From assembly GCA_021325435.1 (NCBI GenBank), contig JAJPHE010000075.1:1-35829 (forward strand): a stretch of 35,829 nucleotides of DNA, written 5' to 3'. This stretch comes from Actinomycetota bacterium (GTDB lineage Bacteria > Actinomycetota > Acidimicrobiia > Acidimicrobiales > JAJPHE01). Positions 1 through 35,829 of this stretch are shown in pieces. Within the stretch, counting starts at the first letter, position 1, and every line of letters begins with the position of its first letter. A program made the position numbers and the translations under genes. Under the pieces are notes generated by a model, which searched no databases, was not told where the DNA came from, and saw only the letters and a program-made list of their open reading frames with translations.

Positions 1-56
1 AAGCGCCGCACCGACTCCACCAGCATCGTCTGCTCGTCCGACAGTTGCAGGTCCAC
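1..56 (-). CDS. acyl-CoA dehydrogenase, N-terminal fragment (runs off the window)
   Basis: Only the first 18 codons lie in the window. The peptide begins MDLQLSDEQTMLVESVRR, the standard opening of acyl-CoA dehydrogenases (first helix of the N-terminal domain). These are FAD enzymes that oxidise acyl-CoA to the 2,3-enoyl-CoA. The start is a GTG at 56-54, with GGGGGA just upstream as the ribosome site. The gene lies 18 bp downstream of the 110-aa protein and is the last visible member of a minus-strand operon with enoyl-CoA hydratase and nitroreductase genes. Substrate cannot be judged from the fragment. Confidence 0.75.
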   Translation of the reverse strand, partial: MDLQLSDEQTMLVESVRR

Positions 57-74
57 CGTTCCCCCGTTGCTCCC

Positions 75-407
75 TCAGGCGGGCGACATCCGACCGAGGA
101 CCGCCCCGTCGTCGATGTTGCCGGGGGGCGGCCCACCGTGGTCGGCGACGTGGACCATGAGCAGCTCCCGCCAGCGGGTGAGATAGGCCATGGTCACCTC
201 CACCCGAAACTGCCAGCCCGCCCCCCGCTGGGCCAGCTGCGACTCGAGCTCACCCCGCAGCCCGAAGGGCGACCGGCCTCCGGCGTAGGCGATCAGGGCC
301 ACCCGTCCCTCGCCGTCGGCGACCTCGTAGACCCCGAGTTGGCCGCCGAGGCGGGCCACGTTGGCCGGGTCCAGCGCCATCCACGGCTTGGTGGGTCGGA
401 CGGCCAC
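75..407 (-). CDS. small conserved-type protein in acyl-CoA operon, possible degenerate GIY-YIG-like fold
   Basis: This 110-aa protein has a GTG start at 407 and is separated by 5 bp from the enoyl-CoA hydratase stop, so it is almost certainly cotranscribed. I do not recognise it with certainty. The middle reads GVYEVADGEGRVALIAYAGG, followed by FGLRGELESQL, and resembles the GVYE...YvG...L spacing of GIY-YIG-like domains. The catalytic Arg/Glu arrangement of a nuclease is not evident. A second conserved-looking block is YLTRWRELLMVHVADHG. It has no signal peptide or membrane segment. Because it sits between two beta-oxidation genes, an accessory role in CoA-ester metabolism is more likely than DNA cleavage; that is inference. 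Confidence 0.6.
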   Translation of the reverse strand: MAVRPTKPWMALDPANVARLGGQLGVYEVADGEGRVALIAYAGGRSPFGLRGELESQLAQRGAGWQFRVEVTMAYLTRWRELLMVHVADHGGPPPGNIDDGAVLGRMSPA

Positions 408-412
408 GGCAG

Positions 413-1180
413 TCAGCGTCCCGAGAACCGGGGGGCGCGGCGCTCGAGCCGGGCGCCGATACCCTCGCGGGCGTCGGCGCTGGCGCCGGCGGCGGCGACC
501 AGAGCGTCGATGTCCTCGTGGGGCAGCGGGTCGCGGGCGTCGCCCAGCCGGGTGAGGGTGGCCTTGATGGCCCGCAGTGACAGTGGCGCGTTGGCCGCCA
601 GCCGGGCGGCGATGCGGGCGGCCACCGCCTCCAGCTCGTGGGCGGGCACGGCCCGGGCGATGACCCCCAGCTCCTCGAGGCGCCCGGCGGGTACGGTCTC
701 GCCGAGGAGCAGCATCTCGCGGGTGAGAGCAGGTCCGGCCGCCTCGTACAGCCGGGCGGCGAGGAACCAGGTGGGGGCCAGGCCGATCTGGGCCAGCGAC
801 ATTCCGAAGCTGGCCCGGGTGGCGGCGATCACCAGGTCGCAGTTGAGGGCGAGCTCGTTGCCCCCGGCGATGGCATCGCCTTGCACCACCGCCACCACCG
901 GCAACGGGTAGGCGCGGATCGCCTGCAGCACCCGGTGGATCGGGCTCTCGCCCGCCGGCGCCCCGCCGTCGCGGCCCCGCTCGGTGAGGTCGAGCCCGGA
1001 GCAGAACGTCGGGCCGGCCGCTGTCAGCAGCGTGGCCCGGTCCTGCGCCCCCGGCTCCTCCTCGAAGGCGGACGCCAGCGCCTCCAGCATGGACAGGGTG
1101 AGGGCGTTGCGCTTGGCCGGCCGGTTGAGCACCACCGTGCGCACGCCCCCTTCGGCCGGGCGGACCTCGACGTCGGCCAC
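413..1180 (-). CDS. enoyl-CoA hydratase/isomerase family protein
   Basis: This 255-aa protein is the normal length for a crotonase. The N-terminus carries VVLNRPAKRNALTLSML. The two oxyanion-hole segments are FCSGLDLTE (about residue 60) and VVQGDAIAGGNELALNCDL (about residues 98-116). Crotonases hydrate enoyl-CoA or isomerise or cleave acyl-CoA substrates through a CoA-bound oxyanion. The exact reaction is not readable, because the catalytic Glu positions vary among family members. GTG start at 1180, 7 bp after the nitroreductase stop and 5 bp before the next gene, so it is the second gene of a tight minus-strand operon that continues into an acyl-CoA dehydrogenase. Acts in the cytoplasm. 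Confidence 0.88.
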   Translation of the reverse strand: MADVEVRPAEGGVRTVVLNRPAKRNALTLSMLEALASAFEEEPGAQDRATLLTAAGPTFCSGLDLTERGRDGGAPAGESPIHRVLQAIRAYPLPVVAVVQGDAIAGGNELALNCDLVIAATRASFGMSLAQIGLAPTWFLAARLYEAAGPALTREMLLLGETVPAGRLEELGVIARAVPAHELEAVAARIAARLAANAPLSLRAIKATLTRLGDARDPLPHEDIDALVAAAGASADAREGIGARLERRAPRFSGR

Positions 1181-1187
1181 GCCGCCC

Positions 1188-1847
1188 TCAGCCCTCCGGG
1201 GTCTTGTTGCCCCAGCTGTCCCAGTGGACGATCCGCTCCACCGGGGGCCGGGCCGCCGGCTTGAAGTCAGTGCCCTTGGTGTAGGCGACCGGCAGCAGGG
1301 CCACCTGGAGGACGTTGTCGGGGATCCCCAGCAGCTCGGCCGCCTCCTTCTCGGCCATCAGGTGGAAGCTGGTGATGACCGAGCCCAAGCCCCGGGAGCG
1401 CAGGGCCAGCTGGAAGCTCCAGACCGCCGGGAAGATCGACCCCATGTGCCCGGCCACCATGGGCATCGGCGTGCCCTCGGGCGGACGCCCCTTGATGCAG
1501 GGGATCACCAGCACCGGCACCCGCTCCAGGTTCTGGGCCAGGTAGGAGGCGGAGTCCAGCACCCGGGCGGTCTGGGCGTCGTCGGCCGGCAGGTTCTTCG
1601 CCGCGGTGGCGAGGTAGTCGCCCCCGCCCCGCCGGTACATCTCGGCCAGCCGGTCCTTCTTGGCCTGGTCCGTCACGATCACCCACCGCCAGCCCTGGCT
1701 GTTCGAGCCGGTCGGCGCCTGCTGGGCCAGACGGATGCAGTCGAGGATCACCCCCCGCTCCACCGGCCGGTCGAAGTCGAGCCGCTTGCGCACGGCCCGG
1801 GTGGTCGACAACAGACGATCGGTCTCGTTCAGGTCGAAGGGGGGCAT
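1188..1847 (-). CDS. nitroreductase family protein
   Basis: This 219-aa FMN-dependent nitroreductase-fold protein carries the N-terminal signature TTRAVRKRLDFDRPV, then LAQQAPTGSNSQGWRWVIV, which binds FMN phosphate in this family. The later segment RSRGLGSVITSF and the LGIPDN turn are also family features. Members reduce nitro groups, quinones or enones with NAD(P)H; here the substrate is unknown. ATG start at 1847. It is the first gene of the minus-strand operon leading into enoyl-CoA hydratase and acyl-CoA dehydrogenase, so it may act on an unsaturated or aromatic intermediate. It diverges from the MFS gene across a 133-bp gap. Confidence 0.88.
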   Translation of the reverse strand: MPPFDLNETDRLLSTTRAVRKRLDFDRPVERGVILDCIRLAQQAPTGSNSQGWRWVIVTDQAKKDRLAEMYRRGGGDYLATAAKNLPADDAQTARVLDSASYLAQNLERVPVLVIPCIKGRPPEGTPMPMVAGHMGSIFPAVWSFQLALRSRGLGSVITSFHLMAEKEAAELLGIPDNVLQVALLPVAYTKGTDFKPAARPPVERIVHWDSWGNKTPEG

Positions 1848-1875
1848 GGGCGGCTCCGGGGTGATGGCGGTCCGG

Positions 1876-1881
1876 TACGGT
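1876..1881 (+). promoter_or_regulatory. candidate -10 box in the divergent gap before the DHA2 transporter
   Basis: The 133-bp gap between the nitroreductase start and the MFS start contains TACGGT, which fits the TAnnnT actinobacterial -10 pattern. It would leave a leader of roughly 90 nt. A second possibility further down is around the GTAGCCCT near 1950. No clear operator repeat is seen. Confidence 0.25.
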
Positions 1882-1980
1882 CTACTGGGCTTGGCGGAAA
1901 AATGCTCGCCGAGGGGAATCCCAGGCGATCAAGCTCGGTTGCGACTGCAACGTAGCCCTCGTCGGACCAGGGAGAGCCAC

Positions 1981-3495
1981 ATGAGCCAGGCCGTCACCGT
2001 CGAACGTCATCGCCCGGACTGGTTGATCCTCGCCCTGCTGTGCGTGGCCCAGTTCATGGTCGTCCTCGACGTCTCGATCGTGAACGTCGCCCTGCCGTCG
2101 ATCCGCCACGAGCTCGGGTTCTCCCAGACCGGCCTCCAGTGGATCGTCAACGCCTACACCGTCTCCTTCGCCGGCTTCCTCCTGCTCGGAGGGCGGGCGG
2201 CCGACCTGTTCGGGCGGCGCCGGATCTTCGTGCTGGGCCTCGGGTTGTTCACCGCCGCCAGCCTGGCCGGCGGCCTGGCCCAGGACCAGACCACTCTCCT
2301 GGCCGCCCGGGTGGCCCAGGGCCTCGGCGGCGCGGTCCTCTCGCCAGCAACCCTCACCATCCTCACCACCACCTTCCGCGAGGGCCCGGCCCGCTCGCGG
2401 GCGCTCGGAGCCTGGAGCGCGGTGGCCGGCGCCGGGGGGGCGACCGGCGCCCTGCTCGGGGGCATCCTCACCGACGCCGTCAGCTGGCGATGGATCTTCT
2501 TCGTGAACGTCCCCATCGGGGTGTTGGCCATGGCGGCCGCCATGGCGGTGCTGGCCGAAAGCCGCAACGAGTCGATGTCACGCCACCTGGACGTCACCGG
2601 CTCCGTGCTGGTGACCGGGGGCCTGATGGCGCTGGTCTACGGCATCGTCAACACCGTCACCCACCCGTGGGGCTCGGTGACGACGGTTGCCACCCTCGGG
2701 GCCGCCGTGGTCCTGCTCGTCTGGTTCGTGGTGCACGAAGCCCGCTTCGCCCGGGCGCCGCTCATGCCCCTGCACCTGTTCCGCTCGCGTTCGGTCAGCG
2801 CCGCCAACCTGGTGATGTTCCTGGTCGGTGCGGCCATCTTCGCCAGCTGGTTCTTCCTGTCGATCTACATGCAGAACATCCTCGGCTACTCGCCGCTCAA
2901 GACGGGTATCGCCTTCCTCCCCCAGACGATTGGCATCATCCTCGGCGCCCAGATCAGCTCGCGCCTCATCGTCCGCTTCGGGCCCCGTCCCCTGCTCCTG
3001 ATCGGCCCACTGCTCTCCGCCCTCGGCCTGTTCCTCCTCGGCGGCCTCACCGCCCACGCCTCCTACTGGTCGGACCTGTTCGTCCCCAGCGTGCTGGTCA
3101 CCTTCGGCATGGGCCTCACCTTCACGCCCGTGGCTTTCGCCGCCACCTCGGGCGTGCCGCCGCACGAGGCGGGTCTGGCCTCTGGGGTGCTCAACACCAA
3201 CCGCCAGGTCGGGGGAGCCATCGGGCTGGCCGCCCTGGCCACGGTGGCGACCGACCGCACCCACGCCCTGCTGGCCACCGTCCCCGGCCATCCGGCCGGG
3301 GCCGCGGTGGCCGCCGCCCTCACTTCTGGTTACACCCGGGCCTTCCACGTGTCGGTCATCGCCGCCGCCCTCGCCGTGGCCGCCGCCGTCTTCGTTCCGG
3401 CCGTGCGCCGGCCGGCCCCGGAGGCCCCCGACGAGCGGCAGGCGCCGGTGCCGCCCGTCACCGCCCCGGCGGTGGCGTTGCCCGGCAGCGACTGA
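1981..3495 (+). CDS. DHA2-family MFS drug efflux transporter
   Basis: This 504-aa protein has the 14-helix architecture of the EmrB/QacA (DHA2) proton antiporters. Helix 1 carries the family motif in FMVVLDVSIVNVALPSI. GRRAADLFGRRRIF is the loop 2-3 motif A, and VAGAGGATGALLGGILTD is antiporter motif C. Helices continue to a Pro/Ala-rich cytoplasmic tail. The ATG at 1981 is preceded by GGGAGAGCC at proper spacing. The frame is open further upstream, but that stretch looks non-coding and has no ribosome site. It exports hydrophobic compounds; the substrate is unknown. No TetR or MarR regulator is adjacent. It converges on the carboxylase gene with a 9-bp gap. Confidence 0.93.
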   Translation: MSQAVTVERHRPDWLILALLCVAQFMVVLDVSIVNVALPSIRHELGFSQTGLQWIVNAYTVSFAGFLLLGGRAADLFGRRRIFVLGLGLFTAASLAGGLAQDQTTLLAARVAQGLGGAVLSPATLTILTTTFREGPARSRALGAWSAVAGAGGATGALLGGILTDAVSWRWIFFVNVPIGVLAMAAAMAVLAESRNESMSRHLDVTGSVLVTGGLMALVYGIVNTVTHPWGSVTTVATLGAAVVLLVWFVVHEARFARAPLMPLHLFRSRSVSAANLVMFLVGAAIFASWFFLSIYMQNILGYSPLKTGIAFLPQTIGIILGAQISSRLIVRFGPRPLLLIGPLLSALGLFLLGGLTAHASYWSDLFVPSVLVTFGMGLTFTPVAFAATSGVPPHEAGLASGVLNTNRQVGGAIGLAALATVATDRTHALLATVPGHPAGAAVAAALTSGYTRAFHVSVIAAALAVAAAVFVPAVRRPAPEAPDERQAPVPPVTAPAVALPGSD

Positions 3496-3504
3496 CGGTC
3501 CCGC

Positions 3505-6500
3505 TCACCAGGTGTCGACGTTGGGCCGCTTCTTGCCGGCCCGGGCCGGAGGCGGCGGCGCCGACTCGAGGGCGGTCAGGATCCAGCGCCGCGAGTCGAT
3601 GGGGTCGATCACGTCGTCGATCTCGAAATGCGAGGCGGTGTTCAGGGCCTTGCCGTGCTCGTACATGCGGGCGACCATCTCGTCGAACACCTCTCTGCGC
3701 TCGTCCGGATCCTCGACGGCGGCCAGCTCGTTGCGGTAGCCGAGCTTCACCGCCCCCTCGAGGCCCATGCCCCCGAACTCGCCCGTGGGCCACGCCACCG
3801 TGAACAGCGGAGCTTTGAAGCTGCCCCCGGCCATCGCTTGGGCGCCGAGCCCGTAGCCCTTGCGCAGGATGATGGTGAAGAACGGCACGGTCAGGCTGGC
3901 GCCGGTCACGAACAACCTCGCCGCGTGGCGCACCAGCGCCGTCTTCTCCACCTCGGGGCCGACCATGATGCCGGGGGTGTCGCACAGGAACAGCAGGGGA
4001 ACGTCGAAGGCGTCGCACAGCTGCATGAAGCGGGCCGCCTTGTCCGCCGCGGTGGCGTCGATGGCGCCGGCCAGGTGGGTGGGGTTGTTGGCGATGACCC
4101 CCAGCGGTCGACCGCCCACCCGCACCAGGCTGGTCACCATCCCGGGCCCGAAGTGCCGGCGCAGCTCCAGGACCGAGCCGGTGTCGGCCAGCAGCTCGAT
4201 CACCCGGCGCACGTCGTAGACCCGCAGGCGGTTCTCCGGTATCGCCCGGCGCAGGAGGCGCTGGTCGGCGCAGTCCCACGCCGCCACCCGCCCCTGGAAG
4301 TAGGAGAGGTAGCGCCGGGCCACTTCCACCGCCTCGGCCTCGTCGGCCACGGCCACGTCGACCACGCCGTTGGGGACCTGCACCTCCATGGGGCCGACCT
4401 CGTCGGGACGGAAGACCCCGAGGCCACCGCCTTCGATCATGGCCGGGCCCCCCATGCCGATGTTCGAGTCGGCGCAGGCGATGACGACGTCGCAGCATCC
4501 GAGGAGGGCGGCGTTGCCGGCGAAGCACCGTCCCGAGTTGATGCCCACCAGGGGCACCAGGCCCGACAGCCGGCCGAACAGGTTGAAGGCCATGCAGTCG
4601 AGCCCGGCCACCCCCGTGCCGTCGGTGTCGCCCGGGCGGCCGCCCCCGCCTTCGGTGAAGAAGACCACCGGCAGCCGCAGCTCGGCCGCCAGCTCGAACA
4701 TGCGGTCCTTCTTGCGGTGGTTCTGCAGGCCCTGGGTGCCGGCCAGCACGGTGTAGTCGTAGGACATCACCACACAGCGCGACGCCTCGGGACCGAAAGT
4801 CTCGGCGTTGACCGTCCCGATCCCCGCCACCAGGCCGTCGGCCGGGGTGCGCTCGATGAGCTCCTCCACCGGACGACGCCGGCGTTGGGCGGCGATGACG
4901 ACGGGCCCGTACTCGGCGAAGCTGCCGGGGTCGCACAGGTCCTCGATGTTCTGGCGCGCCGTCCGTTGACCGGTGCGACGCCGGCGGGCGACCGCTTCGG
5001 GGCGGGCGGCGTCCAGACCGATCTGGTGGCGCTGGTGGACCTCGGCCAGGTCGGGGCGGACGTGGTCGAGGTCCACGTCGTCCTCGGCGGTGTTGAAGTC
5101 CGCCTCGACCTCGGCCGGTTCGAGGAACGCCAGCGGGTGCCCGGCCGCCACCACGTCGCCGCTCTTGACCGTCAGCTGGCGGACGACACCGGACACCGGG
5201 GCGGCGATGACGTGTTCCATCTTCATGGCCTCGAGGACCAGCAACTGCTGCCCGGCGCCCACCGTCTCGCCCTCGGAGACCTCGACGGTAACGACCGTTC
5301 CCTGCATGGGTGAGGTGACCGGCTCGGTGCCCGGCGGCCCGGTGATGGCCGCCACCCCCGACGCCCCCGTCGGCGAGGCGTGGGCCGCCGACGCCCGGGC
5401 CCCCGACTTGCCGTGGTGCAGAACGGCGAGCGGGTCGCGGGGGTCGACCCGGGCCCCGACGGTCGGACCCGGGCCCGGGGTCGGTGGCGGACCGAGGGCA
5501 GCGGCGCTCAGCTCGGCGGCGTGCGCCTCGAGGAAGCCGATGTCGACGGCTCCGGTGACGAAGGCGTCGTGCTCGAGGACCGCCCGCAGCAGTCCGGCGT
5601 TGGTGGGCGCCCCCTCCACCCGCATCTCGGCCAGGGCCCGGGCGGTGCGAGCGGCGGCGGGGGCCAGGCGGGCGGACGGGTGGTGTCCGATCACCTTGGC
5701 CAGCAGCGAGTCGAAGCGGGGGCTCGGGGCGTACCCCGAGTAGCCGTGGGTGTCGACCCGGACGCCGGGGCCGGTCGGGGGCTCGAAGCGGGTGACCGTC
5801 CCCCCCGCCGGCAGCCACGAGCCGTCGGCGGCGGCCGCCTCCAGGTTGACCCGGGCCTGCACGGCGAAGCCGCGCGGCTCGGGGACCTCGTCGAGGCCCG
5901 CCTCGGCCAGCGACAAGCCTGAAGCCAGCCGGAGCTGGGCCACGACCAGGTCCACCCCGGTCACCTCCTCGGTGACGGTGTGCTCGACCTGCAGGCGGGG
6001 GTTGGCCTCGATGAAGGCGATGCGGCCGTCGGGGGCGACGAGGAACTCGAAGGTGGCCAGCCCGGACAGGTCGACGGCCTCGGCCAGGCGCAGGGCTGCT
6101 TCTATCAGCCGGTCACGTACCCGGGGGTCGAGGCCGGCCGCCGGGGCCACCTCGATCAGCTTCTGGAACCGGCGCTGCACGCTGCAGTCGCGCTCCCACA
6201 GGTGGGTGACGGCGCCCGAGCCGTCGCCGGCGGCCTGAACCTCGATGTGGCGGGCGGGGACCAGTAGCTCCTCCACGTACAGGCTCCCGTCGCCGAAGGC
6301 GGCGGCCGCCTCGGAGCGGCACCGTTCCCACGCCGCCTCCAGTTCGGCGGCGGACCGGGCCGCCCGCATGCCCCGACCGCCCCCTCCGGACACTGCCTTC
6401 ACCATCGCGCCACTCGGCCCGAGGGCGGCCAGGAAGCCGGCCGCCTCCTCGATGCTGGTCGGGCCGTCGGTGCCCTGCAGGACCGGCACTCCGTGCTGGC

Positions 6501-6867
6501 GGGCCAGATGGCGGCCGGCCGTCTTGTCGCCGAAAGTGTCGAGGGTGGACGGGTCCGGGCCCACGAACACCAGCCCCACCTCGGCGCAGCGGCGGGCGAA
6601 CCCGGCGTTCTCGGCCAGGAACCCGTACCCGGGATGCACGGCGTCACAGCCCGTCTCCTTGGCCGCCCCCAGCAGCTGGTCCACGTCGAGGTACGCCGCC
6701 GGCCCCGCCCCCGAGAGGGGGACGGCGACGTCGGCCCGGCTGACGTGGAGGCAGTCGGCGTCGTCCTCGGAGTGCACCGCCACCGTGGCCACCCCGAGCT
6801 CGGCGGCGGCCCGCATCACCCGCACGGCGATCTCGCCCCGATTGGCGACGAGGAGGGTCCGCATCAT
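3505..6867 (-). CDS. single-chain acyl-CoA carboxylase (biotin carboxylase + BCCP + carboxyltransferase)
   Basis: One 1120-aa polypeptide holds all activities of a biotin-dependent acyl-CoA carboxylase. Residues ~1-450 are biotin carboxylase: TLLVANRGEIAVRVMRA, the ATP-grasp glycine loop KAVSGGGGRGMR, and FIEANPRLQVEHTVTE. Residues ~515-590 are the biotinyl domain with EAMKMEH, where the biotinylated lysine is about K549. From ~590 on are both carboxyltransferase halves (FFTEGGGGRPGDTDG; GEFGGMGLEGAVKLGY). Size and order match the long-chain acyl-CoA carboxylase (LCC) described from Mycobacterium avium, rather than the usual split AccA3/AccD. The first ATG overlaps the kinase stop as ATGA, so translation is coupled. 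The reading frame is open beyond this start, but the upstream residues are out-of-frame kinase sequence. Confidence 0.92.
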   Translation of the reverse strand: MMRTLLVANRGEIAVRVMRAAAELGVATVAVHSEDDADCLHVSRADVAVPLSGAGPAAYLDVDQLLGAAKETGCDAVHPGYGFLAENAGFARRCAEVGLVFVGPDPSTLDTFGDKTAGRHLARQHGVPVLQGTDGPTSIEEAAGFLAALGPSGAMVKAVSGGGGRGMRAARSAAELEAAWERCRSEAAAAFGDGSLYVEELLVPARHIEVQAAGDGSGAVTHLWERDCSVQRRFQKLIEVAPAAGLDPRVRDRLIEAALRLAEAVDLSGLATFEFLVAPDGRIAFIEANPRLQVEHTVTEEVTGVDLVVAQLRLASGLSLAEAGLDEVPEPRGFAVQARVNLEAAAADGSWLPAGGTVTRFEPPTGPGVRVDTHGYSGYAPSPRFDSLLAKVIGHHPSARLAPAAARTARALAEMRVEGAPTNAGLLRAVLEHDAFVTGAVDIGFLEAHAAELSAAALGPPPTPGPGPTVGARVDPRDPLAVLHHGKSGARASAAHASPTGASGVAAITGPPGTEPVTSPMQGTVVTVEVSEGETVGAGQQLLVLEAMKMEHVIAAPVSGVVRQLTVKSGDVVAAGHPLAFLEPAEVEADFNTAEDDVDLDHVRPDLAEVHQRHQIGLDAARPEAVARRRRTGQRTARQNIEDLCDPGSFAEYGPVVIAAQRRRRPVEELIERTPADGLVAGIGTVNAETFGPEASRCVVMSYDYTVLAGTQGLQNHRKKDRMFELAAELRLPVVFFTEGGGGRPGDTDGTGVAGLDCMAFNLFGRLSGLVPLVGINSGRCFAGNAALLGCCDVVIACADSNIGMGGPAMIEGGGLGVFRPDEVGPMEVQVPNGVVDVAVADEAEAVEVARRYLSYFQGRVAAWDCADQRLLRRAIPENRLRVYDVRRVIELLADTGSVLELRRHFGPGMVTSLVRVGGRPLGVIANNPTHLAGAIDATAADKAARFMQLCDAFDVPLLFLCDTPGIMVGPEVEKTALVRHAARLFVTGASLTVPFFTIILRKGYGLGAQAMAGGSFKAPLFTVAWPTGEFGGMGLEGAVKLGYRNELAAVEDPDERREVFDEMVARMYEHGKALNTASHFEIDDVIDPIDSRRWILTALESAPPPPARAGKKRPNVDTW

Positions 6868-7937
6868 CCGAGGAACTCCGTCGCCCCGAGGTCGGCGGCC
6901 TGCGCCGCATGCCGGTTGGCCATGGCCATGAACATGGCGTCGCCCCGATCGGTGCGGCCCACGAGCATGCTGGCGATCACCGCCATGATGAAGCCGTTCC
7001 AGCTGTAGCGGCGGTAGTCCTCCCAGCACTGCTCCCACGGGTAACCGCTCACCCCGTAGCCGAGGAGCGTCTCGTGGTACCGCTCGACGAGTCCGTGCTC
7101 CAGTCGGCGGCGGTCTTCGGGCGGCATGGCCGCGCCGAGGAAGTAGGAGACGTCGGATGTCCCCACCGAGAGGCGGACGGTCTGCCAGTCGACGACGGTG
7201 AGCGGGCGGTGATGGCCGGGCGGGCCGAACAGCATGTTGTCCAGCCGGTAGTCGACGTGGCAGACGGCCGTCGGTCCGGTCGCCCCCTCCACCCAGGCGG
7301 CGAAGCCGGTGCGCAGCCGATGGCCCATCTCCACCGCCTCGTCGGAGAGGGTGTCGCGGTAGCGGTCGACGAAGCCCTCCCAGAGCATGGCGAAGAACCC
7401 GACCGCCCCTCCGTCGCTCGACGACTTGGAGGCCAGCCATTCGACGTCCCACAGGCTCGGGTCGTCCCACCGGGGGCCGTGCAGACGGGCCGCCTCGACC
7501 ACCGCCAGCTCCGCCTGCTCGGGGGTGCAGCCGTCGATCTGGTCGCCCTGCACCGCCGGGGCCAGGTCCTCGAGCACCAGGACCACCTCGGCCGTGCCGG
7601 GGGTGATGTCGGCGAAGAAGCAGCGGGGCCGGCTGATGTCGACCGTGTCGGCCACGTCGCGGTAGAAGGCCACCTCGGTGTCGTAGGTGAGGGTCTGGAT
7701 GCCCGTGGCCTGGCTGACCGGGTCCCGCGACGAGAACTTGGCCACCACCGTCGCCGGCCCGGCGTCGGGTCGGTCGTAGGTCAACCGATAGCGGACGTTG
7801 CAGCCGACCTGGCCGGTGCCGATGAACTCCGAGTCGAACCCGGTGACCGCCGCCCCCTCGAGCTGGCCGGCGGCCGCCAGGACCTCGGTCAGCCACTCGG
7901 CGCTGACCTGCTCGGGATCGTGGACGAGACGGGGCAT
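6864..7937 (-). CDS. APH-like phosphotransferase (aminoglycoside phosphotransferase/choline kinase fold)
   Basis: This 357-aa kinase-fold protein has the catalytic loop VCHVDYRLDNMLF (HxDxxxxN) at about residue 225 and the metal-binding segment VVDWQTVRLS shortly after. Near the N-terminus, GTGQVGCNVRYRL looks like the nucleotide loop and VVAKF supplies the ATP-anchoring lysine. Proteins of this type are common beside acyl-CoA dehydrogenases and carboxylases in actinobacteria and are unlikely to be antibiotic resistance factors; they phosphorylate small hydroxylated metabolites. ATG at 7937 is preceded by GAGGAGAAC. Its stop overlaps the carboxylase start (ATGA), which ties the two functionally. 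The substrate is unknown. Confidence 0.85.
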   Translation of the reverse strand: MPRLVHDPEQVSAEWLTEVLAAAGQLEGAAVTGFDSEFIGTGQVGCNVRYRLTYDRPDAGPATVVAKFSSRDPVSQATGIQTLTYDTEVAFYRDVADTVDISRPRCFFADITPGTAEVVLVLEDLAPAVQGDQIDGCTPEQAELAVVEAARLHGPRWDDPSLWDVEWLASKSSSDGGAVGFFAMLWEGFVDRYRDTLSDEAVEMGHRLRTGFAAWVEGATGPTAVCHVDYRLDNMLFGPPGHHRPLTVVDWQTVRLSVGTSDVSYFLGAAMPPEDRRRLEHGLVERYHETLLGYGVSGYPWEQCWEDYRRYSWNGFIMAVIASMLVGRTDRGDAMFMAMANRHAAQAADLGATEFLG

Positions 7938-7975
7938 GTTCTCCTCACCGGCGACGGGCGTCCGGCCGCAGTGTG

Positions 7976-8332
7976 TCACCTGCCGCCCTCCCCCGGCCGG
8001 TGCTCGGCGACCACCCGCGCCAGCTCCGAGCGCCAGCACGCCGACCGATCCGACACGTCGCGGCCGAGCTCCTCGGCCAGCCGGAAGAACCCCGCCCCCG
8101 GCAGCGCCTCGCCCCGGCTGCGGACCACCACCGCCGACAGCATGCCCCGGCCTGCCGCCGCCTCCTCGAGCGTGATGCGCCGCAGCACCTCGCCCAGCCG
8201 CCCGGCCCGCCGCCGCGGCTCGAGCGCCGGCACCCGCTCGACGAGGGCGGCGTAGGTGATGGTCGACCCCCGGGCCGCCGTCTCGACCAGCACGGCCCGG
8301 GCAGCCTGCTCCAGCTCGTCGTCCGAGGGCAC
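7976..8332 (-). CDS. hypothetical protein, 118 aa
   Basis: I do not recognise this protein securely. It is soluble, with an N-terminal helical part (DDELEQAARAVL), a segment GSTITYAALVERV that resembles the winged-helix entry of alkyltransferase-like proteins, and a conserved-looking core GRGMLSAVVVRSRGEALPGAGFFRLAEELGRD. It lacks the PCHR active site of O6-alkylguanine transferases. GTG start at 8332, only 20 bp from the divergent ATG of the molybdenum hydroxylase gene; it precedes the APH-like kinase by 38 bp and probably shares its transcript. Function unknown. Confidence 0.65.
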   Translation of the reverse strand: MPSDDELEQAARAVLVETAARGSTITYAALVERVPALEPRRRAGRLGEVLRRITLEEAAAGRGMLSAVVVRSRGEALPGAGFFRLAEELGRDVSDRSACWRSELARVVAEHRPGEGGR

Positions 8333-8337
8333 CCCGG

Positions 8338-8343
8338 TAGATT
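8338..8343 (+). promoter_or_regulatory. -10 box for a leaderless transcript of the molybdenum hydroxylase gene
   Basis: TAGATT fits TAnnnT and ends 9 bp before the ATG at 8353. No ribosome site lies between, so the mRNA probably starts at or very near the start codon. The box sits inside a 20-bp divergent gap, so the opposing gene must share this space. Confidence 0.45.
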
Positions 8344-8352
8344 GCCGCGGTC

Positions 8353-10620
8353 ATGTCTGTCTCGATCCTCGGCCATGCCGTCCACCGCAGCGAAGATCCC
8401 CGCTTCCTCAGAGGCGAAGCCCGCTACGTGGACGACATCGAGGTGGCCGGGGGGCTGGTCGCCTCGTTTGTCCGGTCCCATCACGCCCACGCCAGGATCG
8501 TGTCGATCGATGCCGACGCCGCCCGCCGGGCGCCCGGCGTCGTGGCGGTGTTCACCGCCGCCGACCTCGACCTGCCGCCGTCCCCGGCCGGGCGGCGGGC
8601 CGCCCTGGCCCGTCCCCGCCTCGCCGCCGGCGTGGTGCGCTACGTGGGCGAGCCCCTGGCGGTGGTGGTCGCCGAATCGGCGGCGGCGGCCGTCGACGCC
8701 CGCGAGCTGGTGGACGTCGACTACGAGCCGCTTCCGGCCGTCGTCGACCCGATCGCCGCCACCGAAGAGGGGGCCCCGCTCCTCTTCCCCGACCACGGCT
8801 CCAACGTGGTCTCCGACGGCGGCGCCGCCGACGAGGACCCGCTCGAGGGAGCAGACGTCGTGGTGAGGGCGAGGCTGGTCAACCAGCGGGTGGCCCCTGT
8901 CCCCCTCGAGCCCAACGCCGCCCTGGCCGTCCCCGAGCCCGGCGGAGGTCTCACCATCTACGCCAGCACCCAGTCCCCGTTCGGGGTCCGCCGCGAGGTT
9001 GCCTCCGCCCTGGGCCTCGAGGAGGAGGCGGTCCGGGTCGTCGCCCCGGACGTCGGGGGCGGCTTCGGCGCCAAGGGGGGCGCCTACCCGGAGCAGATCG
9101 TGGTGGCGGCCCTCGCCCATCGCCTGGGCCGTCCGGTTCGCTGGGCCGAGACCCGCTCCGAGAACCTCGTCGGCATGACCCACGGCCGGGCTCAGGTGCA
9201 AGACGTCGAGCTCGGCGCCCGCCGCGACGGCACCATCGTCGGGTTGCGGGCCCGCGCCCTCACCGACGTCGGGGCCTATTCGTGGAGGGGCACGTTCCTG
9301 CCCGGAGTCACCCGGGTAATGGCCTCGGGCGTCTACCGCATCCCCCGCATCGCCTTCCGGCCGATGGCGGTGGTCACCAACACCACGCCCACCGGCCCTT
9401 ACCGGGGGGCCGGTCGCCCCGAGGCGGCAGCCCTGCTCGAGCGGTCGATGGACCTCCTGGCCGCCGAGCTCGGAATGGACCCGGTGGAGATCCGCCGGCG
9501 CAACTTCATCTCGCCCGACCAGTTCCCCTACCAGTCACCCACCGGCGCGTCCTATGACAGCGGCGACTACGCCAAGGCCCTGGACCGGGCCCTCGAGCTG
9601 GTCGGCTACCAAGAGCTGCGGGCCGAGCAGCGCGCCCGGGTGGATGCGGGATCCCCCCGCCTGCTCGGCATCGGGCTCAGCTGCTACGCCGAGATCAGCG
9701 GCGTGGGGAGCGAGTACGGCTCGGTCGCCGTCGCCCCCGACGGATCGGTGACCGTCGTAACCGGCTCCTCTCCGCACGGCCAGGGCCACGAGACGGCCTT
9801 CGCCCAGATCGCCGCGTCCGTGCTCGGAGTGGACTTCGCACGGGTGCGGGTTGTGCACTCCGACACCGGTACCGTGCCCCGCGGCGTCGGGACGTTCGGA
9901 TCGCGCTCGGGCCAGCTCGGCGGCAGCGCCGTGATGGGAGCGGGGGACGCCGTCCTCGCCCGGGCCCGCGAGCTGGCCGCCGACCTGCTGGAGGCGAGCG
10001 TCGATGACATCGTGCAGCTCGAGGGAGGTCGCTTCGGCGTGGCCGGTGTGCCCGCCCGCGCCCTCGACTGGGCCGACCTCGCCGGCGCCGGCGAGGAGGC
10101 CGGCACTCCGCTGCGGTCCGAGTTCGACTTCGAGCAGGAGCCGACCTTCCCCTTCGGCGCCCACGTGGCCGTGGTCGAGGTCGACATCGAAACCGGGCTG
10201 GTCGACCTCCTCCGCTTCGTCGCCGTCGACGACTGCGGCAACCTCATCAACCCGATGATCGTCGAGGGCCAGATCCACGGAGGACTGGCCCAGGGGGTGG
10301 CCCAGGCCCTGTTCGAGGCCGTCTCCTACGACGCCGACGGCAACCCGCTCACCACCACGCTCGTCGACTACCTCGTCCCGTCGGCGGCCGACCTCCCCTC
10401 CTGGGAGACCGCCCACACCGTCACCCCCACCCCCCGCAATCCGCTGGGCGCCAAAGGGGTGGGGGAGTCCGGCACCACCGGGTCGACCCCGGCGGTGCAG
10501 AACGCCGTCATCGACGCCCTGAGCCCGTTCGGCGCCAAGCATCTCGACATGCCGCTCACGCCCGAGCGGGTGTGGGATGCGATTCAAGCCGGCCGGCCAT
10601 CTCCAGCACCTCGGCGCTGA
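8353..10620 (+). CDS. xanthine dehydrogenase-family molybdopterin-binding large subunit (CoxL form II-like)
   Basis: This 755-aa protein is the full-length large subunit of a molybdenum hydroxylase. Visible signatures are [17 protein letters not shown] at the N-terminus, GGGFGAKGG for the molybdenum cofactor, [12 protein letters not shown], and [18 protein letters not shown] with the catalytic glutamate. The active-site loop reads [10 protein letters not shown], the AYRGAGR-type of 'form II' CoxL-like proteins, not the AYxCSFR of true CO dehydrogenase. It should hydroxylate an aldehyde, N-heterocycle or similar substrate. The FAD (medium) and 2Fe-2S (small) subunits that normally sit beside it are absent here. 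Its last 65 bp overlap the 3' end of clpP on the other strand. Confidence 0.9.
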
Positions 10621-11230
10621 CCCCCCGACGGGGGGCGATCACCTCGTCGATCAGCCCGTACTCACGGGCCTCCTGGGCGGTCATGAAGTAGTCGCGGTCG
10701 ATGTCCTTCTCCACCTGCTCGACCGGCCGGCCGGAGTGGAAGGCGATGATCTCGGCCATGCGGCGGGTGGTCGCCATCACCTCGCGCAGATGGATCTCCA
10801 TGTCGCGGGGCGCGCCTCGAGCCCCGGCCGAGCCCTGGTGGATCATGATCTTGGCGCTGGGCAGGGCGAGACGCTTGCCGGGCGCACCTCCGGCGAGGAT
10901 CATGGCGGCGGCCGACATCCCCATGCCCACGCAGATGGTGGAGACCTCCGGCCTCACGTGCTGCATGACGTCGTAGATGGCCATGCCGGCGTAGGCCAGC
11001 CCGCCGGGGGAGTTGATGTAGAGGAAGATGTCCTTGTCGGGGTCCTCGGCCTCGAGGTGGAGGATCTCGGCCACGATCAGGTTGGCGATCTGATCGTCGA
11101 CCTCCTGGCCCAGGAAGACGATCCTGTTCCGCAGCAGGAGCGAATAGATGTCGAAGGCCCGGTCGCCCCGGGCCGACTGCTCCAGGACGGTGGGGATCAC
11201 CGAGGCCAGAGGTGAGGTGGCGACGTCCAC
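10556..11230 (-). CDS. clpP: ATP-dependent Clp protease proteolytic subunit ClpP
   Basis: This 224-aa serine peptidase has the intact catalytic triad: Ser106 in [11 protein letters not shown], His131 in KIMIHQ, and Asp180 in [26 protein letters not shown] is the S14 strand/helix signature. It forms a tetradecameric chamber and needs a Clp ATPase to unfold substrates; none is encoded here, nor is trigger factor or clpX. The start chosen is the GTG at 11230, preceded by GGAGGAACGCA. A longer frame reaches an ATG at 11275 but enters the repeat array and has no better ribosome site. It is monocistronic and diverges from the XRE/inactive-ClpP operon. Confidence 0.93.
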
Positions 11231-11250
11231 TGCGTTCCTCCAAATTTTCT

Positions 11251-11362
11251 CGTTATCTCGTTTACGCGATACCATAGACGAGATATCACCACCGGGATAT
11301 CGTCATCGGGATAGCGCTGCCGGGATGTCGTCGACAGGATCGCGGCGGGGCTATCGTGAGTT
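11251..11362. repeat. eight-copy 14-bp phased direct repeat between clpP and the XRE operon
   Basis: Degenerate 14-mers start exactly every 14 bp at 11251, 11265, 11279, 11293, 11307, 11321, 11335 and 11349. The best copy is CGGGATATCGTCAT at 11293. Positions 5-6 (AT) are identical in all eight copies, position 9 is C in seven, and positions 1-2 are CG in six. The array begins 20 bp upstream of the clpP GTG and ends 66 bp before the XRE ATG, so it fills the divergent promoter region. It could be a row of operator half-sites for the XRE protein, or an old minisatellite. The copy count and period are seen directly; the role is inference. Confidence 0.75.
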
Positions 11363-11428
11363 TTTTCGCGGCTCGCCGAGCCCCGCTGTGAGCATTTCCG
11401 CTATCAGCACCGCCGGGAGACACCAGAG

Positions 11429-11683
11429 ATGAGCCCCCGTAAGCACAAGCCGCTCTTCCCCGGCTTCGACGACGAGACCTCGTGGCGGACCCGCGAGGTG
11501 ATCAGCGCCCTGGCCATGCGCCGCCAGGAGCTCGGGCTCTCCCAGACGGAGGTCGCCGCCCGCATGGGGACCTCCCAGTCGACCGTCGCCCGCCTCGAGG
11601 CCGACGCCATGGACGTGAGGTTCTCCACCCTGCAGCGCTACGCCGCCGCCATCGGCAGCAGCATCGAGTGGGAGCTTCGGTGA
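11429..11683 (+). CDS. XRE-family helix-turn-helix transcriptional regulator
   Basis: This 84-aa protein is essentially one HTH domain: MRRQELGLSQTEVAARMG, then TSQSTVARLEADAMD as recognition helix, then FSTLQRYAAAIG. No ligand or toxin-binding domain is attached. ATG at 11429 follows GGGAGACACCAGAG. Its stop overlaps the next start as GTGA, so it is translationally coupled to the ClpP-like protein. By position it most likely binds the 14-bp array upstream and controls clpP, its own operon, or both. It could also be the antitoxin-like half of a pair, but the partner is a ClpP fold, not a known toxin. Confidence 0.9.
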   Translation: MSPRKHKPLFPGFDDETSWRTREVISALAMRRQELGLSQTEVAARMGTSQSTVARLEADAMDVRFSTLQRYAAAIGSSIEWELR

Positions 11684-12393
11684 CCCCGCCCCAGCCGCCG
11701 CCCGGGTTCCGGCCGGAGATCAGCCCGCTTCCGGGGTCCTCGCCCCGCTGGCCCCTCGGGCGGCCGGTCCGGCCGCCGGCGCCGGAGCCGCTGCCCACCG
11801 GCCTCGAGTGGGGGGACTGGGTCCGGGCTCGCATGTTCGGTCAGCGCACCGTGTTCGTCAGCGGGGCCCTCGACGACCGGGTGGCCGGCGACGCCGTCGC
11901 CCAGCTGATGACCCTCGACGCCACGGGCGACGACGCGGTCGAGCTGTACCTCGACAGCCCCGGGGGCAGCCTCGAGGCCGCCTTCTCGGTGATGGACACC
12001 ATCGACCTGTTGGGGGTGCCGGTCCACACCACCTGCCTCGGTAGGGCCGAGGGGCCGGCTGTCGGTGTGCTCGCCGTGGGCGAGCGTCGGCGCATCGCCG
12101 CTCACGCCCGGTTGCGCCTGTGCGAGCCGAAGCTGGAGATCGCGGCGCGCGCCGCCGACCTGGGCCAGGTCGTGGCCCACCACCGATCCCAGCTCCACCG
12201 TTTCCAGGACCGGCTGGCCGCCGCCTCCCGCAAGTCGGCGGACGACATCGCCGAGGACATGCGGGCCGGCCGGTACCTGTCCGCCTCCGAGGCGGTGGCC
12301 TACGGGCTGGCCGACGAGATGATGACCCCCGACGCCCGCATCGTCTCCCTCGGCCGTTCCCCTCGGCCGTTCGGTTTCGGGCCGTCGCGCTAG
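11680..12393 (+). CDS. ClpP-fold protein with all three catalytic residues lost (pseudo-peptidase)
   Basis: This 237-aa protein has a Pro-rich N-terminal extension of about 40 residues, then a ClpP fold: RTVFVSGALDDRVA, LYLDSPGGSLEAAFSVMD, and YLSASEAVAYGLADEM, each matching a segment of the neighbouring ClpP. Aligned with that ClpP, the nucleophile Ser becomes Gly125 (CLGRAEGPAVG), the His becomes Cys148 (RLRLCEP) and the Asp becomes Gly197 (RAGRYLS). It should therefore assemble or bind like ClpP but not cleave, similar in principle to plastid/cyanobacterial ClpR. GTG start at 11680 overlaps the XRE stop. It could mix into ClpP rings or act as an adaptor; that is inference. Confidence 0.88.
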   Translation: MTPPQPPPGFRPEISPLPGSSPRWPLGRPVRPPAPEPLPTGLEWGDWVRARMFGQRTVFVSGALDDRVAGDAVAQLMTLDATGDDAVELYLDSPGGSLEAAFSVMDTIDLLGVPVHTTCLGRAEGPAVGVLAVGERRRIAAHARLRLCEPKLEIAARAADLGQVVAHHRSQLHRFQDRLAAASRKSADDIAEDMRAGRYLSASEAVAYGLADEMMTPDARIVSLGRSPRPFGFGPSR

Positions 12394-12478
12394 GCGCCGA
12401 CCTCCCGCTCCACCTGGGACGAAAAGGCAGCGCTCGGGCTAAGCGGGGCGTCTCCCCGGCCGATCTAGGGCGGGATCT

Positions 12479-12985
12479 ATGGGACGGGGAGCTCGACTGG
12501 GGGAGTACCACGGCGTCCGGCAGCGGCGCTGCTACCAGCTCGTGTCGGTGGCCGCTCCCGCCCTCCTCGTCGCCGGCTACGCCCCGCTCCACGGGCTCCA
12601 AGCCGTGATCGTCCTCATCCAGGCCGTGCTGGTCGAGCTCTTCCTCCTGCTGGGCCCGGCCGCCATGAACGTGGTGGTGGACGACCGGGGGGTCACCGTG
12701 CGGAACCTGTTCCGGGTCACCCGCATCGGGTGGGCCGACGTGCGGGGATTCAGCATCGACGAGGGGTTCCCGTGGACGGCGCGGGTCGAACGGGCCAGCG
12801 GACGGGACGTCATCGTCTGGGGGGTCTCGGCCGAGCCGTGGCTCAGCCGGGGCAAGGAGCAGCGCCGGATCCTGAAGGCCGTGGAGGAGCTCAACGGCGC
12901 CTGGCGCACGGCGGTGCTCTCCGGCGGCCACGGGGTGGTGCCGGCGACCGCCGAGCCCGTCGCCGCCGAGTCGGTCCGCTCCTAG
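12479..12985 (+). CDS. membrane-anchored bacterial PH-domain protein
   Basis: The 168-aa protein begins with a short basic stretch, then two hydrophobic segments (VSVAAPALLVAGYAPL and AVIVLIQAVLVELFLLLG, about residues 22-62). A bacterial PH-like domain follows: NVVVDDRGVTVRNLFRVTRIGWADVRGF and RVERASGRDVIVWG. Proteins with this layout are small actinobacterial membrane proteins of unknown role. ATG at 12479 with AGGGCGGGATCT upstream. It stands alone after the ClpP-like gene with an 85-bp gap and converges on the dehalogenase with a 4-bp overlap of the stops. Confidence 0.75.
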   Translation: MGRGARLGEYHGVRQRRCYQLVSVAAPALLVAGYAPLHGLQAVIVLIQAVLVELFLLLGPAAMNVVVDDRGVTVRNLFRVTRIGWADVRGFSIDEGFPWTARVERASGRDVIVWGVSAEPWLSRGKEQRRILKAVEELNGAWRTAVLSGGHGVVPATAEPVAAESVRS

Positions 12986-13899
12986 ACCCGCCGGGTCCGC
13001 CGCACCAGGTCCACCACCACCCGGGCCAGCTCCGGCCCCTTGTCCTCCTGTAGGAAATGGCCGGCCCCCTCGACGGTCACGTGGTCCATCTCGCGGGCTC
13101 CCGGCACGACGCGCTGGAAGACCGCCTCGCCGCCCCGCGTCACCGGGTCCCCGTCGCTGAAGGCGGTGAGGAACGGCCGGTCGAACTGGGCCAGCACCTG
13201 CCAGGCCGCCCGGTTGTCCTCGGCCGCCGGGTCGTCGGGGGTCGTGGGGACCAGCACGGGGAACTGGCGGGCGCCGGCCTTGTACCGGTCGTCGGGGAAG
13301 GGGGCGTCGTAGGCGGCGACCACCTCCGGGGAAAGCGCCGTGGTGCAGCCCCCGGCGACGATGCGGCCCACGTGCAGCTCGGGCGTCTCCTGCGAGAACC
13401 TCTGCCAGGCGAGGAAAGCCTCGGTCGCCGGCCGGTCGCCGGTCGGCAGCCCGGTGTTCGCCGCCACCACCCGCCAGAAGCGGTCGGGGTCGGCTCCGAC
13501 CAGGCGGAGGCCGACGAGGCCGCCCCAGTCCTGGCCCACGAGGGTGATCCGCGACAGGTCGAGCTCCCCGAAGAGGGCCTGGCGCATCCACTCGACGTGG
13601 CGGGCGTAGGTGTAGTCGTCACGTCCGGTCGGCTTGTCCGACCGGCCGAAGCCGACCAGGTCGGGGGCGACCACCCGGAGCCGGGCCCGGGTCAGCACCG
13701 GGATCATGTGCCGGTAGAGGAACGACCACGACGGCTCGCCGTGCATGAGCAGTACCACCTCGGCCTCGGACGGTCCCTCGTCGAGGTAGTGGACCCGCAG
13801 CCGGCCGCCATCGCCGTCGGGGATCGTCACGTAGTGCGGCTCGTAGCCGAAGTCGGGCAGGCCCTCGAACCGCTCGTCCGGCGTGCGCAGAACCTCCAT
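12982..13899 (-). CDS. haloalkane dehalogenase (HLD subfamily I-like)
   Basis: This 305-aa alpha/beta hydrolase opens with RTPDERFEGLPDFGYEPHYV, a start typical of haloalkane dehalogenases. The nucleophile is Asp124 in VGQDWGG, with Trp125 as a halide-binding residue. HGEPSWSF supplies the oxyanion part, FSDGDPVT a probable acid Asp after strand 7 (as in subfamily I), and GAGHFLQED the base His. The enzyme hydrolyses a carbon-halogen bond to an alcohol and halide in the cytoplasm. Epoxide hydrolases share the fold, but the N-terminus and the Glu of HGEPSW favour dehalogenase. ATG at 13899. The opposing promoter of the second MFS gene lies just upstream. Confidence 0.85.
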   Translation of the reverse strand: MEVLRTPDERFEGLPDFGYEPHYVTIPDGDGGRLRVHYLDEGPSEAEVVLLMHGEPSWSFLYRHMIPVLTRARLRVVAPDLVGFGRSDKPTGRDDYTYARHVEWMRQALFGELDLSRITLVGQDWGGLVGLRLVGADPDRFWRVVAANTGLPTGDRPATEAFLAWQRFSQETPELHVGRIVAGGCTTALSPEVVAAYDAPFPDDRYKAGARQFPVLVPTTPDDPAAEDNRAAWQVLAQFDRPFLTAFSDGDPVTRGGEAVFQRVVPGAREMDHVTVEGAGHFLQEDKGPELARVVVDLVRRTRRV

Positions 13900-13949
13900 C
13901 GGGCCAGCCTGCCAGACACTCGGTTTCCGCCGCCTCCACGCCCCCGTCC

Positions 13950-13955
13950 TACGCT
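13950..13955 (+). promoter_or_regulatory. -10 box, leaderless-type, before the second DHA2 transporter
   Basis: TACGCT fits TAnnnT. Six bases later comes ATC (13962-13964), in frame with the transporter. The same 6-bp distance separates TACCGT from the GTG start at 18001, so the true start may be this ATC or a mutated ATG. Confidence 0.45.
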
Positions 13956-14039
13956 GACCCGATCGACAAGCCGGAGGATCCCCAGCGCCTCGACCGCGAG
14001 GTCATCGTCCTGTCGTCGGTCGTCGTCCTCGGGGCGATC

Positions 14040-15506
14040 ATGTCGATCCTCGACACGACGATCGTCAACGTCGCCCTCGACACCCTGGGGCGCGACCTGC
14101 ACGCCACCCTGGCGTCGGTCCAGTGGGTCACGACCGGCTACCTGCTGTCGCTTTCGATCGTCATCCCGCTCACCGGGTGGGCCATCGAGCGCTTCGGGGC
14201 CAAGCGGCTGTGGATGACCTCGGTGCTGGTCTTCCTGGTCGGGTCCGCCCTGGCCGGCATGGCCTGGAACATCCAGAGCCTCATCCTGTTCCGGGTCCTG
14301 CAGGGCTTCGGCGGCGGCATGATCATGCCGGTCGGCCAGACGATCCTCGCCCAGGCGGCCGGACCGCACCGGATGGGCCGGGTGATGAGCATCATCGGGG
14401 TGCCGATGATGCTGGGGCCGGTCCTCGGCCCGGTGCTCGGCGGGGTCCTCGTCCAGGACATCAGCTGGCGGTGGATCTTCTACGTGAACATCCCGATCGG
14501 GGCGGCCGCCCTGGTCATCGCGGCCAAGGTGCTGCCCCGGCCGTCGGTGCCCGGCCATCACCGGCTGGACGGCGTCGGACTGGCCCTCTTGTCGCCCGGG
14601 CTGGCCATCCTCGTCTACGGACTGTCCGAGGCCAGCAGCGGCGGCGGCTTCGCCAGCGGCAAGGCGCTGGCGCCGATCGTGGCCGGCCTGGCCCTGACGG
14701 CGGCGTTCGTCGCCCACTCGGCCCGGCGAGGGCCCAACGCCCTCATCGACGTGAAGCTGTTCCGCGACGTTCCGTTCAGCGCCGGCGCCGCCACCAGCTT
14801 CCTGTTCGGCGTGGCCCTGTTCGGGGCCATGATCCTGCTGCCGCTCTACTACCAGATCGTCCGGGGCGAGGGGGCCCTGGCCACCGGTCTCCTGCTCACC
14901 CCCCAGGGGGTGGGCATGGCCCTGGTGATGCCGATCTCGGGGCGGATGACCGACCGGGTGGGGGCGGGCAAGATCGTGCCGGTCGGGCTGGCCATCACCC
15001 TCCTCGGCACCCTGCCCTACTGCCTCGTCGGCGCCCACACCCCCTACGGCCTGTTGCTCGGCGCCCTGTTCGTGCGGGGCTTCGGCATGGGCTTCGTGAT
15101 GATGCCGGCCATGGCCGCCGCCTACGCCACCCTCGGGCGCGACGCCGTGCCCCGGGCGACGACCGCCCTCAACATCATCCAGCGCATCGGCGGGTCGGTG
15201 GGCACCGCCTTCCTGGCCGTCATGCTCGAGCGCTACATGAAAGCGGCATTACCGGGGGCGGCCGGCCACGCCGGGGCCGGCTTCGCCGCCCTGAGCAGCA
15301 TCCCCGACGCCATTCGCCAGCAGGTGGCTCCGCCCCTGGCCCACGCCTTCGGCAAGACCTACTGGATCTCGCTGGTGCTGATCGCCGTCGTTTACATCCC
15401 GGGCTGGTTCCTGCCACGGCGGCCGCCCGAGTTCCCGCCGGCGACCCCGGGCCGGGCCGTGCCGGCGGGCCACCCCGAAGCCGATCCCGTCGTCGAGATG
15501 ATGTAG
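14040..15506 (+). CDS. DHA2-family MFS efflux transporter (second copy); true N-terminus probably upstream
   Basis: From the first ATG the protein is 488 aa with MFS signatures: ILDTTIVNVALDTLG (helix 1 end), the motif C-like stretch IGVPMMLGPVLGPVLGG, and 14 predicted helices. Helix 1 would be cut in half by this start. The frame continues upstream as DREVIVLSSVVVLGAIM, clear membrane coding sequence, back to IDKPEDPQRL at 13962. No ATG, GTG or TTG exists in that extension. A TAnnnT box stands 6 bp before the ATC at 13962, so initiation at ATC, or a base change of a former ATG, is likely. It exports an unknown substrate. Only partly similar to the first transporter at 1981, so not a recent duplicate. 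Confidence 0.88.
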   Translation: MSILDTTIVNVALDTLGRDLHATLASVQWVTTGYLLSLSIVIPLTGWAIERFGAKRLWMTSVLVFLVGSALAGMAWNIQSLILFRVLQGFGGGMIMPVGQTILAQAAGPHRMGRVMSIIGVPMMLGPVLGPVLGGVLVQDISWRWIFYVNIPIGAAALVIAAKVLPRPSVPGHHRLDGVGLALLSPGLAILVYGLSEASSGGGFASGKALAPIVAGLALTAAFVAHSARRGPNALIDVKLFRDVPFSAGAATSFLFGVALFGAMILLPLYYQIVRGEGALATGLLLTPQGVGMALVMPISGRMTDRVGAGKIVPVGLAITLLGTLPYCLVGAHTPYGLLLGALFVRGFGMGFVMMPAMAAAYATLGRDAVPRATTALNIIQRIGGSVGTAFLAVMLERYMKAALPGAAGHAGAGFAALSSIPDAIRQQVAPPLAHAFGKTYWISLVLIAVVYIPGWFLPRRPPEFPPATPGRAVPAGHPEADPVVEMM

Positions 15507-15522
15507 CCGGTGGGGCGCCCGG

Positions 15523-16140
15523 CTAGGAAGCCCGGGTGCCGAGCCGCTGGGCCAGGTACTGGTCGATGGCGGCGATCACCCCGGAGACGGCCTCGCCGAA
15601 GGCCAGGTTCACCACCTTCTCCCGGGCGCTGACCGGGCGCGACATGACCGCCCGCCCCCCCACGGTCACCCGCGAGCCGTCGAGGTCGACGGTCACGTCC
15701 ACCCGGTCTCCGGGCTGGAACGGGCCCCCCACCCGCAACCGCATTCCACCCCGGGAGAGATCCTCGATCACCGCGTCGTGGTTGTTGCCCCGCCGGCCGT
15801 TGCGGACCAGGCGACACTCGCAGGCCAGCTCCACCTTCACCCGGGGGTGGGTCCGACGCTGCAGGAGGGCCCCCGAGCCGATCAGGGTCAGCTCGATCTC
15901 CTCGCCCGGGCTGGTGGCCAGGCGGGCCGGCCACTGCCAGATCCCCTGGGCCCGGGCCACGAAGACCATCAGGTCGTCACCCTGGTCGACGCCCCCGTCG
16001 GGCAGCGGGTCCAGCAGCTTCAGGCGGAGCCGCTGGTCCGCCGCCCGCACCACCTCGGCCACGCACGCCCCCCGTTCGGGGACGTCCAGCCCCACCCGCA
16101 TGCCCTCTCGGAGCTCCATCTCGTCCGGTTGTGCGCTCAT
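15523..16140 (-). CDS. PilZ-domain c-di-GMP receptor with YcgR-like N-terminal domain
   Basis: This 205-aa protein has an N-terminal beta domain (residues ~1-95: LREGMRVGLDVP, LMVFVARAQGIWQWPARL) as in flagellar-brake YcgR proteins. A PilZ domain follows, with both c-di-GMP contact motifs: RRTHPRVKVELAC (RxxxR) and DLSRGGMRLRV (DxSxxG). It binds cyclic di-GMP and passes the signal to an unknown partner. The frame runs further upstream, but the ATG at 16140 is the first with a ribosome site (GGAGCGGCC) and fits the domain border. It diverges from the 105-aa gene over a perfect palindrome and converges on the second MFS gene. No flagellar or cyclase genes are nearby. Confidence 0.88.
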   Translation of the reverse strand: MSAQPDEMELREGMRVGLDVPERGACVAEVVRAADQRLRLKLLDPLPDGGVDQGDDLMVFVARAQGIWQWPARLATSPGEEIELTLIGSGALLQRRTHPRVKVELACECRLVRNGRRGNNHDAVIEDLSRGGMRLRVGGPFQPGDRVDVTVDLDGSRVTVGGRAVMSRPVSAREKVVNLAFGEAVSGVIAAIDQYLAQRLGTRAS

Positions 16141-16158
16141 GGCCGCTCCGATTTCACT

Positions 16159-16173
16159 CCCTGTGACACAGGG
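16159..16173. promoter_or_regulatory. perfect 15-bp palindrome between PilZ gene and 105-aa gene
   Basis: CCCTGTGACACAGGG is a 7-1-7 inverted repeat with no mismatch, in the 61-bp divergent gap. It is placed where a regulator could control both genes. Its CTGTGACA 8-mer also occurs, on the other strand, in each of the three repeats at 30443-30517. Confidence 0.55.
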
Positions 16174-16201
16174 GGCTCCGACAAGATGGTATTGAGGTCG
16201 G

Positions 16202-16519
16202 GTGGACCGGGCCAGCAATCCGACGCCGAATGACCAGGTTCTGGCGCGAGAGGAGCGGGTCCTCGTCGGGGAAACGGTGCTCCATGCCGGCCAAGCGGTG
16301 GCCGTCACCGGCCTGCGGGGCCAGTTCGTCTTCCAGGCCGTGGTTGTCAACCGCCGCACCGGGGCCCGGTGGGCGAACGTGTTCGGCGGCCCCAAGGGCC
16401 GTGAGCGGGTCCGGTCGGTGCCCCCCGACCGGCTGCGCCCGGCCAGCCCGGCCCGGGGCGGGCCCCGCCCGGAGCAGCTGACCCTCGAGCTCGGTCCCCG
16501 CCTCCCCGGCCGGGGCTGA
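16202..16519 (+). CDS. hypothetical protein, 105 aa
   Basis: I do not recognise this protein. A compact core, VLVGETVLHAGQAVAVTGLRG, then FVFQAVVVNRRTG and WANVFGGPKGRERVRSV, suggests a small beta barrel (SH3- or KOW-like spacing). A Pro/Arg-rich tail follows. It has no signal peptide or membrane segment. The GTG at 16202 has no Shine-Dalgarno sequence, so the transcript may be leaderless. It diverges from the PilZ gene over the 15-bp palindrome; co-regulation with c-di-GMP signalling is possible but unproven. Confidence 0.6.
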   Translation: MDRASNPTPNDQVLAREERVLVGETVLHAGQAVAVTGLRGQFVFQAVVVNRRTGARWANVFGGPKGRERVRSVPPDRLRPASPARGGPRPEQLTLELGPRLPGRG

Positions 16520-16539
16520 CCGGCGGGGGCCAGCGGAGG

Positions 16540-17967
16540 TCAGCCGTTGCGGGTGTGGGCGTCGAGGAGGTGGGCCACCGCCGCCGTAACCCCCCGGGCG
16601 GCGGGAAGGTGCAGGAACTCGTTGGGGCCGTGGGCGTTGGAGCCGGGCCCGAGGACGCCGGTGACCACCATCTGGGCGCCGGGGAAGCGGGCCCCCAGCA
16701 TGCCGATGAAGGGGATGGTGCCGCCCTCGCCCAGGTAGCCGGCCGGCCGCCCGAACGCCGCCTCCGAGGCCGACTGCAAAGCGGCGCTCAGCCACGGCTC
16801 GGGCTCCGGCGCCGCCCACCCGGACTCGGCGCCCTGGACGGTGACGCTCACCCGGGCGCCGTGGGGCGGGTCGGCGGAGAGGGCTTCCTCGACGGCCCGG
16901 GCGGCGGCGGCGGCGTCGGCCGTCGGGGGCACCCGGATGGCGAGCTTGGCCCGGCTCAGCGGGCGCAGCACGTTGCCGGCGGCGGACACGGGAGGAAAGC
17001 CGTCCATGCCGGTGACGGCCAGCGACGGTCTCCAGGTGACGCGGGCCAGCCGGTCGGCGGGGTCCGATCCGACGGGCCGGAGTCCCTCCACGACCGGGAA
17101 GCGGGTCATGGCGTCGCCGAATTCGGCCGCCAACGCCTCCATCTGCTCGGTCCGCTCGGCGGGGATCTCCACGTTCAGCTCCGGCAGGGGCATGTCGCCG
17201 GTCGCCGGGTCCTCGATGCGGTCGAGCAGCCGGCGCAGAACGCGGAACGACGAGGGCACCACCCCGCCGGCGGCTCCGCTGTGCACGCCCTCGGTCAGCA
17301 CCGCCACCTCGACCACCACGGCCACCACCCCCCGCAGGGACGTGGTCACCCACAGCCGGTCGTAGGTGAGGCAACCCGAGTCCAGCCCCACCACCAGACC
17401 GGGCCGGCCCAGCCGGTCGGCCAGCGAGTCGAGGTAGGCGGGCAGGTGGCAGCTGCCGCTCTCCTCGCTCGCCTCGATCAGGACCACGGCCCGGTGGTGG
17501 GATCCCCCCGCCGCCCGCACCGCCTCGAGGGCGGTCAGGGCCGCGAACGTCGAGTAGCCGTCGTCGGCGCCGCCGCGCCCGTAGAGGCGGTCTCCCTCGA
17601 TCACCGGCTCCCAGGGGCCGAGGCCCGCCCGCCAGCCCTCCATCTCCGGCTGCTTGTCGAGGTGCCCGTACAGGACCACCGTCTCGTCGTCGCCCCCGGC
17701 GCCGGCGGGGGGGACGTCCACCACCAACAGCGGGGTGAGGCCCGGCCGCTCGAGCAGCTCGACCTGGGCGCCGGGGATCTCACGGGCCGAGCACCAATCG
17801 GCCAGCAGGGCGGCGGCCCGGGCCATGTGACCCTCGGCCTGCCATTCGGGGGCGTAGTCGGGGGACACGTTGGGGATGCGGACGTACTCGGTGAGCGCCG
17901 GCAGCACGTCCTCGGCCCACGTCTGGTCCACGATCGAAGAGACGGTGGCGGCGTCGATGCTGGCCAT
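16540..17967 (-). CDS. M20-family metallopeptidase (dipeptidase-like)
   Basis: This 475-aa protein has the M20 layout. VVLYGHLDKQPEM holds the first metal His and the Asp two residues on. YGRGGADDGYS holds the bridging Asp, IEASEESGS the catalytic Glu pair, VGLDSGC the third metal Asp, and NAHGPNEFLHL the last His. A lid domain (about residues 200-340) is present. It hydrolyses dipeptides or N-acyl amino acids with two zinc ions in the cytoplasm. ATG at 17967 is preceded by GAGGATGGG; the longer open frame upstream is antisense of the beta-lactamase-like gene. Diverges from that hydrolase with a 33-bp gap. Confidence 0.9.
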   Translation of the reverse strand: MASIDAATVSSIVDQTWAEDVLPALTEYVRIPNVSPDYAPEWQAEGHMARAAALLADWCSAREIPGAQVELLERPGLTPLLVVDVPPAGAGGDDETVVLYGHLDKQPEMEGWRAGLGPWEPVIEGDRLYGRGGADDGYSTFAALTALEAVRAAGGSHHRAVVLIEASEESGSCHLPAYLDSLADRLGRPGLVVGLDSGCLTYDRLWVTTSLRGVVAVVVEVAVLTEGVHSGAAGGVVPSSFRVLRRLLDRIEDPATGDMPLPELNVEIPAERTEQMEALAAEFGDAMTRFPVVEGLRPVGSDPADRLARVTWRPSLAVTGMDGFPPVSAAGNVLRPLSRAKLAIRVPPTADAAAAARAVEEALSADPPHGARVSVTVQGAESGWAAPEPEPWLSAALQSASEAAFGRPAGYLGEGGTIPFIGMLGARFPGAQMVVTGVLGPGSNAHGPNEFLHLPAARGVTAAVAHLLDAHTRNG

Positions 17968-17988
17968 GACCCATCCTCGCGCCCCGGC

Positions 17989-17994
17989 TACCGT
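17989..17994 (+). promoter_or_regulatory. -10 box for a leaderless transcript of the beta-lactamase-like hydrolase
   Basis: TACCGT (TAnnnT) ends 6 bp before the GTG start at 18001 and no ribosome site lies between. The 33-bp divergent gap also has to hold the M20 peptidase leader. Confidence 0.45.
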
Positions 17995-18000
17995 CGGTCC

Positions 18001-19116
18001 GTGGTCGCAACCGACGGCAAGGTCGAGCCCGGTTTCGAGGCGGTGGCAGAAGCTTTCGCCGCCAATTTCGAGCGGCGCGGAGAGCACGGCGCCGCCGTGT
18101 GCGTCTACGCCGGCGGACGCCCGGTCGTCGATCTGTGGGGCGGGCCCACCTACGGGCCCGACACCCTGCAGCTGGTGTTCTCGGCGACCAAAGGCATGGC
18201 CACCGTCTGTGTCGGACGGCTCGTCGAGCAGGGCCGCCTCGACCCCGAAGCGCCCGTCGCCGAGTACTGGGCCGCCTTCGACGCCGCCGGCAAGGCAGGC
18301 GTCACCGTCGACCTCCTGCTGTCCCACCGGGCCGGCCTGCCCGCCGTCGATCGGGCTCTGTCGTTCGAGGACATGCTGGCCTGGGAGCCGCTGGTCGAGG
18401 CCCTGGCCGAGCAGCCCCCGCTGTGGGAGCCCGGCACCCGTCACGGCTACCACGCCCTGACCTTCGGTCACCTCGCCGGCGAGCTGGTGCGCCGGATGAG
18501 CGGGCGCCGGATCGGGCGCTTCTTCGCCGAAGAGGTGGCCGCCCCCCTCGGCCTCGACGCCTGGATCGGGCTGCCGGCCGGCGAGGAGGGGCGGGTGGCG
18601 GATCTGATCCCTCCGGAGGCGTCTCCTGACGATCCGATGACCAAGGCCCTGGCGGACACCTCCGGCCTGACCTACCGGGCCTTCGCCAACCCGCCGATCG
18701 CCGCCGCCCGGTTCAACCGACCCGACGCCCACGCCGCCGAGATACCGGCGGCCAACGGCATCACCACCGCCCGCTCGCTGGCCCGGATGTACGCCGCCTG
18801 CGTCGGCGAGATCGACGGGGTGCGGCTGCTGGCCCCGGCCACGGTCGAGTTGCTGCGCCGCAGCCGGGCCGCCGGTCCCGACGCCGTGCTGCCCTACGAC
18901 ACCCAGTTCGGACTCGGCTTCCAGCTGCCGGCCCCCTGGCGTCCGTTCGCCGGGCCGGGCTCGTTCGGCCATTACGGCATGGGCGGGTCGGTGGGCTTCG
19001 CCCTGCCCGAGGCCGGCCTGGCCCTCGGCTACACCATCGACCGCATGCAATCCCACGCCGGCCCCGATCCGCGCAGCCAGGCCCTCATCGCCGCGGCGTT
19101 GGCCTGCCTCCGTTAG
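18001..19116 (+). CDS. serine hydrolase, beta-lactamase/class C-like (EstB-type esterase)
   Basis: This 371-aa protein carries the SxxK nucleophile motif SATK (about residue 61) in VFSATKGMATVCVG, the LLSHRAGLP signature, and a HYGMGGSVGF segment in place of the KTG box. These are the marks of family VIII esterases and penicillin-binding-protein-like hydrolases. It lacks a signal peptide, so it acts in the cytoplasm and is more likely an esterase than an antibiotic lactamase. GTG start at 18001 with a TAnnnT box 6 bp before it. It diverges from the M20 peptidase. Confidence 0.88.
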   Translation: MVATDGKVEPGFEAVAEAFAANFERRGEHGAAVCVYAGGRPVVDLWGGPTYGPDTLQLVFSATKGMATVCVGRLVEQGRLDPEAPVAEYWAAFDAAGKAGVTVDLLLSHRAGLPAVDRALSFEDMLAWEPLVEALAEQPPLWEPGTRHGYHALTFGHLAGELVRRMSGRRIGRFFAEEVAAPLGLDAWIGLPAGEEGRVADLIPPEASPDDPMTKALADTSGLTYRAFANPPIAAARFNRPDAHAAEIPAANGITTARSLARMYAACVGEIDGVRLLAPATVELLRRSRAAGPDAVLPYDTQFGLGFQLPAPWRPFAGPGSFGHYGMGGSVGFALPEAGLALGYTIDRMQSHAGPDPRSQALIAAALACLR

Positions 19117-19214
19117 GGGGCCGACGGGCCAGATGCCCGAATCGGGACCTTCGGCCCGGCGAAAGGGCTGATCGACTCCGTCTCGGCTTAGCCACGCGGC
19201 GGTGTGATTACCGC
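19117..19214. other. 98-bp intergenic region, no clear gene
   Basis: This holds a weak hairpin (CCGAA...TTCGG near 19138-19156), a possible transcription stop for the hydrolase gene without a U-tract. TGATTACCGC just before the next ATG may be promoter. Nothing else is seen. Confidence 0.3.
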
Positions 19215-19502
19215 ATGACATCGCTCACTGCGCCCAGGGGCGAGGGCCTAGGCCGGTTCGACCACGCTCTCGTCGAACTGCCATTCCTGGCCGAACGGGA
19301 GAAGCAGGTCATCTCCGCTCGGCTCGGCCTCGACCGGGGCGCGCCGCGCTCCTGCACCGAGACGGCCCGGATGGTGCACACCAGCCGCGACGCGGTCCGC
19401 CGGGTGGAGATCATTGTCGGCTGCAAGCTGCGTCACCCCTCCGCCGGGGCGTGGGAGCCGAAGGTGAGCCGGCTGCGCGACGCCCTCCACGGCCTGTCGT
19501 AG
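19215..19502 (+). CDS. stand-alone sigma-70 region 4-like DNA-binding protein
   Basis: This 95-aa protein consists of little more than a sigma region 4 domain. LPFLAEREKQVISARLGLDRGAP matches region 4.1 (LPpREreVI.lRfGLddG), and SCTETARMVHTSRDAVRRVE with IIVGCKLRHP matches the region 4.2 helix-turn-helix. Regions 1-3 are absent, so it cannot initiate by itself. It may bind -35-like DNA or the RNA polymerase flap and act as an accessory or competing factor. ATG at 19215; no good Shine-Dalgarno, so possibly leaderless. It is monocistronic, with 70 bp before the LLM oxidoreductase. A degenerate sigma remnant is the alternative. Confidence 0.75.
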   Translation: MTSLTAPRGEGLGRFDHALVELPFLAEREKQVISARLGLDRGAPRSCTETARMVHTSRDAVRRVEIIVGCKLRHPSAGAWEPKVSRLRDALHGLS

Positions 19503-19539
19503 CCAGGGCGTAGGGCCGCCGACCCCCGCCGCTTGCCTC

Positions 19540-19545
19540 TATCGT
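19540..19545 (+). promoter_or_regulatory. candidate -10 box before the LLM oxidoreductase operon
   Basis: TATCGT (TAnnnT) lies 27 bp before the GTG start at 19573, leaving a short leader that contains the GGGGAGG ribosome site. Confidence 0.35.
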
Positions 19546-19572
19546 CGCCCGGTCGGCGACGGGGAGGACCGG

Positions 19573-20445
19573 GTGGAATTCGGCGTGGTGGTTCGCCAGG
19601 TGGGGACGGGCTGGGAGGGCACGCGCCGAGCCGCCGAGGCGGTCGAGGAAGCCGGGTTCGACTCGGTATGGCTGATCGACCACCTGCTGGGCTTTCCTCC
19701 CCAGGCCGGCATCCTCGAGGCCTGGACGGCGCTGTCCGGGCTGGCGGTGGCCACCTCCCGGGTCGGCCTCGGTGCCCAGGTCTTCTGCCAGTCGTTCCGC
19801 CAGCCCGCCCTGCTGGCCAAGATGGCGACCACCCTCGACCTCATATCCGGTGGCCGTCTGCACTTCCTGGTGGGCGCCGGCTGGTGGGAGGAGGAGTACC
19901 GGGCCTTCGGCTACCAGTTCCCGCCGCCGGGGGTGCGGGTGGGCGAGGTGGAGGACGCCGTGCGCGTCCTGCGAGGGTTGTGGGACGCGGGTGACCGCCC
20001 CTTCACCTACGAGGGCCGCCACGCCCGGGTCGTCGACGCCCTCAACCTGCCCGCCCCCGAACGACGGATACCGATCGGCGTCGGCGGGGCCGGCCCCCGG
20101 ATGCTCGACCTGGCCGCCCGCCTGGCCGACGAGTGGAACTGCCCGGCCGCCGCCCTACCCGCCTACCCGCAGCTGCGCCAGACCCTCGAGACCGCCCTGG
20201 CCGACGCCGGCCGCAGCATCCGCCGGTCGTGCCAGATCGTGTTCGCCCCTGGCGACGCCGACGTGTCGGGCCTGGCCGCCTTCAACCCTGACCTCGGGCT
20301 GCGGGGCTCCACCCAGCAGATGGTCGACCGGGTGGGGGAGCTGTCGGCCATGGGCATCGACGGCCTCTACGGCATGCCGGCCGGCCGGCGGGCCATCGAC
20401 GCCGTCGCCGAGGCGCTACCGGAGCTCCGGGCCGCCGCCGGATGA
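19573..20445 (+). CDS. LLM-class (luciferase-like, probably F420-dependent) oxidoreductase
   Basis: This 290-aa TIM-barrel protein carries AVEEAGFDSVWLIDHLLG, LAVATSRVGLGAQVF, LAKMATTLDLISGGRLHFLVGAGW and RIPIGVGGAGPRMLDLAARLADEWN. These are the hallmark strands of the luciferase-like monooxygenase superfamily. In actinobacteria most such proteins use F420H2 rather than FMN, but the cofactor is not certain from sequence. GTG start at 19573 follows GGGGAGGACC. Its stop overlaps the next start (ATGA), linking it to an FAH-family hydrolase. Together they could act on a ring or enol/diketone substrate; that is inference. Confidence 0.88.
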   Translation: MEFGVVVRQVGTGWEGTRRAAEAVEEAGFDSVWLIDHLLGFPPQAGILEAWTALSGLAVATSRVGLGAQVFCQSFRQPALLAKMATTLDLISGGRLHFLVGAGWWEEEYRAFGYQFPPPGVRVGEVEDAVRVLRGLWDAGDRPFTYEGRHARVVDALNLPAPERRIPIGVGGAGPRMLDLAARLADEWNCPAAALPAYPQLRQTLETALADAGRSIRRSCQIVFAPGDADVSGLAAFNPDLGLRGSTQQMVDRVGELSAMGIDGLYGMPAGRRAIDAVAEALPELRAAAG

Positions 20446-21308
20446 GGCTGGTCAGCTTCCGCCCGTCGGCGGGCGGTGAAGTCCGGGTCGGCGTGCTGGT
20501 CGGCGACGAGGTCGCCGACCTGTCCGCCACCGGCCTGCCGTCGGACATGGCCGCCTTCCTGGCCGCCGGCGATGAGGGCATGGAGGCGGCCCGGCGGGCG
20601 ACTGCCGGGGGATCACCGCGGCTGTCCCTCTCCGACGTGGTGCTGATGGCGCCGGTGCCGCGGCCGCCGAAGTTCCTGGCCATCGGCCTCAACTACCGGG
20701 CCCACGCGGCGGAGACGGGGCGGCCCCTGCCCGAGTTCCAGATGTGGTTCAACAAGCAGCGGACCTGCGTGGTCGGGCCGGGTGAGCCCATCGTCGTGCC
20801 CTCGGTCTCCGACGAGGTCGACTACGAAGGCGAGCTGGCGTTCGTCATCGGCCGGCGGTGTCGACACGTTCCCGCGTCGGACGCGCCCTCGGTCATCGCC
20901 GGCTACACGGTGGTGGACGACGTGAGCGTGCGTGACTGGCAGCGGCGCACCCCCACCATGACGATGGGGAAGAGCTTCGACACTCACGGGCCGATGGGAC
21001 CCCACCTGGTGACGGCCGACGAGGTCGGTGATCCTCATCGCCTGAGCCTGCGCACATGGGTCAGCGGCGAGTTGCGCCAGGAGGCCTCCACCGACGATCT
21101 GGTCTTCAACTGCTGGCAGATGGTCGAGCACCTGAGCACCGCGTTCACCCTCGAGCCCGGGGACGTCATCTCGACGGGCACCCCGGCCGGCGTCGGCATG
21201 GCCGCCGACCCGCCGCGCTACCTCCGACCGGGCGACACCGTCCGCGTCGAGATCGAAGGGGTCGGGGTGCTCGAGAATCCGGTGGTCGCCGAGACGCGGG
21301 CGTCGTAG
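20442..21308 (+). CDS. fumarylacetoacetate hydrolase (FAH) family protein
   Basis: This 288-aa protein has an FAH catalytic domain from about residue 75: KFLAIGLNYRAHAAETG, the metal ligands in DEVDYEGELAFVIG, VDDVSVRDWQ, GKSFDTHGPMGPHLV and STGTPAGVGM. Members are Mg/Mn-dependent hydrolases, decarboxylases or hydratases of oxo-acids in aromatic and ketone degradation. The start ATG overlaps the LLM gene stop, so the two are translationally coupled. The TAG stop at 21306-21308 lies inside the TAnnnT box of the following leader region. Confidence 0.9.
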   Translation: MRLVSFRPSAGGEVRVGVLVGDEVADLSATGLPSDMAAFLAAGDEGMEAARRATAGGSPRLSLSDVVLMAPVPRPPKFLAIGLNYRAHAAETGRPLPEFQMWFNKQRTCVVGPGEPIVVPSVSDEVDYEGELAFVIGRRCRHVPASDAPSVIAGYTVVDDVSVRDWQRRTPTMTMGKSFDTHGPMGPHLVTADEVGDPHRLSLRTWVSGELRQEASTDDLVFNCWQMVEHLSTAFTLEPGDVISTGTPAGVGMAADPPRYLRPGDTVRVEIEGVGVLENPVVAETRAS

Positions 21309-21311
21309 CCT
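21306..21311 (+). promoter_or_regulatory. -10 box for the methyltransferase leader transcript
   Basis: TAGCCT (TAnnnT) overlaps the stop codon of the FAH gene. Seven bases later is the GTG of the 22-codon leader ORF, the same geometry as other leaderless starts in this window. Confidence 0.45.
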
Positions 21312-21318
21312 GTCGGCC

Positions 21319-21387
21319 GTGCGCGTCACCCACACTCGCGTGAGTTACTTCTGGTCGCCCTCCCCGGGCGGCCGACCGACGCGCTGA
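21319..21387 (+). CDS. candidate leader peptide (22 aa) upstream of the methyltransferase pair
   Basis: A GTG stands 7 bp after the TAnnnT box and opens a 22-residue frame ending in TGA at 21385-21387. The peptide contains the aromatic run SYFW at residues 9-12, then PSPGGRP, a proline/glycine stretch of a kind that can slow ribosomes. The last codons and the stop lie inside hairpins: GGTCG/CGACC at 21353-21377 and CGCTG/CAGCG at 21382-21396. The next gene starts 91 bp later behind more hairpins. This is the layout of ribosome-mediated attenuation or antibiotic-sensing uORFs. It is supported only by position and structure. Confidence 0.45.
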   Translation: MRVTHTRVSYFWSPSPGGRPTR

Positions 21388-21395
21388 ACCCCAGC

Positions 21396-21452
21396 GGAGG
21401 TCGCCCCGGGCGGGCGGCCTCCGGCACGGCTCTCCCGTGCGGGCCGGCCGCC
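21396..21452 (+). promoter_or_regulatory. attenuator-like stacked hairpins in the methyltransferase leader
   Basis: Stem A: 21396-21406 pairs with 21412-21422 (11 bp with one G-U pair, 5-nt loop). Stem B: GCACGG (21424-21429) pairs with CCGTGC (21435-21440). Alternative stem C: GGCGGCC (21413-21419) pairs with GGCCGCC (21446-21452), enclosing stem B. A and C share bases, so they exclude each other. There is no U-tract. Stem A begins with a GGAGG directly after the leader-ORF stop. The ribosome site of the methyltransferase (GAGGAGAGCG) lies 20 bp beyond C. Confidence 0.5.
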
Positions 21453-21478
21453 TCACCGGGGCCCGGACGAGGAGAGCG

Positions 21479-22282
21479 ATGACCCTGACCACCACCCCCC
21501 GATACGCCTTCGGCGACGACGACCTCGCCGCCCGCCGCCTCGACCTGGTGGCCGAAGTGTTCGACCCGTCCTCGCGCCGGTTCGTGGCTGCCGTCGCCCC
21601 CGCCGAGCCGGCGGTGGCCATCGACCTCGGATGCGGGCCGGGTCACACCACCCGGTTGCTGTCGGCGGTGTCGGGCGCGTCGCGCACCATCGGACTCGAC
21701 ACCTCCGAGCGCTTCCTGGCCCGGGCCCGCTCCGGCCCGACCGCCGACGGCGTCGAGTTCCGGTCCCACGACGTCACCCGGGTGCCCTTCCCCGCCGCCC
21801 CCGCCGGCCTCGTCTACGGCCGGCTGCTCCTCGCCCACCTGGCCGACCCGGCGCAGGTGGCGTCGGGCTGGCTCACCCAGCTGGCGCCCGGCGGGGTGCT
21901 GGCCGTCGACGAGCTCGAGTCGATCGACCCGCGCGACCCGGTGCTCGCCGACTACGAAGAGGTGGCGGTGGCGCTGGTTCGGGCCCGGGGCGGCCTCATG
22001 TACGCCGGTCCGGCGGTGGCGCCGGTGCTCGCCGCCCCGCCCGCCGGATACCGCCGGGTGCACGACGAGGTCGTGACGGTCGACGTGCCGGTGCCGGTGG
22101 CGGCTCGGATGTTCTCCATGAACCTGGCCGTGTGGCGCAACGACGCCGGGCTCGTCGCCCGGTTCGGCCGGTTCCGCCTCGAGCGGCTGGCCGCCGGCCT
22201 CGACCGGCTGGCCCGCTCGACCAGCAGCCGCACCGCCCGCTGGGAGCTGCGCCAGATGGCGGTGGCCCGGACCGCGCCGTGA
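21479..22282 (+). CDS. class I SAM-dependent methyltransferase (first of a pair)
   Basis: This 267-aa protein has the Rossmann SAM-binding motif I VAIDLGCGPGHTTRLL (about residues 46-61), the acidic end of strand 2 in TIGLDTSERFL, and motif II/III-like segments FRSHDVTRVPF and LAPGGVLAVDELES. The C-terminal ~100 residues are less conserved and probably bind the acceptor. The acceptor is unknown. ATG at 21479 is preceded by GAGGAGAGCG. It sits behind a leader ORF and hairpins, and its stop overlaps the next methyltransferase start (GTGA), so the pair is translationally coupled. Confidence 0.88.
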   Translation: MTLTTTPRYAFGDDDLAARRLDLVAEVFDPSSRRFVAAVAPAEPAVAIDLGCGPGHTTRLLSAVSGASRTIGLDTSERFLARARSGPTADGVEFRSHDVTRVPFPAAPAGLVYGRLLLAHLADPAQVASGWLTQLAPGGVLAVDELESIDPRDPVLADYEEVAVALVRARGGLMYAGPAVAPVLAAPPAGYRRVHDEVVTVDVPVPVAARMFSMNLAVWRNDAGLVARFGRFRLERLAAGLDRLARSTSSRTARWELRQMAVARTAP

Positions 22283-22884
22283 GCGACCCGGGCGCCTCGG
22301 ACGACCCGGTCGTGCTGTCGGTCGCCGCCTACAGCGACCAGGCCGAGCAGTACGAGGTGACGCACGCGCCGAAGATGGCCGAGACGGCGGCCCGCTTCGC
22401 CGCCTCGTTGCCGGTCCCGTCGTCGATCCTCGACGCCGGCTGCGGCCCCGGACGCGACCTCGCCCGCTTCATCGCCCACGGGCATGCCGCCCACGGCGTC
22501 GACCTCAACCCAAGGTTCGTGGCCATGGCCCGCCGCCACGGCCCGACCACGCTCGGCGACCTGCGCCGGGTCGGCGAGCTGTTCCCCCCGGCGAGCTTCG
22601 ACGGCGTCTGGGCGGCGTCGTCGCTTGTCCACCTCTCGGAGAGCGAAGCGGCCGCCGTCCTCGCCCAGCTGGCCGGGTTGCTCCGCCCCGGCGGCCGGCT
22701 GTACGCCTGCGTGAAGAGCGCCGGTGACACCGGTTGGTTGGACGAGCCCGACGGGCGGCGTTGGTACACGGTGTGGGAGCCCGACCGGTTCGCCGACGCG
22801 GTGGCGGCGGCCGGCCTCACCGTGGAACGGGTGGACGCCGGCGTGTTCGTCGAGGTCTGGGCTAGCCGTCCGCCCGGTCCGTGA
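22279..22884 (+). CDS. class I SAM-dependent methyltransferase (second of a pair)
   Basis: This 201-aa minimal methyltransferase carries motif I SILDAGCGPGRDLARFI, strand 2 AHGVDLNPRFVAMAR, motif II FDGVWAASSLVHL and motif III LLRPGGRLYACVK. It opens with YSDQAEQYEVTHAPKM, a lead-in common in small-molecule methyltransferases. The GTG at 22279 overlaps the preceding stop. Only distantly like its upstream partner, so not a simple duplication. Its 3' end overlaps the end of the receiver-like gene on the other strand by 23 bp. Confidence 0.88.
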   Translation: MSDPGASDDPVVLSVAAYSDQAEQYEVTHAPKMAETAARFAASLPVPSSILDAGCGPGRDLARFIAHGHAAHGVDLNPRFVAMARRHGPTTLGDLRRVGELFPPASFDGVWAASSLVHLSESEAAAVLAQLAGLLRPGGRLYACVKSAGDTGWLDEPDGRRWYTVWEPDRFADAVAAAGLTVERVDAGVFVEVWASRPPGP

Positions 22885-23437
22885 CCGGGTCGGCGAGGAT
22901 CAGGCTGCGAGCCCGGCGGTCGTCGAGCCGGCGCTCGGCCTGGCGCCGGGCCCGCTGGCGGCGATCGCTGCCCCGGGACTTCGCCCGCCGGTCGCGCAGC
23001 CCCTGCCGGCGGTCGGCCCGCCGCCGGTCGCCGACCCTGCGCTCCCCCGTGCGCCGCTCGCAGGCGGACAGAACCACGTCGCCGAGCCGCTCCCCGGGCC
23101 CGGGCTTGGCCAGATACCCGACCGCGCCGGCCCCGCTGGCCGCCCGGGCCCCGGCTTCGGTCGGCACCTGCGACGTCACCGCGATGAGGGCGGCCGGCAG
23201 GGCCCGTCGGAGGTAGCCGACCAGCTCGGCCCCGCCCAGCACGGGCAGGTCCTCGCTCACCAGGACGACATCGGGCCGGCAGGCGGCGGCCATCCAGAGG
23301 GCGTCGCCGCCGTCAGCGGCTGCTCCGACCACCTCGAAGCGCTGGTCGTCGGCCAACGCCTGCTGGTAGCGGCCGAGCAGCTCGGTGTCCTCATCGGCCA
23401 CCAGCACCCGGCAGCGGGGGACAGCCGCCGTCGTCAC
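22862..23437 (-). CDS. receiver-like protein lacking the phospho-acceptor Asp, with an Arg-rich tail
   Basis: This 191-aa protein begins with a CheY-like receiver: CRVLVADEDTELL (acidic pocket), VAVTSQV (the Thr/Ser), and VGYLAKPGPGE (conserved Lys-Pro). At the phosphorylation site the usual D-x-x-M-P is S61-E-D-L-P, so the aspartate is replaced by serine. Residues ~128-180 are a repetitive basic tail with many DRR/ERR units, of a kind that could bind RNA, DNA or acidic partners. The GTG at 23437 is the start with a G-rich site nearby; the frame extends upstream but no longer looks like protein. No histidine kinase is adjacent. Confidence 0.78.
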   Translation of the reverse strand: MTTAAVPRCRVLVADEDTELLGRYQQALADDQRFEVVGAAADGGDALWMAAACRPDVVLVSEDLPVLGGAELVGYLRRALPAALIAVTSQVPTEAGARAASGAGAVGYLAKPGPGERLGDVVLSACERRTGERRVGDRRRADRRQGLRDRRAKSRGSDRRQRARRQAERRLDDRRARSLILADPVTDRADG

Positions 23438-23456
23438 CGCCCCATGATCCCAGAGA

Positions 23457-23477
23457 AATGCCCCCTGATGGGACATT
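23457..23477. promoter_or_regulatory. imperfect inverted repeat in the divergent gap upstream of the receiver-like gene
   Basis: AATGCCCC (23457-23464) faces GGGACATT (23470-23477) with a 5-bp spacer and one mismatch. It lies 20 bp upstream of the receiver-like GTG, where an operator could act. Confidence 0.3.
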
Positions 23478-23527
23478 CCCTGCCAATAGCCGCGGGGGTG
23501 GGGGCACGGGTGGCCGGCGGGGTAAAG

Positions 23528-23803
23528 ATGTCCCTCGTGGCCGATCACCTCGTTCCCGACGCCGACCCCGCCGACGCCGCCGAGCAGCACGACCCGGCCG
23601 AGGGCGAGCTGGAAGAGCAGATGTCCGGCCACGCCGGCACCACCGGCGAGCCGGCACCCGAGCGCGACGTGATCGAACAGTCGATGCCGGTGGGCGACGA
23701 CACCGGCCGGGTGACGCCCCGTCCCCGCCCGATGGACGTCGACGAGGCCGACTGGCGCGACCAGTCGATCGTCGAGCCGATCGACGACGACGACGTCCGC
23801 TGA
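23528..23803 (+). CDS. small acidic protein with three ADxxEQ-type repeats
   Basis: This 91-aa, strongly acidic protein of unknown function has a short motif that recurs three times: DPADAAEQHD, ERDVIEQSMPV and EADWRDQSIVEP, ending in a run of aspartates. No membrane segment or Cys. Similar short 'EADVxEQ' acidic proteins occur in other actinobacteria, to my recollection without known role. ATG at 23528 lies directly behind GGTAAAG; an in-frame GTG at 23537 is an equally possible leaderless start. It diverges from the Arg-rich receiver-like protein, and the opposite charges of the two products suggest a possible contact, which is speculation. Confidence 0.65.
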   Translation: MSLVADHLVPDADPADAAEQHDPAEGELEEQMSGHAGTTGEPAPERDVIEQSMPVGDDTGRVTPRPRPMDVDEADWRDQSIVEPIDDDDVR

Positions 23804-23831
23804 GCCGGCCGGGGAAGCTGGATCAACCGGC

Positions 23832-24368
23832 TCATCCGGCGGTCCGGTGCAGGGCCGTCTCCGCGTACTGCAGGGCGTCGGAGACGGTGACCGCGCTCAG
23901 CAGGGCCGCCACGGTGCGGGCGGCGGGGGCGTCCACCAGGTAGAGGCCCATCAGGGCGGTGCCGGCCCACTGGCCCATGCAGAACGGGCAGGTGGCGAGC
24001 TCGCCGACGCCCCGGCGCAGACCCTCGCCCCGCGGCTCTTCCTGCACCTCCGAGGCCGGGCCCTGGCCCTTGTAGCGGGTGAACGGCGCCCGCAGGAAGC
24101 TGGTGACCTTGTCGCGGGCGATCAGCCGGCTGAGCTTGAAGGTGGCCACGCCGAGCAGGGCGATGTCGCCGGCGCCGATCCGTGCTGGCAGGCGCCGGCC
24201 CGACCGGTGGAACAGGAGCGAGAAGCCGGCCACGCCGGCGGCGTAGACGCCGATTAGGGCGGCGTAGCGGGTGGGGACCACGTCCTCGCCGTGGGAGTAG
24301 TGCTCGACCAGCTGGCGCAGCGGCGCCGGCCCCGACACCGCCTCGGCGGCCCCGCTGCGGACGCTCAC
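23832..24368 (-). CDS. DUF1360 family membrane protein
   Basis: This 178-aa protein has a hydrophobic segment YAALIGVYAAGVAGFSLLF, then GDIALLGVATFKLSRLIARDKVTSFLRAPFTRY, ATCPFCMGQWAGTALMGLYLV with a CxxC-like CPFC, and SDALQYAETAL. This is the DUF1360 pattern known from actinobacteria and Bacillus. Two or three helices place it in the membrane; function unknown. GTG at 24368 overlaps the hydrolase stop as GTGA, so it is coupled to the alpha/beta hydrolase. The longer frame upstream is out-of-frame hydrolase sequence. Confidence 0.85.
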   Translation of the reverse strand: MSVRSGAAEAVSGPAPLRQLVEHYSHGEDVVPTRYAALIGVYAAGVAGFSLLFHRSGRRLPARIGAGDIALLGVATFKLSRLIARDKVTSFLRAPFTRYKGQGPASEVQEEPRGEGLRRGVGELATCPFCMGQWAGTALMGLYLVDAPAARTVAALLSAVTVSDALQYAETALHRTAG

Positions 24369-25462
24369 TGGCCGGCCGCCACCAGGGCCGTGGCCCCGTT
24401 GGCGTGGAGGTGCTCGCCTATCAGGCGTCGCAGCTCGTCGGGGCGCGTCTCCGGTATCCAGTGGGAGACACCTTCGAGGACCTCGAAGCGGTACTGGCCG
24501 CGGACCTGGGAGGCGGTGGCCCGGGCGGCGGCCTCGCCGAGGGCGACGTCGCCGTCGCTCCACACGTACAGGGTCGGCACGTCGACCTTGCCAACCGGCG
24601 TGCCCGCCAGCGGCAGGGCCCGGTACCAGTTGAGGGCGCTGTGGAGGGCGCCCCGCTCGACTATTTCGTCGACGTAGCGGGCGGCCCAGTCGGCGGGGAG
24701 CCCGGAGCGGGTCAGCAGGCGGCGGAGGGGGGCGCCGCCGCCGGCGCCGAGGAGCGCCTCGGGCACGAACGGCAGGGCGAAGAAGCCCATGTACCCGGAC
24801 CTGAGCAGCTGCGGGCTGCGCAGCAGGGCCGAGGCGTAGGCCCGGGGGTGGGGGGTCGACACCACGGTCAGGCTGCGCAGGCGCTGGGGCTGGCGGGCGG
24901 CCGTCGCCCACGCCACCACCCCTCCCCAGTCGTGGCCGACGAGGTGGAAGCGGCGGGCGTCGAGCCGGTCGGCGATCTGGAGCACGTCGTCGACCAGGCA
25001 GTCGAGGCGGTAGTTGTGGAGGCCCGTCGGCCGGGCGCCGGGGGAGTAGCCCCGCTGGTTGGGAGCGACCACGTGGTATCCGTCCCCGGCGAGCCCCTCG
25101 AGCTGGGGCCGCCACGCCTCCGCCGTCTGGGGGAACCCGTGGAGCACCAGGACCAGGTCGTCCCCCTGCCGGCCGGCCTCGAGGGCGCTGAAGGTCATCC
25201 CTCCGGCGTCGATCTCGATCTCGCCGGGCGCCAGCTGGCGGCGGGCCTGGTCGGCCGCCCGCGCCGCCCGCCGGCGGTAGCGGGCCACCGGCTTGTCCTG
25301 CTCGCGGTCGGGGTGATGACCGGGCCGGTTGTCCTCGGGCACCGGGCCCGGGGCGTCGCTGGTGGGCGGGGGGGCGGCCAGCCCGGGACCCGACTTGGCG
25401 CCGTCGGAGTCGGTGGCGCCCCGCTCGCTGCGCCGGAGCTCGGGCTGCTGGGGCTTGGGCAT
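24365..25462 (-). CDS. alpha/beta hydrolase, epoxide hydrolase-like
   Basis: This 365-aa protein has a polar, Pro-rich N-terminal extension of about 80 residues, then an alpha/beta hydrolase fold. LVLHGFPQTAEAW is the oxyanion motif of epoxide hydrolases, LVGHDWGGVVAW has the nucleophile Asp, and VSHWIPETRPDEL the base His. VWSDGDVALG probably carries the acid residue. HGFP and an Asp nucleophile point to epoxide hydrolysis; dehalogenase is less likely because the Glu/Trp halide ligands are absent. ATG at 25462 follows GAGGAGAGACC. It shares an operon with the DUF1360 gene. Confidence 0.85.
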   Translation of the reverse strand: MPKPQQPELRRSERGATDSDGAKSGPGLAAPPPTSDAPGPVPEDNRPGHHPDREQDKPVARYRRRAARAADQARRQLAPGEIEIDAGGMTFSALEAGRQGDDLVLVLHGFPQTAEAWRPQLEGLAGDGYHVVAPNQRGYSPGARPTGLHNYRLDCLVDDVLQIADRLDARRFHLVGHDWGGVVAWATAARQPQRLRSLTVVSTPHPRAYASALLRSPQLLRSGYMGFFALPFVPEALLGAGGGAPLRRLLTRSGLPADWAARYVDEIVERGALHSALNWYRALPLAGTPVGKVDVPTLYVWSDGDVALGEAAARATASQVRGQYRFEVLEGVSHWIPETRPDELRRLIGEHLHANGATALVAAGQ

Positions 25463-25519
25463 GTGGTCTCTCCTCGGCGAACTCGCTGACCGTTCAGTTA
25501 TCCCCGGTGCGGGCGGCCT

Positions 25520-26896
25520 CTACCGCCCCGACGGGTCGGCGTCGAGGCGTTGGGCCAGACGGCGCAGACCCCCTCCGACCTGCACCTGCGGCGGCTCGGG
25601 GTGGCGGATCCGCCGGGCCGGCCCCGGCAGCCACCCGAGATCCGCTCGGAAACGGTCGGCGGCCGCCGCCACGTCCTGGCGCCCGGCGGCGGTGCGCCGC
25701 CCCACCGCCATCACCTCGGCGAGGAGCGGCTCGGCGTCGGATGCGGGCCGGTCCTCTTCGGCCAGGGTGAGGACGTCGGCGCCGGACGGCAGCCGCCACA
25801 CCTGCTTGCGGCCGGGCCAGCTGACCTTGCCGGGCGAGCGCTTGCGGACGGGCCGCCCGCCCACCTCCACCAGCTTGTAGGCGGCTTCCAGGGCCGGCCC
25901 CGGGTTGGCCAGGGCGGCGCCCACCCCGAAGCCGTCGACGGGGGTGCCGGCGGCGACCAGCTCCTCGATCTGGAACTCGTCGAGGCCACCGGTGAGGAAC
26001 ACCTTCAGCTGGCCGAACCCGGCCTCGTCGAGCACCCGGCGGGCCCGGCGGGCCCCGGCGGCGAGGTCGCCCGAGTCGATCCGGACCCCGGCCAGCTCCA
26101 CTCCCCGCTGGCGCATCCGCCGGGCTACCTCGACGGCGTGGGCCAGGCCTCGGTCGGTGTCGTAAGTGTCGACCAGCAGGACGGCGTGGGACCCGAAACG
26201 CTCGGCGAACGACTCGAAGGCGGACGCCTCGTCCTCGTGGGCCTGAACGTAGGAGTGGGCCATGGTGCCGCTGACGGGCAGGCCGTAGGCGCCGGCCGCG
26301 GCCACGTTGCTGGTCGAGTCCATCCCGGCGATGCGAGCCGCCCGGGCCAGGCGCATGCCGGCTGCCCCCCAGGGGGTCGAACGCAAACCGAAGTCGGCGA
26401 CGGAGCGGTCGGCCGCGGCCAGCCGCAGCCGGGCGGCCCGGGTGGCCAGGGCCGTCTGATGGCCGACCATGGCGAGGAGGGCGGTCTCCACCAGCTGGCC
26501 GGTGGCCAGGGTGGCGTCCACCTCGAGGAGCGGCTCGTTGGCCAGCGCCACCCGACCCTCGGGGATGGCCCGCACCGCCCCCGAGAAGCGGACGGCGGCG
26601 AGCATCTCCAGGAAGGCGTCGTCGAACAGCCCCAGCCCGTCGAGGGCGGCGAGGTCGCCCGGCCCGAAGCAGAACGACTCGAGGAACGCCAGGGCGTCCT
26701 CGAGTCCGGCCGCCACCAAGAAGCTGGTGGAGGGGGGCAGGTTGCGCACGAACAGGCTGAAGCTGGCCGGCACGTCGGCCAGGCCCTCGGCGTGGTAGGC
26801 CGCCGCCATCGTCACCTCGTAGAGGTCGAGCTCCAGCGCCGGCGAGGCCGGGGGACCGGCGGCGGGGCCCGCCCCGCCCCCGCCGGTTCCGTCCAT
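25520..26896 (-). CDS. pncB: nicotinate phosphoribosyltransferase
   Basis: This 458-aa protein makes nicotinate mononucleotide from nicotinate and PRPP in NAD salvage. Signatures are LELDLYEVTMAAAYHAEG, FVRNLPPSTSFLVAAG, SNVAAAGAYGLPVSGTMAHSYVQ, LLVDTYDTDRG, GVRIDSGDLA and FLTGGLDEFQIEEL. The family FGxRR motif reads FGLRS followed by TPWG, so the second Arg and the usual AxG are changed. The Ala/Gly/Pro-rich first 20 residues vary in the family. ATG at 26896 with GGGAG upstream. It lies between the hydrolase and the PPOX gene on the same strand with modest gaps (57 and 31 bp). Confidence 0.92.
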   Translation of the reverse strand: MDGTGGGGAGPAAGPPASPALELDLYEVTMAAAYHAEGLADVPASFSLFVRNLPPSTSFLVAAGLEDALAFLESFCFGPGDLAALDGLGLFDDAFLEMLAAVRFSGAVRAIPEGRVALANEPLLEVDATLATGQLVETALLAMVGHQTALATRAARLRLAAADRSVADFGLRSTPWGAAGMRLARAARIAGMDSTSNVAAAGAYGLPVSGTMAHSYVQAHEDEASAFESFAERFGSHAVLLVDTYDTDRGLAHAVEVARRMRQRGVELAGVRIDSGDLAAGARRARRVLDEAGFGQLKVFLTGGLDEFQIEELVAAGTPVDGFGVGAALANPGPALEAAYKLVEVGGRPVRKRSPGKVSWPGRKQVWRLPSGADVLTLAEEDRPASDAEPLLAEVMAVGRRTAAGRQDVAAAADRFRADLGWLPGPARRIRHPEPPQVQVGGGLRRLAQRLDADPSGR

Positions 26897-26927
26897 GTGA
26901 TTCGGCTCCCGGGTTATCGGCCGGGCG

Positions 26928-27335
26928 TCAACCCATGGTCGCCGCGTGCTCGGGGCGGATGTGGATGATCACCCGCTGGTCTCCCGGCTGGGTGTAGGGG
27001 TACTTGTCCTTGTTCATGTACCGCTGGGCCAGCGAGTCGATGAACTCCATGTTCGGGTCGTCCTCCATGGTGGTGACCCGCCCCCGGATCTCCACGTACC
27101 GGTAGGGGTTGTCCGGGTCGGTGATGGAGGCCGCCACCCGCTTCTCGCCCTTCAGGTTGCGGTACTTCTGCCGGTCCTTGGTCGTGCTGATCAGCAGCTC
27201 ATCGTCCTGCCAGGCGTACCAGACCGGGTGCGACTGCGGTTCACCCGCGGGCCCGATGGTGGCCAGGTGGGCGAAGCCGGTCTTGGTGAGGATGTCCTGG
27301 TGCGTGTCGGGAACGACCTTCGTTCCGGTAGCCAT
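26928..27335 (-). CDS. PPOX-class, probably F420-dependent oxidoreductase
   Basis: This 135-aa split beta-barrel protein carries TKTGFAHLATIGPAGEPQSH, PVWYAWQDDELLIST, RQKYRNLKGEKRVAASI and RYVEIRGRVTTM. These are features of small pyridoxamine-oxidase-like proteins that in actinobacteria mostly bind F420. The substrate is unknown. ATG at 27335 has an excellent ribosome site (GGAGGACAACC). It diverges from the UdgX gene over a gap carrying an 8-9-8 inverted repeat and a TACCCGGGTA palindrome. Confidence 0.88.
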   Translation of the reverse strand: MATGTKVVPDTHQDILTKTGFAHLATIGPAGEPQSHPVWYAWQDDELLISTTKDRQKYRNLKGEKRVAASITDPDNPYRYVEIRGRVTTMEDDPNMEFIDSLAQRYMNKDKYPYTQPGDQRVIIHIRPEHAATMG

Positions 27336-27362
27336 GGTTGTCCTCCTCGGCTTGCTCGCGGT

Positions 27363-27387
27363 CTACCCGGCAGATGTACCCGGGTAG
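27363..27387. promoter_or_regulatory. inverted repeat operator candidate between PPOX gene and udgX
   Basis: CTACCCGG (27363-27370) and CCGGGTAG (27380-27387) form a perfect 8-bp inverted repeat with a 9-bp spacer. The right arm overlaps a perfect palindrome TACCCGGGTA (27377-27386). It ends 9 bp before the UdgX ATG and could repress it directly. The PafBC and LexA consensus patterns I know do not match. Confidence 0.5.
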
Positions 27388-27396
27388 GAACTCGCC

Positions 27397-28086
27397 ATGC
27401 CCCGACAGGTGCCCGCCGGCGCCCCGACCGACGCCGCCCCCTTCGTGCCCGACCAGCGCGACCTGGCCGCCCTGCGCGAGGCGGCCGCCGCCTGTCGCGG
27501 CTGCGATCTGCACCGCCAGGCCACCCAGACTGTGTTCGGCGACGGCGACCAGGCCAGCCGGGTGATGCTGGTCGGCGAGCAGCCCGGCGACCGCGAGGAC
27601 ATCGAAGGAGAGCCCTTCGTGGGACCCGCCGGGCGACTCCTCGACCGGGCGCTGTCGGAGGCGGGCATCGACCGGCGTGAGGTCTACGTGACCAACGCCG
27701 TGAAGCACTTCAGCTGGCGACCGGCGGGCAAACGGCGGATCCACAAGAAGCCCGCCGCCCGCCAGGTGTCGGCGTGCCGTCCGTGGCTGGAGGCGGAGCT
27801 GGAGGCGGTTCGGCCCGAGGTGGTGGTGTGCCTGGGCGCCACCGCGGCCCAGTCCCTGCTGGGCGCGTCGTTCCGGGTCACCCGCCAGCGGGGGGAGGTC
27901 ATCGACCTCGACCGGGCCGTTCGGGCGGTGGCGACCGTCCACCCGTCGTCGATCCTGCGGGCCCCCGACGAGTCACGCCACCAGGAGATGGCGGCCTTCG
28001 TGGCCGACCTGCGGGCCGCCGCCCGCCTGCTGGATCGTCCCAACCTTCCCAACGGGCAGGAATCGGACGGTCCGTCGCCGAAGTGA
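27397..28086 (+). CDS. udgX: UdgX-type uracil-DNA glycosylase (4Fe-4S, covalent uracil binder)
   Basis: This 229-aa family 4-like protein has CRGCDLHRQA with two cluster cysteines near the N-terminus, motif 1 LVGEQPGDREDIEGEPFVG (residues ~52-70), a CRPWLEAEL third-cysteine segment, and the HPSSILR motif 2. The insertion KRRIHKKP is the diagnostic R-loop of UdgX, whose histidine forms a covalent bond with the abasic DNA after uracil release. It protects or marks uracil-containing DNA. ATG at 27397 directly follows an inverted repeat. The C-terminal ~20 residues are polar and probably disordered. Confidence 0.92.
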   Translation: MPRQVPAGAPTDAAPFVPDQRDLAALREAAAACRGCDLHRQATQTVFGDGDQASRVMLVGEQPGDREDIEGEPFVGPAGRLLDRALSEAGIDRREVYVTNAVKHFSWRPAGKRRIHKKPAARQVSACRPWLEAELEAVRPEVVVCLGATAAQSLLGASFRVTRQRGEVIDLDRAVRAVATVHPSSILRAPDESRHQEMAAFVADLRAAARLLDRPNLPNGQESDGPSPK

Positions 28087-28130
28087 GGAACCGAGGATTC
28101 GACTCGGGTCGGCGGAGTCTGGGGAGACGC

Positions 28131-28478
28131 ATGGATCCGAAGGAGCGCCCGGGGGAGATCAGCTCCCGCAGGTTCATGGAGGCGGCGACGGCGGCGTGGC
28201 CCCACCTGTCGCCCCTCGACATCTGGAAGGCATGGGTGGAGCGCCACGACGTGTGGCAGGCGATCCTCGCCGCCCGCAAATCACCGGAGGCCGAACAGGC
28301 CATGGGCTCCGGTGCCGACCGCGACCGCGACCTCGCCTTTCTCCACTGGCTGGAGGACCCGGCCAATCTCAAGTCGATCGACCGGGCCGCCGACGTCATG
28401 CGACGGGCGTGGGAGCTCGACGAGATCGACCTGCGAGAGGTGCAGGGCGACCGCACAGGTTCCGGCCGGGGACGCTGA
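28131..28478 (+). CDS. hypothetical protein, 115 aa, helical
   Basis: I do not recognise this protein. It is soluble, Trp- and Arg-rich and largely helical: FMEAATAAWPHLSPLDIWKAWVE, HDVWQAILAARKSPEAEQAM, and RDLAFLHWLEDPANL. A basic tail follows. It has no known catalytic motif. ATG at 28131 with GGGGAGACGC upstream. It follows udgX by 44 bp on the same strand and may be cotranscribed with it. Confidence 0.65.
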   Translation: MDPKERPGEISSRRFMEAATAAWPHLSPLDIWKAWVERHDVWQAILAARKSPEAEQAMGSGADRDRDLAFLHWLEDPANLKSIDRAADVMRRAWELDEIDLREVQGDRTGSGRGR

Positions 28479-28507
28479 GCCGGCGTCCCCGGCCGTGAGG
28501 CCTGGGC

Positions 28508-29644
28508 CTAGGAGATCCGGGGCGAGAACGGGCGGGGCAGGAGCTCCATCCACGTCCGACCGGGGTGAAGGGCGATCTGCTTGCCGGAGGCGTCGAGCAG
28601 CTGCACCGGGTCGGTGATGCTCGGCCGCTGCCAGGTGCCCTGGATGACCTTGCCGTCGCGCATCACCCAGGCGGTGCCGGACCCGGTGAGGATGACCAGC
28701 GGGTCCTCGTTGTGGGCGGCGTCGAAGATGCCGGTGTGGCCGATGGCGACCGACATGACCACCACGTTGCTGGCGTCGACCCGCGAGCCGTCGGTCAGCG
28801 TGTCGGGGGTCCCGTTCTGGGTCCGCTGGTAGGTGCCCGAAGCCGGGTCCCACGTCCAGCCGGCCGACGAGAAGCTGGAGAAGTCCATATAGGCGCTGGT
28901 GGCCGGCGTGCCGGCCGCCGGCGTGGAGGAGTAGGTGAACAGCTGGGGCGGCGGGGCAGTCTTGGCTCCGTGGGCGTAGCCGGACCCGTACAGGGCGTCG
29001 GTGGACGAGAAGACGTTGGCCGGGGTGACCCGCCAGCTCACCCGGTGGAAGGCGGGGTCGCCGGAGTCGAAGTAGATCAGGGTGGCGTCGGAGGACGCCT
29101 TCACCGGGGCGATCTCGCCGGCGGCGGCGCCCGAGTAGGCGAAGATGCCGCCGCCGAGCTCACGGAGCAGGGCGGCGTCGGCCGGTCGGGCCGATCGGAT
29201 CGGACCCACGAGGCTGGCGTCCTTGGATTGGAAGGTGGCCAACAGGCGGGTGAGGCCTCCCTCCACCAGCGCCTCGGCCACGATGTCGGCGTTGTTCAGG
29301 CCGGCCTGGGCCCGGGCCGGGGGGGCGTTGTCGATCTTCACCGACAGCGCCGGCCGACCGGCCCGCTGGCTGTTGTCGACTGGCAGCCCGGTCAGGGGGA
29401 ACACGGGGGGGGCGGTGCTCGGAGGGGTGGTGACCGCCGGAGCCGGTGGCACGGCGGCGGCGCCGTTCAGCTTGGTGGTGGAGCAGGCCGTTGCCACCAG
29501 CCCCAGCGCCAGCGGGGCGCCGATGAGGGCCAGGCGGTAACGGCGGGAGAGCGAGTGGGCTGCGGCGGGAGTGCGTGTGCGGATGGTTCCGTTCCTCCTG
29601 TGCGGCACCGGCGACGAGCTGGTGGGAGCGTTACCGGGGACCAT
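28508..29644 (-). CDS. DUF3048-domain lipoprotein
   Basis: This secreted lipoprotein has a basic n-region, the hydrophobic stretch LALIGAPLALGLVATAC ending in a lipobox cysteine, then a Pro/Thr linker. The DUF3048 (YerB-like) domain follows: RPALSVKIDNAPPARAQAGL, ADIVAEALVEGGLTRLLATF and VGPIRSARPAD. Function of the family is unknown. Taking the first ATG (29644) gives 378 aa, but that start has no ribosome site. A strong GGAGG at 29598-29594 is followed, 9 nt on, by an in-frame ATC (29584-29582); starting there gives a normal signal peptide. No ATG, GTG or TTG stands at that site. Next gene on this strand upstream is the CsbD-like gene. Confidence 0.87.
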   Translation of the reverse strand: MVPGNAPTSSSPVPHRRNGTIRTRTPAAAHSLSRRYRLALIGAPLALGLVATACSTTKLNGAAAVPPAPAVTTPPSTAPPVFPLTGLPVDNSQRAGRPALSVKIDNAPPARAQAGLNNADIVAEALVEGGLTRLLATFQSKDASLVGPIRSARPADAALLRELGGGIFAYSGAAAGEIAPVKASSDATLIYFDSGDPAFHRVSWRVTPANVFSSTDALYGSGYAHGAKTAPPPQLFTYSSTPAAGTPATSAYMDFSSFSSAGWTWDPASGTYQRTQNGTPDTLTDGSRVDASNVVVMSVAIGHTGIFDAAHNEDPLVILTGSGTAWVMRDGKVIQGTWQRPSITDPVQLLDASGKQIALHPGRTWMELLPRPFSPRIS

Positions 29645-29854
29645 GGTGTCAGCCGCAGCCCGCCGATTGGGGGACTGCCGCGGACCGCCCCGGCACCCTG
29701 TCCGCTCGACCGCATCCGGAGGAACCTGAGCGTTTCCCTCAATCAGGTCGAATCGCCCACGGGGGGTCGACTCCACTGACGAGGGGCCGGACGCGAGCCG
29801 AGGGGCCCGCAGACCCCTCGGCTGTCGATCAGGTTGTCTTGAGCCCGGCGGAGC
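29645..29854. other. 210-bp intergenic region between CsbD-like and DUF3048 genes
   Basis: Apart from the hairpin at 29796-29823 I see no gene. The part next to the lipoprotein start (29645-29760) is presumably its promoter; no confident -10 box is visible. Confidence 0.3.
29796..29823 (-). terminator. strong hairpin downstream of the CsbD-like gene
   Basis: AGCCGAGGGG (29796-29805) pairs perfectly with CCCCTCGGCT (29814-29823), a 10-bp stem with an 8-nt loop. It stands 32 bp after the CsbD-like stop. There is no U-tract, as is common for actinobacterial stem-loop terminators. Confidence 0.5.
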
Positions 29855-30355
29855 TCAGCTGCGGCTGGCCGCCTTCTCGGCCCGCTCGGCCGCGGCCGCC
29901 TTGGCCCGGGCCTGCTCGGCCTTGCCCTCCTCACGGGCCACGTCGCCCTCGGCCCGGGCCTTGTCCTGCTGGGCCTGGCCCTCGCGGCGAAGGTCGTCGT
30001 TGCCCACCAGCGACCCGGCGGCCTCCTTGACGCCGCCCTTGATCCGCTCGGCAGCGGAGCTGGCCCCGGCCTCGGGGCCACTCTTCGCCCGCTCCGGCTT
30101 TCCGCCGCCCCGTCGCGACGGGCTCTGGTGGGACATCTGGGCCCGCTCCTTGGCCTCGGCCTTGGCCCGGTGGGCGTCGGCCGCCACCTCGCGGCGGAAC
30201 TCCTCCAGCCGTTCGGTGGCCTTCTCCTGCTGGGCCTGGCCCTCGCGGCGGAGGTTCTCCCGATCGAGGAGGGTGCCCACGAATTCCTTGGTCAGCCCCA
30301 CCGCCTTCTCGCCGAGATTCGGCAGGACTCTTGGAAGCATCTGGATGGTCGACAT
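29855..30355 (-). CDS. CsbD-like stress protein with duplicated motif
   Basis: This 166-aa, highly charged, Ala/Glu/Arg-rich protein has no membrane segment. The C-terminal half matches the CsbD pattern: ERIKGGVKEAAGSLVGNDDL, then RREGQAQQDKARAEGD. A partial copy of the same motif stands earlier at LLDRENLRREGQAQQEKATERL. CsbD proteins are general-stress proteins of unknown biochemistry. ATG at 30355, with AAAGGACGCG upstream. A TTATGT in the upstream AT-richer patch could be the -10. It diverges from the DUF72 gene across the 25-bp repeat array. Confidence 0.78.
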   Translation of the reverse strand: MSTIQMLPRVLPNLGEKAVGLTKEFVGTLLDRENLRREGQAQQEKATERLEEFRREVAADAHRAKAEAKERAQMSHQSPSRRGGGKPERAKSGPEAGASSAAERIKGGVKEAAGSLVGNDDLRREGQAQQDKARAEGDVAREEGKAEQARAKAAAAERAEKAASRS

Positions 30356-30442
30356 TGGTTACCGCGTCCTTTCGACATAAGTCGGTTGCAGTAGTGCACC
30401 TAACCGACCGGGGGGCGGCGGAAACCGAACCGACGGTGGCCC

Positions 30443-30517
30443 ATGTCACAGCGGCCACCGGCCGCCAATGTCACAGCGGCCGCCGGCCGCCAATGTCACA
30501 GCGGCCACGGGCCGCCG
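30443..30517. repeat. three tandem 25-bp repeats upstream of the DUF72 gene
   Basis: Copies start at 30443, 30468 and 30493 and each begins ATGTCACAGCGGCC. Copies 1 and 2 differ at one base; copy 3 differs at a few in its second half. Each contains TGTCACAG, the reverse complement of CTGTGACA in the palindrome at 16159. The array lies in the divergent gap between the CsbD-like and DUF72 genes. A 25-bp period without spacers is not a CRISPR. Confidence 0.7.
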
Positions 30518-30554
30518 GGTGTCGCCGCCCGCCCCGGGAGGTAGGACGCGGCCC

Positions 30555-31334
30555 GTGGCGGTGTGGGTCGGTTGCTCCGGATGGCAGTACACCTCGTGGC
30601 GGGGACCGTTCTATCCGCCGGGGCTAGCTCAGGCCCGCTGGCTCGAGCACTACGCCGCCGCCTTCGCCACCGTGGAGGTGAACAACACCTTCTACCGGCT
30701 GCCCCCTCCGGAGACGTTCGAGACATGGGCGCGACGGACCCCCGACGACTTCCTGGTGACCATAAAGGCCAGCCGCTACCTGACCCACGTCAAGCGGCTG
30801 CGCGATCCCGAGGAGCCTGTCGGCCGGCTCATGGAGGGCGCCACCCGGCTCGGAGCCAAGCTGGGGCCGGTCCTGCTCCAGTTCCCGCCGGACATGAAGG
30901 CGGCGCCCGAGGCGCTCGACCGGGCCCTGGCCGCCTTCCCCGCCGGGGTGCGCCTGGCCGTCGAGCCCCGCCACCGGTCGTGGTTCAGCGCAGAGACCCG
31001 GGCGGTCCTGGAGGCCCGGGGCGCGGCCCTGTGCCTGGCCGACCGGATGTCGCGCCCGATCACGCCGTTGTGGGCCACCGCCGACTGGGGGTACGTGCGG
31101 TTCCACGAGGGGCGGGGTGCGCTCCGCCCCTGCTACGGGCGATCGGCCCTGCGCAGCTGGGCCGAACGGATCGCTGAACTGTGGCCGGCCGACGCCGACG
31201 TCTACGCCTATTTCAACAACGACCCCCGGGGTTGCGCCGTCCACGACACCAGGGTGTTCGCCCGCCTCGTCGCCGACCGGGGCCTGGTGCCGACCCGGGT
31301 GCCCGAGACGCCGGTGCACCCGGCGCTGGTGTAG
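30555..31334 (+). CDS. DUF72 family protein (YecE-like)
   Basis: This protein of about 259 aa begins VGCSGWQYTSWRGPFYP, the typical start of DUF72. It has FATVEVNNTFYRLPPPETFETWARRTPDDF, TIKASRYLTHVKRL, GPVLLQFPP, LAVEPRHRSWF and YAYFNNDPRGCAV. It is a TIM-barrel-like fold with unknown reaction. The GTG at 30555 is the best start: GGGAGGTAGG precedes it and family homology starts at once. An ATG inside the repeat at 30468 is in frame, but the residues between encode only repeat sequence. It converges on the HxlR gene with a 19-bp gap. Confidence 0.87.
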   Translation: MAVWVGCSGWQYTSWRGPFYPPGLAQARWLEHYAAAFATVEVNNTFYRLPPPETFETWARRTPDDFLVTIKASRYLTHVKRLRDPEEPVGRLMEGATRLGAKLGPVLLQFPPDMKAAPEALDRALAAFPAGVRLAVEPRHRSWFSAETRAVLEARGAALCLADRMSRPITPLWATADWGYVRFHEGRGALRPCYGRSALRSWAERIAELWPADADVYAYFNNDPRGCAVHDTRVFARLVADRGLVPTRVPETPVHPALV

Positions 31335-31353
31335 GCGGCCGGCGACCACTGGC

Positions 31354-31782
31354 TCAGATCCAGTAGAGGTCGGCTTCGTCGTCCTCGGCGTTGCGGCCAC
31401 AGGTAGGGCACCACCACCTCGGCTCCATCGGCGTTCCGCACGGCTGGTGGCGGGGGGGCGAGGCGGGCTCGGCGCCGGCGGGGGCGCTGTTGGCCTCCCA
31501 GGCGGTGAGGAGGCGGATGGCCCCGGCCAGATCGTGGCCCCGGGCGGTCAGCTGATAGTCGACCCGTGGGGGCCGCTCCGAGTAGGGGCGTGAGACCACC
31601 ACTCCCTGGCGCTCGAGGTGGCGCAGGCGCGAGGCGAGGATGTTCGGGGCCACCCCCACCACCGACTCGAGCAGCTCTCCGAACCGCCGGGGACCGCCCA
31701 TCAGGGCCGCCACTACCAACAGGGACCAGCGGTCCCCCACGGTGGCCATCGCCGACTCGAGGGCAGGCGAGACCTCGTCCAT
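31354..31782 (-). CDS. HxlR-family transcriptional regulator with C-terminal zinc-ribbon-like tail
   Basis: This 142-aa winged-helix protein carries AMATVGDRWSLLVVAALMGGPRRFGELLE, VAPNILASRLRHLERQGVVV and VDYQLTARGHDLAGAI, the HxlR signature. HxlR proteins are usually about 110 residues. Here a tail with HQPCGTPMEPRWWCPTCGRN adds three cysteines and a histidine, probably a small zinc site. The regular family cysteine before the wing helix is missing. ATG at 31782 is preceded by GGGAGGATCC. The promoter gap to the protease genes holds a TTGCAA double repeat, likely its operator. Confidence 0.88.
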   Translation of the reverse strand: MDEVSPALESAMATVGDRWSLLVVAALMGGPRRFGELLESVVGVAPNILASRLRHLERQGVVVSRPYSERPPRVDYQLTARGHDLAGAIRLLTAWEANSAPAGAEPASPPRHQPCGTPMEPRWWCPTCGRNAEDDEADLYWI

Positions 31783-31833
31783 CCCCGGATCCTCCCACGG
31801 CCGCCTGTTTGACGGCGCCTGGAAACATGCTAC

Positions 31834-31846
31834 TTGCAAATTGCAA
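31834..31846. promoter_or_regulatory. TTGCAA-A-TTGCAA operator candidate for HxlR
   Basis: Two copies of the self-complementary TTGCAA flank one base, flanked by ACT..., in an AT-rich patch within GC-rich DNA. It lies 52 bp before the HxlR start and 40 bp before the first protease start, so it can act on both. HxlR sites are typically such short dyads. Confidence 0.55.
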
Positions 31847-31886
31847 TCAACTAGTGGATGATGGCCGCCGATCGAAGGAGGGTCGG

Positions 31887-32792
31887 ATGACAGTTCTGGA
31901 GGATTTCTCGGCGGCGCTGAGAGATGTGGCGGCCCGGGTGGGGCCGGCGGTGGTGTCGGTGGGCCGGGCCGGCACCGGCGTGGTGGTGGGCCCCGGGCTG
32001 GTGGCGACCAACGCCCACAACCTGCGGGCCGAGGAGACGGATGTGGTGTTCGCCGACGGCCGGCGGGCCACCGCCCGGGTGGCGGCGGCCGACCTGGACG
32101 GGGACCTGGCCGTGCTGTCGACCGACACCGGCGACGTCCCGGCCATCGAGTGGGCGACCGACGCCCCCCAGGTCGGCTCGGTGGTGGCTGCCCTGGCCAG
32201 CCCGCCCGGCAGCGGCCTGCGGGTGACGATCGGCACGGTGTCGGCCGTGGGCCGGCCCTTCCGGGGCCCGCGCGGCCGGCGCATCGCCGGCAGCATCGAG
32301 CACACCGCCCCCCTGGCCCGGGGGTCCTCCGGGGGGCCGCTGGTCGACGGCTCCGGCCGGGTGGTGGGGATCAACACCCACCGGCTGGGCGACGGCTTCT
32401 ACCTGGCCCTGCCGGCGGGGGACGACCTGGCCTCCCGACTCGAGGGGCTGGCCCGGGGGGAGGCGCCGGCGCGGGCCCGGCTGGGAGTCGCCGTGGCCCC
32501 GCCGCACGTCGCCCACCGGCTGCGCTCGGCCGTGGGCCTCGAGCCCCGCGACGGGCTGCTGGTGCGGGCGGTGGAGCAGGGCGGCCCGGCCGACCGGGCC
32601 GGTATCAGGCCCGGGGACCTCATCGTCAGCGTCGGTGGGACGGCGGTGGCCGGCCCCGACGACCTGCACGCCGCCCTGGATACCGCCGGTCCCACCGGCT
32701 CGGTGGAGGTCAAGGTGGTGCGGGGTAGCGAGGACATCACCCTGTCGGTGGGGCTCGGTCCCACGGCCACCGGCGCCCAGGGCACGGCCTGA
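31887..32792 (+). CDS. trypsin-like serine protease with PDZ domain (HtrA-like, first of a pair)
   Basis: This 301-aa protein has a trypsin-fold domain with His in VATNAHNLRAEE, Asp in ADLDGDLAVL and Ser in RGSSGGPLVDG. A PDZ domain follows from about residue 215: LLVRAVEQGGPADRAGIRPGDLIVSVGG. It has neither signal peptide nor membrane anchor, unusual for HtrA, so it would work in the cytoplasm. ATG at 31887 follows AAGGAGGGTCGG. It precedes the second protease by one base and is controlled probably by HxlR. Confidence 0.88.
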   Translation: MTVLEDFSAALRDVAARVGPAVVSVGRAGTGVVVGPGLVATNAHNLRAEETDVVFADGRRATARVAAADLDGDLAVLSTDTGDVPAIEWATDAPQVGSVVAALASPPGSGLRVTIGTVSAVGRPFRGPRGRRIAGSIEHTAPLARGSSGGPLVDGSGRVVGINTHRLGDGFYLALPAGDDLASRLEGLARGEAPARARLGVAVAPPHVAHRLRSAVGLEPRDGLLVRAVEQGGPADRAGIRPGDLIVSVGGTAVAGPDDLHAALDTAGPTGSVEVKVVRGSEDITLSVGLGPTATGAQGTA

Positions 32793-32793
32793 G

Positions 32794-33762
32794 ATGGGCG
32801 GCCTGGACCTGGACGCCGCCCCGGACCAGGAGGCGCTCGACACCTATTCGTCGGTCGTCACCTCGGTGGCCGCCCACCTGCTCCCCACGGTGGCCAGCCT
32901 GGCGGTGGAACGCGGCGGGCGCCCGGTCGGGACGGGCTCGGCCGTGGTCATCACCCCCGACGGGTTCCTCTTGACCTCGGCCCACGTGGTCGAGCACGGC
33001 CGCTCCGGCGAGGCGGTCGTGGCCGATGGGGGGTCGGCCCGCTTCGAGGTGGTCGGCGCCGACCGGCTGTCGGACCTGGCGGTGGTAAGGGTGACGGCCA
33101 GCGACATGGCCTGCGCCCTGCTCGGGGACGCCGACGGGCTGCGGGTCGGCCAGCTGGTGGTGGCGATCGGCAGCCCCCTCGGCTTCGCCGGTTCGGTGAG
33201 CGTGGGGGTGGTGAGCGCCCTGGGGCGCTCCCTGCCCACCTCGACGGGGGCGGCGACCCGGATCGTGGAGAACGTGATCCAGACCGACGCCGCCCTGCAT
33301 CCGGGCAACTCCGGGGGCGCCCTGGCCGACTCCTCGGCCCGGGTCGTAGGGGTCAACACGGCCGTGGTCGGGCCCTTCATCGGCCAGGGCCTCGGCTTGG
33401 CCGTGCCGGTCAACGCCACCACCCGGTCCATCATCGGCACGCTCATGGCCGAGGGCCGGGTCCGGCGGGCCTATCTCGGCGTCGGCGGGGGAACGGTGCC
33501 GCTGCCGCCTCGGGTGGCCGAGCAGGTCGGCCAGGGACGGGGCGTGCGTCTGGTGTCGGTCGTGGCCGGATCCCCGGCCGATACCGCCGGGCTGCGGGCG
33601 GGCGACACGGTCGTGTCGGTCGACGGGGCGGCGGTGGAGGACGTCGGGCGTCTCCAGGCGTTGATGACCGCCGGGCGCATCGGCCGGCCGGTGCTGGTGC
33701 AAGCGGTCCGGGACGACCGGCTGATCAACCTCGACGTCCTGCCCGGCGAGCTGGCCGACTGA
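32794..33762 (+). CDS. trypsin-like serine protease with PDZ domain (HtrA-like, second of a pair)
   Basis: This 322-aa protein has the HtrA pattern more fully conserved than its neighbour: LLTSAHVVEHG, DRLSDLAVVRV, QLVVAIGSPLGFAGSVSVG, VIQTDAALHPGNSGGAL, then a PDZ domain (RAYLGVGGG, VAGSPADTAGLRAGDTVVSVDG). Again no signal peptide or anchor. ATG at 32794 comes one base after the preceding stop. The two adjacent enzymes share fold and order but differ in sequence and probably have different targets or form mixed oligomers; the latter is inference. Confidence 0.9.
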   Translation: MGGLDLDAAPDQEALDTYSSVVTSVAAHLLPTVASLAVERGGRPVGTGSAVVITPDGFLLTSAHVVEHGRSGEAVVADGGSARFEVVGADRLSDLAVVRVTASDMACALLGDADGLRVGQLVVAIGSPLGFAGSVSVGVVSALGRSLPTSTGAATRIVENVIQTDAALHPGNSGGALADSSARVVGVNTAVVGPFIGQGLGLAVPVNATTRSIIGTLMAEGRVRRAYLGVGGGTVPLPPRVAEQVGQGRGVRLVSVVAGSPADTAGLRAGDTVVSVDGAAVEDVGRLQALMTAGRIGRPVLVQAVRDDRLINLDVLPGELAD

Positions 33763-33776
33763 CCGGCGTCTCCAGC

Positions 33777-34748
33777 TCAGCTCCGGGCGGGCTCGTCCTC
33801 GAAGGCCACGTCGACCCGCTGCTCGGTCCGGCGCCTCTCCTCGTGGACGAGGTCGACGAGCACGGCGCGGTCGGCCGGCGTGAGCGGGGGTTGCAGGAGG
33901 CTGCGGGGCCACAGGCGCCGGCGCCGGACCACGTTCACCTCGGCCGCGTACAACGAGAGCTGGGCGCCGAGGTAGAGCCAGGAGATCAGGCCGAGGACGT
34001 AGCCGAACATGCCGTAGACCTGGCTGGCGTGGCGCAGCTGGTGGCCGATCAGGTAGCCGCCGGCCAGCTGCAGCACCTCCCAGCCGATGCCGCCGATGAC
34101 CGCCCCCGGCACCAGGTCGCGGTAGGAGACCCCCGCCTTCGCGGGGGTGAGGATGCGAAAGGCGACCAGGTAGAGCCCGACATTGGCGGCGGTCGACAGG
34201 AGGGGTCCGGCCACGGCGGCGAAGGCCGGCACCCGGGCCCCGAAGCTGGCGGCCGAGGCGAGGACCGTGGTCACCACCGCCGACAGGGCGAGGACCCCGA
34301 GGAACATGGCGCCCCGCCCCAGCCGGGTGATGAAGTTCGACCGGTGCACGTTGGGCACGTCCCACACCTCGGCCATGGCGTACTGGGCGGCCTGGGTGAT
34401 CCCCATCGATCCCCACAGCAGCCCGAGAGCTCCGAACACCAACCCGATTGCCGTGCCCGTCAGCGGCTTGAACTTCAGCTGGTCTCCGATGACGGGGAAG
34501 CGGCCCAGCATGGAGTTCACCAGCTGGTGCTGCAGCGAAGGATCACCCGCCAGGACGTAGCCGAGGGTGGTGATGGCCAGCAGGAGCAACGGAAACAGCG
34601 AGAGGAACCCGTAGTAGGCGATCAGGGCGGCGAGCGATCCGGCCCGGTCGTCACCGAACTTCCTCACCACACCGAAGGCGAAGGCCGACCAGCGGTGACG
34701 CTGCTGGAAGCCGTCGATCCGGCGCAGGAGGTTCTCGATGAAGGACAC
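33777..34748 (-). CDS. YihY/BrkB family inner-membrane protein
   Basis: This 323-aa protein has about six hydrophobic helices. Characteristic segments are AGSLAALIAYYGFLSLFPLLLLA near the N-terminus, ALGLLWGSMGITQAAQYAM, PGAVIGGIGWEVLQLAGGYLI and YGMFGYVLGLISWLYLGAQL. A charged cytoplasmic tail follows. The family was once called ribonuclease BN in error; its role in the membrane is unknown. GTG start at 34748. It lies 47 bp downstream of the GH25-like gene on the same strand and ends 15 bp from the protease stop on the other. Confidence 0.9.
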   Translation of the reverse strand: MSFIENLLRRIDGFQQRHRWSAFAFGVVRKFGDDRAGSLAALIAYYGFLSLFPLLLLAITTLGYVLAGDPSLQHQLVNSMLGRFPVIGDQLKFKPLTGTAIGLVFGALGLLWGSMGITQAAQYAMAEVWDVPNVHRSNFITRLGRGAMFLGVLALSAVVTTVLASAASFGARVPAFAAVAGPLLSTAANVGLYLVAFRILTPAKAGVSYRDLVPGAVIGGIGWEVLQLAGGYLIGHQLRHASQVYGMFGYVLGLISWLYLGAQLSLYAAEVNVVRRRRLWPRSLLQPPLTPADRAVLVDLVHEERRRTEQRVDVAFEDEPARS

Positions 34749-34795
34749 CGGTGCCAGTCATTCCCAGGCCGGCCGCCCGCCAGACGCGGCCGGCC

Positions 34796-35829
34796 TCAAC
34801 AGGCGTAGTCCCCGTCCCACGTGGTCGGGGCGTACTGCACCAGCCACGTCTGGCCCGAGGTGAAGGCCTTGGTGGGGGAGCAGAACGACGGGGCGTCGGC
34901 CACGGTCGTGGCGCCGGTCTGCCACATGGGCACGTCCGGGCTGTAGGTGCCCCCCGTGATCTGGCCCCACTGGTAGGCGGTCGAGTAGACGCCGGGCTGC
35001 ACGCCGAGGGCGGTGAGGGCGGCGATGGCCCCGGCGATCAGCTGCGAGTTGGCGGCGGTGTCGGTCGACCACAGCGGGTTCTGGCCGCCGGTCTCGATGT
35101 CGAGCCACCACATCGACGATTTGATCCCGAGGCCGCTGGCGTAGTCGTAGGAGTACACCGCGGCGTTGTAGCCGTAGTTGTAGGCCTGGCAGGTGGAGTC
35201 GGTGGTGACGCACTGGCCGGCCGGTCCGGTGAGTCCCTGCGAGGACGTCGACGGAGTCGGCGAGTTCAGGTTGATGTACAGGGTGAGCCCGGCGGGGGCG
35301 CCCCACGCCGCCTCGGACGTGAGGCACGGGTTCTGGGTGAACGCCTCGCCGTTGTTCACCCCGACCACGGCGACCGAGTACGGCGACGGCGGGTAGGTCT
35401 GGTTGCACTGGGGCCAGGAGATGTCGTAGCCGGTCGTGCCCGGTGTGTAGGGATCCAGGCTGTTGGCGGTGGCGATGGCCACGATGGGCGCCGGCAGGGT
35501 CTTGCCCCCCAGTGAGCCGTGGTACTTGGCGTCGCCGAAGTTGAAGACGCCACCGTCCGCCGCCGCCAGCCAGTAGCCGCCGCCCTCGGTGGGGGCGGCG
35601 ATGCTTACGACGGGCGAGGCCAGGGTGGTCCCTCCCATCGACCCGTAGAACTTGGCGTCGCCGAAGTTGAAGATGCCGCCGTCGGAGGCCGCCAGCCAGT
35701 AGCCGCCCGAATCGGGGGTGGGGGCCATGCCGACGATGGGCTTGTTGAGGCGGATGGCGCCGGTGGAGCCGTGGAAGGTGGCGTCGCCGAAGGTGAAGAT
35801 GCCGCCGTCGGAGGCCACCAGCCAGTAGC
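34796..35829 (-). CDS. secreted repeat protein with C-terminal GH25-like domain (5' part outside the window)
   Basis: The visible 344 residues begin inside a 42-residue repeat of the form ASDGGIFxFGDAxFxGSxG...GYWLA, two and a half copies (126 bp period). A glycosidase-like domain then follows: TGYDISWPQCNQ, YSVAVVGVNNGEAFTQNPCL, WWLDIETGGQ, LGVQPGVYSTAYQWGQI and TWLVQYAPTTWDGDYAC. The D-I-S start and the IET strand resemble GH25/DUF1906-type TIM barrels that cut or bind cell-wall glycans. Cysteines suggest an extracytoplasmic protein. The frame is open to the window edge (last codons read GYWLV), so the true start and signal peptide are beyond it. Such repeats are frequent in Acidimicrobiia. 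Confidence 0.8.
   Translation of the reverse strand, partial: YWLVASDGGIFTFGDATFHGSTGAIRLNKPIVGMAPTPDSGGYWLAASDGGIFNFGDAKFYGSMGGTTLASPVVSIAAPTEGGGYWLAAADGGVFNFGDAKYHGSLGGKTLPAPIVAIATANSLDPYTPGTTGYDISWPQCNQTYPPSPYSVAVVGVNNGEAFTQNPCLTSEAAWGAPAGLTLYINLNSPTPSTSSQGLTGPAGQCVTTDSTCQAYNYGYNAAVYSYDYASGLGIKSSMWWLDIETGGQNPLWSTDTAANSQLIAGAIAALTALGVQPGVYSTAYQWGQITGGTYSPDVPMWQTGATTVADAPSFCSPTKAFTSGQTWLVQYAPTTWDGDYAC

Follow-up and report, generated by a model that had tools for sequence, protein, structure and literature searches.

The promoter region between a clpP gene and a divergently transcribed gene for an XRE-family regulator (xre) contains, in the 35,829 nucleotides of DNA that were analysed as a whole (the window), an array of eight 14-bp units at 11251–11362. 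Based on comparison with the homologous promoters of relatives, we propose that this array is probably the autoregulatory operator of XRE (11429–11683), expanded into a graded and probably cooperative row. The genes concerned are as follows.

clpP, 10556–11230, minus strand: ClpP with intact Ser-His-Asp (PF00574, 3e-74), the catalytic residues being conserved in orthologues.
clpP start, GTG at 11230–11228 with GGAGG at 11237–11241, minus strand: probable, read from the sequence.
xre, 11429–11683, plus strand: 84-aa HTH_3 regulator, HipB/HigA-like (PF01381, 2.6e-13).
clpR, 11680–12393, plus strand: ClpP-like paralogue (PF00574, 1.5e-29), whose GTG start shares bases with the xre stop (GTGA).

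At their 3′ ends, clpP and a convergent xanthine-dehydrogenase-like gene (8353–10620) overlap (10556–10620). Tandem repeats also lie in the window at 30439–30516 (25 bp, 3.1 copies) and at 35517–35829 (126 bp, 2.5 copies, cut off by the end of the window).

An earlier note on this DNA had described eight units at exact 14-bp steps, with AT at positions 5–6 of all eight and C at position 9 of seven, and this description was borne out. The units start at 11251, 11265, 11279, 11293, 11307, 11321, 11335 and 11349, and read, in order, CGTTATCTCGTTTA, CGCGATACCATAGA, CGAGATATCACCAC, CGGGATATCGTCAT, CGGGATAGCGCTGC, CGGGATGTCGTCGA, CAGGATCGCGGCGG and GGCTATCGTGAGTT. Seven of the eight units also have C at position 1, seven have G at position 2, and six have G at position 10 (column counts C7 G7 N G6 A8 T8 N N C7 G6), giving a near-palindromic core, CG-NN-AT-NN-CG; unit 1, and weakly unit 8, is oriented opposite to units 2–6. 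The autocorrelation of the array was 0.58 at lag 14, 0.56 at lag 28 and 0.53 at lag 42, whereas shuffled sequences averaged 0.25 (sd 0.046). The lag-14 value, which had been suggested as a check, was matched in none of 5000 dinucleotide shuffles, also when any lag from 8 to 30 was permitted, and the array has the strongest 14-bp phase anywhere in the window. Among units 2–7, identity was 0.87 at the core (recognition) bases and 0.34 at the other positions, the core columns having been picked after the array had been seen. This bears on the second proposal of the earlier note, a phase-variable promoter element, which we take as a tandem repeat whose slippage would change copy number and thereby expression. 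Head-to-tail 14-bp units within a promoter are what such an element would look like; however, units 2–7 share only the recognition bases, their spacers differ, whereas the four-unit pattern scan described below turned up exact tandem repeats elsewhere in the order, and no copy-number variants were seen. Because the spacers have diverged, we consider phase variation highly improbable.

To grade the units, we used a half-site matrix built from the relatives, with the window left out.

Unit 1, 11251–11264, minus strand: inverted half-site TATCTC (11254–11259), left arm of the core dyad; score 17.4, rank 2 in the window.
Unit 2, 11265–11278, plus strand: direct half-site GCGATA (11266–11271), right arm of the core dyad; score 15.1.
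Unit 3, 11279–11292, plus strand: direct half-site GAGATA, counterpart of the relatives' +28 half-site; score 17.5, best in the window.
Unit 4, 11293–11306, plus strand: direct half-site GGGATA, medium; score 9.5, rank 6; found in no relative examined.
Unit 5, 11307–11320, plus strand: direct half-site GGGATA, medium; score 10.0, rank 5.
Unit 6, 11321–11334, plus strand: weak direct half-site GGGATG; score 1.6, above the window's 99th percentile.
Unit 7, 11335–11348, no strand assigned: weak, AGGATC / GATCGC, with no clear orientation; score 1.2.
Unit 8, 11349–11362, minus strand: weak inverted half-site TATCGT; inverted score 6.0, above the 99.9th percentile.

Units 3, 1 and 2 are thus the top three places in the 35.8 kb, with units 5 and 4 ranking fifth and sixth; we class units 1–3 as strong, 4–5 as medium and 6–8 as weak. 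Because the scores are high for units 1–3 and fall along units 4–8, the array would consist of an ancestral operator (units 1–3) and a graded extension (units 4–8). The dyad formed by units 1–2 (11254–11271, TATCTC-N6-GCGATA) is the sole exact match to TATCNC-N6-GNGATA in the genome, which fits a local autoregulator. A global regulon was considered and rejected, as the exact dyad occurs only this once and places with one mismatch (7) are scarcely more numerous than in a reversed control (5).

Orthologues of XRE, 50–66% identical, are found in Acidimicrobiia as well as in Nonomuraea, Geodermatophilus, Nocardia and others; nearly all relatives have the ClpP-like gene downstream of the XRE gene, and most Acidimicrobiia-type loci have the divergent clpP upstream. 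The dyad TATCTC-N6-GAGATA is present in the same promoter of 76 of the 89 distinct XRE-orthologue loci (at a threshold of at least 11/14 matches, the in-gene control reaching a maximum of 10/14), and several of the loci without it carry a TATAGC variant with unchanged spacing. With the first AT of the dyad set at 0 and the second at 14, 47% of loci have a further AT at −14 and 62% have one at +28, against an off-grid background of 2.2% in the leader; nearly all other flanking offsets remain at or below 14%, and peaks at −2 and +16 are due to overlapping GATATC. A start codon as the source of the +28 signal was rejected, as 65% of loci retain the AT once those with a start codon near +28 are removed. 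Most −14 sites resemble TATC and most +28 sites GATA, so that each arm of the dyad is repeated head-to-tail, the outer half-sites sharing the orientation of the adjacent inner one. In loci with the outer AT, G is enriched at −3 and +25 (Fisher p 0.0003 and 0.0005, only indicative since the sequences are related), as would be expected if neighbouring units form ATNNC-N6-GNNAT pairs. Phased units at the homologous promoter, for which the earlier note had suggested looking, are thus present in relatives, mostly as rows of three or four: contiguous AT units number two in 11 loci, three in 44 and four in 20, and eight in the window only. The closest family members sampled, from two other genera, have three to four. 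When 397 genomes of the order were searched for a four-unit pattern and 395 of the class for a five-unit one, the window genome was the only one with a row at the XRE locus; no other match fell on an XRE-orthologue contig stretch, and most were exact or nearly exact tandem repeats. Among the genomes sampled, the expansion by five half-sites is restricted to the window lineage. These promoters provide a natural series of 2, 3, 4 and 8 half-sites at one conserved position, which would allow the effect of homotypic array length on HipB/HigA-like autoregulation to be measured.

As the relatives manage with two to four units, scores drop from 17 to about 1–6 along the array and the extra units sit in the presumed xre leader, one may ask whether only the ancestral units 1–3 are functional, units 4–8 being a tandem duplication that has partly decayed and plays no part in regulation. 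Drift, however, should decay cores and spacers alike, which is not the pattern of core and spacer identity given above for units 2–7; moreover, AT lies on the 14-bp grid in all five extra units (4–8), against an off-grid background of 2.2%. We regard this reading as unlikely. An action at the RNA level, in which the leader units would pair mutually into a structured 5′ UTR or attenuator, appears more doubtful still. The xre leader folds better than its shuffles (z −2.57), and just past unit 8 (11340–11366) comes a weak terminator-like stem with a run of six T behind it; yet the fold is modest and follows from the near-palindromic cores, an Rfam search gave no family match, and the strict 14-bp phase, common to relatives with short or absent leaders, is a signature of DNA binding.

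In the autoregulatory operator that we favour, an XRE dimer would bind the ancestral dyad (units 1–2), as HipB binds TATCC-N8-GGATA. TACCAT at 11270–11275, in unit 2, is the likely −10 element of xre, where relatives show TANCRT; a sigma-70 consensus scan found no promoter and gave the −10 boxes no support, such a scan not being decisive in a high-GC actinobacterium. Because units 1–2 cover this presumed −10, XRE binding should repress xre–clpR, and clpP would probably be affected too, because its start lies about 25 bp to the left of the dyad. In relatives, one half-site would have been added on one or both sides of the dyad at exactly 14 bp, and in the window lineage the xre-proximal arm would have been lengthened by five half-sites of falling strength. 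The added half-sites would let further dimers settle next to one another in 14-bp steps, so that the level of XRE would be read out cooperatively and the response would become graded or steeper; in the xre leader, the row may also form a roadblock. If dimers occupied alternate pairs, as the HipB precedent suggests, their spacing would be 28 bp. The bound proteins may also wind around the DNA as a spiral, since 14 bp corresponds to 1.33 turns and three units (42 bp) to four turns. A counterpoint is that a dimer of the HipB type calls for half-sites in inverted orientation, whereas units 2–6 run head-to-tail; such units could pair only thanks to their near-palindromic core, and in the matrix the unfavoured orientation has the lower score. 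Units 6–8 are weak and could be decaying relics. The operator part of the cooperative row for the XRE protein that the earlier note envisaged is therefore well supported by comparative genomics: across Actinobacteria, the operator accompanies the XRE gene, whose product is of the HipB/HigA type that reads TATC/GATA. The cooperativity itself we infer. More speculatively, and in our opinion rather improbably, each near-palindromic unit might serve a dimer on either side, so that the row would adopt two mutually exclusive 28-bp registers or a head-to-tail filament with three protomers to every four turns; in that case, the cooperativity, or the counting, of a toxin-less, redeployed antitoxin-type regulator controlling an accessory Clp core with an inactive subunit would depend on how long the array is.

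XRE is grouped here with the HipB/HigA-type regulators, which recognise TATC/GATA. Its best sequence match in the PDB is HigA3 of Mycobacterium tuberculosis, and the structure model (pLDDT 84) has HipB, C-proteins, HigA2 and ClgR of C. glutamicum among its fold matches, with HipB chains among the top ones; a comparison with HipB by hhalign gave 92% over the HTH. The matches to HicB3, C-proteins and POU domains were set aside as reflecting the common HTH fold. In the ClpP-like paralogue, the catalytic Ser is Gly in 104 of 104 aligned orthologues and the His is replaced in all orthologues aligning there, whereas the divergent ClpP keeps Ser and His; judged by these residues, the paralogue is a ClpR-like inactive subunit, co-encoded with the XRE gene across Actinobacteria. 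Two more clpP copies lie on other contigs of the genome, so the pair at the array looks accessory. A search of the accessible literature for inactive ClpP in Actinobacteria gave no match. These features point to a widespread, apparently undescribed actinobacterial operon in which a HipB/HigA-like regulator would control an accessory ClpP and a catalytically dead ClpP paralogue; the conserved, inactive ClpP subunit, placed under a regulator of antitoxin-like type, merits separate study.

Homotypic rows of short sites with a fixed step, varying copy number and cooperative filling are familiar from the met boxes of MetJ and the hexamer arrays of Fur, which differ from the present array in protein fold and in step. 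A search of the accessible literature for 14-bp direct-repeat HTH operators gave no match. With ClgR and PopR, XRE shares membership of the XRE family and a place beside clp genes in actinomycetes; in Streptomyces, an accessory clpP pair is under its own regulator, PopR (PMC9765437). ClgR and PopR, however, are activators of clpP genes, whereas the operator here is TATCTC-N6-GAGATA over the promoter, a position that suggests repression. The ClgR motif, CGC-N5-GCG (PMC3613350), had no match in 11228–11428, and a ClgR-type promoter site at the array was rejected on this ground.

The resemblance to HigA3, the closest sequence match in the PDB, extends to the operator: HigA3 binds an oligonucleotide of its own −10 box containing CGAGATATAAC, and its operator is a −10 box containing CGAGATATA (PMC7340258). 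No HigB toxin was found beside xre within the window, whereas at one more distant locus (L111, from a MAG titled Bauldia sp.) a HigB/RelE-like frame, seen by eye at 2466–2865, precedes an XRE relative (3001–3228) that carries a perfect TATCTC-N6-GAGATA; this arrangement suggests a toxin–antitoxin ancestry.

The closest parallel in geometry is E. coli HipB, which binds TATCC-N8-GGATA cooperatively at four operators (PMC3376134) and whose sites, when measured, fall into two runs, each with four half-sites whose AT steps keep to an exact 14-bp grid. The half-site here is TATCTC (the consensus of the relatives) and not the TATCC of HipB, one good dyad is followed by head-to-tail half-sites where HipB has repeated dyads, and the partners are clpP and the inactive ClpP paralogue in place of a HipA kinase. 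Nevertheless, both systems have an 18-bp TATC...GATA dyad with 14 bp from AT to AT, keep the half-sites of neighbouring dyads on the 14-bp grid, and employ a small HTH_3 protein of similar fold.
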